A stretch of 34,559 nucleotides of DNA from Candidatus Gastranaerophilales bacterium (GTDB lineage Bacteria; Cyanobacteriota; Vampirovibrionia; Gastranaerophilales; Gastranaerophilaceae): NCBI GenBank assembly GCA_944323875.1, contig CALUUH010000019.1, forward strand, positions 1-34,559. The letters are read 5' to 3'. Both the position numbers and the translations under genes were made by a program. The notes beneath the pieces were generated by a model. It was not told the origin of the DNA and ran no database searches. It saw only the letters and a list, made by a program, of their open reading frames with translations. The first letter of the stretch is position 1, and every line of letters begins with the position of its first letter. Positions 1 through 34,559 of the stretch are shown one piece after another.

Positions 1-152
1 TCTCTTGCTAACCAGCCAAGACCTAAATCAGCAAAATTTCCTTTTAAGTCTAATTCTTTTTTCATTTTTGCGAAAGTTGTTTCGCCGTTGTTGTTCAGAT
101 AATCATAAATTTGTCCTGCTGAAACACCAATTTGTTCTTGTAATTCTTGCAT
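1..152 (-). CDS. Winged helix-turn-helix protein (DUF2582-like), 5' part only
   Basis: The reading frame starts at the ATG complementary to 150-152 and runs off the left edge, so only about 50 residues are visible. They begin MQELQEQIGVSAGQIYDYL and continue with a Gly-Glu-Thr-Thr stretch and a Leu-Gly-Trp-Leu-Ala-Arg segment. This resembles the small winged-helix DUF2582 family, where a short helix-turn-helix ends in an ALGWLARE-like segment. A GGAGG Shine-Dalgarno lies at 161-165, 8 bases from the ATG, which fixes the start. The role in that family is unknown beyond probable nucleic acid binding. The family assignment is from memory of the motif and is moderately secure. Confidence 0.7.
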   Translation of the reverse strand, partial: MQELQEQIGVSAGQIYDYLNNNGETTFAKMKKELDLKGNFADLGLGWLAR

Positions 153-212
153 AATTCTAACCTCCATGCAATTTGTCTTTTTGGGTACCTAACGTTTCCG
201 TTTACAGTTTAT

Positions 213-241
213 ATATTAGAGCAATTTTTTCAAAAAGGCAA
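213..241 (-). promoter_or_regulatory. Sigma-70-type promoter for the winged-helix gene
   Basis: Read on the minus strand, TTGCCT (236-241) is followed after 17 bases by TAATAT (213-218). Spacing is ideal and both boxes are near consensus. It would start transcription near 206 and give a leader of about 55 bases carrying the GGAGG site. Confidence 0.5.
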
Positions 242-284
242 TAGTTTATTAGGTGTAGTTTGAAAGTTTTTTTGAAAAATTTTA

Positions 285-293
285 TGCTATAAT
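285..293 (+). promoter_or_regulatory. Extended -10 promoter for the helicase-nuclease operon
   Basis: TGCTATAAT at 285-293 is a perfect extended -10 element. No good -35 is found at 16-18 bases; TTGAAA at 260-265 is 22 bases away. The predicted start of transcription is near 300, so the mRNA would begin almost directly with GGGAGGAGG (301-309), leaving the ribosome site at the extreme 5' end. Confidence 0.5.
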
Positions 294-310
294 TTAATAC
301 GGGAGGAGGA

Positions 311-3300
311 TTGATTTTGCTTTTTGAGGGCAGCATAGTTTCAGACAAAACAAAAATTCTGACAGACAAATATACAGAACTTTTAAACTCCGGAGTTAAT
401 GCGTCTGAGATACTTGTGCTTGTTCAAAATTCCACTCTCAAAAACAAATTTATTGAACGCACACTGAAAGGACTAAAACAGGACAGCATAGAAAAATTAC
501 AGGTTCATTCATTTTTTTCACTCGTCTATAACACAATAACTGACAACTGGGCATTAATAGAAAATGGCAATCCTTTTTCCAATCCCAAAATTTTACCTAA
601 CCTTGCCGGACTTGAAGTGTCACAATTTATTCTCAAAGATATTATTAAATCCGTGCAATTCAAAGGTTATAATTCAAAAAAATCTCTCCTTCACCAGCTT
701 TTAAGACGTTATTCACTGATCGTTCAAAACAATCTTAATGATGACGATGTACAGCTGCGCGCAAATATTTTAGGAGAAAGTTTTGCAGATGACGCCAAAA
801 GTGCGCTGAAAAAATTTCTTGCAAAAACATTGCAGCTAAGAGATTTTGATTACCTCAGACAAACTCTAGTGTTTAATTACGTTTACAAAAATACAGATTA
901 CTTTAAAAATATAAAATATCTAATTGTTGATGACGGAGATGAAGTAACTCCTGTTTGTTTTGATTTCATAAAATATCTTGCTCCGCAATTAAAAGACGTT
1001 TTTATTGCTTTTGACAGAAAAGGCGCAAGCCGCGCAGGATACCTGAGTGCGAATAAGCTTGCAGTATGGGAATATGAAAAAATATTTAATCAAGAAGTCG
1101 TAAAACTGAATTCTGATACAAAAACACAAGAGGATGCCGAAAATATTTACACAAATATAACAGAAAACAAATCAACACCGCTCAAATATTTTTCAATCCA
1201 ATCACCTTCAAAACGTGCAAGCATGCTTGATATTGCAATTAACAAAATCAATGAACTGACCGGTAAAAATATCCCGCCGTCAGAAATTGCAATTATCACC
1301 CCGATTATTGATGAAATGCTTAAATTCACTCTTAAAGAAAGATTGAAAAAGCATATCAATCCCGTTTATCTTTCAGGAAGCGAAAAACTTATACAAAACC
1401 GGCTTGTGCTTTCTGTGCTTACTATTCTTAAATTAAACACAAGATTAAAAGACAAATTGTCGGAATTTGATCTGCGTCCTGTGCTTGCAGATTTTTTAGG
1501 AATTCCGGTGAAATATTGCAGGAAAATTCTTGAAAATTTTGATGAAAATAAAACCTTTATTGAACAGGAATTTCCATTGCAAGAATATTCTGAAAAATAT
1601 AAAAAATTTCTTGCACTTCTCAATAAACTTTCGGACTCCGGCGACAAACTCTCCGAGCAGGTTTGCGATATCTACAATGAACTGGCAGAATTTAGTGCAA
1701 TAAGTCCGAAAGAAATAACAAAATTCAATTTCTTTATTAAACAATTACAGGATTTTGAAAACATTTTCGGCGATGATTTTGACACAAGAAAAGAAGAAAT
1801 AATTACGCAAATCGAAAACTCCATCATCTCAGAAAATCCGTATTCAACTCTTGATATAGAGGAAAATGATTTAGTAATCGGTACTCCGCAAAAAATCATT
1901 GATAATCAAGTCAAAACAAAATACCAATTCTGGCTTGATGTATCAAGTGATGAGTGGATAAAAAGCGACACCGGCCCGCTATACAACGCATGGGTGTTTC
2001 AGCAGGGCTGGAGCAAAGATGAATACACCATTGATGACAACATAGAACTGGGACGCGAAAAAACAGCACGAATTTTGCGCAAGCTGACATTATGTGCGCA
2101 GGAAGAAATTTTTGCACTCTCAAGCCTTTTTGACGGCAACGGTGTGGAAAATTTTGGCGGGATAGAGGATTATATCATAATCTCTGAAAAAATCGAAAAA
2201 TCAGAACCAACAAAAGCCATGAAAATAGTTCCGCGTGAGGATCAAAAGCCTGTACTGGCATATGAAAGCGGCAAAATGGCTATATCAGCCGTTCCGGGCG
2301 CCGGCAAAACAACAATCCTTCTGGCCTTGATTTTGAAACTCATGGATAAAGGTATTAATCCTGAAAATATTTTTGTCATGACTTATATGGAAAGTGCAGC
2401 CAGAAACTTCCGCGAGCGTATAAAAAATATAAGACAAAATTCTACTCAATTGCCAAACATCAGCACTATTCACGGACTTGCGCTGAGAATATTAAAAGAA
2501 AACGGGAACTTTGAGCGTCTTGGTCTTGATTCTGATTTTGAAATTTGTGACGATACGCAGCGAACACGAATAGTACGCGACATAGCCGGCGCTCTTAAAC
2601 TCAAAAAAAATGAATCAGAAGAATTTGACCGCGCTGTTTCTGTATTCAAAATGAGCGGCGGCGTTTTTCCGCAGGTTTTCACCGATGTAAAGCTCAAAAA
2701 ATTCTCCACATTTTTTGAAAACTATCAGAATACACTCAAAGACTCTAATCTCATAGACTACGATGACATGCTTATTTCATCAGTAAGGCTTCTGGAAGAA
2801 AACGAAGATATACTGGCTTACTACCAAAACATCTGTCATTATATTATAGAAGATGAAGCGCAGGATTCTTCTTCTATCCAGCAGCGTTTAATCAATCTTC
2901 TGAGCGGCAAATACGGAAATCTAATCCGATGCGGCGACATAAATCAGGCGATTACAACAACTTTTTCCAACGCGGATGTAGAAGGGTTTAGAAAATTCAT
3001 AACAGAAAGCAGCAATGTAAGCATGGATTGTTCCCAACGCTGTACGCATGATGTTTGGACACTGGCGAATGATCTCGTTATCTGGGCAGATGAGCAGCCG
3101 GAATGTAAAAACGCCTTCTATAAAATATTTATGCACCCTGTTGAAGGCCGCAATCCTGAAAGTGAAAACGCTATCCATGCAGATATTTTTGAAACCGCGC
3201 TCGAAGAAAGAAACTTCGTCTTAAAAGAAATAAAAAATGCTTTCAAAAAAAATCCGAAAGCAACCGTCGGAATACTTTTACGCAACAATTTTCAGGTTGC

Positions 3301-4189
3301 GCAATGGATGACATTTATTAATGACAGCGGGCTAAAAAGTATTACCCGAAGTGAATGTCTTGAACAAAAAGCCATCTTCCGAACAATATTTGCTGTCTTA
3401 AACATGATATTACATCCATTTGACAATAACGTAATCGCAGATGCTTACGAAACACTTGCCGAACTCGGTTTTTACAAGCAGCGTTTAGGCACGGAAATAC
3501 GCAAATATGAAACACCTTTTGTAAATACTGATTGTGATGAAATTCCGCAAATGAGTCTTGCGCAATTCTACTGGGATCTGAATTACTGGCTTTCCTTCCC
3601 GCACCTGACAGCTGATGAACTTGCAATTAAAATCGGGCTTCACTACTATTCTTCGGAAATTGAAAAGTCAAATGTCTATTTGATCTCCACTCTGATAAAG
3701 CGTATAAGCATTAACACGAAAAATTTCTCAACAATTATGGAGCGTCTTGGTGAACTCGCTAAAAAGCCGCGGCTTAGCGGGTTTAACTTCTTTTCTGAAG
3801 AGGATGAAAGTGACAAAGAATTTTTTGCCGGCAAAGTCCAGATAATGACCCTTCACAAATCAAAAGGTGATGAATTTGACTATGTATTTATACCTGAAAT
3901 GTCAGAAAAAAATCTCACGCTCGACATTACACAAATAAAATTAAAATCGTCTGATTTTATGGAAAACCTGAGACGTCTTAATCCGAATTACAAAGCGAAA
4001 TCAGAAGATGATTTGAAGCGTGAATTGCTTGCTGAAAACCTTCGGTTATTATACGTTGCAATAACGCGTGCAAAAAAACATTTATACTTCACGGTAAGTC
4101 AAAAAGTAAAATCTTTCGGCCGTGAAACAACGCAAGAACCGGGGATTATTTTCTCTGAACTCCTTAATGAAAGTGCAGGTGAAATATGA
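311..4189 (+). CDS. Tandem SF1 (UvrD/AddB-like) helicase: degenerate N-terminal module plus active C-terminal module
   Basis: A 1292-residue protein. The C-terminal half holds a complete UvrD-type superfamily 1A motor: Walker A AVPGAGKTT at 660-668, a STIHGLALRI segment, DEAQD at 848-852, GDINQAITTTF as motif III, TLHKSKG at 1180-1186 and YVAITRAKK at 1248-1256. The first ~630 residues look like a second helicase fold without working motifs: EGSIVSDKTKI where motif I should be, VHSFFSLVY like motif Ic, IVDDGDE in place of DEAQD, and IAFDRKGASRAGY in place of GDxxQSIY. AddB/RexB and RecC carry such inactivated helicase domains, but there the nuclease is fused; here it is the next gene, which overlaps by ATGA. 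The likely role is double-strand-break end processing. The start is uncertain: TTG 311 is only 1 base from AGGAGG at 304-309, while TTG 317 is 7 bases away and fits better. Confidence 0.85.
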   Translation: MILLFEGSIVSDKTKILTDKYTELLNSGVNASEILVLVQNSTLKNKFIERTLKGLKQDSIEKLQVHSFFSLVYNTITDNWALIENGNPFSNPKILPNLAGLEVSQFILKDIIKSVQFKGYNSKKSLLHQLLRRYSLIVQNNLNDDDVQLRANILGESFADDAKSALKKFLAKTLQLRDFDYLRQTLVFNYVYKNTDYFKNIKYLIVDDGDEVTPVCFDFIKYLAPQLKDVFIAFDRKGASRAGYLSANKLAVWEYEKIFNQEVVKLNSDTKTQEDAENIYTNITENKSTPLKYFSIQSPSKRASMLDIAINKINELTGKNIPPSEIAIITPIIDEMLKFTLKERLKKHINPVYLSGSEKLIQNRLVLSVLTILKLNTRLKDKLSEFDLRPVLADFLGIPVKYCRKILENFDENKTFIEQEFPLQEYSEKYKKFLALLNKLSDSGDKLSEQVCDIYNELAEFSAISPKEITKFNFFIKQLQDFENIFGDDFDTRKEEIITQIENSIISENPYSTLDIEENDLVIGTPQKIIDNQVKTKYQFWLDVSSDEWIKSDTGPLYNAWVFQQGWSKDEYTIDDNIELGREKTARILRKLTLCAQEEIFALSSLFDGNGVENFGGIEDYIIISEKIEKSEPTKAMKIVPREDQKPVLAYESGKMAISAVPGAGKTTILLALILKLMDKGINPENIFVMTYMESAARNFRERIKNIRQNSTQLPNISTIHGLALRILKENGNFERLGLDSDFEICDDTQRTRIVRDIAGALKLKKNESEEFDRAVSVFKMSGGVFPQVFTDVKLKKFSTFFENYQNTLKDSNLIDYDDMLISSVRLLEENEDILAYYQNICHYIIEDEAQDSSSIQQRLINLLSGKYGNLIRCGDINQAITTTFSNADVEGFRKFITESSNVSMDCSQRCTHDVWTLANDLVIWADEQPECKNAFYKIFMHPVEGRNPESENAIHADIFETALEERNFVLKEIKNAFKKNPKATVGILLRNNFQVAQWMTFINDSGLKSITRSECLEQKAIFRTIFAVLNMILHPFDNNVIADAYETLAELGFYKQRLGTEIRKYETPFVNTDCDEIPQMSLAQFYWDLNYWLSFPHLTADELAIKIGLHYYSSEIEKSNVYLISTLIKRISINTKNFSTIMERLGELAKKPRLSGFNFFSEEDESDKEFFAGKVQIMTLHKSKGDEFDYVFIPEMSEKNLTLDITQIKLKSSDFMENLRRLNPNYKAKSEDDLKRELLAENLRLLYVAITRAKKHLYFTVSQKVKSFGRETTQEPGIIFSELLNESAGEI

Positions 4190-4821
4190 TAATTTTTTCT
4201 CCTAATATGCTAAAAACATTTTTGGATTGTCCGCAAAAATATATTTTTAAATACACAGAAAAAATTTCTGTCCCGCAAAAATCAAGCTGGTTTGAAAAAG
4301 GGAAAAAAGTCCACGCGCTTGCGCACTACTATCTTCGCGGAGATAATATAACAAAGCTTGAGCCGGCCCTAAATGAAGAAGAAAATCGTATCTGGCAAAC
4401 ATTGAAATCAAACCCGTATTTTCAAAAAAAATATGTAAAATCCGAGTACAGTCTGTCATGTAAAATAGGGGATTACTGGATAGGCGGCCGACTGGATGCG
4501 CTCATGGCGACAGATAGAGATTTATTTATTCTTGACTACAAAACCGGCTCAATACCTAAAAAGCCTGAACAGGATTTTCAAACAATGGTGTATCTGCTTT
4601 GCGTATCCAAATTGTATCCGGACGCTGAAAACTTGTATTTTGTATACATAGACTTAAAAAACAATGAAAATCATGTAGTAGAATTTAGTAATGAATTAAA
4701 AATCCTCTACGAAAAAGCAATAACAACGGCCTGTGACAAAATAACAAAACTTATTCCGCCTGACGAAATTGAGCACACCAAACGCTGCGACTTTTGCGAA
4801 TATAGAAAGATTTGTTATTAG
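4186..4821 (+). CDS. Stand-alone Fe-S PD-(D/E)XK nuclease (AddB C-terminal/Cas4-like)
   Basis: A 211-residue RecB-family nuclease. Visible active-site parts are His44/His47 in VHALAHYYLRG, Asp104 in GGRLDAL, Asp117 and Lys119 in ILDYKTG, and the QxxxY motif at Gln132/Tyr136. Four cysteines, Cys15 near the N terminus and Cys201, Cys204, Cys210 at the C terminus (CDFCEYRKIC), match the C-xn-C-x2-C-x5-C iron-sulfur staple known from AddB and Cas4. The ATG overlaps the helicase stop (ATGA), so translation is probably coupled and the two proteins probably act together. No cas genes are nearby, so a Cas4 role is unlikely. Together with the preceding gene it looks like a split AddB-type helicase-nuclease. 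Confidence 0.85.
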   Translation: MIIFSPNMLKTFLDCPQKYIFKYTEKISVPQKSSWFEKGKKVHALAHYYLRGDNITKLEPALNEEENRIWQTLKSNPYFQKKYVKSEYSLSCKIGDYWIGGRLDALMATDRDLFILDYKTGSIPKKPEQDFQTMVYLLCVSKLYPDAENLYFVYIDLKNNENHVVEFSNELKILYEKAITTACDKITKLIPPDEIEHTKRCDFCEYRKICY

Positions 4822-4877
4822 CGGCCCAAGGCACTAAGGAGTTTATGAACTCGTTAGGACGATAAGTTCGTTAATGA

Positions 4878-4917
4878 GTGACTAGGTGATTAGGTGATTG
4901 AGTGACTAAGTGGTTAC
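4878..4917 (+). repeat. 8-bp tandem array, left copy
   Basis: Five consecutive 8-base units: GTGACTAG, GTGATTAG, GTGATTGA, GTGACTAA, GTGGTTAC. The reverse complement has the pattern nnA(A/G)TCAC and aligns with the array at 5448-5475, both being preceded by TAACC. Confidence 0.85.
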
Positions 4918-5088
4918 AGGAATAAGGTAACGAGAAAATTTTCACATTGCCGATAAAATATTCCTCGCCCCTTGCGGGAGAGGGCAGAATTTGTTAGCGA
5001 ACGAATGTGAGCTTAGATGTAGGTTGGGGGTTTCTACCCCAACAAAAGATGTTTGTAATTTGCGTTACTATTTCCACCATAAATATTT

Positions 5089-5111
5089 CCCTCTCCCCTT
5101 GCGGGAGAGGG
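5089..5111. repeat. REP-like palindrome (CCCTCTCCC / GGGAGAGGG)
   Basis: A perfect 9-bp stem (5089-5097 with 5103-5111) around a CTTGC loop, followed by GTTGGGGTGAGGGG. A second, shortened copy with the same CCCCTTGCGGGAGAGG core is at about 4963-4983. Such elements are often dispersed between genes. Confidence 0.75.
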
Positions 5112-5161
5112 TTGGGGTGAGGGGTCAAAAGAAACCGTTAAAGACGCACATGACTCTTTCA

Positions 5162-5349
5162 GTCATCCCGCAACGGTTTGAGTGCATCACGCCAGAATTG
5201 TTGCCTTGCGGGGCAGACAAGTCTGCTCTTACACATCTGGAGACAGCTAAAGAAAGATGTAGGTTGGGCATTCTTGCCCAACAAAAAAAATTTGAGATCC
5301 CGCAAGGCAACGACTATGGCAAGACGCCGCGAAACCGCTGCGGGATGAC
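5162..5349. repeat. Nested inverted repeats with internal hairpins
   Basis: The outer arms 5162-5179 and 5332-5349 are complementary at 17 of 18 positions (GTCATCCCGCAACGGTTT and its mate). The inner arms 5201-5212 and 5299-5310 are perfectly complementary. Inside lie a GCAGAC/GTCTGC hairpin (5213-5226) and GTTGGGCATTCTTGCCCAAC (5263-5282). The whole could fold into a cruciform or a long RNA stem. Confidence 0.75.
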
Positions 5350-5403
5350 GGAATAAAAGGCAACATGAGAATATTTTCGCATTACCCTATTTTGAAATAA
5401 CAG

Positions 5404-5475
5404 TTCACGGTTCACTGTTCACAGTTCACAATTTTGTAACCCCTTAGTCACTTATTCACCTAGTCACTTAATCAC
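5404..5475. repeat. 7-bp array (TTCACnG) followed by right copy of the 8-bp array
   Basis: Four 7-base units TTCACGG, TTCACTG, TTCACAG, TTCACAA occupy 5404-5431. After a short spacer come TCACTTAT, TCACCTAG, TCACTTAA and TCAC at 5448-5475, which repeat every 8 bases. This second part is the inverted partner of 4878-4917 and is also related to the array inside the gene at 18817. Confidence 0.85.
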
Positions 5476-5477
5476 GT

Positions 5478-5504
5478 CCAACTAAGGCCAAAGCCCTTAG
5501 TTGG
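5478..5504 (-). terminator. Hairpin overlapping the pseudopilin stop codon (weak terminator)
   Basis: CCAACTAAGG (5478-5487) pairs perfectly with CCTTAGTTGG (5495-5504). The stop codon at 5497-5499 lies inside the stem. No U-tract follows in the direction of transcription, so intrinsic termination is doubtful; protection of the mRNA 3' end is an alternative. Confidence 0.4.
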
Positions 5505-6555
5505 AGATGCACACAGCGCGGCCGCTACTGTAGTTCTTGTGGTTCCAGTAACCTTCACTGCCGTTCGTGTTGGTAGCGTAGAAGCGCCGGTAGTACGCGA
5601 AGTTAGCATTGTACTCCTCACTGGACCAGTAGTAGTAGCCATTGTATTTGATTGGAGGATTTTGTTGGTATTCGTCCTTTACTTTTAGTCCGCTTTTGTA
5701 TTCGCTTGCTCCTATTGTCACTTCGCTTCCATCGCTTGCGTTTACATATAATTCACTTGCTAATTGTGCTAATTGCGCTCTCGTAGGTAAAGTCATGTTC
5801 TTCTCTTGACAAGTTAATTTCGCTCCTGCCCAATAATTTCTAGAACAGTAACTTCTATTTCCATGCATTTCTTCCATATCTTCGTATTGGCTACCTACGC
5901 AAGTATCAATTGCTCTATTCACTTGGAACTCTGTTGACCAGCACATGTCGCCTATCGGGTTATCGCAGGTTGAGAATGCTACGCCGGAAGATAATTGAAT
6001 ATCTTTCCCAACTCTATTAGGCCCTTTCTTTCCGTTTACATCTACCATATATCCCATACAGCTTACTTGACTACCTGTATCTTCTATAGGGTCAGCATAA
6101 GGGCATTCTTTCTGGTATGCCATAATAACTGTTGTACCGTCAGCTACAACAAATGACATTGTATTTGTATTAGTCTGCCAGTCGCTAAGTCCCATGCTGG
6201 ACGCGCTTGTAAGGCTGTCTGTTTCAACTTCCATAGGTTCTTCGTTGCTTCCTGTTGTTACGACTTTAGGAGAATAGCATTTATTAATATCTGTGTTGTC
6301 ACAGGTTTTAATAACTTTCATATATTGTTTGAAAGTGTCCATAAAGTCCTCTGTAGAGTCGTGCCCTGTCATGACGCCGTCTGTGTTCATGCGGCGAACT
6401 GTTTCAGTGAGTTTCTTTTCCCAGAGATCTTTAGCCGTAGACCATGCCTTCTCGTTATGGTTCTGTATGAGCCCCGGAAGTGTCATTGCGGCAACTATTC
6501 CGATAACCGCTAAGGTGATTAATACTTCAGCCAAAGTGAAAGCTTTCTTTTTCAT
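5497..6555 (-). CDS. Large type IV pilin-like protein with C-terminal DUF1566/Lcl-like domain
   Basis: A 352-residue protein. The leader MKKKAFTLAEVLITLAVIGIV is a class III prepilin signal: short basic peptide, predicted cleavage Ala5|Phe6, Glu10 as Glu5 of the mature protein, then a hydrophobic helix. The usual Gly at -1 is Ala. The middle is Cys-rich (for example ECPYADP, CSTEF-like segments), which suggests disulfides outside the cell. The last ~100 residues, with LPTRAQLAQLASELY, YYYWSSEEYNANFAYYRRF and a terminal GRAVCIS, resemble the DUF1566/Lcl C-terminal domain of surface adhesins. AGGAG at 6562-6566 sits 6 bases from the ATG. It is transcribed away from the XRE gene, whose palindromic site overlaps its predicted start of transcription. 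The pilus subunit or adhesin role is inferred. Confidence 0.8.
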   Translation of the reverse strand: MKKKAFTLAEVLITLAVIGIVAAMTLPGLIQNHNEKAWSTAKDLWEKKLTETVRRMNTDGVMTGHDSTEDFMDTFKQYMKVIKTCDNTDINKCYSPKVVTTGSNEEPMEVETDSLTSASSMGLSDWQTNTNTMSFVVADGTTVIMAYQKECPYADPIEDTGSQVSCMGYMVDVNGKKGPNRVGKDIQLSSGVAFSTCDNPIGDMCWSTEFQVNRAIDTCVGSQYEDMEEMHGNRSYCSRNYWAGAKLTCQEKNMTLPTRAQLAQLASELYVNASDGSEVTIGASEYKSGLKVKDEYQQNPPIKYNGYYYWSSEEYNANFAYYRRFYATNTNGSEGYWNHKNYSSGRAVCISN

Positions 6556-6570
6556 ATTTATCTCCTGTAT

Positions 6571-6588
6571 TACCTAATATATTAGGTA
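6571..6588. promoter_or_regulatory. Perfect 18-bp palindrome, probable operator
   Basis: TACCTAATATATTAGGTA is exactly self-complementary. It lies between the divergent pseudopilin and XRE genes and covers the predicted start of transcription of the pseudopilin promoter. A degenerate second site sharing AATATATTAG lies at about 6616-6626. The small XRE protein encoded next door is the obvious candidate ligand. Confidence 0.65.
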
Positions 6589-6617
6589 TATTACTATAAT
6601 ATTATGTAGATTGTCAA
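6588..6617 (-). promoter_or_regulatory. Sigma-70-type promoter of the pseudopilin gene
   Basis: On the minus strand, consensus TTGACA (6612-6617) and TAATAT (6588-6593) are 18 bases apart. The start of transcription falls near 6581, within the palindrome, so a bound repressor would block it. On the plus strand, TATAAT at 6595-6600 may serve the XRE gene, so the two promoters would overlap. Confidence 0.6.
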
Positions 6618-6641
6618 TATATTAGTTAATAAAATTGAAAA

Positions 6642-6872
6642 ATGGAAAACAATTTTAACACGCACACTGTAGAAAAATTAGGGCAAAAAATTCGCATAGA
6701 ACGCCAGAAAAGAAAAATTTCTCAAGAAAAACTGGCTGAAATGGCTGATTTAAACAGAAATTTTATCGGTATGGTCGAACGAGGCGAAACCAACATAACA
6801 GTGAAAAATCTTGAGGCCATTGCCAATGCATTCAAAATGGATATAAAAGATTTATTTAATTTTGTATTATAA
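6642..6872 (+). CDS. Small XRE-family (Cro/C1-type) transcription regulator
   Basis: A 76-residue single-domain HTH_3 protein. KLGQKIRIERQKRKISQEKLAE starts the five-helix fold, the recognition helix is around LNRNFIGMVERGE, and ITVKNLEAIANAF completes it. The size and lack of any other domain resemble the controller (C) proteins of restriction-modification systems, but no such system is here. No Shine-Dalgarno precedes the ATG; a TATAAT lies 42 bases upstream. It is divergent from the pseudopilin and separated from it by the palindrome, so autoregulation and control of the pseudopilin are likely but inferred. A strong terminator follows directly. Confidence 0.85.
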   Translation: MENNFNTHTVEKLGQKIRIERQKRKISQEKLAEMADLNRNFIGMVERGETNITVKNLEAIANAFKMDIKDLFNFVL

Positions 6873-6902
6873 AAAAGCTCCCGAATTAACGGGAGCTTTT
6901 TT
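6871..6902. terminator. Bidirectional intrinsic terminator
   Basis: AAAAAAGCTCCCG, loop AATTAA, then CGGGAGCTTTTTT: a perfect GC-rich stem flanked by A- and T-runs. It ends the XRE gene on the plus strand and rplJ-rplL on the minus strand. Confidence 0.9.
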
Positions 6903-6924
6903 GAAACTTCTATTGAAAAATCGA

Positions 6925-7302
6925 CTATTTGATTTCAACAGTAGCGCCAGCAGCTTCAAGTTGTTTTTTGATAGCTTCAGCATCTTCTTTTTTGATGCCT
7001 TCTTTAACTGCTTTAGGAGCGCCGTCTACTAAATCTTTAGCTTCTTTCAAGCCAAGACCTGTGATAGCACGTACTTCTTTCAATACAGCGATTTTGTTAG
7101 CACCAGCTGAAGCCAAGATTACGTTAACTTCTGATGCTTCTTCTGCTGCTGCTTCGCCAGCTGCTGCCGGAGCAACTGCTGCAACTGCTACAGGAGCTGC
7201 TGCTGATACGCCGAATTTTTCTTCCATAGCTTTTACTAATTCAGCTGCTTCTAATAAAGTTAATTTTTCAATTGATTCTAAAATAGTTTCTACGTTACTC
7301 AT
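6925..7302 (-). CDS. rplL: Ribosomal protein L7/L12
   Basis: A 125-residue stalk protein that recruits translation factors to the large subunit. The N-terminal dimerization part ([21 protein letters not shown]) is followed by an Ala-rich hinge (about residues 33-55). The C-terminal domain contains [20 protein letters not shown] and ends in the usual GATVEIK. The length is typical. AGGAG precedes the ATG by about 9 bases. It is downstream of rplJ with a 63-base gap and shares its promoter and leader. Nothing is unusual. Confidence 0.97.
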
Positions 7303-7365
7303 TTGTTTTTCTCCTTGTTATTTTTATTTTGTTAGTTACTAATTTGTTGCAAAATGCCGTAAGCA

Positions 7366-7884
7366 TTATGCTTTTTGGTCTCTAACAGCTGCCATAGCAC
7401 GGGTAAGTTGAGCCATAACCGCATTGATAGAGTTTGCGATACCTGAAGCAGGTGAGTTGATTGAACCAAGAATTTTTGCGTAAAGTTCTTCTTTTGAAGG
7501 TAATTTTGCTAAATCTTCAGCTTCTTTTGCTGATAACAGTTTACCGTCAAGAGCACCGCCTAAAATAACGCCTTTTTTAGATTCTTTAATAAAGTTTGAA
7601 ACTGCTTTTGCAGGACTTACCTGATCTTCGTATCCAAAAGCAATAGCAACAGGGCCTTTTAACATATCTGCAAGAATTTCGTATTCAGTGCCTTTGATTG
7701 CTATTTTAGCGAGTGTATTTTTTGTTACCATATAGTCGCCGCCTTCTTTTTGAAGTGAACGTCTTAATTTGGTAATTTCATCTACACTGTAGCCTTTGTA
7801 TTCGGTCAGGATAGCGACCTGAGCTTTTTCAACTTTTGCTTTAATTTCATCTATTTTTTCTGATTTAAATGCTTTTGTTGCCAT
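7366..7884 (-). CDS. rplJ: Ribosomal protein L10
   Basis: A 172-residue protein that anchors L7/L12 dimers to 23S rRNA. It has the L10 pattern: KIDEIKAKVEKAQVAILTEY, then LRRSLQKEGGDYMVTKNTLAKIA, GPVAIAFGYED and a C-terminal helix that binds L12. AAGGAG stands 6 bases before the ATG. The expected neighbours rplK and rplA are not upstream; a membrane protein gene is. An L10-type leader of about 250 bases precedes it, which indicates autoregulation. Confidence 0.97.
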   Translation of the reverse strand: MATKAFKSEKIDEIKAKVEKAQVAILTEYKGYSVDEITKLRRSLQKEGGDYMVTKNTLAKIAIKGTEYEILADMLKGPVAIAFGYEDQVSPAKAVSNFIKESKKGVILGGALDGKLLSAKEAEDLAKLPSKEELYAKILGSINSPASGIANSINAVMAQLTRAMAAVRDQKA

Positions 7885-8024
7885 TTTAAGCTCCTTGTAC
7901 TTATTGTTTTATCGACCTGAGTTTGTAAATACACATACAAAAAAGACTTTGCTATATGTATTTAACCGCAAAATCTTACACAATAATATATTTTCGAGTT
8001 TTATTTCTATTTCGACTTTTATGT

Positions 8025-8136
8025 GTAACCTCGGCAAGCTGTTATATTAAGGGTTTTAGTCATTTGTACCTTTAGTTTCAAAATGTTTTCTGCATCTTGA
8101 CCTTCCGGCCTCAACCCGCTTGCTGTCTGCGGCTGT
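8025..8136 (-). ncRNA. L10 ribosomal protein leader (rplJL autoregulatory element)
   Basis: Read on the minus strand, the leader carries CCGCAGACAGCAAG (8120-8133) and later TTAATATAACAGCTTGCCGAGGT (about 8028-8050). CAAGC pairs with GCTTG, and the AGACAGCA and TGCCGAGG segments match the conserved L10-binding fold found upstream of rplJ in many bacteria. The rest of the leader, down to 7885, is AU-rich; a weak stem AAATACA/TGTATTT lies at about 7930-7965. Confidence 0.8.
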
Positions 8137-8142
8137 ATCTTT

Positions 8143-8170
8143 ATATTAGCAGAAAAATTTCTAAATGCAA
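8143..8170 (-). promoter_or_regulatory. Promoter of rplJ-rplL
   Basis: On the minus strand TTGCAT (8165-8170), 16 bases, then TAATAT (8143-8148) with an upstream TGC that makes an extended -10. The start of transcription near 8136 sits just before the L10 leader fold. Confidence 0.6.
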
Positions 8171-8177
8171 CCTGTAC

Positions 8178-9098
8178 TTAATTTTTCTTAACTAATGTCC
8201 ATACCTTATCGCTTTCATCAATAGAATATGTGCCTTTTAAAACAGGCGTATATTTTTTATCTTTAATAAATTCATAACGAAGCTGAAAACTGCCAAGGCA
8301 TACGATTTCACCGGGCATTTTTAACGCCAGCAGTTTATTCAATGTTGTAAATACTTTCTTGATATCTGCTTTGTTGTCATACGGTTCAACCGCAACATAG
8401 GTTGTAAGGGTCATCTGGCTTTTTAAAACATATTCATCCATCTGCGCAAGTAATTTTTTTAGATAGTCAAGAAGATAATCTATTTTTTCAAAGTTGTTGT
8501 TCAATATTAAAAATTGTGTACCTGATTTTGCAACTTTACACCCGGGGATTTTAGAAAGTGCATAGTACATCTGTTTATCAACTTCTTTTTCTTTTGCTTC
8601 CATTGAATCATTGCTCTGCTCGGACCAGAAGGCGTTTCCGAGGACATTACTCAATGAATAGCTGACAAGTATCGCTATATTGGAATTTTTTAGCTGCTCT
8701 TTTTCGTAATCTTCCTGCAATTGTTTATTAAACAGCTCTTCCTGATCGCGTGCGACTTTATCTATAATAATATCAATTTTGGTAATTTGTTTATCAAAAA
8801 AGTCTTTCAACTGCGTGCCGCCCCAAATAACAAGTAATGCAACAATGTCAAATAACAGGATAGAACCGTCAATTTTAACACCGCCTATTTCAATCATTCG
8901 TCTGTAGAATATTTTAACAAGTCCTGCAATATAATCAGAGATTGGATTTACAAATGTCAAAAACTGTTTATCAACAAGGTCTAAAAACCAGTGCAAAGTC
9001 ACCAGAAAAATTATTGCGAACAAAACAATTTGAATTATAAATACTGTATTTATCAGAATTTGCCACATCTTTTTTTGTGCGTAATAAAATTTTAGCAT
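8178..9098 (-). CDS. Membrane protein of unknown function with soluble C-terminal domain
   Basis: About 306 residues. Two hydrophobic segments are clear: near residues 13-38 (ILINTVFIIQIVLFAIIF) and near 80-98 (SILLFDIVALLVIWGG). A charged helix follows (KQITKIDIIIDKVARDQEELF), then a soluble region of about 150 residues with alternating strands and helices, for example ALSKIPGCKVAKSGTQFLIL and MTLTTYVAVEPYDNKADIKKVF. That region faintly recalls a class III cyclase or GGDEF-type fold, but no catalytic motif is recognisable. The start chosen is ATG at 9098, 7 bases from GAGGA; TTG 9101 is less likely. It is 13 bases downstream of panC, so it is probably in that operon. The function is not known. 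Confidence 0.75.
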   Translation of the reverse strand: MLKFYYAQKKMWQILINTVFIIQIVLFAIIFLVTLHWFLDLVDKQFLTFVNPISDYIAGLVKIFYRRMIEIGGVKIDGSILLFDIVALLVIWGGTQLKDFFDKQITKIDIIIDKVARDQEELFNKQLQEDYEKEQLKNSNIAILVSYSLSNVLGNAFWSEQSNDSMEAKEKEVDKQMYYALSKIPGCKVAKSGTQFLILNNNFEKIDYLLDYLKKLLAQMDEYVLKSQMTLTTYVAVEPYDNKADIKKVFTTLNKLLALKMPGEIVCLGSFQLRYEFIKDKKYTPVLKGTYSIDESDKVWTLVKKN

Positions 9099-9111
9099 CA
9101 ATAAATCCTCA

Positions 9112-9966
9112 TTAACCTAACAAAATATTATCTATCAACCTTACATCACCGATTTTCAGAGCTATAAAGACCTGTGTATTATCATCGGCAACCGTTTTTT
9201 CTTCAAGATTTTCTTTATCTCTAAATTCAAGATATTCAAGCGCATGGTGCTCGTTCAAAAAGCTGTATGCAGTTTCTGTAAGAGCTTTTACATCCGTAAT
9301 ACCTTTATCATAACATGCTTTTATATTGAACAATATTTTACTCAGCGCCAGCGCCTCTTTTTTATCTTCATCAGAGAGATATTTATTGCGGGAACTCAGC
9401 GCAAGCCCGCTTTCTTCTCTCACTATCGGACAAGGTATTATTTCAACAGGTATATTCAAATCCTTAACCATTTTTTTGATAATAATAAGCTGTTGCGCAT
9501 CTTTTTGACCGAAAAATGCATAATCCGGCTGAACAATATTGAACAATTTATTCACAACAGTACAAACGCCGTCAAAATGCCCTACACGGGATTTTCCGCA
9601 GAGTTTGTCAACATAGAAATACGGCGGGATTACATAAGTCAAAAAATCATTAGACAGAATATGTCCTTCGCCATACATTTCTTTTGGTGACGGAGCAAAA
9701 ACAATATCTACACCCGCATCACTACACAATTTTTCATCAGCCTCAAGTGTACGCGGATATTTATCCAAATCTTCGCCCGGGCAAAACTGTATCGGATTAA
9801 CAAAAACCGAAACAACTGTTCTGTCGCATTTTTCCACACTTTTTTTAATAAGGCTCAAATGTCCGGCATGCAGTGCTCCCATTGTAGGCACAAGCCCAAC
9901 TGTTAAACCTTCTTTTTTCCATTTTTTTATCTGCTCTCTAACTTCGTTTATTGTATGTCGTAACAT
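9112..9966 (-). CDS. panC: Pantothenate synthetase
   Basis: A 284-residue cytosolic enzyme that joins pantoate and beta-alanine using ATP, the last step of vitamin B5 synthesis. The nucleotidyl-transferase HxGH region VPTMGALHAGHLSLI is at 26-40. FVNPIQF, FGQKDAQQL and ALSSRNKYLS (the KMSKS-equivalent) follow in family order. The start ATG at 9966 is 8 bases from GAGGAG; an upstream in-frame start lacks such a site. It follows panB after 155 bases and precedes the membrane protein gene by 13 bases. No panD is present here, so beta-alanine supply is not shown. Confidence 0.95.
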   Translation of the reverse strand: MLRHTINEVREQIKKWKKEGLTVGLVPTMGALHAGHLSLIKKSVEKCDRTVVSVFVNPIQFCPGEDLDKYPRTLEADEKLCSDAGVDIVFAPSPKEMYGEGHILSNDFLTYVIPPYFYVDKLCGKSRVGHFDGVCTVVNKLFNIVQPDYAFFGQKDAQQLIIIKKMVKDLNIPVEIIPCPIVREESGLALSSRNKYLSDEDKKEALALSKILFNIKACYDKGITDVKALTETAYSFLNEHHALEYLEFRDKENLEEKTVADDNTQVFIALKIGDVRLIDNILLG

Positions 9967-10057
9967 ATTTTCTCTCCTCGTATGAAATCTTAACACAAAA
10001 TAAGTACGAATACAAAAAAGAATAATAACATTTCCTTTTTGTAAATACTCAATTATT

Positions 10058-10090
10058 TAATGTTCTTAATATTAAAATTCTAGAACATTA
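10058..10090. repeat. Inverted repeat between panB and panC
   Basis: TAATGTTCT (10058-10066) and AGAACATTA (10082-10090) are perfect complements 15 bases apart, in the 155-base gap. It could be an operator or an mRNA hairpin. No U-tract makes it an obvious terminator. Confidence 0.5.
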
Positions 10091-10121
10091 TGTCAAAAAT
10101 TGTATCTATTGCGTCAGATAG

Positions 10122-10955
10122 CTAGAAAAGTTGTTTCAATTCTTCTTCACTCAGTTTAAAAACTTCATCATCATTCGGATAATTACCGGATTTCACGTCC
10201 TCATTAAACTGTTTTGCGCAATTCAAAATAAGTGATTTCATATCGCCGTATTTACGGGCGAATTTTGGTTTGAAGTCAGAAAATTTTCCAAATAAATCAT
10301 CACATACCATTACCTGTCCTGTACAGAATCTGCCGGCACCGCAGGAAATTACAGGAACTGTCAGGTGTTCTGATATATATTTTGCGCTTTCTTCCGGCAC
10401 CATTTCCAGTACAATCGCAAAAGCTCCTGATTGTTCCAGTTGTTTACATTGATCTAAGATCTGCTGTGCTGTTTCAAAAGACTTACCCTGTATGTTATAG
10501 CCGCCAATTGTATTTAAAAACTGAGGAGTAAAGCCTACATGGCCGATAACAGGGATACCGCAGCCGACAAGGCGTTTTATTACTTCATAAATATAGTCAT
10601 CAGCACCTTCTATTTTTACGGCATTTGCACCAAGTTTAATCATTTCCCCGCAATTTTTTACCGCTGTCGGGATATCCGTGTGATAGCTTAAAAACGGCAT
10701 ATCCGCCACAACCATTGCATGGTTTACTCCTCTTACCACAGCTTTTGTAAAAATTTTCATCTCATCAACGCCAATTGCGTGTGTTGTTTCATATCCAAGA
10801 GCTGTCATTGCGAGGCTATCGCCGACTAAAATAACATCAATTCCGGCTTCGTCAAGATATTTTGCGGTTGAATAGTCATACGCCGTTAACATTGAAAACT
10901 TTTCATTATTTTCTTTTATCTTTTGAATTGTTCTCACTGTAATTTTTTTAGCCAT
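10122..10955 (-). CDS. panB: 3-methyl-2-oxobutanoate hydroxymethyltransferase
   Basis: A 277-residue enzyme that transfers a hydroxymethyl group from methylene-tetrahydrofolate to ketoisovalerate, the first committed step to pantothenate. MLTAYDYSTAKYLDEAGIDVILVGDSLAM near residue 22 and GHVGFTPQ are family hallmarks. VKIEGA and VLEMVPEE are metal- and substrate-binding segments. The length is normal. The ATG overlaps the yvcK stop by one base (TAATG), so translation is coupled to yvcK. panC follows on the same strand. Confidence 0.96.
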   Translation of the reverse strand: MAKKITVRTIQKIKENNEKFSMLTAYDYSTAKYLDEAGIDVILVGDSLAMTALGYETTHAIGVDEMKIFTKAVVRGVNHAMVVADMPFLSYHTDIPTAVKNCGEMIKLGANAVKIEGADDYIYEVIKRLVGCGIPVIGHVGFTPQFLNTIGGYNIQGKSFETAQQILDQCKQLEQSGAFAIVLEMVPEESAKYISEHLTVPVISCGAGRFCTGQVMVCDDLFGKFSDFKPKFARKYGDMKSLILNCAKQFNEDVKSGNYPNDDEVFKLSEEELKQLF

Positions 10956-12307
10956 TATAGTTTACAATCCTGTTTTTCAATTTCTTTTGCGGTAAAGAAC
11001 AATGTTTTATCGTGTTTATGTTCTTTTTTATACCAGTAATAAATAGCACGTGCCACACGGTTGGAACTGTGTCTGACAAGACCTTCTTTACTGTCCTCAA
11101 TCAGTTTTTTAGAAAACAGTCTGATACCGAGTTTTCTGATGTTGTCAACATCAACTTTTACAGGATATGAGCCGGACTGCTGGTATTTTTGAGCAAGATT
11201 ATTCGGCAAATAATCATTTACAAGTACGGCATCAATAATTTTATCGCTTCCGGCATGTTGAATAAGTGCTTTTAAGTGGTCTGAAACGGCGTAACCGTCA
11301 GTTTCGCCCGGTTGTGTCATTATATTACATACATAGATTTTCTTAGCACTTGATTTTGCTATTTCTTCTGCTATTTCTTTTATTATTAAATTCGGGATAA
11401 CACTTGTGTATAAACTTCCCGGCCCGAGAATTATCAATTCGGCATCCTTAATCGCTGATATAACATCAGAAAGCGCCTTACAATCAGCAGGGTCAGTATA
11501 TAGACGTTTTACACGGCCATGAGCCTCCGGAATATTAGATTCACCATGGATAATCCTTCCGTCCTCCATTTCTGCGACGAGTTTCATATCATCAAGAGTA
11601 GACGGTAAAACACGACCGCGGATAGACAATACGTTTGAAGATTCTTTTACGGCCCGAACCATATCACCTGTGATTGCGCAAAGAGCAGTCAAAAACAAAT
11701 TACCGAAACTGTGGCCTTCCAGTCCTTCACCTGATTTAAAGCGGTACTGAAATAATTTTGTAATCAAATCTTCGTCATCAGCAAGTGCCGCAATACAGTT
11801 TCTGATATCGCCCGGCGGCAGCATGCCCATTTCTTCACGCAAGCGGCCTGAACTTCCGCCGTCATCGCCGACAGTAACAACAGCCGTTACATTATTTGTA
11901 ATATGTTTAATTCCTCTCAACAACATTGAAAGCCCTGTTCCGCCGCCAACGGCAACAATTTTAGGGCCTCTGTTCAATTTACGTCTTCTGTATAATATTT
12001 CTAATAATGATTGATTGTCTTTACCATCAAGTATTGAAAGATTGGTTTTTTCCCAGCCTTTGAAAAATAATGCTGCTCCCAACATAATAACTGCAAACGC
12101 AAGCCATTCAGTTGAAGCATGTAATGCTATTTTCCGCACGAATTCCATTGTATAGAATACCGGTTTTATATCAAATAAAATCAGCACACCGAGAGTCATA
12201 ACAGCTGCACCCAAAAATATCAGCATAAACCATCTTTTTACCTGCAGCCCCGGAATTAACCATCTTGCATCCTGTGTAAATTTCATATTATTTTTAAATT
12301 TCATCAT
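10955..12307 (-). CDS. YvcK/CofD-like gluconeogenesis factor with N-terminal membrane anchor
   Basis: A 450-residue protein. Residues about 26-45 and 68-83 are hydrophobic and form a two-helix membrane anchor. The rest is a YvcK/CofD-like domain: KIVAVGGGTGLSMLLRGI from 116, VVTVGDDGGSSGRLREE, MLPPGDIRNCIAAL, GPGSLYTSVIPNL and MTQPGETDGY. YvcK binds UDP-sugars and affects cell-wall precursor supply and growth on gluconeogenic carbon in Bacillus. Bacillus YvcK lacks the anchor; membrane-extended forms occur in cyanobacteria-related lineages as far as I recall. ATG at 12307 has GGAG 6 bases upstream, inside the end of the preceding gene. It overlaps panB by one base and follows the pxpA-like gene by 3 bases. 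Confidence 0.9.
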   Translation of the reverse strand: MMKFKNNMKFTQDARWLIPGLQVKRWFMLIFLGAAVMTLGVLILFDIKPVFYTMEFVRKIALHASTEWLAFAVIMLGAALFFKGWEKTNLSILDGKDNQSLLEILYRRRKLNRGPKIVAVGGGTGLSMLLRGIKHITNNVTAVVTVGDDGGSSGRLREEMGMLPPGDIRNCIAALADDEDLITKLFQYRFKSGEGLEGHSFGNLFLTALCAITGDMVRAVKESSNVLSIRGRVLPSTLDDMKLVAEMEDGRIIHGESNIPEAHGRVKRLYTDPADCKALSDVISAIKDAELIILGPGSLYTSVIPNLIIKEIAEEIAKSSAKKIYVCNIMTQPGETDGYAVSDHLKALIQHAGSDKIIDAVLVNDYLPNNLAQKYQQSGSYPVKVDVDNIRKLGIRLFSKKLIEDSKEGLVRHSSNRVARAIYYWYKKEHKHDKTLFFTAKEIEKQDCKL

Positions 12308-12310
12308 CCT

Positions 12311-13111
12311 TTACTCCACCCAGCCTGATTTACAAGCGTTTTTGTAATTCACAGGCAATGGTTCCACAATATCACGTGCCTGTTTTGCCAGAGTCAGTGC
12401 ATTTGAAATTCTGTTGGTAAAGTGGATTGTATCAGCTTCAACAACAGTCTTTCCGCCTTCATTATTATAAACTTGAGAACTTGATAACAACAATCTTAAA
12501 CGTGAAATTGATGTATCTGTATTTTCAATATCTTTTGCCGAATAATCAACTGTTCCGTCAATATTATATATCTTGTTTAAAGAAACTTCCTGTGCAACCG
12601 GAAGATTAACATATTCACCTACTTTTGCAGTCACATCGCCTGATGCCCCGTAATAGACAAGCCATTGTGAACATTTTTTCACGGCTTTTGCAATAGCGCA
12701 GGCAAAATTAAAATCCTCAGCAGCCTGTTTATACATAGCACCGTGAGGTCTTACATGTTCAATTTCCAGTTTAAAGCTTTTTGCAAAAGACATCAAAGCG
12801 CCTACCTGATATATAACAAGCGCTTCAATTTCATCTTCTGACAGGTCCATTTGTCTGTATCCGAATCCTTGAATATCGTCAAATCCGATATGAGCACCTA
12901 CAACAACATTTTTTTCTTTTGCCGCAAGAAGTGCATTCTTAATAGTCAAAGGATCTCCGGCATGAAAACCGCAGGAAATATTAACAGAGCTGACATAATC
13001 CAGCAGTTCAAATTCCGAACTGTTTTTATAAATACCGAAGCTTTGCGCTAAATCACAGTTAAAATCTATATTCTTTATAACTTTTCTCTCTAAAGTATTT
13101 TGCATAATCAT
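12311..13111 (-). CDS. LamB/YcsF family protein, divergent 5-oxoprolinase subunit A
   Basis: A 266-residue protein of the PxpA (LamB/YcsF) family, a TIM-barrel-like partner in ATP-dependent 5-oxoproline hydrolysis. Visible motifs are IDFNCDLAQSFG, NISCGFHAGDP, VGAHIGFDDIQGFGYR and HVRPHGAMYK, corresponding to the family's DLNCDLGESFG, HPGYPD-GFGRR and HVKPHGALYN. The usual EVFADRAY segment is replaced by QEVSLNKIYNIDGTV, so substrate or partner use may differ. The partners pxpB and pxpC are not adjacent. Two starts are possible: ATG 13111 and ATG 13105; GGAA is better spaced for 13105. It opens the operon with yvcK-panB. Confidence 0.8.
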   Translation of the reverse strand: MIMQNTLERKVIKNIDFNCDLAQSFGIYKNSSEFELLDYVSSVNISCGFHAGDPLTIKNALLAAKEKNVVVGAHIGFDDIQGFGYRQMDLSEDEIEALVIYQVGALMSFAKSFKLEIEHVRPHGAMYKQAAEDFNFACAIAKAVKKCSQWLVYYGASGDVTAKVGEYVNLPVAQEVSLNKIYNIDGTVDYSAKDIENTDTSISRLRLLLSSSQVYNNEGGKTVVEADTIHFTNRISNALTLAKQARDIVEPLPVNYKNACKSGWVE

Positions 13112-13135
13112 TATTCCATTAATTGTAATGAGTTA

Positions 13136-13141
13136 ATTATA
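13136..13141 (-). promoter_or_regulatory. -10 box of the pxpA-yvcK-panB promoter
   Basis: A perfect TATAAT on the minus strand, preceded by a poor -35 (TGGCAT at 17 bases). The start of transcription would be near 13129, leaving a leader of about 18-24 bases. Confidence 0.4.
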
Positions 13142-13285
13142 CTTGATAAATATTTTAATGCCACTAATTTTACATAAATTTAATATAATTGTCCTAAATT
13201 TATGATTATTCACATAAAGCAGATAAACACTTATTGCGAAATATTATCCAAAGAATAAATGTGAGATATTAAATTGTTTTAAGTT

Positions 13286-14497
13286 TTAAGGTTTAATAAT
13301 TGACAAGACAGACACATTGTTAAAATATTTTTCAGCACATGATTTAATCTGATCAGCCGTAACCGTTTTTATTTTTTCTTTCATTCTTGCATTGAAATCA
13401 AATCCCAATCCCAGCACACCGTAATGAGCATACAAACATGCCTGCTGGTTATTGGTTTCCTGCGTAAATGCCCATTTGCCCAGCAAATTGTTTCGCGCAT
13501 TTTCAAGTTCTTCTTCACTCACAGGAATTGTACGGATTTTTTCGATTTCTTCTCTGAATCCATCCAGTGAAACCTGAATATTTTTTGGCTCAGTTGCAAT
13601 ATAAATTGCAAAATTTGCGCCCAGTGAAAGCGCTTCGTAAGAACTTCTTACAACATAAGCAAGCCCTTTTTTATCACGGAGTTCCAAAAACAATCTTGAT
13701 GAAAGTCCTGATGCACCGAGAATAATATTCAAAAGCATTAACACAGGATATTCTTCACTGTCATAAGACGGAACAAGCCAACCCTTTACAATATGCGCCT
13801 GATTTAAGTCCTGCTTTATAATTTCTACATCCTTGCTTTCCGTCAACTGAGCCTTGGCTAGTTCTGGTTTGTCATCAACAGAAACAGGCAAGGAATTAAA
13901 TTTTTCATTGGCTTTTTCATAAACCGTCTCAAAATCAATATCACCGACAAATGTTATAACTTTTTTACTGTTATTTAAAATTGTGTCATAAGCGGCAATA
14001 GTATCTTCTTTTTTGAGGTTTGGAATATTATCAAGAATTCTTGTATATGTATGACCGTAATTGTGACCGTCAAACAGGTTTTTATAATAATTTTCCAGCG
14101 CTCTGGCTCTTGGAGAATCCAATTCCGCGGTGATCTCGCCCTGCATTTTTACAATCTCTCTGTCAAAATCTTCAAATGTCGTATTTTTCACAACATCTTC
14201 CAGAAGTTCCAGAGCCTTATCAAAATCTTCATTAAGGCAGACAAACTTGAACCGTAAATAATCCTGTTTTAATTCACAAATAAAATCTATAGCATATCTG
14301 TCAAATTCTTCGGCCAATTGTTCTGCTGTACGATTTTTCGTCCCTTGCATAAATAGTCTTGTCATTACAGAATACAAGCCCGGAAATTTTTCAACCTGAT
14401 TTAGTGAAAAATTCATACAAAAAGCAACACGCGGAGTGTTTTCATTTCTTTTATAAAATAAATCTATATTATTATTTAATCTCTCTTCTCTTTTCAT
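13286..14497 (-). CDS. M16 family protein without the HxxEH zinc motif
   Basis: A 403-residue protein with M16B two-half architecture. The N-terminal half should carry HxxEH followed by Phe-Lys-Gly-Thr, but reads FPGLYSVMTRLFMQGTKNRT near residues 38-57, so both zinc histidines and the catalytic glutamate are missing. The C-terminal half keeps the Arg/Tyr substrate pair in SSRLFLELRDKKGLAYVV. This fits the non-catalytic subunit that pairs with an active M16 peptidase, as in alpha/beta processing peptidase. No active partner is encoded in the window. ATG 14497 is preferred because TGCTATAAT stands exactly 6 bases upstream; there is no Shine-Dalgarno, so the mRNA may be leaderless. Confidence 0.85.
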   Translation of the reverse strand: MKREERLNNNIDLFYKRNENTPRVAFCMNFSLNQVEKFPGLYSVMTRLFMQGTKNRTAEQLAEEFDRYAIDFICELKQDYLRFKFVCLNEDFDKALELLEDVVKNTTFEDFDREIVKMQGEITAELDSPRARALENYYKNLFDGHNYGHTYTRILDNIPNLKKEDTIAAYDTILNNSKKVITFVGDIDFETVYEKANEKFNSLPVSVDDKPELAKAQLTESKDVEIIKQDLNQAHIVKGWLVPSYDSEEYPVLMLLNIILGASGLSSRLFLELRDKKGLAYVVRSSYEALSLGANFAIYIATEPKNIQVSLDGFREEIEKIRTIPVSEEELENARNNLLGKWAFTQETNNQQACLYAHYGVLGLGFDFNARMKEKIKTVTADQIKSCAEKYFNNVSVLSIIKP

Positions 14498-14503
14498 AAA
14501 AAT

Positions 14504-14512
14504 ATTATAGCA
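14504..14512 (-). promoter_or_regulatory. Extended -10 placed 6 bases before an ATG (leaderless promoter)
   Basis: TGCTATAAT on the minus strand, with TATAAT at 14504-14509. Only ATTTTT separates it from the M16 gene's ATG at 14497, so transcription should begin at or next to the start codon. Confidence 0.6.
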
Positions 14513-14609
14513 CAAAAAGAATTAAAGATAAACAAACCGCAATAGATGACTGATTAATATAAAAAATCAAAAAATGTTTTATAATCACGGCATAACAAAG
14601 AGGGATAAA

Positions 14610-14909
14610 ATGAACAGATCATTAATCATATTTTCTATAGCCGTTGTATCAATACTTGCCTATGCAGACGCCCGCGACAGACTGAAAGAACTCGATGAAG
14701 TTGCAGCCAATACTCCGGCTCAGGTCGAGATGAAACCAATGTTTAACAATAACTTACCAAATCAGGAGTTTGATAACAAAAATGACGCACAGCACCGAAA
14801 ACCGGAGTCTTCCCCAAATCAGTTTGAAAAAATTAATAAATACAATGAACAAAATGAACAGTCACTCAAAGATTTCCAAAAACGACGGAATGACGATCTT
14901 TTCAAATAA
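14610..14909 (+). CDS. Small exported protein of unknown function
   Basis: 99 residues. MNRSLIIFSIAVVSILAYADA is a plausible signal peptide with cleavage near Ala19-Asp22. The mature part is hydrophilic and low in complexity, rich in Asn, Gln, Lys and Glu, with no recognisable domain. ATG 14610 is chosen because GAGGG (14600-14604) is 5 bases upstream and the signal peptide begins there; the upstream in-frame ATG at 14574 has neither. TATAAT at 14580-14585 is a likely -10. It converges with the next gene, 16 bases away. Confidence 0.65.
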   Translation: MNRSLIIFSIAVVSILAYADARDRLKELDEVAANTPAQVEMKPMFNNNLPNQEFDNKNDAQHRKPESSPNQFEKINKYNEQNEQSLKDFQKRRNDDLFK

Positions 14910-14925
14910 CCGGCAAAAACATTGT

Positions 14926-15741
14926 TTAATAATCCATTAATATTTCGCCGTAATCCATTGTATCATTTTCTTTTTTATTTGAAGATGGTACAGCCGGAAC
15001 ATTACTGTCAAACCTCAACATGCCGCCGTTTGTATCCTCAATTTTTACAGGCGCTGATTGTATCGGATTAACTACCTGCGGAAAGAAGCGTAATATTATA
15101 TTTTGCGCTGCATCCGCTGACACAATATGTTCTGAATATCTTCTCAATTTTTCAAATTGTGTCCGCGCCTGAGCATAATTATTGGCGATAAAATATCCCT
15201 CTTTATTGCTGATTTTCTTTACATATGTATTTTGCCACATCGGTAAATCGTTTACCACATCAAGCAAAATCACATTGGTATTCAGATAGAAGTCATGAGA
15301 AATATTAAAGTATGAAGTTATATCCAAAACATCCCATATACTTCTTTTCAGTGAGTTATCCTTACTTGTTACGTAACTTCTGATTATAATCACTGACTTT
15401 GCATCAAATTTTGCGGCAACTGTCTTATAAGTTTTGTAATCAATGTATTTTGAATAATGAAATTTTTGCAGCGCGGAATTCAAAGAATTTTTAAGCGAAG
15501 TATCATAATCAAGCACAGAACGCACACGATACAAATCAGGCGATACGACTTTCCCCTTTGATGCATTCAGATTAGTTATTATATCTTCGGCAAAAATTTC
15601 TGATGGTTCCACAAAACCGAAATAATTTTCATGCGTGTTATACAAATCCGCAGGAAGCGTCACAACATTGAATGTTATAGCGTTTGCATGCAGCGGCAGC
15701 AAAAATAAAATTGTAACTAAAAATTTTATTACTATCTTCAT
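14926..15741 (-). CDS. Exported protein of unknown function
   Basis: 271 residues beginning with a signal peptide (MKIVIKFLVTILFLLPLHANA, cleavage near residue 21). The mature part alternates strands and helices: FAEDIITNLNASKGKVVSPDLYR, then KFDAKSVIIIRSY, then NTNVILLDVVNDLPMWQNTYVKK. This pattern is reminiscent of CsgG/TolB-N-like periplasmic folds, where a stretch on a bound substance is followed by a cross-strand repeat, but I cannot assign it. The C-terminal ~50 residues look disordered. No Shine-Dalgarno is present; TGCTATAAT lies exactly 6 bases before the ATG, indicating a leaderless transcript. Confidence 0.7.
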   Translation of the reverse strand: MKIVIKFLVTILFLLPLHANAITFNVVTLPADLYNTHENYFGFVEPSEIFAEDIITNLNASKGKVVSPDLYRVRSVLDYDTSLKNSLNSALQKFHYSKYIDYKTYKTVAAKFDAKSVIIIRSYVTSKDNSLKRSIWDVLDITSYFNISHDFYLNTNVILLDVVNDLPMWQNTYVKKISNKEGYFIANNYAQARTQFEKLRRYSEHIVSADAAQNIILRFFPQVVNPIQSAPVKIEDTNGGMLRFDSNVPAVPSSNKKENDTMDYGEILMDY

Positions 15742-15747
15742 GCTTTT

Positions 15748-15756
15748 ATTATAGCA
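15748..15756 (-). promoter_or_regulatory. Extended -10 placed 6 bases before an ATG (leaderless promoter)
   Basis: TGCTATAAT on the minus strand, TATAAT at 15748-15753. AAAAGC then leads directly to the ATG at 15741. The geometry is identical to that at 14504. Confidence 0.6.
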
Positions 15757-15831
15757 CAGTTTTCATACAATCAATGGATTATAAATAAAAAAATATATTA
15801 TAAAATTCTTTTAGAAGAAGGAGACTCCGGA

Positions 15832-16215
15832 ATGGACTACGAAAAATTAATGGAAAAAGCAATAGAAGTATCAGAAAAAGCCTATAATCCGTATTCAAAA
15901 TTTGCTGTCGGCGCATGCGTTCTGTCAGAAAACGAAAAAATTTATACAGGCTGCAATTTTGAAAATGCAAGTTACGGACTGTCAATATGTGCAGAGCGCA
16001 ACGCAATAGGTTCTATGATAGCTGACGGAGAAAGAAAAATTAAAGCAATAGCAATTTACTCGCCAAGCATGAAAAATTGTACTCCATGCGGCGCTTGCAG
16101 ACAGGTAATACACGAGTTTCAAACAGAAGGCGGCACTGACGTTATTACCAAATCAGGCGAAGGGCTTAAAATATGCAAAATTAACGAACTTTTACCGGAA
16201 GGTTTTGTTTTATAG
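15832..16215 (+). CDS. cdd: Cytidine deaminase
   Basis: A 127-residue tetramer-type enzyme of pyrimidine salvage that converts cytidine and deoxycytidine to the uridine forms. Zinc ligands are Cys53 in CAERNA and Cys86/Cys89 in PCGACRQ; Glu55 is the proton shuttle. NPYSKFAVGA and GCNFENASYGL bind substrate. The length is normal. AAGGAG lies 8 bases before the ATG. The next small gene starts immediately after its stop. Confidence 0.95.
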   Translation: MDYEKLMEKAIEVSEKAYNPYSKFAVGACVLSENEKIYTGCNFENASYGLSICAERNAIGSMIADGERKIKAIAIYSPSMKNCTPCGACRQVIHEFQTEGGTDVITKSGEGLKICKINELLPEGFVL

Positions 16216-16431
16216 ATGTATTTCATAGAATTGCTGGTTAAAAAATTTCTAAAAAAGGACAAATCCGAAGGTTATGATCCGCTGAGTTCTGATAATCATG
16301 ATGCAGAATATGAAAATTGTGAACACATATTCATGCCGATTGACAGCAGCGGCGAAACACTTGCCTGCACACTCTGCGGCCTTGTTGTGAATAAAAAAGA
16401 CTTGAAACGAAAAAATATTTTTAAACCGTAA
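16216..16431 (+). CDS. Mini zinc-binding protein, unknown function
   Basis: 71 residues. The ATG follows the cdd stop codon with no gap, so the gene depends on read-on or re-initiating ribosomes. Cys35-x-His37 and Cys51-x2-Cys54 (ENCEHIF and ACTLCGLVV) form a likely zinc knuckle. The N terminus MYFIELLVKKFLKK is an amphipathic basic helix that could touch the membrane or RNA. I do not recognise the family. The Cys/His spacing and coupling to cdd suggest a real gene. Confidence 0.7.
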   Translation: MYFIELLVKKFLKKDKSEGYDPLSSDNHDAEYENCEHIFMPIDSSGETLACTLCGLVVNKKDLKRKNIFKP

Positions 16432-16528
16432 ATAAGAATGCTAAACTATCCCTACTTATTTAAGTTAATTGCTCTCGTTAAAAAAACGCATTATAATAAA
16501 AATACATAAATATGTGTTTTCCTTACAT

Positions 16529-16565
16529 AAAAGGATTAGGCAATGATTTAATACCTAATCCTTTT
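16529..16565. terminator. Intrinsic terminator, usable in both directions
   Basis: AAAAGGATTAGG (16529-16540) and CCTAATCCTTTT (16554-16565) form a perfect 12-bp stem with a 13-base loop and terminal T- and A-runs, between the convergent mini zinc protein and uracil glycosylase genes. Confidence 0.8.
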
Positions 16566-16586
16566 ATTAATTTAATAAATTATAAA

Positions 16587-17228
16587 TTACACACCAACGA
16601 GTGCAGGCTGAGCAGCAAATATATTTTCGCTTCTGTCTGCCAGAAATCTTTCTTTAATTTCTCTTAAATCCTGCTGCATAAGACGTCTTGGAGAACCTTC
16701 TTCCATAGAGTGGTTTCTCAACAAATATGACGGGTGGAATATTGTCATTGCTGGATATTCAACACCGTCTACAGTAACTGTAAGCCACTGGCCGCGAAGT
16801 TTTGATATAGTTCTTTTTCTGTCTGTTTCTACAAATGTTTTTAATGCAGTTGCGCCGCAGAGAATAATTGCGTCAGGTTTGATGATGTCAACCTGTGCAT
16901 CTAAAAATTTTCTGCATGCAGCCTGTTCTGCTTCTTCCGGAACTCTGTTTTCAGGCGGACGGCATTTTACTGTATTGATAATATACAAATCTTTTTCTCT
17001 TGAAATGCCGGCTTCTGTCAAAAATTCGTCCAATAATTGGCCTGCACGTCCTACAAACGGTCTGCCGCATTCATCTTCCATTTCACCAGGAGCTTCACCG
17101 ATTAACACAATTCTTGCCGTTTCAGGATTACCGTCTGCAAAAACCATTTTTGTGCGTGATGCAGCTAATGCGCATGCTTTACAATTTTCACATTTTTCTC
17201 TAACTATCTCCAGACATTCTTTCTTCAT
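16587..17228 (-). CDS. Uracil-DNA glycosylase, family 4 (Fe-S type)
   Basis: A 213-residue DNA repair enzyme that removes uracil from DNA. Motif 1 is GEAPGEMEDECGRPF at 45-58 and motif 2 is HPSYLLR with His165. Cluster ligands are Cys16 and Cys19 (NCKAC) plus Cys89 and Cys105, matching the 4Fe-4S arrangement of thermostable family 4 glycosylases. Its start overlaps the end of the symporter gene by 29 bases on the same strand, so the two are co-transcribed, although no functional link is evident. Shorter family members lack the C-terminal tail after about residue 195. Confidence 0.93.
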   Translation of the reverse strand: MKKECLEIVREKCENCKACALAASRTKMVFADGNPETARIVLIGEAPGEMEDECGRPFVGRAGQLLDEFLTEAGISREKDLYIINTVKCRPPENRVPEEAEQAACRKFLDAQVDIIKPDAIILCGATALKTFVETDRKRTISKLRGQWLTVTVDGVEYPAMTIFHPSYLLRNHSMEEGSPRRLMQQDLREIKERFLADRSENIFAAQPALVGV

Positions 17229-18705
17229 CTGTTTCTTTCTCCTCTTCTTTATTTTTATAAAGCCCGATATTATATCGCTTACAATATCTTTTCAGTTCTT
17301 TCATGATTACGTTTGATAACATGAATACTGCTATTAAGTTTGGCACAGCCAAGAATAAAGTAAATGCATCAGATAGATTAATTATACTCTTAAAATTCAT
17401 GGCAGAGCCGATTATTATGAATAAACAATATATAACCTGAAAAGTCCTTGTTGTCAATTTATTTTCGCCAAACAGAAAATTCCAGCTTTTTATTCCGTAA
17501 TAAGACCCGCAAAGCATGGTTGAAATAACAAAGCAGCTTGCCATAAAAGTCAGTAATAACGGGAAGTACGGACAAACTGTTCCAAATGCTTTGGAGGTCA
17601 ATTCTATACCGGCAAGCTGTCCTTGAGTTTGTAAATAAGCACCGGAAACAACTATGACAAAAGCAGTTGCAGATCCTACGATTACAGTATCTACAAACGG
17701 CTGGAGCATGGCGATGAAAGCCTGCGCAACCGGCTTGCATGTTTTTACGGCCGAAAATGCAATAGGAGCTGTGCCAAGTCCGGATTCATTCGCAAACATT
17801 GCGCGTCTAAATCCCCAGAGCATGCAGGCAAAAGCTCCGCCTTGCAAAGCTTGCGGCTTAAACGCTTCTTTTACAATAAGCATAATAGTTTCAGGCACAT
17901 GGCCGATATTCATAAGGCAGACAATAAATGCGGTTGCGACGTATAATGTGCACATTACAGGCGTAACTTTGGAGGTAAATTTTCCGATAGCCTTAATCCC
18001 GCCGATAATTGTAAAATATGTAATTATCGCAACAATAAGCCCCAAAAGCCAGCTTTGATGTGCAAAAAAGCTGTTTTCGCCGCCTGTAACCTCTGTTATT
18101 TGAGCGGTCATGGCATTTATCTGGAATAAATTCCAGCCGCCTATCATTGCAAAAACGCAGCATATTGCGTAAATTTTAGCAAGATACGGAGCAAAAGGCG
18201 CAATATATTTTCCGCGCAATCCGCCGAGAATATAATACATAGGCCCGCCGGCTATTGTTCCGTCCTCATTCACCTTTCTGAACTTAATTCCAAGAAGTAC
18301 TTCTGCAAACTTCAATGCCATGGAAAAAAATCCGGCAAGTATCATCCAGAAAATAACTCCGGGCCCGCCTATAGAAACAGCCGCGGCTGAACCCGCAACA
18401 TTCCCGATACCGGCTGATGCGGATATCGTTGCCGTTAGCGCCTGAAAAGACGAAACTTCACCCTTTTTCTTGCGTTTTATTACGTCTTTATGTTCATAAT
18501 TTTTTGTTATCAGATTAAGAGCATGTTTAAATCCCCATATTCCGATAAACTTTGTTCTGAATGTAAAATAAAATGCCGCTATCATCAATAGTGCAACAAG
18601 AAACTGAACTTCAACACCTTTTATGGTTATTGAAGAAAATATTATCCCTGAAATTTTATCGGCTATTGGGGAAAGCAGTGTATCTATCGCGCTATCTAAA
18701 TTCAT
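17200..18705 (-). CDS. AGCS family sodium/alanine (glycine) symporter
   Basis: About 501 residues and roughly 11 hydrophobic segments in the inner membrane. Family signatures are FQALTATISASAGIGNVAGSAAA, GGPGVIFWMILAGFFSMALKFAE and GGPMYYILGG, followed by ANESGLGTAPIAFSA. It imports alanine or glycine with sodium. The start is uncertain: ATG 18705 has AAAGGA immediately before it, too close for normal use, and TTG 18723 has no Shine-Dalgarno. A 9-codon frame starting at ATG 18732 ends across the start (GGAATGA) and may couple translation. The uracil glycosylase overlaps its 3' end. Confidence 0.93.
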   Translation of the reverse strand: MNLDSAIDTLLSPIADKISGIIFSSITIKGVEVQFLVALLMIAAFYFTFRTKFIGIWGFKHALNLITKNYEHKDVIKRKKKGEVSSFQALTATISASAGIGNVAGSAAAVSIGGPGVIFWMILAGFFSMALKFAEVLLGIKFRKVNEDGTIAGGPMYYILGGLRGKYIAPFAPYLAKIYAICCVFAMIGGWNLFQINAMTAQITEVTGGENSFFAHQSWLLGLIVAIITYFTIIGGIKAIGKFTSKVTPVMCTLYVATAFIVCLMNIGHVPETIMLIVKEAFKPQALQGGAFACMLWGFRRAMFANESGLGTAPIAFSAVKTCKPVAQAFIAMLQPFVDTVIVGSATAFVIVVSGAYLQTQGQLAGIELTSKAFGTVCPYFPLLLTFMASCFVISTMLCGSYYGIKSWNFLFGENKLTTRTFQVIYCLFIIIGSAMNFKSIINLSDAFTLFLAVPNLIAVFMLSNVIMKELKRYCKRYNIGLYKNKEEEKETDEERMSGDS

Positions 18706-18746
18706 TCCTTTAATATACAACAAAAATACATATTTTTGTTATAATA

Positions 18747-18775
18747 TTGAAAACTTATTTAATATATGCTATAAT
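18747..18775 (+). promoter_or_regulatory. Strong promoter of the prepilin-S74 gene
   Basis: TTGAAA (18747-18752), 17 bases, TATAAT (18770-18775) with a TGC extension. This is the best promoter in the window by eye. Transcription would start near 18782, giving a 35-base leader to ATG 18817. Confidence 0.7.
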
Positions 18776-18816
18776 GATACTATAAGTTTGAAATCTTAAT
18801 GGAGATAAAAGATAGT

Positions 18817-19917
18817 ATGAAAAGAATAAAAAATCACTTAATCACTCAATCACACAGTCACTCAGTCACTTATAAAAAAGCATTTACACTTGCGGAAGTT
18901 ATGGTCGTATTATTCGTTTTAACGGTTATTCTGGCGGCATTTGCGCCGATGATGACAACCAGAACAAAAGTAAATAAAACATCTCCGTGGACTTATGCCT
19001 CACCAGATACAGCAAACGCGTATTTTGGTATGGGGCCTAATCAAACCGTTATGATTGGACAAAAAACAAAACCCGCAACAGATCTGGCGAACAGATTAAC
19101 TGTTAACACAAGCGCAGCAACTCAGGCGCACATGCTTTTTAAACAGGGGACAAATATTCTCGGACAGTTAAACTTAAACAATGACAGTGTTGTTCTTGGC
19201 GGAAGCCGTGAGGCGCTGGCAAGCGGGTCAGGTAACTCTGCAATAGGTGTTGAAGCCCTTAAACTCAATACTGACGGTACAAATAATACTGCAATAGGTT
19301 ATCAGGCAATGTTAAACAATGCAACGGGCGGCTTTAACACTGCTGTCGGTACACTGGCGCTTTCTGACAGCACTGCAGGCTCATACAGTACAGCGCTCGG
19401 ATACAATGCATGTGACGGCGTTAATGCAAATTACACAACATGTATCGGTGCATTTTCCGGCCCGAATACGCCTGTAGATGGCGCGGTTAATGATGTTTAT
19501 ATCGGTAATACCAATTCAAACGTTATGGTTTACGGTGTGACCGAGTTGAGAACATTGATTGAGGCATCTGACATCCGTTTGAAAAATGTCAAAGATGAAA
19601 GCACTGACGGACTTGACAAAATAAAACAAATAAAAACATACAATTATACATTCAAAAACGATAAAGAGAAAACTCCGCGTGTCGGGGTCATGGCGCAGGA
19701 TTTGAAAAAAATCTTCCCTAATGCTGTGACAGAATCAAAAGACGGTTATCTTAAAATCCGCAAAGAAGATATGTTCTATGCTATGATTAATGCAATAAAA
19801 GAACTGGCTAATAAAGACAGCGAAAAAGATTTACAGATAAAAGCTCTCGAAAAGAAAAATGCAGAACTCGAAGCGCGTCTTGAAAAGCTTGAAAAAAAGC
19901 TGAAAGAAGATAAGTAA
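18817..19917 (+). CDS. Prepilin with YadA-like head repeats and C-terminal S74 chaperone domain
   Basis: 366 residues in four parts. 1-22: leader encoded partly by an 8-bp array (HLITQSHSHSVTY). 23-45: prepilin helix FTLAEVMVVLFVLTVILA, cleavage Ala22|Phe23, Glu27. About 140-215: five repeats of a 17-residue N-S/T-AIG-x2-AL unit (NSAIGVEAL, NTAIGYQAM, NTAVGTLAL, STALGYNAC, TTCIGAFSG), like trimeric autotransporter heads. 251-366: a peptidase S74/intramolecular chaperone domain starting at the SDIRLK cleavage motif (Ser251-Asp252), with VGVMAQDLKKIFP, YLKIRKEDM and an IKEL helix, ending in a charged coiled coil. S74 domains assist trimer folding and cut themselves off in phage tail spikes. ATG 18817 is 12 bases from GGAG; ATG 18799 is an alternative without a Shine-Dalgarno. 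The function is probably a surface fibre or adhesin. Confidence 0.85.
   Translation: MKRIKNHLITQSHSHSVTYKKAFTLAEVMVVLFVLTVILAAFAPMMTTRTKVNKTSPWTYASPDTANAYFGMGPNQTVMIGQKTKPATDLANRLTVNTSAATQAHMLFKQGTNILGQLNLNNDSVVLGGSREALASGSGNSAIGVEALKLNTDGTNNTAIGYQAMLNNATGGFNTAVGTLALSDSTAGSYSTALGYNACDGVNANYTTCIGAFSGPNTPVDGAVNDVYIGNTNSNVMVYGVTELRTLIEASDIRLKNVKDESTDGLDKIKQIKTYNYTFKNDKEKTPRVGVMAQDLKKIFPNAVTESKDGYLKIRKEDMFYAMINAIKELANKDSEKDLQIKALEKKNAELEARLEKLEKKLKEDK
18834..18872 (+). repeat. 8-bp tandem array inside the prepilin-S74 reading frame
   Basis: TCAC recurs at 18834, 18842, 18850, 18858 and 18866, exactly every 8 bases: TCACTTAA, TCACTCAA, TCACACAG, TCACTCAG, TCACTTA. The unit is the same type as in the arrays at 4878 and 5448. 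It lies between the ATG and the prepilin cleavage site; both other reading frames meet stops soon after it. Confidence 0.9.
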
Positions 19918-19940
19918 ATCTGTTTGAAAGTTTGTTTTAC

Positions 19941-19975
19941 GGGGCGAATTGCTAAAAGCAATTCGCCCCTTTCTG
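19941..19975 (+). terminator. Intrinsic terminator of the prepilin-S74 gene
   Basis: GGGGCGAATTGC (19941-19952), loop TAAAA, GCAATTCGCCCC (19958-19969), then TTTCT: a perfect 12-bp stem with a short T-rich tail. Confidence 0.8.
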
Positions 19976-20006
19976 TATTATCCTCAAATTTTCCTGTTTG
20001 TGTTAT

Positions 20007-20012
20007 TATAAA
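20007..20012 (+). promoter_or_regulatory. Possible leaderless -10 of the MATE gene
   Basis: TATAAA at 20007-20012 is 6 bases from ATG 20019, and no Shine-Dalgarno is present. It is weaker than the other cases: the -35 is poor and no TGN extension is present. Confidence 0.4.
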
Positions 20013-20018
20013 GTCATT

Positions 20019-21347
20019 ATGAATAGACAGAACACCAGACATTATATAAAAGAGTTATTAAACATTGCCCTGCCCATTATAATGGGGAATTTAGGTTTTA
20101 TATTAATCGGAGCCGGAGATGTATTAATTGCAGGCCGGCACTCCACCGATACACTGGCGGCAATCAGCATCGCAACAGCCATTACAAATTGTATTTTGAC
20201 CTTTGGAATAGGCTTGATAGCAAGTGTTTCGCCGCTTCTTTCCAATATAAGAGGCGAAAATAAATCCGCAAAAAAATATTTTTTTCCGACAATCCGTTTT
20301 TCAATGATACTTGCGGTTATAACGGCTATTGCGGTATTTTTGTTTGTTCCGGCAATAGATCATCTGGGGTTTGAGGCAAAACTTGTGCCGCACATCAAAG
20401 AATATATGATTATTACGGCACTTAGTACATTCGGCGCATATTTACATGCCTGCCTGAAAGAATTTTTACAGGCATTTGAAATTGTACTGTTCCCGAATTT
20501 AGTCACAGTATTTTGTGTGTTCTTAAATGTTGCATTGAACATAATACTTGTATTTGGCTGGGGGCCTATTCCTTCACTGGGCGTTATCGGACTGGCTATT
20601 GCAAGCTTTATTGTGCGCTATGTTATGGGTTTTGCTCTATTAATATACTGTTTGAATATGATGTCGTTCAGAGATTATCATGACAAAACCTACTATAAAA
20701 ATCTCTTAAAAATAGGTTTCCCTATATCAATGGCTGTACTAATTGAATTTGTGGCATTCAATAGTATAGCGATATTTATGGGGCGTGCATCAGGCGTTTA
20801 CGCTGCGGCACAAAACCTTGTATGTACACTTACAACAGTATCATTTATGGTACCGCTTGCCGTATCTAATGCAATTGCCGTTAAAGTCGGTTTTGCAAAC
20901 GGTGCAAAAGAGTTTGTGGATTTAAAAAGATATTCAATTATAGGTATTTTAATCTCTGTGGGCTTTATGATTTGCAGCGGTATTGTATTCTGCTCATTCC
21001 CTGAATTTCTTGTAGGGTTATTTACAAAAGATCCTCTGCTTGCAACAATAAGTGTTCCTGTTCTTTATATTGTTGCAATATTCCAGATATTTGACGGATT
21101 ACAGGTTGCACTCGCAGGTATATATAAAGGGATTAAGAAAACAAAAATTGTTCTTATTGCAAACTTTTTAGGTTACTGGATGATTTCAATTCCGCTTGGA
21201 TACTGGCTGGCATTCGGTCAAAAAATGAAACTTCTCGGATTCTGGTACGGCCTGTTGTGTGCGGCTATTGCTCTGTGCATATTTATGCTCCTAATGCTTT
21301 CCAGATATTTTAACAGATTAAAGTTAGAATTTATGCATGCAGAATAA
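20019..21347 (+). CDS. MATE family multidrug/toxin efflux transporter
   Basis: 442 residues with about 12 hydrophobic segments in two halves. The N-terminal half starts ELLNIALPIIMGNLGFILIGAGDVLIAGRHS, the typical MatE opening where helix 1 leads into a GD-x-LIAGR loop. The second half repeats this with LLKIGFPISMAVLIEFVAFNSIAIFMGR. It exports cationic compounds in exchange for sodium or protons; the substrate is unknown. ATG 20019 is chosen because TATAAA lies 6 bases before it; the upstream in-frame ATG at 19998 falls before this -10. Confidence 0.92.
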   Translation: MNRQNTRHYIKELLNIALPIIMGNLGFILIGAGDVLIAGRHSTDTLAAISIATAITNCILTFGIGLIASVSPLLSNIRGENKSAKKYFFPTIRFSMILAVITAIAVFLFVPAIDHLGFEAKLVPHIKEYMIITALSTFGAYLHACLKEFLQAFEIVLFPNLVTVFCVFLNVALNIILVFGWGPIPSLGVIGLAIASFIVRYVMGFALLIYCLNMMSFRDYHDKTYYKNLLKIGFPISMAVLIEFVAFNSIAIFMGRASGVYAAAQNLVCTLTTVSFMVPLAVSNAIAVKVGFANGAKEFVDLKRYSIIGILISVGFMICSGIVFCSFPEFLVGLFTKDPLLATISVPVLYIVAIFQIFDGLQVALAGIYKGIKKTKIVLIANFLGYWMISIPLGYWLAFGQKMKLLGFWYGLLCAAIALCIFMLLMLSRYFNRLKLEFMHAE

Positions 21348-21403
21348 ATACTGGCTTTTTTCACTGTTTTATGTTAACGTAGTTGTATATGGAGGAAATT
21401 AAC

Positions 21404-21874
21404 ATGCATTTAGAACAAAGAACATTTATTGCAGTAAAGCCGGATGGCGTAAGAAGAGGGCTGGTCGGAGAGATCATAAGCCGGTTTGAGCGAAAAGGTT
21501 TCAAGCTGATAGCTATGAAAATGCTTGATGTAACTCATGAACAGGCTGCTAAGCATTATGAAGAACACAAAGATAAACCTTTTTACGGAAGATTAATCGA
21601 ATACATCCAGAGCGGCCCTGTTGTTGCTATGGTTTGGAAAGGCTACAACGTAATAGAAGGCGCACGTCAGTTAATGGGTGTTACTAACCCGCTGGATGCA
21701 CAGGTTGGTACAATCAGAGCAGATTTTGCTTTAGTTAAAGAATACAATGTTATCCATGGTTCTGACTCTCCGGAAAGTGCTGAACGTGAAATTGCTATTT
21801 ACTTTTCACCGGACGAACTCTGTGATGAGTATGAAAACATGGCAGAAATTGTTATTGAAAAATTAGATGAATAG
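21404..21874 (+). CDS. ndk: Nucleoside diphosphate kinase
   Basis: A 156-residue enzyme that moves the gamma phosphate between nucleoside triphosphates and diphosphates. It opens with QRTFIAVKPDGVRRGLVGEI, keeps the active-site His118 in NVIHGSDSPESAEREI, and carries KPFYGRLIEYIQSGPVVAMVW. It is slightly longer than the usual ~150. ATG 21404 is 8 bases from GGAGG (21391-21395), which decides against the upstream ATG. tgt follows after two bases. Confidence 0.97.
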   Translation: MHLEQRTFIAVKPDGVRRGLVGEIISRFERKGFKLIAMKMLDVTHEQAAKHYEEHKDKPFYGRLIEYIQSGPVVAMVWKGYNVIEGARQLMGVTNPLDAQVGTIRADFALVKEYNVIHGSDSPESAEREIAIYFSPDELCDEYENMAEIVIEKLDE

Positions 21875-21876
21875 TT

Positions 21877-23007
21877 ATGAGAGATGCCGCTTTAGATAAT
21901 TTTAGTTATGAACTTGTGCACACCTGCAAACAAACAGGTGCAAGAGCCGGAATTTTAAAAACTCCTCACGGGATAATAAAAACACCTATATTCATGCCGG
22001 TAGGTACAAATTCTGCTGTAAAGACACTTACAAAAGATCAGGTAGAAGCAACCGGAGCACAGATAATTCTGGCAAATTCTTACCACTTATACTTGCGTGC
22101 CGGTTCAAAGCTAATAAGCCAATTCGGCGGCATTCACGGATGGATGAACTGGAATAAACCTGTTCTGACAGATTCCGGCGGATTTCAAGTGTTTTCACTC
22201 TCAAATCTACGTAAAATAACAGAAGAAGGAGTAGAATTTACCGACCCGAAAGACGGCAAAAAACACTTTATAAGTCCGGAAGTTTCAATGGAAATACAGC
22301 AGGATATCGGCGCTGATATCATAATGGCTTTTGATGAATGCGCCCCGTATCCTTGCGATTATGATGTAGCAAAAAACGCAATGGAACGCACTCACCGCTG
22401 GCTGGAAAGATGCTTTAAAGCCAAAACAAAGCCTAATCAGGCTCTGTTTCCTATTGTGCAAGGGGCGTTTTTTGACGATTTAAGACGGGAAAGTGCTTCG
22501 GTAATTTCTACATTTGATGCAGTCGGATATGCTATAGGAGGAGTCAGTGTCGGTGAACCTGATGAAATTAAACGGCATTTTGTTGACTTAACAGCTCCTC
22601 TCTTACCAACGAATAAACCGCGTTACCTTATGGGTGTCGGAACACCGGAAGATTTACTCGACGGTATAAGATCCGGTGTAGATATGTTTGACTGTGTATT
22701 ACCTACACGTAATGCAAGGCACGGCTCTTTCTTTACATGGGATGGCAAACGAAATATAAAAAATAAAGAGTTTTCTTATGACAACCGACCGCTGGTCGAA
22801 AACTGTGACTGTTTTGCCTGCCAAAATCATTCACGCGCGTATATAAGGCATCTGTGGCGTTGTGGCGAAAGTACGGCTGCAACACTGCTCTCTATTCACA
22901 ACATAAAATTTCTCGTGGACTTTTCTCAAAAATGCAGAGAAGCCATAATTAATGATGCCTTTGGTGACTTTTATAATGCACATTATTCAAGATTTATTAA
23001 AAAGTAG
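21877..23007 (+). CDS. tgt: Queuine (preQ1) tRNA-ribosyltransferase
   Basis: A 376-residue enzyme that exchanges guanine 34 for preQ1 in tRNAs with GUN anticodons. DSGGFQVFSL and MAFDECAPYP line the base pocket; the nucleophile is Asp in DCVLPTRNARHG. Zinc is held by CDCFAC and a following His in LLSIHN. The length is normal. It starts two bases after the ndk stop with no clear Shine-Dalgarno, so translation is probably coupled to ndk. It converges with yidD, leaving 14 bases between them. Confidence 0.97.
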   Translation: MRDAALDNFSYELVHTCKQTGARAGILKTPHGIIKTPIFMPVGTNSAVKTLTKDQVEATGAQIILANSYHLYLRAGSKLISQFGGIHGWMNWNKPVLTDSGGFQVFSLSNLRKITEEGVEFTDPKDGKKHFISPEVSMEIQQDIGADIIMAFDECAPYPCDYDVAKNAMERTHRWLERCFKAKTKPNQALFPIVQGAFFDDLRRESASVISTFDAVGYAIGGVSVGEPDEIKRHFVDLTAPLLPTNKPRYLMGVGTPEDLLDGIRSGVDMFDCVLPTRNARHGSFFTWDGKRNIKNKEFSYDNRPLVENCDCFACQNHSRAYIRHLWRCGESTAATLLSIHNIKFLVDFSQKCREAIINDAFGDFYNAHYSRFIKK

Positions 23008-23021
23008 AGATATTACGTATT

Positions 23022-23231
23022 CTAAGGCACAGGGTCATACCCGCCTTCGTGCAGCGGGTGGCATTTACATATTCTTTTTATGCCTAGCCAGCCGCCCTTC
23101 AAAACTCCGTATTTAACAATTGCCTGTCTTGTATATTCTGAACAGGTCGGTGTAAATCTGCACACAGGCGGCGTGTATCTTGATACTTTTTGATATATTC
23201 CAATTATAAACAACACAAGAGACTTAACCAT
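23022..23231 (-). CDS. yidD: Membrane protein insertion efficiency factor YidD
   Basis: A 69-residue amphipathic membrane-associated protein that helps YidC-dependent insertion. It has the family core [19 protein letters not shown] and [20 protein letters not shown]. The ATG has GGAG 6 bases upstream, inside the last codons of flhA. It is the last gene of the flagellar operon here instead of its common place between rnpA and yidC. Confidence 0.95.
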
Positions 23232-23234
23232 ATC

Positions 23235-25328
23235 TTACTCCATAGCGTAAGCTTCGCCGATTGTGTCGACCGCTTCAACTTTGATATCCGTAATCAATTC
23301 TGAATAAGAGATTACAACGATTGTCGGAATATGACGTTCCAGAAGCTGATACAACGGAAGCCGTATTCTTGGCGAACACAATATTACAGGCTGCTGTCCG
23401 CATGCCTGATGTGCACGCATCAAAGTCGTTGCAGCGCTTTCAATAAGCTCCTGTACCTGCATAGGATTCAACAGGAACATTGTACCTAACTCTGTTCTCT
23501 GACAACTGTCATCAAGTGTTTTTTCCCATTCAGGAGAAAGCGTCAACGCATACAAAACCTTATCTTCCTGAACATTAGACAAACAAATCTGACGTCCTAA
23601 TGCCGCACGCAGACGTTCGGACAAAATATCCGGCTCTTTAGAAAACCTTGCGTAATCACAAAGTCTTTCAAATACAAAGATAATATCCTTAATTGAAACT
23701 TTTTCTCTGATTAAGTTAACAAAGATTTTTCTCAAGTCACTGGTTGAAATAATAGTCGGAACAAGGTCATTAACAAGCGTAGGGTCTTGAGAACGAACAA
23801 GCTCCATAAGCTTGAGGACATCGGTTTTTGTCATTACTTCATCAACGTGTTTTCTTACACATTCCTGTAAGTGAGTAACGATTACGTCAGTAGCATCAAC
23901 CGCAGTAACAGAACGAGCAGTTTTTGCATCATCTGCAGAGATCCAGTAAGCTTGTGTCTGATAAGTCGGGTCAATACCGATAATAGCATCGTCAGGCACT
24001 TCGCGTCGTGTAGAATCCCACTGGTCAGCAATTACCATGAATTTACCCGGATAAACATAACCGGTTGCAACTGTATTACCACGAATGGATATCATATATT
24101 CATTCGCGTCAAGTGCAGACGAATCCATAATTCTTATGTTCGGGATGATATAACCCAATTCATCCGTAACTCTTTGACGCAAAGCAGCAATTTTAGCAAG
24201 CAATTGACCTTCCTGATCCGGATCGGCAATAACAAGCAGGTTAGAACCTACCTGCAAACTCAAAGTATCAACACCCAAACGTTCATACATTCTGTTCGGG
24301 TTAACAAGGTCTTGCATGTTTTGACGTACATTTTCCAACTGACCCAATTGAGATTGAACATCCGCATTAATCAATACAGAGAAGCCGGCAATGCCAAGAC
24401 CGATTGCGAACAATGTAAACGGAAGCCAAGGTAAACCGGTAACAGGGCCTGTAATGGCAAGAAGCATCAAGAAAGCTGAAGCAAAAAACAGAGCATGTGG
24501 TTTACTCATAATTTGTCCTGCTACATCAGCACCCAATGTAGCGCTTGCCGCTGATGAACGCGTCATGAATACACCGGCTGCAATTGACATCAAAAGTGAC
24601 GGAACCTGAGAGGCCAAACCATCACCAATCGTTAAGATTGTATATTTTGAAACCGCATCAGCCGCCGGCATACCGTTTAGCAAACACCCGATACACAAGC
24701 CGCCGACAATGTTAATAATTACGATAATAATACCTGCAATAGTATCCCCTTTTACGAACTTCATCGCACCATCCATACTACCAAACAGGTTTGATTCTCT
24801 TTGCAAATCTTCACGCTTTTTAGTTGCTTCTTCCGGTGAGATTAAGCCGGCGTTAAAGTCAGCGTCGATTGTCATTTGTTTACCGGGCATAGCGTCCAAT
24901 GCAAATCTGGCCGCAACTTCCGCGATACGTTCGGCACCTTTTGTGATAACCATGAACTGTACAACCGTGATAATAAGGAAAATTACACCACCGACGATCA
25001 TGTTACCGCCGGTTACGAATGTCCCGAACGCGTGGATAACTTCGCCCGCCTCACCCTTTGCAAGAATAAGTCTTGTTGATGCAATAGAAAGACACAACCT
25101 AAACATTGTACCAATCAGGATAATTGACGGGAAGGAGGATAGTTCCAGCGTTTTCTGAACATACAGGGCAAACATCAATAAGACAATCCCGAGTGTAATG
25201 TTAAGACAGATACAAACGTTAATAATCCAGTTTGGTAATTCTACCAACAGGATTACAATGAGGAACAGTACGAATACTGCCATAAATATTTCACTTAATG
25301 GATTTCCTCCGCTTTGTGCCTGTGCCAT
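23235..25328 (-). CDS. flhA: Flagellar export gate protein FlhA
   Basis: A 697-residue inner-membrane component of the flagellar type III export gate. The first ~320 residues hold about 8 hydrophobic helices with the conserved loop STRLILAKGEAGEVIHAFGTFV and the FHIPEP region RFALDAMPGKQMTIDADFNAGLI. The C-terminal cytoplasmic ring domain (about 350-697) binds export chaperones; MDSSALDANEYMISIRG and LARNG-like helices are present. The ATG overlaps the fliH stop by one base (TAATG). flhB and flhF, common neighbours elsewhere, are absent. yidD follows. Confidence 0.96.
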   Translation of the reverse strand: MAQAQSGGNPLSEIFMAVFVLFLIVILLVELPNWIINVCICLNITLGIVLLMFALYVQKTLELSSFPSIILIGTMFRLCLSIASTRLILAKGEAGEVIHAFGTFVTGGNMIVGGVIFLIITVVQFMVITKGAERIAEVAARFALDAMPGKQMTIDADFNAGLISPEEATKKREDLQRESNLFGSMDGAMKFVKGDTIAGIIIVIINIVGGLCIGCLLNGMPAADAVSKYTILTIGDGLASQVPSLLMSIAAGVFMTRSSAASATLGADVAGQIMSKPHALFFASAFLMLLAITGPVTGLPWLPFTLFAIGLGIAGFSVLINADVQSQLGQLENVRQNMQDLVNPNRMYERLGVDTLSLQVGSNLLVIADPDQEGQLLAKIAALRQRVTDELGYIIPNIRIMDSSALDANEYMISIRGNTVATGYVYPGKFMVIADQWDSTRREVPDDAIIGIDPTYQTQAYWISADDAKTARSVTAVDATDVIVTHLQECVRKHVDEVMTKTDVLKLMELVRSQDPTLVNDLVPTIISTSDLRKIFVNLIREKVSIKDIIFVFERLCDYARFSKEPDILSERLRAALGRQICLSNVQEDKVLYALTLSPEWEKTLDDSCQRTELGTMFLLNPMQVQELIESAATTLMRAHQACGQQPVILCSPRIRLPLYQLLERHIPTIVVISYSELITDIKVEAVDTIGEAYAME

Positions 25329-26062
25329 TACAATTCCTTCAACGCCTCACTAATTATTGAAACCTGGGTTTCAATTGTTGCATCAATAATGCCGTTTGTG
25401 GTTGTTACCATACAGCCGCCAAAGGTTATATTTTCATCCGATATTATATTAACTTTGGCTTCTGACCCTGCTAACGCCACTACCTCCGGTATTTTTTGTT
25501 TAACCAGCATTGCCTGCTCCGGATTTACACGCAATGTGACTTTTGTTTCTTCTTTAGACAAGGTTTTCAGCACATCCGTTATATTTTCTAAGATTATTGT
25601 CGGATCCTGCTGCAATTCTTTTTTAATTATTTTTTTTGCTATATCAACACTTATTTCCAGCAACTCAGGTGCGATATATTCAAAAACTTCCTGCTTTGCA
25701 GATAAGAAAGCGCCAAGGGTTTCTTTAAAATTATCAATATCTGCTCTTGCCTGTTTTAACCCTTCTTCATAACCTTCTTTTGCGGCCGATTCTTTAATTG
25801 ATTGCGCTTCTTCTCGTGCACGCGAAATAAGGTTTCTGTCGTCAATTCTCCTGAAACCTCTTCTTCTGTCGCCTTTACGGCGTTCATGACGCTGCTTGAA
25901 GTCGATGTTATCCAGATCAAACAAGTCTATTTCTTCAACTGTTTCAACCGGTTTTTCTTCCTGTTCTTCAACTGATGTTTCGGTTTCTGAAACAGGAGCT
26001 TCTTCAACCTTAACTTCTTCTTCAGCCGCGTCCGGTTTGTGTATTTTTTTCTTTATAATCAT
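25328..26062 (-). CDS. fliH: Flagellar assembly protein FliH
   Basis: 244 residues. The N terminus (about 1-50) is acidic and disordered, then come a very basic patch (ERRKGDRRRGFRR), a long helix (AREEAQSIKESAAKEGYEEGLKQARADI) and a C-terminal V-ATPase-E-like domain with EISVDIAKKIIKKEL and GGCMVTTTNGIIDATIETQ. FliH regulates the FliI export ATPase; fliI is not in the window. No Shine-Dalgarno is seen; TATAAT lies 11 bases before the ATG, so an internal near-leaderless promoter is possible. It is followed by flhA with a one-base overlap. Confidence 0.88.
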   Translation of the reverse strand: MIIKKKIHKPDAAEEEVKVEEAPVSETETSVEEQEEKPVETVEEIDLFDLDNIDFKQRHERRKGDRRRGFRRIDDRNLISRAREEAQSIKESAAKEGYEEGLKQARADIDNFKETLGAFLSAKQEVFEYIAPELLEISVDIAKKIIKKELQQDPTIILENITDVLKTLSKEETKVTLRVNPEQAMLVKQKIPEVVALAGSEAKVNIISDENITFGGCMVTTTNGIIDATIETQVSIISEALKEL

Positions 26063-26074
26063 GATTTAATTATA

Positions 26075-27097
26075 TTATACACTATCTTCTATATGTGAGG
26101 CAATAATGTTACCAATTCTTGGTGCAATTTCGTAAAATTCACCCTCTAAAGCATTGAAAACAAAGCGTTTTACCCTTTGGCGTTCAAGTTTAAGAATTTG
26201 TTCCATCTGGGCTCTGTCTACATATTGTGAAATATTTTGTATGCGTTGAATTAATTTACTCGGGGTAACATCTTTTGTCTGCGGCATGTTCATCTTAATT
26301 TCTTGCAGACAACGTAAGGCAATTCTCGGGTCAACCTGCTTATTCAAATCATCCATTTCCATAAAGCGGATAACGGATGTCGCATCCTCAGGATCAAACT
26401 TGTTCAAAATTGTCTGAACTTTTTCTTCTTTCATGCGTTGGAAAAGCATAGCAAGCGTTGCAAGTTTAAATATTTTAGGCTGCGCCTGATTTTGCGCCTG
26501 CGGAACACCACCCTGAACAGGCTGCGGAACGCCGCCTTGAACAGGTGCTCCGCCTGCGGCCTGCTGTGCTGCGGCCTGTTGAGCCGCCTGCTCTTGTGCT
26601 GCCGCTTGCTGCATCATATCGTCAATATTGGACATTTTTGATGCTTTGTCGCGTAATTCTTCGGTAATCAGATTTTTTGCCTGTAATTCACCTATTGCAT
26701 CAACATAAGTTTTTCTTACGTGGTGTTCAATTAACTGTAATATCTGATCTTGCGGCAAATTTTGTTTAAAGGCCTGCTTGGCAACCTCAAATATGGTAAA
26801 TGCAATTTTCTGCATTATCGGATCCCAGTACTGTTGCGGAATACCCGAACGTATCAAGTCAACCGATTTGTGGAAAGACCACTCAGCAATAATCTGAGTT
26901 ATTAAAACCGCTGTATCTGCATTGAAATTTAATGTGGTATCATTATAAAGCGCTTCGCCGGCAACTGTTGAAAAGTTTAACAAGGTGTTTGCGACATATT
27001 GTTTCTGCGCATCATTAAATTCCGGCGGGACTAATTCAACCGCCTGTTGAGTTAAATTTTGGGCAAAAGCCTTATAATCAAATCCTTGTATTGCCAT
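26075..27097 (-). CDS. Protein in the fliG position, divergent FliG-like or non-orthologous
   Basis: 340 residues, about the length of FliG, lying exactly between fliF and fliH where fliG normally is. Residues 1-160 are helical without recognisable motifs. 161-207 form an Ala/Gln/Pro/Gly linker with a repeated QGGVPQ. 208-340 are helical again; MKEEKVQTILNKFDPEDATSVIRFMEM followed by VDPRIA vaguely recalls the FliG middle domain (TIAxILSxL then RIAxM). The hallmark FliG EHPQ motif and the C-terminal torque-helix DDRxIQxxLR motif are absent. AAAGGA stands 7 bases from the ATG. Switch-complex function is inferred only from position and weak pattern. Confidence 0.6.
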   Translation of the reverse strand: MAIQGFDYKAFAQNLTQQAVELVPPEFNDAQKQYVANTLLNFSTVAGEALYNDTTLNFNADTAVLITQIIAEWSFHKSVDLIRSGIPQQYWDPIMQKIAFTIFEVAKQAFKQNLPQDQILQLIEHHVRKTYVDAIGELQAKNLITEELRDKASKMSNIDDMMQQAAAQEQAAQQAAAQQAAGGAPVQGGVPQPVQGGVPQAQNQAQPKIFKLATLAMLFQRMKEEKVQTILNKFDPEDATSVIRFMEMDDLNKQVDPRIALRCLQEIKMNMPQTKDVTPSKLIQRIQNISQYVDRAQMEQILKLERQRVKRFVFNALEGEFYEIAPRIGNIIASHIEDSV

Positions 27098-27116
27098 TTT
27101 TTTCCTTTAGTTTTCT

Positions 27117-27142
27117 GCGGGATCAGTCTCCCTGATAACCGC
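27117..27142 (-). repeat. Intercistronic hairpin between fliF and the fliG-position gene
   Basis: GCGG/CCGC and ATCAG/CTGAT arms enclose a GGAGA loop on the minus strand. No U-tract follows. It could stabilise the upstream fliF mRNA or modulate the downstream gene. Confidence 0.5.
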
Positions 27143-27154
27143 TTGTCTTACAAC

Positions 27155-28816
27155 CTACCCTTGTTCAATCCAGCTCTTAATCTTTTCTGCTGTTTCTTCA
27201 TCATCCTCATCAGACATTTGTGATGACAAATCAGATAATGTTTCCGCAAGCCTGTCCGCATTAGCAGGCAAAGCATCTCTCTGCTGTTGTTCAATTAAGT
27301 TTTGAGCCAATTCTGACTGACGCTGTGTCAACTGATTTGCACGCTGGTTGATATCGCTCAACTGCTGTTCCTGCTGTTGAGTACGTTGTCTTAACATTTC
27401 TACTTCTTGCGCATTTTCTTCCTGTATTGCCTTAACCTTGTTAGATATAATTCTGAATACTACGATTAAACCAATACCGGATAATGCAACTGCAAGCCAC
27501 CACGGATTACCTGTTTCATCCGGTTTTGGAAGGTTAACAGGTCTGTCAGACGCAAGGTACGGGTCTGTAGCATCAGAGAACGCTATTGAAACATTAGCCG
27601 GATCAGCTTTCGGGCTTGCCGCATGCGCTATCAATTCTTTTAATTCTTCAAGTGTAGTGTTTGCAGGCAATGCACTCTTTTCAAGTGTTACTGCAATAGA
27701 AATTTCTTCTACCACACCCGGTTTTATGTATTCATTAACCTGAGTTTTGGTAACACCATACTGGGTTTCGGTTGCAGAGCGGGAATAGTTTCTGTTCTGG
27801 GTTGAATCTGTTCCGTTAGCAGGCAAACCGTTTGGCAGATAAACACTTACTGCATTAACTCCGCGGTTTGTGTCCTGCGTTCTGTCACCAAGGCCTTCTG
27901 TGAATGACTGTTCATTTACTGCTGTTTTTTGTTCAGGGTCATAAATTATACTAAACTTTTCAACAGGTGCCTGAACAAGAAACGTGCTTACAGTCGCAAT
28001 ATAATTACCTTTACCGATAAGTCTGTCCAATTGCAGGTTAACTTTTTGCTGCATGTATTTATCGTTTTCTTCAAGACGGGTAAGCATTTCGTCCTGAGCG
28101 TCCATCATGCTGTGATAAACATTACCGTTGGTATCCGTAATCGCGATATTTTCACCTTCCAGACCGGAAACGCTTCCCAAAAGCAGGTTTGTAATAGCCT
28201 TAACCTTCATCTGGTCTAATTTTTCGCCTTCCGGAATAATTACCTGAACTGTTGCTGTAACAGGTTTTTGCATAGATGTAAACATTGTCTGTTCAGGTAT
28301 TGAAATAAATACTGATGCATCGGTAATTCCTCCGATATTACGGATTAAACGAGCCAATTCGCCGTTTATCGCACGGGACAAACGGATTTTCTTATCTTCT
28401 TTTGTGGATGTAAAATCGCCTTTATCAAAAATTTCCAAACCTACGTTTTTATCCATCATTCCGCTTTTAACAATAGTAATGATAGCTCTGTCGCGGTCTG
28501 TAACAGTACATTTTTTAGTCAAAGTTGAACAATTATCCTTTGGCAAATACAAAACAGATTTTGTACCGTCAGCTTTTCTCTGAGCGGTAATCCCCTGTCT
28601 TGCGAGTAACGCTTGAATTTCCAGAGCTTTACCCAAATTATCGGTAGTCAAAAGGTCAACATCAGCCTTTAACGGTGTTCCGCCCTGTTCCTGACTATTG
28701 CTGCCTGAGCCCGCTGTTAATGCTATAACAAGAATAATTGCAAGTACAACAGCAACAACGCCGCCTATAATTCCATATAATAAAGGTTTGTTTTCAAGTA
28801 ATTTTTGAAAGTCCAT
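27155..28816 (-). CDS. fliF: Flagellar MS-ring protein FliF
   Basis: 553 residues. There are two membrane helices (about 12-34 and 440-460) flanking a large periplasmic part. The first ring-building motif includes KALEIQALLARQGITAQR; later LSRAINGELARLIRNIGGITDASVFISIP is the typical YscJ/FliF segment. YDPEQKTAVNEQSF and VNEYIKPG precede helix 2. A Gln-rich coiled coil (about 470-515) follows, and the tail AEKIKSWIEQG resembles the FliG-binding tail of FliF (VAxxIRxWL). This implies a partner in the next gene. GGGGA lies 4-5 bases before the ATG. The length is normal. Confidence 0.94.
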   Translation of the reverse strand: MDFQKLLENKPLLYGIIGGVVAVVLAIILVIALTAGSGSNSQEQGGTPLKADVDLLTTDNLGKALEIQALLARQGITAQRKADGTKSVLYLPKDNCSTLTKKCTVTDRDRAIITIVKSGMMDKNVGLEIFDKGDFTSTKEDKKIRLSRAINGELARLIRNIGGITDASVFISIPEQTMFTSMQKPVTATVQVIIPEGEKLDQMKVKAITNLLLGSVSGLEGENIAITDTNGNVYHSMMDAQDEMLTRLEENDKYMQQKVNLQLDRLIGKGNYIATVSTFLVQAPVEKFSIIYDPEQKTAVNEQSFTEGLGDRTQDTNRGVNAVSVYLPNGLPANGTDSTQNRNYSRSATETQYGVTKTQVNEYIKPGVVEEISIAVTLEKSALPANTTLEELKELIAHAASPKADPANVSIAFSDATDPYLASDRPVNLPKPDETGNPWWLAVALSGIGLIVVFRIISNKVKAIQEENAQEVEMLRQRTQQQEQQLSDINQRANQLTQRQSELAQNLIEQQQRDALPANADRLAETLSDLSSQMSDEDDEETAEKIKSWIEQG

Positions 28817-28861
28817 TTTGTCCCCACAGGTCTGTTATAATTATTTTTAGATATTTATATT

Positions 28862-29206
28862 CTACACCTGAATCTGCATAACTTTGTCATACGCCTGTAT
28901 GACTTTTCCGACGGCCTGCGTCGCAACGTTAACACTTATTTCTGATTTAGCCATAGCGGTCATAACGTCGTGAATATCAACATTCTGACTACCTGACATA
29001 ATATCTTTCAGCAAGTTATCAGGCGCATTTAATTCTGTGTTAAAATTTTCAACAAGTCCTGAAAATACCTGTTTAAAATCCGGTGTATCAGGATTTTCAA
29101 CGCGTCCCATACGAGCCGCCGGCATCCTGTCAGAAATGCCCGGATCCAGCTTGGTGTGCTGTATTCTGCCTGCTAAATCATACTGTGGATAAAAACTGTT
29201 AAACAT
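28862..29206 (-). CDS. fliE: Flagellar hook-basal body protein FliE
   Basis: A 114-residue junction protein between MS ring and rod, exported by the type III gate. The C-terminal ~65 residues carry the family pattern: FNTELNAPDNLLKDIMSGSQ, then DIHDVMTAMAKSEISVNVATQ, ending AYDKVMQIQV. The N terminus is variable. It opens the operon, and a TACAAT at 16 bases from TTCATA is a possible promoter upstream. flgB and flgC, usual neighbours of fliE, are not here; the 283 bases upstream hold no gene. Confidence 0.93.
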   Translation of the reverse strand: MFNSFYPQYDLAGRIQHTKLDPGISDRMPAARMGRVENPDTPDFKQVFSGLVENFNTELNAPDNLLKDIMSGSQNVDIHDVMTAMAKSEISVNVATQAVGKVIQAYDKVMQIQV

Positions 29207-29458
29207 AATTAATTCCGCCTTTCCATAATTATTGTAACGTAAGTTTTTGTATTATGAATAGTGATTTTCCCATAAATCATACAAATCGTGTAGATAAATG
29301 GATTGATTTTAAATGTACACAGTGTATTTAATGAAAAAACAGACAAAGTCCACACAAAACTATTCGTATTATTTTACAGCCTCATATTGATTATAAGTCA
29401 TTGATAAAGTTTAAATTTATAACTACTAAATATTTATCATATTAATTACTTTTTATGC

Positions 29459-29464
29459 TAAAAT
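29459..29464 (+). promoter_or_regulatory. Extended -10 of the dehydrogenase gene
   Basis: TGCTAAAAT with hexamer TAAAAT at 29459-29464. Transcription would start near 29471, 19 bases before the ATG, with GGAG in the leader. Confidence 0.45.
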
Positions 29465-29489
29465 TACTATTGTATAAAAGGAGAATAAT

Positions 29490-30455
29490 ATGAAAGCTGT
29501 AGTATTTGATAAAGAATTAAAACTTGTCAGTGATTATGCAAAACCTGTACCGAAAAAAGGTGAAGCATTAATAAGAATTACACTTGCAGGGATCTGTAAC
29601 ACTGATTTTGAAATTACCAAAGGTTATATGGGTTATGTCGGTATTTTAGGGCATGAAGCTGTAGGTATTGTCGAAGAAATTAATGATGAGGATAAATCGC
29701 TTTTAGGAAAGCGGGTCGTCGCTGAGATTTCTTATGGCTGCAAAGACCCTAACTGTTCTTACTGTGCTGAAAAATTATACCGCCACTGCCCAAACCGTCA
29801 TACCTTAGGCATCTGGAGAAAAGACGGCTGTTTTGCAGAATATATGACAATGCCTTTAGAAGTACTTTTTGAAGTGCCTGATAATGTTACCGATGAACAG
29901 GCCGTATTTGTAGAACCGCTTGCTGCTGCATGTGAAATTACAGAACAGCTTCATATAAAACCGTTTGAGAAGGTGGTTGTTCTGGGGGATGGCAAACTTG
30001 GCTTGATAACAGCACTGACACTTAACGCGCAAAATATTGACGTCATTCTTGTCGGCAAGCACCAAAACAAGCTTGACATAGCAAAGGCACAGGGTGTTGA
30101 AACGTATTTATTAAATGACTTCTCCATAGAGAAAAAATATGATGTAGTAGTCGAAGCAACGGGCTCAATTTCCGGTTTTGAAACAGCTCTGGCACTAACA
30201 AAACCGCGCGGTGTTCTTGTTCTGAAAAGTACAGTAGCAGCATCCAAAGAATTTAATCTCGCCCCAATCGTAATTGACGAAATTACTGTATTAGGTTCCC
30301 GCTGCGGACAATTTGGCCCTGCTTTAAGGCTGTTGAAAAATAATCGTATTGATTTTTCACCCCTAATTTCGGCTGTTTATAACGCTGATGAAGCTATAGA
30401 AGCTTTTGAAAAAAATAAAGAAAAGGATGTGTTAAAAGTCCTTTTAAAATTCTAA
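29490..30455 (+). CDS. Zinc-dependent medium-chain alcohol dehydrogenase, substrate unknown
   Basis: 321 residues of the MDR superfamily. The catalytic zinc region has GICNTDFEITKGY and LGHEAVG. The structural zinc loop is C-x4-C-x2-C-x7-C (GCKDPNCSYCAEKLYRHC), with a longer first gap than the usual C-x2-C. Nucleotide-binding GDGKLGL follows in a Rossmann fold, and VEPLAAACE precedes it. It is shorter than typical 340-350-residue members. AGGAG is well placed before the ATG. It resembles threonine-dehydrogenase/BchC-like MDRs; the substrate cannot be read from sequence. It converges with hup across a strong terminator. Confidence 0.9.
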   Translation: MKAVVFDKELKLVSDYAKPVPKKGEALIRITLAGICNTDFEITKGYMGYVGILGHEAVGIVEEINDEDKSLLGKRVVAEISYGCKDPNCSYCAEKLYRHCPNRHTLGIWRKDGCFAEYMTMPLEVLFEVPDNVTDEQAVFVEPLAAACEITEQLHIKPFEKVVVLGDGKLGLITALTLNAQNIDVILVGKHQNKLDIAKAQGVETYLLNDFSIEKKYDVVVEATGSISGFETALALTKPRGVLVLKSTVAASKEFNLAPIVIDEITVLGSRCGQFGPALRLLKNNRIDFSPLISAVYNADEAIEAFEKNKEKDVLKVLLKF

Positions 30456-30468
30456 AATCATTTAATAA

Positions 30469-30503
30469 AAAGCGGCGCGGTTGAAAATCAACCGCGCCGC
30501 TTT
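30469..30503. terminator. Bidirectional intrinsic terminator
   Basis: AAAGCGGCGCGGTTGA and its perfect complement form a 16-bp stem around an AAA loop. It serves the dehydrogenase (plus) and hup (minus); A- and T-runs flank it. Confidence 0.92.
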
Positions 30504-30522
30504 AAAACTTTTGTCAAAAAAA

Positions 30523-30795
30523 CTATTTAACAGCTTCTTTGAATTTTTTACCGGCAGTGAATGCAGGAACTCTTTTAGCAGCGATTTTCAATGCTGCACC
30601 TGTTTGAGGATTACGACCTGTTCTAGCTGCTCTTTGACGTGGTTCAAAAGTACCAAAACCAACTAATGTAACTCTGTCTCCTTTAGCAAGAGCTGTTTCA
30701 ATAGTGTCAAGAGTAGCAGCAATTACATCAGCTGCTGATCTTTGAGAAACTTTTGCCTTTTGAGACACTTCTTTTACTAATTCTTCTTTGTTCAT
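30523..30795 (-). CDS. hup: DNA-binding protein HU
   Basis: A 90-residue nucleoid protein that bends DNA. It has the HU pattern: NKEELVKEVSQKAKVSQRSA, then VTLVGFGTFEPRQRAARTGRNPQTG (the DNA-embracing beta arm) and VPAFTAGKKFKEAV. GGAGG is about 6 bases before the ATG. A strong promoter and an untranslated leader of about 70 bases lie upstream. Confidence 0.97.
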   Translation of the reverse strand: MNKEELVKEVSQKAKVSQRSAADVIAATLDTIETALAKGDRVTLVGFGTFEPRQRAARTGRNPQTGAALKIAAKRVPAFTAGKKFKEAVK

Positions 30796-30875
30796 TACGA
30801 ACCTCCTTCTTTTTAATTTGCCTACGGTAAATAAACCATTCTCTCACCCGCATGCATTTTGTATTCGACAAAATA

Positions 30876-30903
30876 ATTATATCACTTATTTTTGTTTTGA
30901 CAA
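30876..30903 (-). promoter_or_regulatory. Promoter of hup
   Basis: On the minus strand TTGTCA (30898-30903), 16 bases, TATAAT (30876-30881) with a TGA extension. Transcription would start near 30869. Confidence 0.65.
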
Positions 30904-30997
30904 GGGGGTTTCGGATAATTCATACGTCCGGAAGCCTTATATATAAAGGATATCGAGCCATTTAAAGGCGTTTTTCCGTGATATTATTGAATTTCAG

Positions 30998-31864
30998 CTA
31001 GTTATAATACTCCGGATTCAGTCTTGCAAAAGTCACATCTTTGTAAAAATATTGTAAAATTTGATAGGCATTATACCCTTGTTTTGCAAGGTTATTTGCG
31101 CCATGCTGTGACATACCGACTCCATGCCCGTTCTTTTTCACATTATCGTCAAAAGAAGGCACTGAACGCAAATACGGTAAATTTCCGCCCCACACATCAC
31201 TGGCCGAAACACTTTGACCTCCTGCAGATGCTGAATAATATGCCGTTATAACTTTCATATCATAGGTTAGAACAATACCTTTTGTATCTTCTACCGCCTT
31301 ATTGGTTTTTGCAGTTTCCGCCGATGCTCCGCCATAGGCCTGATCTTCAGGAGTGTCTTTCAGGTCAAAACCTAAACTTGCACGCTTGCCTAGATTTGCT
31401 ACAGCATAACTTCTTGCTGCAACAGCCTGAGCCTTATGCGCCTCTGACTCCCAGCTTGGCGGCATTTCAGCAGGCACAACTCCTTTTATGTAATCATCTA
31501 TTCCAACGTCATTGATAACTGTTAATTTACCGCCCTTATTTTGCACAATTAAAATTCCGCGATACCATTTGCTTTTTGTACAAACATATCCGGCATCAAG
31601 TGTTTTTATAACGATATTATCCGAATTAATCTTATAAAACTTTCCGTCAATTTTTATTGCAATAACATTGTTGTAAGGTTTAAGCTCATACCCTTTCATT
31701 GCTTCTGTTTCTAAAACAGTATGATTAGTATTTGCATCAATAATAGTGCCTTTAACAGAGGTCCCCATAGGAACATCTTCCGTGTCTACCAATAAACCTA
31801 TTTTTATTGCGAAACACGGATTTGCCAATAAAAATATAGCTAAAAACAACAATATCTTTTTCAT
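30998..31864 (-). CDS. SpoIID/LytB-domain cell-wall protein, exported
   Basis: 288 residues. A signal peptide (MKKILLFLAIFLLANPCFA) is followed by a SpoIID/LytB domain: GIDDYIKGVVPAEMPPSWESEAHKAQAVAARSYA contains the conserved catalytic Glu in PAEMP, and YYSASAGGQSVSASDVWGG and GHGVGMSQHGA complete the fold. SpoIID is a lytic transglycosylase that acts on denuded glycan. The segment after PYLRS is shorter than in other members. No spore genes are nearby, so a role in wall remodelling is more likely than sporulation. No Shine-Dalgarno is present; TGTTATAAT lies 6 bases before the ATG. Confidence 0.9.
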   Translation of the reverse strand: MKKILLFLAIFLLANPCFAIKIGLLVDTEDVPMGTSVKGTIIDANTNHTVLETEAMKGYELKPYNNVIAIKIDGKFYKINSDNIVIKTLDAGYVCTKSKWYRGILIVQNKGGKLTVINDVGIDDYIKGVVPAEMPPSWESEAHKAQAVAARSYAVANLGKRASLGFDLKDTPEDQAYGGASAETAKTNKAVEDTKGIVLTYDMKVITAYYSASAGGQSVSASDVWGGNLPYLRSVPSFDDNVKKNGHGVGMSQHGANNLAKQGYNAYQILQYFYKDVTFARLNPEYYN

Positions 31865-31870
31865 ATTGAT

Positions 31871-31879
31871 ATTATAACA
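31871..31879 (-). promoter_or_regulatory. Extended -10 placed 6 bases before an ATG (leaderless promoter)
   Basis: TGTTATAAT on the minus strand, TATAAT at 31871-31876, then ATCAAT and the ATG at 31864. Confidence 0.6.
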
Positions 31880-31898
31880 TGTATCAATAAAAAATACC

Positions 31899-32600
31899 TT
31901 AGGCTACATGATTGATTTTTTCGTTTTCTTCAATGTTTTCATTATTAGCCATCAGAGTTTTTATGACCTGATTTAGAGTTTCGTCATCAATTTTTTGCTG
32001 TTCGCTCTGTTTAGTTTTAACATTTTGTGCAATTTTATCACCGGCAATATGTCCAACTTCATAAGCAGACATAGATGCGGCCAAGAAAATCAATCCTTTA
32101 ATTATTGCACCGGTTGCTCCGCCCCAGTTTTTCTTTTTCAAGAACTCAAATACAGGTTTTAAATATTTTTGTTTAGATGCAGAGGTCAATAATTGCTGCA
32201 TATTTTTAGAATTTAGTATCTTATCATAGTGTTTTTTAACAAGAGCTTCACCGCCAAACATTGCAGATAATGCGGCCGTTTCTGTTATGGCTGCGGACTG
32301 CTTATCATCAGACATAAGTACTTTAACACCGCCTGACAATGCGATTAACGGGTTTACATTATTACTTGCAAATTTGGCAAATTTACCTGCATAATTCATC
32401 ACTTTATTTTCTTTTGACAAATCACTGAATACAGATAACATATTTTTAGCGGTAAGCGCAGCAGCGTTATCATACTTTGCTATTTCTCCAAGTACACCGA
32501 CAGCTTGCCCCAAAGCCACCGGCGCTCTGCCTATTTCGCCATTTTCTGTTTTGTCTATATTTCTAAAAGTAAATATTGTTGAAGCTACAGGACTAAACAC
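31899..32600 (-). CDS. Hypothetical protein with one membrane segment
   Basis: 233 residues, not recognised. The start is GTG 32600; AAGG is about 9 bases upstream. Helical segments rich in Ala, Lys and Ser run through the protein (APVALGQAVGVLGEIAKYDNAAALTAKNM). One hydrophobic stretch lies near 165-190 (TGAIIKGLIFLAASMSAYEVG). The C-terminal ~45 residues are charged. It lies 34 bases upstream of spoIID on the same strand, but spoIID seems to have its own promoter. Confidence 0.65.
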   Translation of the reverse strand: MFSPVASTIFTFRNIDKTENGEIGRAPVALGQAVGVLGEIAKYDNAAALTAKNMLSVFSDLSKENKVMNYAGKFAKFASNNVNPLIALSGGVKVLMSDDKQSAAITETAALSAMFGGEALVKKHYDKILNSKNMQQLLTSASKQKYLKPVFEFLKKKNWGGATGAIIKGLIFLAASMSAYEVGHIAGDKIAQNVKTKQSEQQKIDDETLNQVIKTLMANNENIEENEKINHVA

Positions 32601-32723
32601 AATAATCTAACCTTATAAAACTACACTACATCTATATAAAGTATTTTTTACCGGTGAAATTTCCTAATGAAAAAATATGTTTACAAAAATTTGCAAATAA
32701 AATCATTTTAACGCCTAATTCAC

Positions 32724-32742
32724 TTGTTAACATTTGTAACAA
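32724..32742. promoter_or_regulatory. Imperfect palindrome upstream of the sigma-28-like promoter
   Basis: TTGTTA (32724-32729) and TAACAA (32737-32742) are complementary arms 7 bases apart, centred about 25 bases upstream of the TAAA box at 32757. It may be a regulator site; no more can be said. Confidence 0.4.
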
Positions 32743-32756
32743 ATAGCTTAATTTTT

Positions 32757-32784
32757 TAAAGAATAAGCAGAAAAAAGCCGTAAT
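32757..32784 (+). promoter_or_regulatory. Sigma-28 (FliA/SigD)-like promoter
   Basis: TAAA (32757-32760), 16 bases, GCCGTAAT (32777-32784). The sigma-28 consensus in many bacteria is TAAA-N14-16-GCCGATAT. Six of eight -10 positions agree or are tolerated. Transcription would start near 32791, leaving a leader of about 60 bases to ATG 32851. Confidence 0.55.
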
Positions 32785-32850
32785 ACATCATGTATACTCA
32801 GCTAATGTTACTAAGTTACATAAAAAAGCTTGAAAGGATATCAGGTAAAA

Positions 32851-34515
32851 ATGGGATTAGCAGCATCACAGGCAAGATTACTAACCATAACCTCTCGAAA
32901 AGCTGATTGTGAATACCAATCAATGAGATTGTCACATCAGAAAATCGCGCTGTCCCGTGAATTAAACGAGATATCTAATGAATATCAAAACTCTCTTAAT
33001 CAGACGACATTATACTATGATTTTTACGGCAAAGGTGACACTTCAAATCCTTTGACTTATAGTCTTTTAATGACACCATCTGCACTGAACGATTACTTCC
33101 CTACCTTGATTTTGAACCAGCAGGGCAGAGTTGTCGTAGATTCAAGTATTGCTGCAGCTGCACGCGCAGCAGGTATTCCGCAAGAAGGCCTTAACAGTAT
33201 GCCAAGCAGTGATATGCGTAATGCGTTTATTGAAGGCTTATTTACAAATGGTGTTATCTCCAAGAAAACAAGAGATTCTATTCTGTCTACAGTATACAAT
33301 CAGGCTGCAGGTGTCGGAAGTACAGAAATGATTTCAACACAGTATGTTGAAACTGACCTTAACGGTTTGATTGATGCTTTAGGATCTTTAACTGTTTCTC
33401 TTAATCCGGAAATAGCAGATTGCTCTTATATCGGACCAGCTTCTAATGCTGCTGACGGTTCTAAACAGAGTGATTTTTACCTCGCTGATTTATTAAATGA
33501 TCAAGAACAATATTTGATATTAACCGATGCACAAAAAGGTGCAAGATATCCGGCATCAGCTGCAAAGGCAATTGCAGATTCGGTTTCTGCTGATGGCGGC
33601 TTTATAGACGAATTGTATGAAGCATTCTCAGAAGTTCTTAATGTTGACCCTGTTAGTGCAAACGCCTTAGCTTACGCACGTAATATGACTAAATCAATGT
33701 TTGATACTTCAGATGTCGGTGACAACAGTTACGGACACCATGATGGAGACAGCCACGGTATTGAAAATATCGGTACTATTGGACAAGGCCTTGATGGCAA
33801 ATGGGATAGTGGCAACAGAGGTAAAGGTAGCGACTATAAAGATAAAATTAAAAATGAAGCTGAAAACTATGTAGGTATTGTTTATACACATACATACAGA
33901 GGCGGTATTATGGGGTACAACCGTAACATTAACCATGCTGCCTTGAACTTAAATAACGTTGCTAAAGCATTCTTAACTTACTTTGCACAATATATGGAAA
34001 GACTGGCTGTTGAACCTAATTATTCAGCAGTTGTCGCACATAAAGATGAATCTAACCTTGTAACGGACGATCCTACTTATATATACAAAATTAATGCAGG
34101 TTCAACCGTTGCAGAAGAAGATGCTAAAATCGGATTGTTCTATGATACATTATTCAACCAGTTATGTGTAAACGGCTGGACAGAAAACGCTGAAGTAATA
34201 GACCAGGAATACCTGCAAGAAATGCTTAAAAACGGCATGATGTTTATTTCCACAATTGATGATGACGGCTACTACTATCAGGAAAATTACGCAACTAATA
34301 CATTCATAAAAGAGGTTTCTGATGACAGTGCAATAGCTGAAGCTGAAGCTAAATACACAAATACCAAAGCGCGTCTAAACAGCAAAGAAGAAGAATTAGA
34401 CCTCAAAATGAAAAATCTTGATACAGAAATATCCTCACTAACAACAGAATACGACAGTGTTAAATCGGTTATTGACAAAAACATAGAAAAATCTTTCAAG
34501 CGATATAGTGCATAA
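32851..34515 (+). CDS. Long protein with coiled-coil ends and variable middle; possible flagellar-class secreted protein
   Basis: 554 residues. It starts MGLAASQARLLTITSRKADC, then a helical stretch (MRLSHQKIALSRELNEISNEY) to about residue 50. The middle (about 60-490) is not recognised and includes a Gly/Asp/His-rich loop (GHHDGDSHGIENIG). The last ~60 residues form a charged coiled coil (LNSKEEELDLKMKNLDTEI, then TEYDSVKSVIDKNIEKSF). No signal peptide is present. Helical N and C ends around a variable centre, plus a sigma-28-like promoter, recall axial flagellar proteins or type III substrates, but homology is not shown. ATG 32851 is 5 bases from AGG; an upstream TTG at 32830 is an alternative. 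Confidence 0.7.
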   Translation: MGLAASQARLLTITSRKADCEYQSMRLSHQKIALSRELNEISNEYQNSLNQTTLYYDFYGKGDTSNPLTYSLLMTPSALNDYFPTLILNQQGRVVVDSSIAAAARAAGIPQEGLNSMPSSDMRNAFIEGLFTNGVISKKTRDSILSTVYNQAAGVGSTEMISTQYVETDLNGLIDALGSLTVSLNPEIADCSYIGPASNAADGSKQSDFYLADLLNDQEQYLILTDAQKGARYPASAAKAIADSVSADGGFIDELYEAFSEVLNVDPVSANALAYARNMTKSMFDTSDVGDNSYGHHDGDSHGIENIGTIGQGLDGKWDSGNRGKGSDYKDKIKNEAENYVGIVYTHTYRGGIMGYNRNINHAALNLNNVAKAFLTYFAQYMERLAVEPNYSAVVAHKDESNLVTDDPTYIYKINAGSTVAEEDAKIGLFYDTLFNQLCVNGWTENAEVIDQEYLQEMLKNGMMFISTIDDDGYYYQENYATNTFIKEVSDDSAIAEAEAKYTNTKARLNSKEEELDLKMKNLDTEISSLTTEYDSVKSVIDKNIEKSFKRYSA

Positions 34516-34521
34516 TTTTAA

Positions 34522-34553
34522 AAAACTCCTCTGTAAAACGAGGAGATTTTTTT
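34522..34553 (+). terminator. Intrinsic terminator
   Basis: CTCCTC and GAGGAG arms (34526-34531, 34540-34545) with A-run before and seven T after. It ends the gene at 32851. Confidence 0.8.
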
Positions 34554-34559
34554 ATACAC

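Follow-up and report, generated by a model that had tools for sequence, protein, structure and literature searches.

The gene at positions 18817-19917 of the window, by which we mean the whole 34,559-nucleotide stretch of a Candidatus Gastranaerophilales genome analysed here, raises the question of what a bacterium would do with a protein that begins like a prepilin and ends like a phage fibre. The first-pass annotation had placed a leader, a YadA-type head and an S74 domain within this one gene, and profile searches and fold comparison bore it out. The elements on which it had relied, namely a start at 18817, a leader with FTLAEV, five 17-residue units, SDIRLK and a C-terminal coiled coil, were all present. 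The features of the gene and its flanks are as follows.

18747..18775, + strand: promoter-like site, TTGAAA-17-TATAAT with TG before the -10 hexamer (consensus scan, 11/12 matches); only suggestive, because such sites are no commoner than in shuffles
18817..19917, + strand: CDS of the prepilin-S74 fusion, 366 aa (open reading frame, orthologues in the genus)
18817..18882, + strand: class III (prepilin) leader, 22 residues, ending at Ala28, or Ala22 counted from 18817 (PF07963)
18832..18870, + strand: octamer array (AATCACTC), 4.9 copies, inside the leader, encoding about NHLITQSHSHSVT (Tandem Repeats Finder)
18883..18957, + strand: hydrophobic pilin helix, residues 29-53, with Glu33 as mature position 5 (model and conservation)
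18958..19218, + strand: linker and beta-rich region, residues 54-140 (low confidence at 54-110, strands from about 100)
19219..19536, + strand: YadA-like head, residues 141-246, five 17-residue units and then a short stalk (periodicity, model and fold match)
19567..19761, + strand: core of the S74/intramolecular chaperone (ICA) domain, residues 257-321 (PF13884, dyad and MyRF match)
19762..19911, + strand: C-terminal coiled-coil helix, residues 322-371 (pLDDT 90-96)
19941..19969, + strand: terminator-like hairpin, 13-pair stem with a T-rich tail (consensus scan)

The open reading frame comprises 372 codons from the ATG at 18799 or 366 from the ATG at 18817, and its stop lies at 19917. Residues are numbered here on the window protein (P0001) from the in-frame ATG at 18799 (372 aa); subtracting 6 gives the 18817-based numbering (366 aa). 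The ATG at 18817 is the likelier start, because in L006, a relative of the same genus, a TAA closes the frame of the upstream ATG (ATGGAGATAAAATAA), and the second ATG is kept. With the promoter-like site and the hairpin on its flanks, the gene appears to form a transcription unit by itself. No pilus operon was seen around it; the surroundings are housekeeping genes, and the neighbours (a sodium:alanine symporter, uracil-DNA glycosylase, MatE, NDK and TGT) include several common to the loci of close relatives. An FHIPEP (FlhA-type) export gene is also found in the window (23235-25328, - strand).

The Pfam scan of the window protein gave N_methyl (PF07963) at 23.7 bits against a cut-off of 21.2, and TIGR02532 was likewise above its cut-off. 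The leader motif is KKAFTLAEV, with a predicted cut at A28|F29 (A22|F23 in the 18817-based numbering, A|FTLAE), and the class III features of Gly/Ala before an aromatic residue, Glu5 and about 20 hydrophobic residues are all found. The results showed that Glu33 was invariant across the 45 fusion proteins described below, a partly circular result since the selection motif required Glu5. The pilin helix was modelled at residues 31-52/53 with a pLDDT of about 85-90, and residues 29-56 were identical in 5/5 genus orthologues. No pilin beta-sheet domain was recognisable after the helix in the model, and this, together with the low confidence of residues 54-110, makes the packing in a filament uncertain. 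Among five genus orthologues, dN/dS was 0.006 for the pilin helix, 0.07 for S74, 0.11 for the head and 0.71 for the leader, and 0.05-0.16 across linker, head, stalk, S74 and coil, values that are rough because dS is near saturation. Such a difference between leader and mature part would be expected if the leader is cleaved off and the mature protein has a function.

The octamer array of the leader has about five units in the window gene, versus about 0-2 in the genus orthologues, and octamers of this family also precede many other prepilin leaders of the genome (G000). Phase variation of the S74 pilin through octamer slippage in its leader remains a guess, because the three-unit (24-bp) difference keeps the frame. 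Arrays of the AATCACTC family, including its complement, were also found at 4877-4916 and 5443-5475 of the window, near a second prepilin gene (5497-6555, - strand, 352 aa) that belongs to a many-copy family with an N-terminal part nearly identical genome-wide.

Two structure models were compared. The first was built from the fusion proteins alone (45 rows) and reached a pLDDT of 62; Foldseek found no useful match to it among solved structures, and its best match in the viral-structure library was a phage ICA-domain protein. The second, a monomer, was built with viral S74 sequences added (60 sequences) and reached a pLDDT of 79.6. It showed a pilin helix, a head with a strand every 17 residues, and a well-modelled S74 domain with a terminal helix.

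The periodicity of the head was also evident in the protein sequence, in which 17 was the best among all periods from 5 to 29 (score 79, versus a maximum of 50 over 5000 shuffles) and the five units carry NSAIG/NTAIG/NTAVG/STALG/TTCIG. The YadA-like match proposed in the first-pass annotation held for relatives and for the structure, but not for a profile match of the window protein itself, which gave none to YadA_head (PF05658) at E up to 10; its repeats are 17 and not about 14 residues long. The scanned relatives with 17-residue repeats had no PF05658 match either. Three relatives with 14-residue repeats, L036 (one of three ORFs), L038 and L041, matched PF05658 at E 2e-14 to 1e-37, and there N_methyl, YadA_head and S74 occur within one protein; L040, with repeats like those of L038 and L041, was in the alignment and outside the Pfam-A scan of ten relatives. 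Comparison of the model by VIA-align with the structures on Foldseek's list gave Z 9.1-9.7 for the heads of UspA1, CbpF, YadA, BoaA and AtaA (UspA1 3ntn Z 9.7, YadA 1p9h Z 9.4, BoaA 3s6l Z 9.4); the fold class is firm, and the exact kinship or subfamily is less so because other left-handed beta-helix proteins reach Z 9.0. The window protein shares its head fold with the trimeric autotransporters YadA, UspA1, BoaA and CbpF, but differs from them in its N-terminal prepilin leader and helix and in a C-terminus of S74 and coiled coil, and the Pfam scan found no YadA beta-barrel anchor in it. A Cys pair at the end of the head was present in 31/45 fusions, compared with 1/36 viral relatives, which suggests an oxidising compartment.

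The S74 profile match that had been set as a test was found: Peptidase_S74 (PF13884) scored 55.2 bits (E 8.7e-15, cut-off 22). SDIRLK corresponds to Ser257...Lys262 (Ser251 in the 18817-based numbering), with Lys five residues after Ser, codons at 19567-19569 and 19582-19584, and a predicted cut just before Ser257. Ser257, Asp258 and Lys262 were invariant in 45/45 aligned fusions, and Tyr283, which aligns with a Tyr of MyRF, was Tyr or Phe in all 45. The only Foldseek matches of the second model under 0.001 were MyRF ICA chains (7dc3, E 2.5e-4). By VIA-align, the MyRF ICA (7dc3) reached Z 8.8 (3.1 A over 108), the endoNF chaperone (3gw6) Z 6.5 and the T5 fibre chaperone (4uw8) Z 5.8. A phmmer search against solved structures gave MyRF at E 1.4e-5 and a weak match (E 0.11) to 8hqz, a phage L-shaped tail fibre assembly; CofB and TcpB were absent among these matches.

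MyRF, the best solved-structure match of the S74 part, shares the spacing of the dyad (Ser, and Lys at +5), but it is a eukaryotic membrane-tethered transcription factor with another cargo and with its membrane segment C-terminal to the ICA. Its cleavage takes place N-terminal to the dyad Ser and requires the trimeric state (PMC8326128; PMC3742443), and its C-terminal ICA helix has a trimerisation role (PMC8326128). Helix 322-371 was present in both of our models, and by this comparison the coiled coil would be the usual C-terminal trimerisation helix of S74/ICA and no separate extra part. The phage endoNF and the T5 L-shaped fibre have the same arrangement of S74/ICA after a trimeric beta fibre, with a Ser-Lys dyad and a C-terminal helix; phage spikes and fibres, however, are virion parts without prepilin leader or pilin helix.

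The prepilin-S74 gene was present in 6/6 sampled genomes of the genus, in one of which the contig begins inside the gene. Scanning of GTDB contigs yielded 28 loci, and the titles of almost all of them read Gastranaerophilales, Melainabacteria or uncultured bacterium. Together with the loci of the same genus, these supplied 45 distinct complete ORFs with both leader motif and S74, that is, the window's own and 44 relatives, nearly all from Gastranaerophilales; identity to the window protein among the 45 was 31-100%. The Gastranaerophilales-type loci were judged on complete ORFs, leaving out those cut by a contig or locus end, and no homologue with the leader in a separate gene, as the first-pass annotation had asked, was seen: the motif is present in all 45, and a single further complete S74 ORF, L052:3847-5898, lacked a motif hit and begins KYTAFTVGELM, a variant leader. 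In the Pfam-A scan of ten relatives, S74 passed in 10/10 and N_methyl in 7/10, the other three scoring 13 to 20 bits versus 21.2. A profile of the 45 detected 33/79 near relatives and 0/9 genomes from the rest of the class at 1e-15, and 48/194 across the phylum, all of the same family, at 1e-20; since this profile may match head or S74 alone, these counts describe the family and do not establish that every matching genome has the fusion.

Copy number ranges from one in the source genome to many elsewhere, and several loci contain a tandem pair with a third S74 prepilin gene on the opposite strand. Neighbouring triples of this kind make heterotrimers possible. In L044 and L047 the triple has metK between its members; both loci also contain valS, and L047 an MFS transporter. 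In L049, a contig titled Muribaculaceae, the S74 prepilins group with the Gastranaerophilales ones, and the contig is perhaps misbinned.

The PHROGs matches of the window protein were mostly tail fibres and spikes, and the head and S74 module was also found in viral contigs and annotated phages; judged by sequence, this module is homologous to phage proteins. The leader was found in 0/71 complete viral S74 ORFs, and no phage record covering 80% of the window protein was found. In a tree of S74 domains (45 fusion, 26 viral and one Bacteroidota), the fusions formed one clade with support 99/97, a result read from 84 columns and from relatives picked by similarity to the query, a sampling that favours a single clade.

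The genome (G000) has one prepilin peptidase match (PF01478), a secretin (PF00263) adjoining a PilB-type ATPase, and further T2SSE-family (PF00437) ATPases. Its 1.94 Mb also hold 91 N_methyl matches, 87 of them over the cut-off (loci L009-L031, L146-L215); five sampled genomes of the family had 60-112, whereas the three sampled from other families had 2-12. In 48 of the 69 distinct prepilin ORFs examined in G000, the frame stays open for 61-250 codons ahead of the leader. These extensions are shared repeat mosaics (SLHSLLPLGEGGRRPDEG, LKQVQHDG, TRHKAAEPASCK and others; L009, L015, L020, L028, L029, L157, L197 and others), and it looks as if repeats were inserted in frame into a leader that is removed anyway.

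On this evidence, the window protein is in our view probably a type IV (minor) pilin of the modular kind. Its S74 domain would trimerise and fold the head and then cut itself off, leaving a trimeric adhesin, probably at a filament tip. The protein would insert in the inner membrane with its N-terminus in and its C-terminus out, and the genome's prepilin peptidase would cut at A28|F29. Three chains would associate outside the cytoplasm through their coiled coil and S74, which would direct the folding of the head into a trimeric beta-roll. Once the trimer had formed, Ser257/Lys262 would cut the chain before Ser257 and shed a 13.5-kDa chaperone, so that three 23.6-kDa chains (residues 29-256) would remain together as a trimer, every one of them combining a pilin helix and a YadA-like head. 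This trimer would then be displayed on the cell surface by the type IV pilus machine, as an adhesin and most likely at a filament tip. The analysis is consistent with cutting at both ends of the fusion protein, as the first-pass annotation had suggested, and leader, helix and genome content lead us to infer 'membrane extraction' of the protein into a pilus. CofB and TcpB offer a similar working, with a pilin module and a trimeric beta-rich distal part, but their distal fold is an H-type lectin-like domain 3 and not a YadA-like head; in the window protein, a phage-type head and a self-removing chaperone would replace the distal beta domains. To our knowledge, neither CofB nor TcpB has an S74 domain. 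Models place both of these homotrimeric minor pilins at the tip of type IVb pili (PMC9565799).

The main competitor, to which we give a minority share of belief, is a membrane-anchored trimeric fibre that is no filament subunit, in which leader and helix serve as export signal and inner-membrane anchor and the head is periplasmic or released. Such an anchor would fit the missing pilin beta domain and the lack of pilus genes nearby, and about 90 prepilin leaders, far above the need of one pilus, may mean that the leader is a general export route; yet a helix fully invariant across the genus goes beyond the needs of a plain anchor, Glu5 is kept, and the genome has the pilus ATPase, the secretin and the further T2SSE-family ATPases. 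It is unlikely that S74 acts as a trimerisation chaperone without cutting, or that a cut C-terminal trimer remains bound in the fibre, since loss of cutting would be expected to relax dyad Ser and Lys, which are invariant in all the fusions.

We regard it as very improbable that S74 targets other proteins as a peptidase effector, a role that the family name and the label 'predicted peptidase' in the catalogue of Raynaud et al. 2021 (PMC8179133) might imply, because the ICA/S74 domains that have been studied cut their own chain, after trimerisation, and a chaperone of this sort would suit the adjoining head, whose fold is known as a trimer. The homology of the head and S74 module to phage tail spikes and fibres could also point to a prophage tail-fibre gene or an assembly chimera with a chance leader. 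That reading is refuted by the orthologues and is scarcely credible: the gene occurs in every sampled genome of the genus with common neighbours, these are housekeeping genes, the leader is absent from the viral ORFs, and the S74 domains of the fusions form one clade. Chimera or pseudogene was rejected on the genus orthologues and purifying selection, and prophage origin of the whole gene on the leaderless viral ORFs and the housekeeping neighbours.

The claim that this architecture is undescribed stood only in part, as the pairing of prepilin and S74 was already catalogued by Raynaud et al. 2021 (PMC8179133). That paper distinguishes 264 modular-pilin architectures and discusses prepilin + S74 (IPR012902-IPR030392), under the label 'predicted peptidase', as one of the 15 that occur most often; the window gene, with an N-terminal prepilin motif and S74 in one protein, is a case of these modular pilins. 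Gastranaerophilales, Melainabacteria and cyanobacteria go unnamed in its main text as carriers of the pairing, and the passages on this architecture describe neither a YadA-like head nor a trimer logic. We found no functional study of prepilin + S74 in searches of an open-access library, which lacks most subscription papers. To the catalogued pairing, the present analysis adds its YadA-like head, its lineage, the grouping of the fusions in a single clade, and the trimer logic.

A modular pilin of this kind suggests a wider proposal, which we put forward tentatively and hold to be somewhat less probable than its opposite: that the phage ICA has become a maturation step, in which a self-removing trimerisation chaperone builds trimeric YadA-type adhesins loaded through the pilin pathway by two cuts, one by prepilin peptidase and one by self-cleavage, perhaps as heterotrimers in lineages with three genes. 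If true, the finding would join pili with the trimeric fibres of phages and autotransporters, usually separate worlds, and would offer an explanation, open to testing, of how a cell could make a trimeric adhesin for a type IV filament. It would also suggest that S74 in modular pilins is better understood as a self-removing folding chaperone than as a plain peptidase. For the organism, these results indicate a gut bacterial lineage with an unusually large prepilin repertoire.
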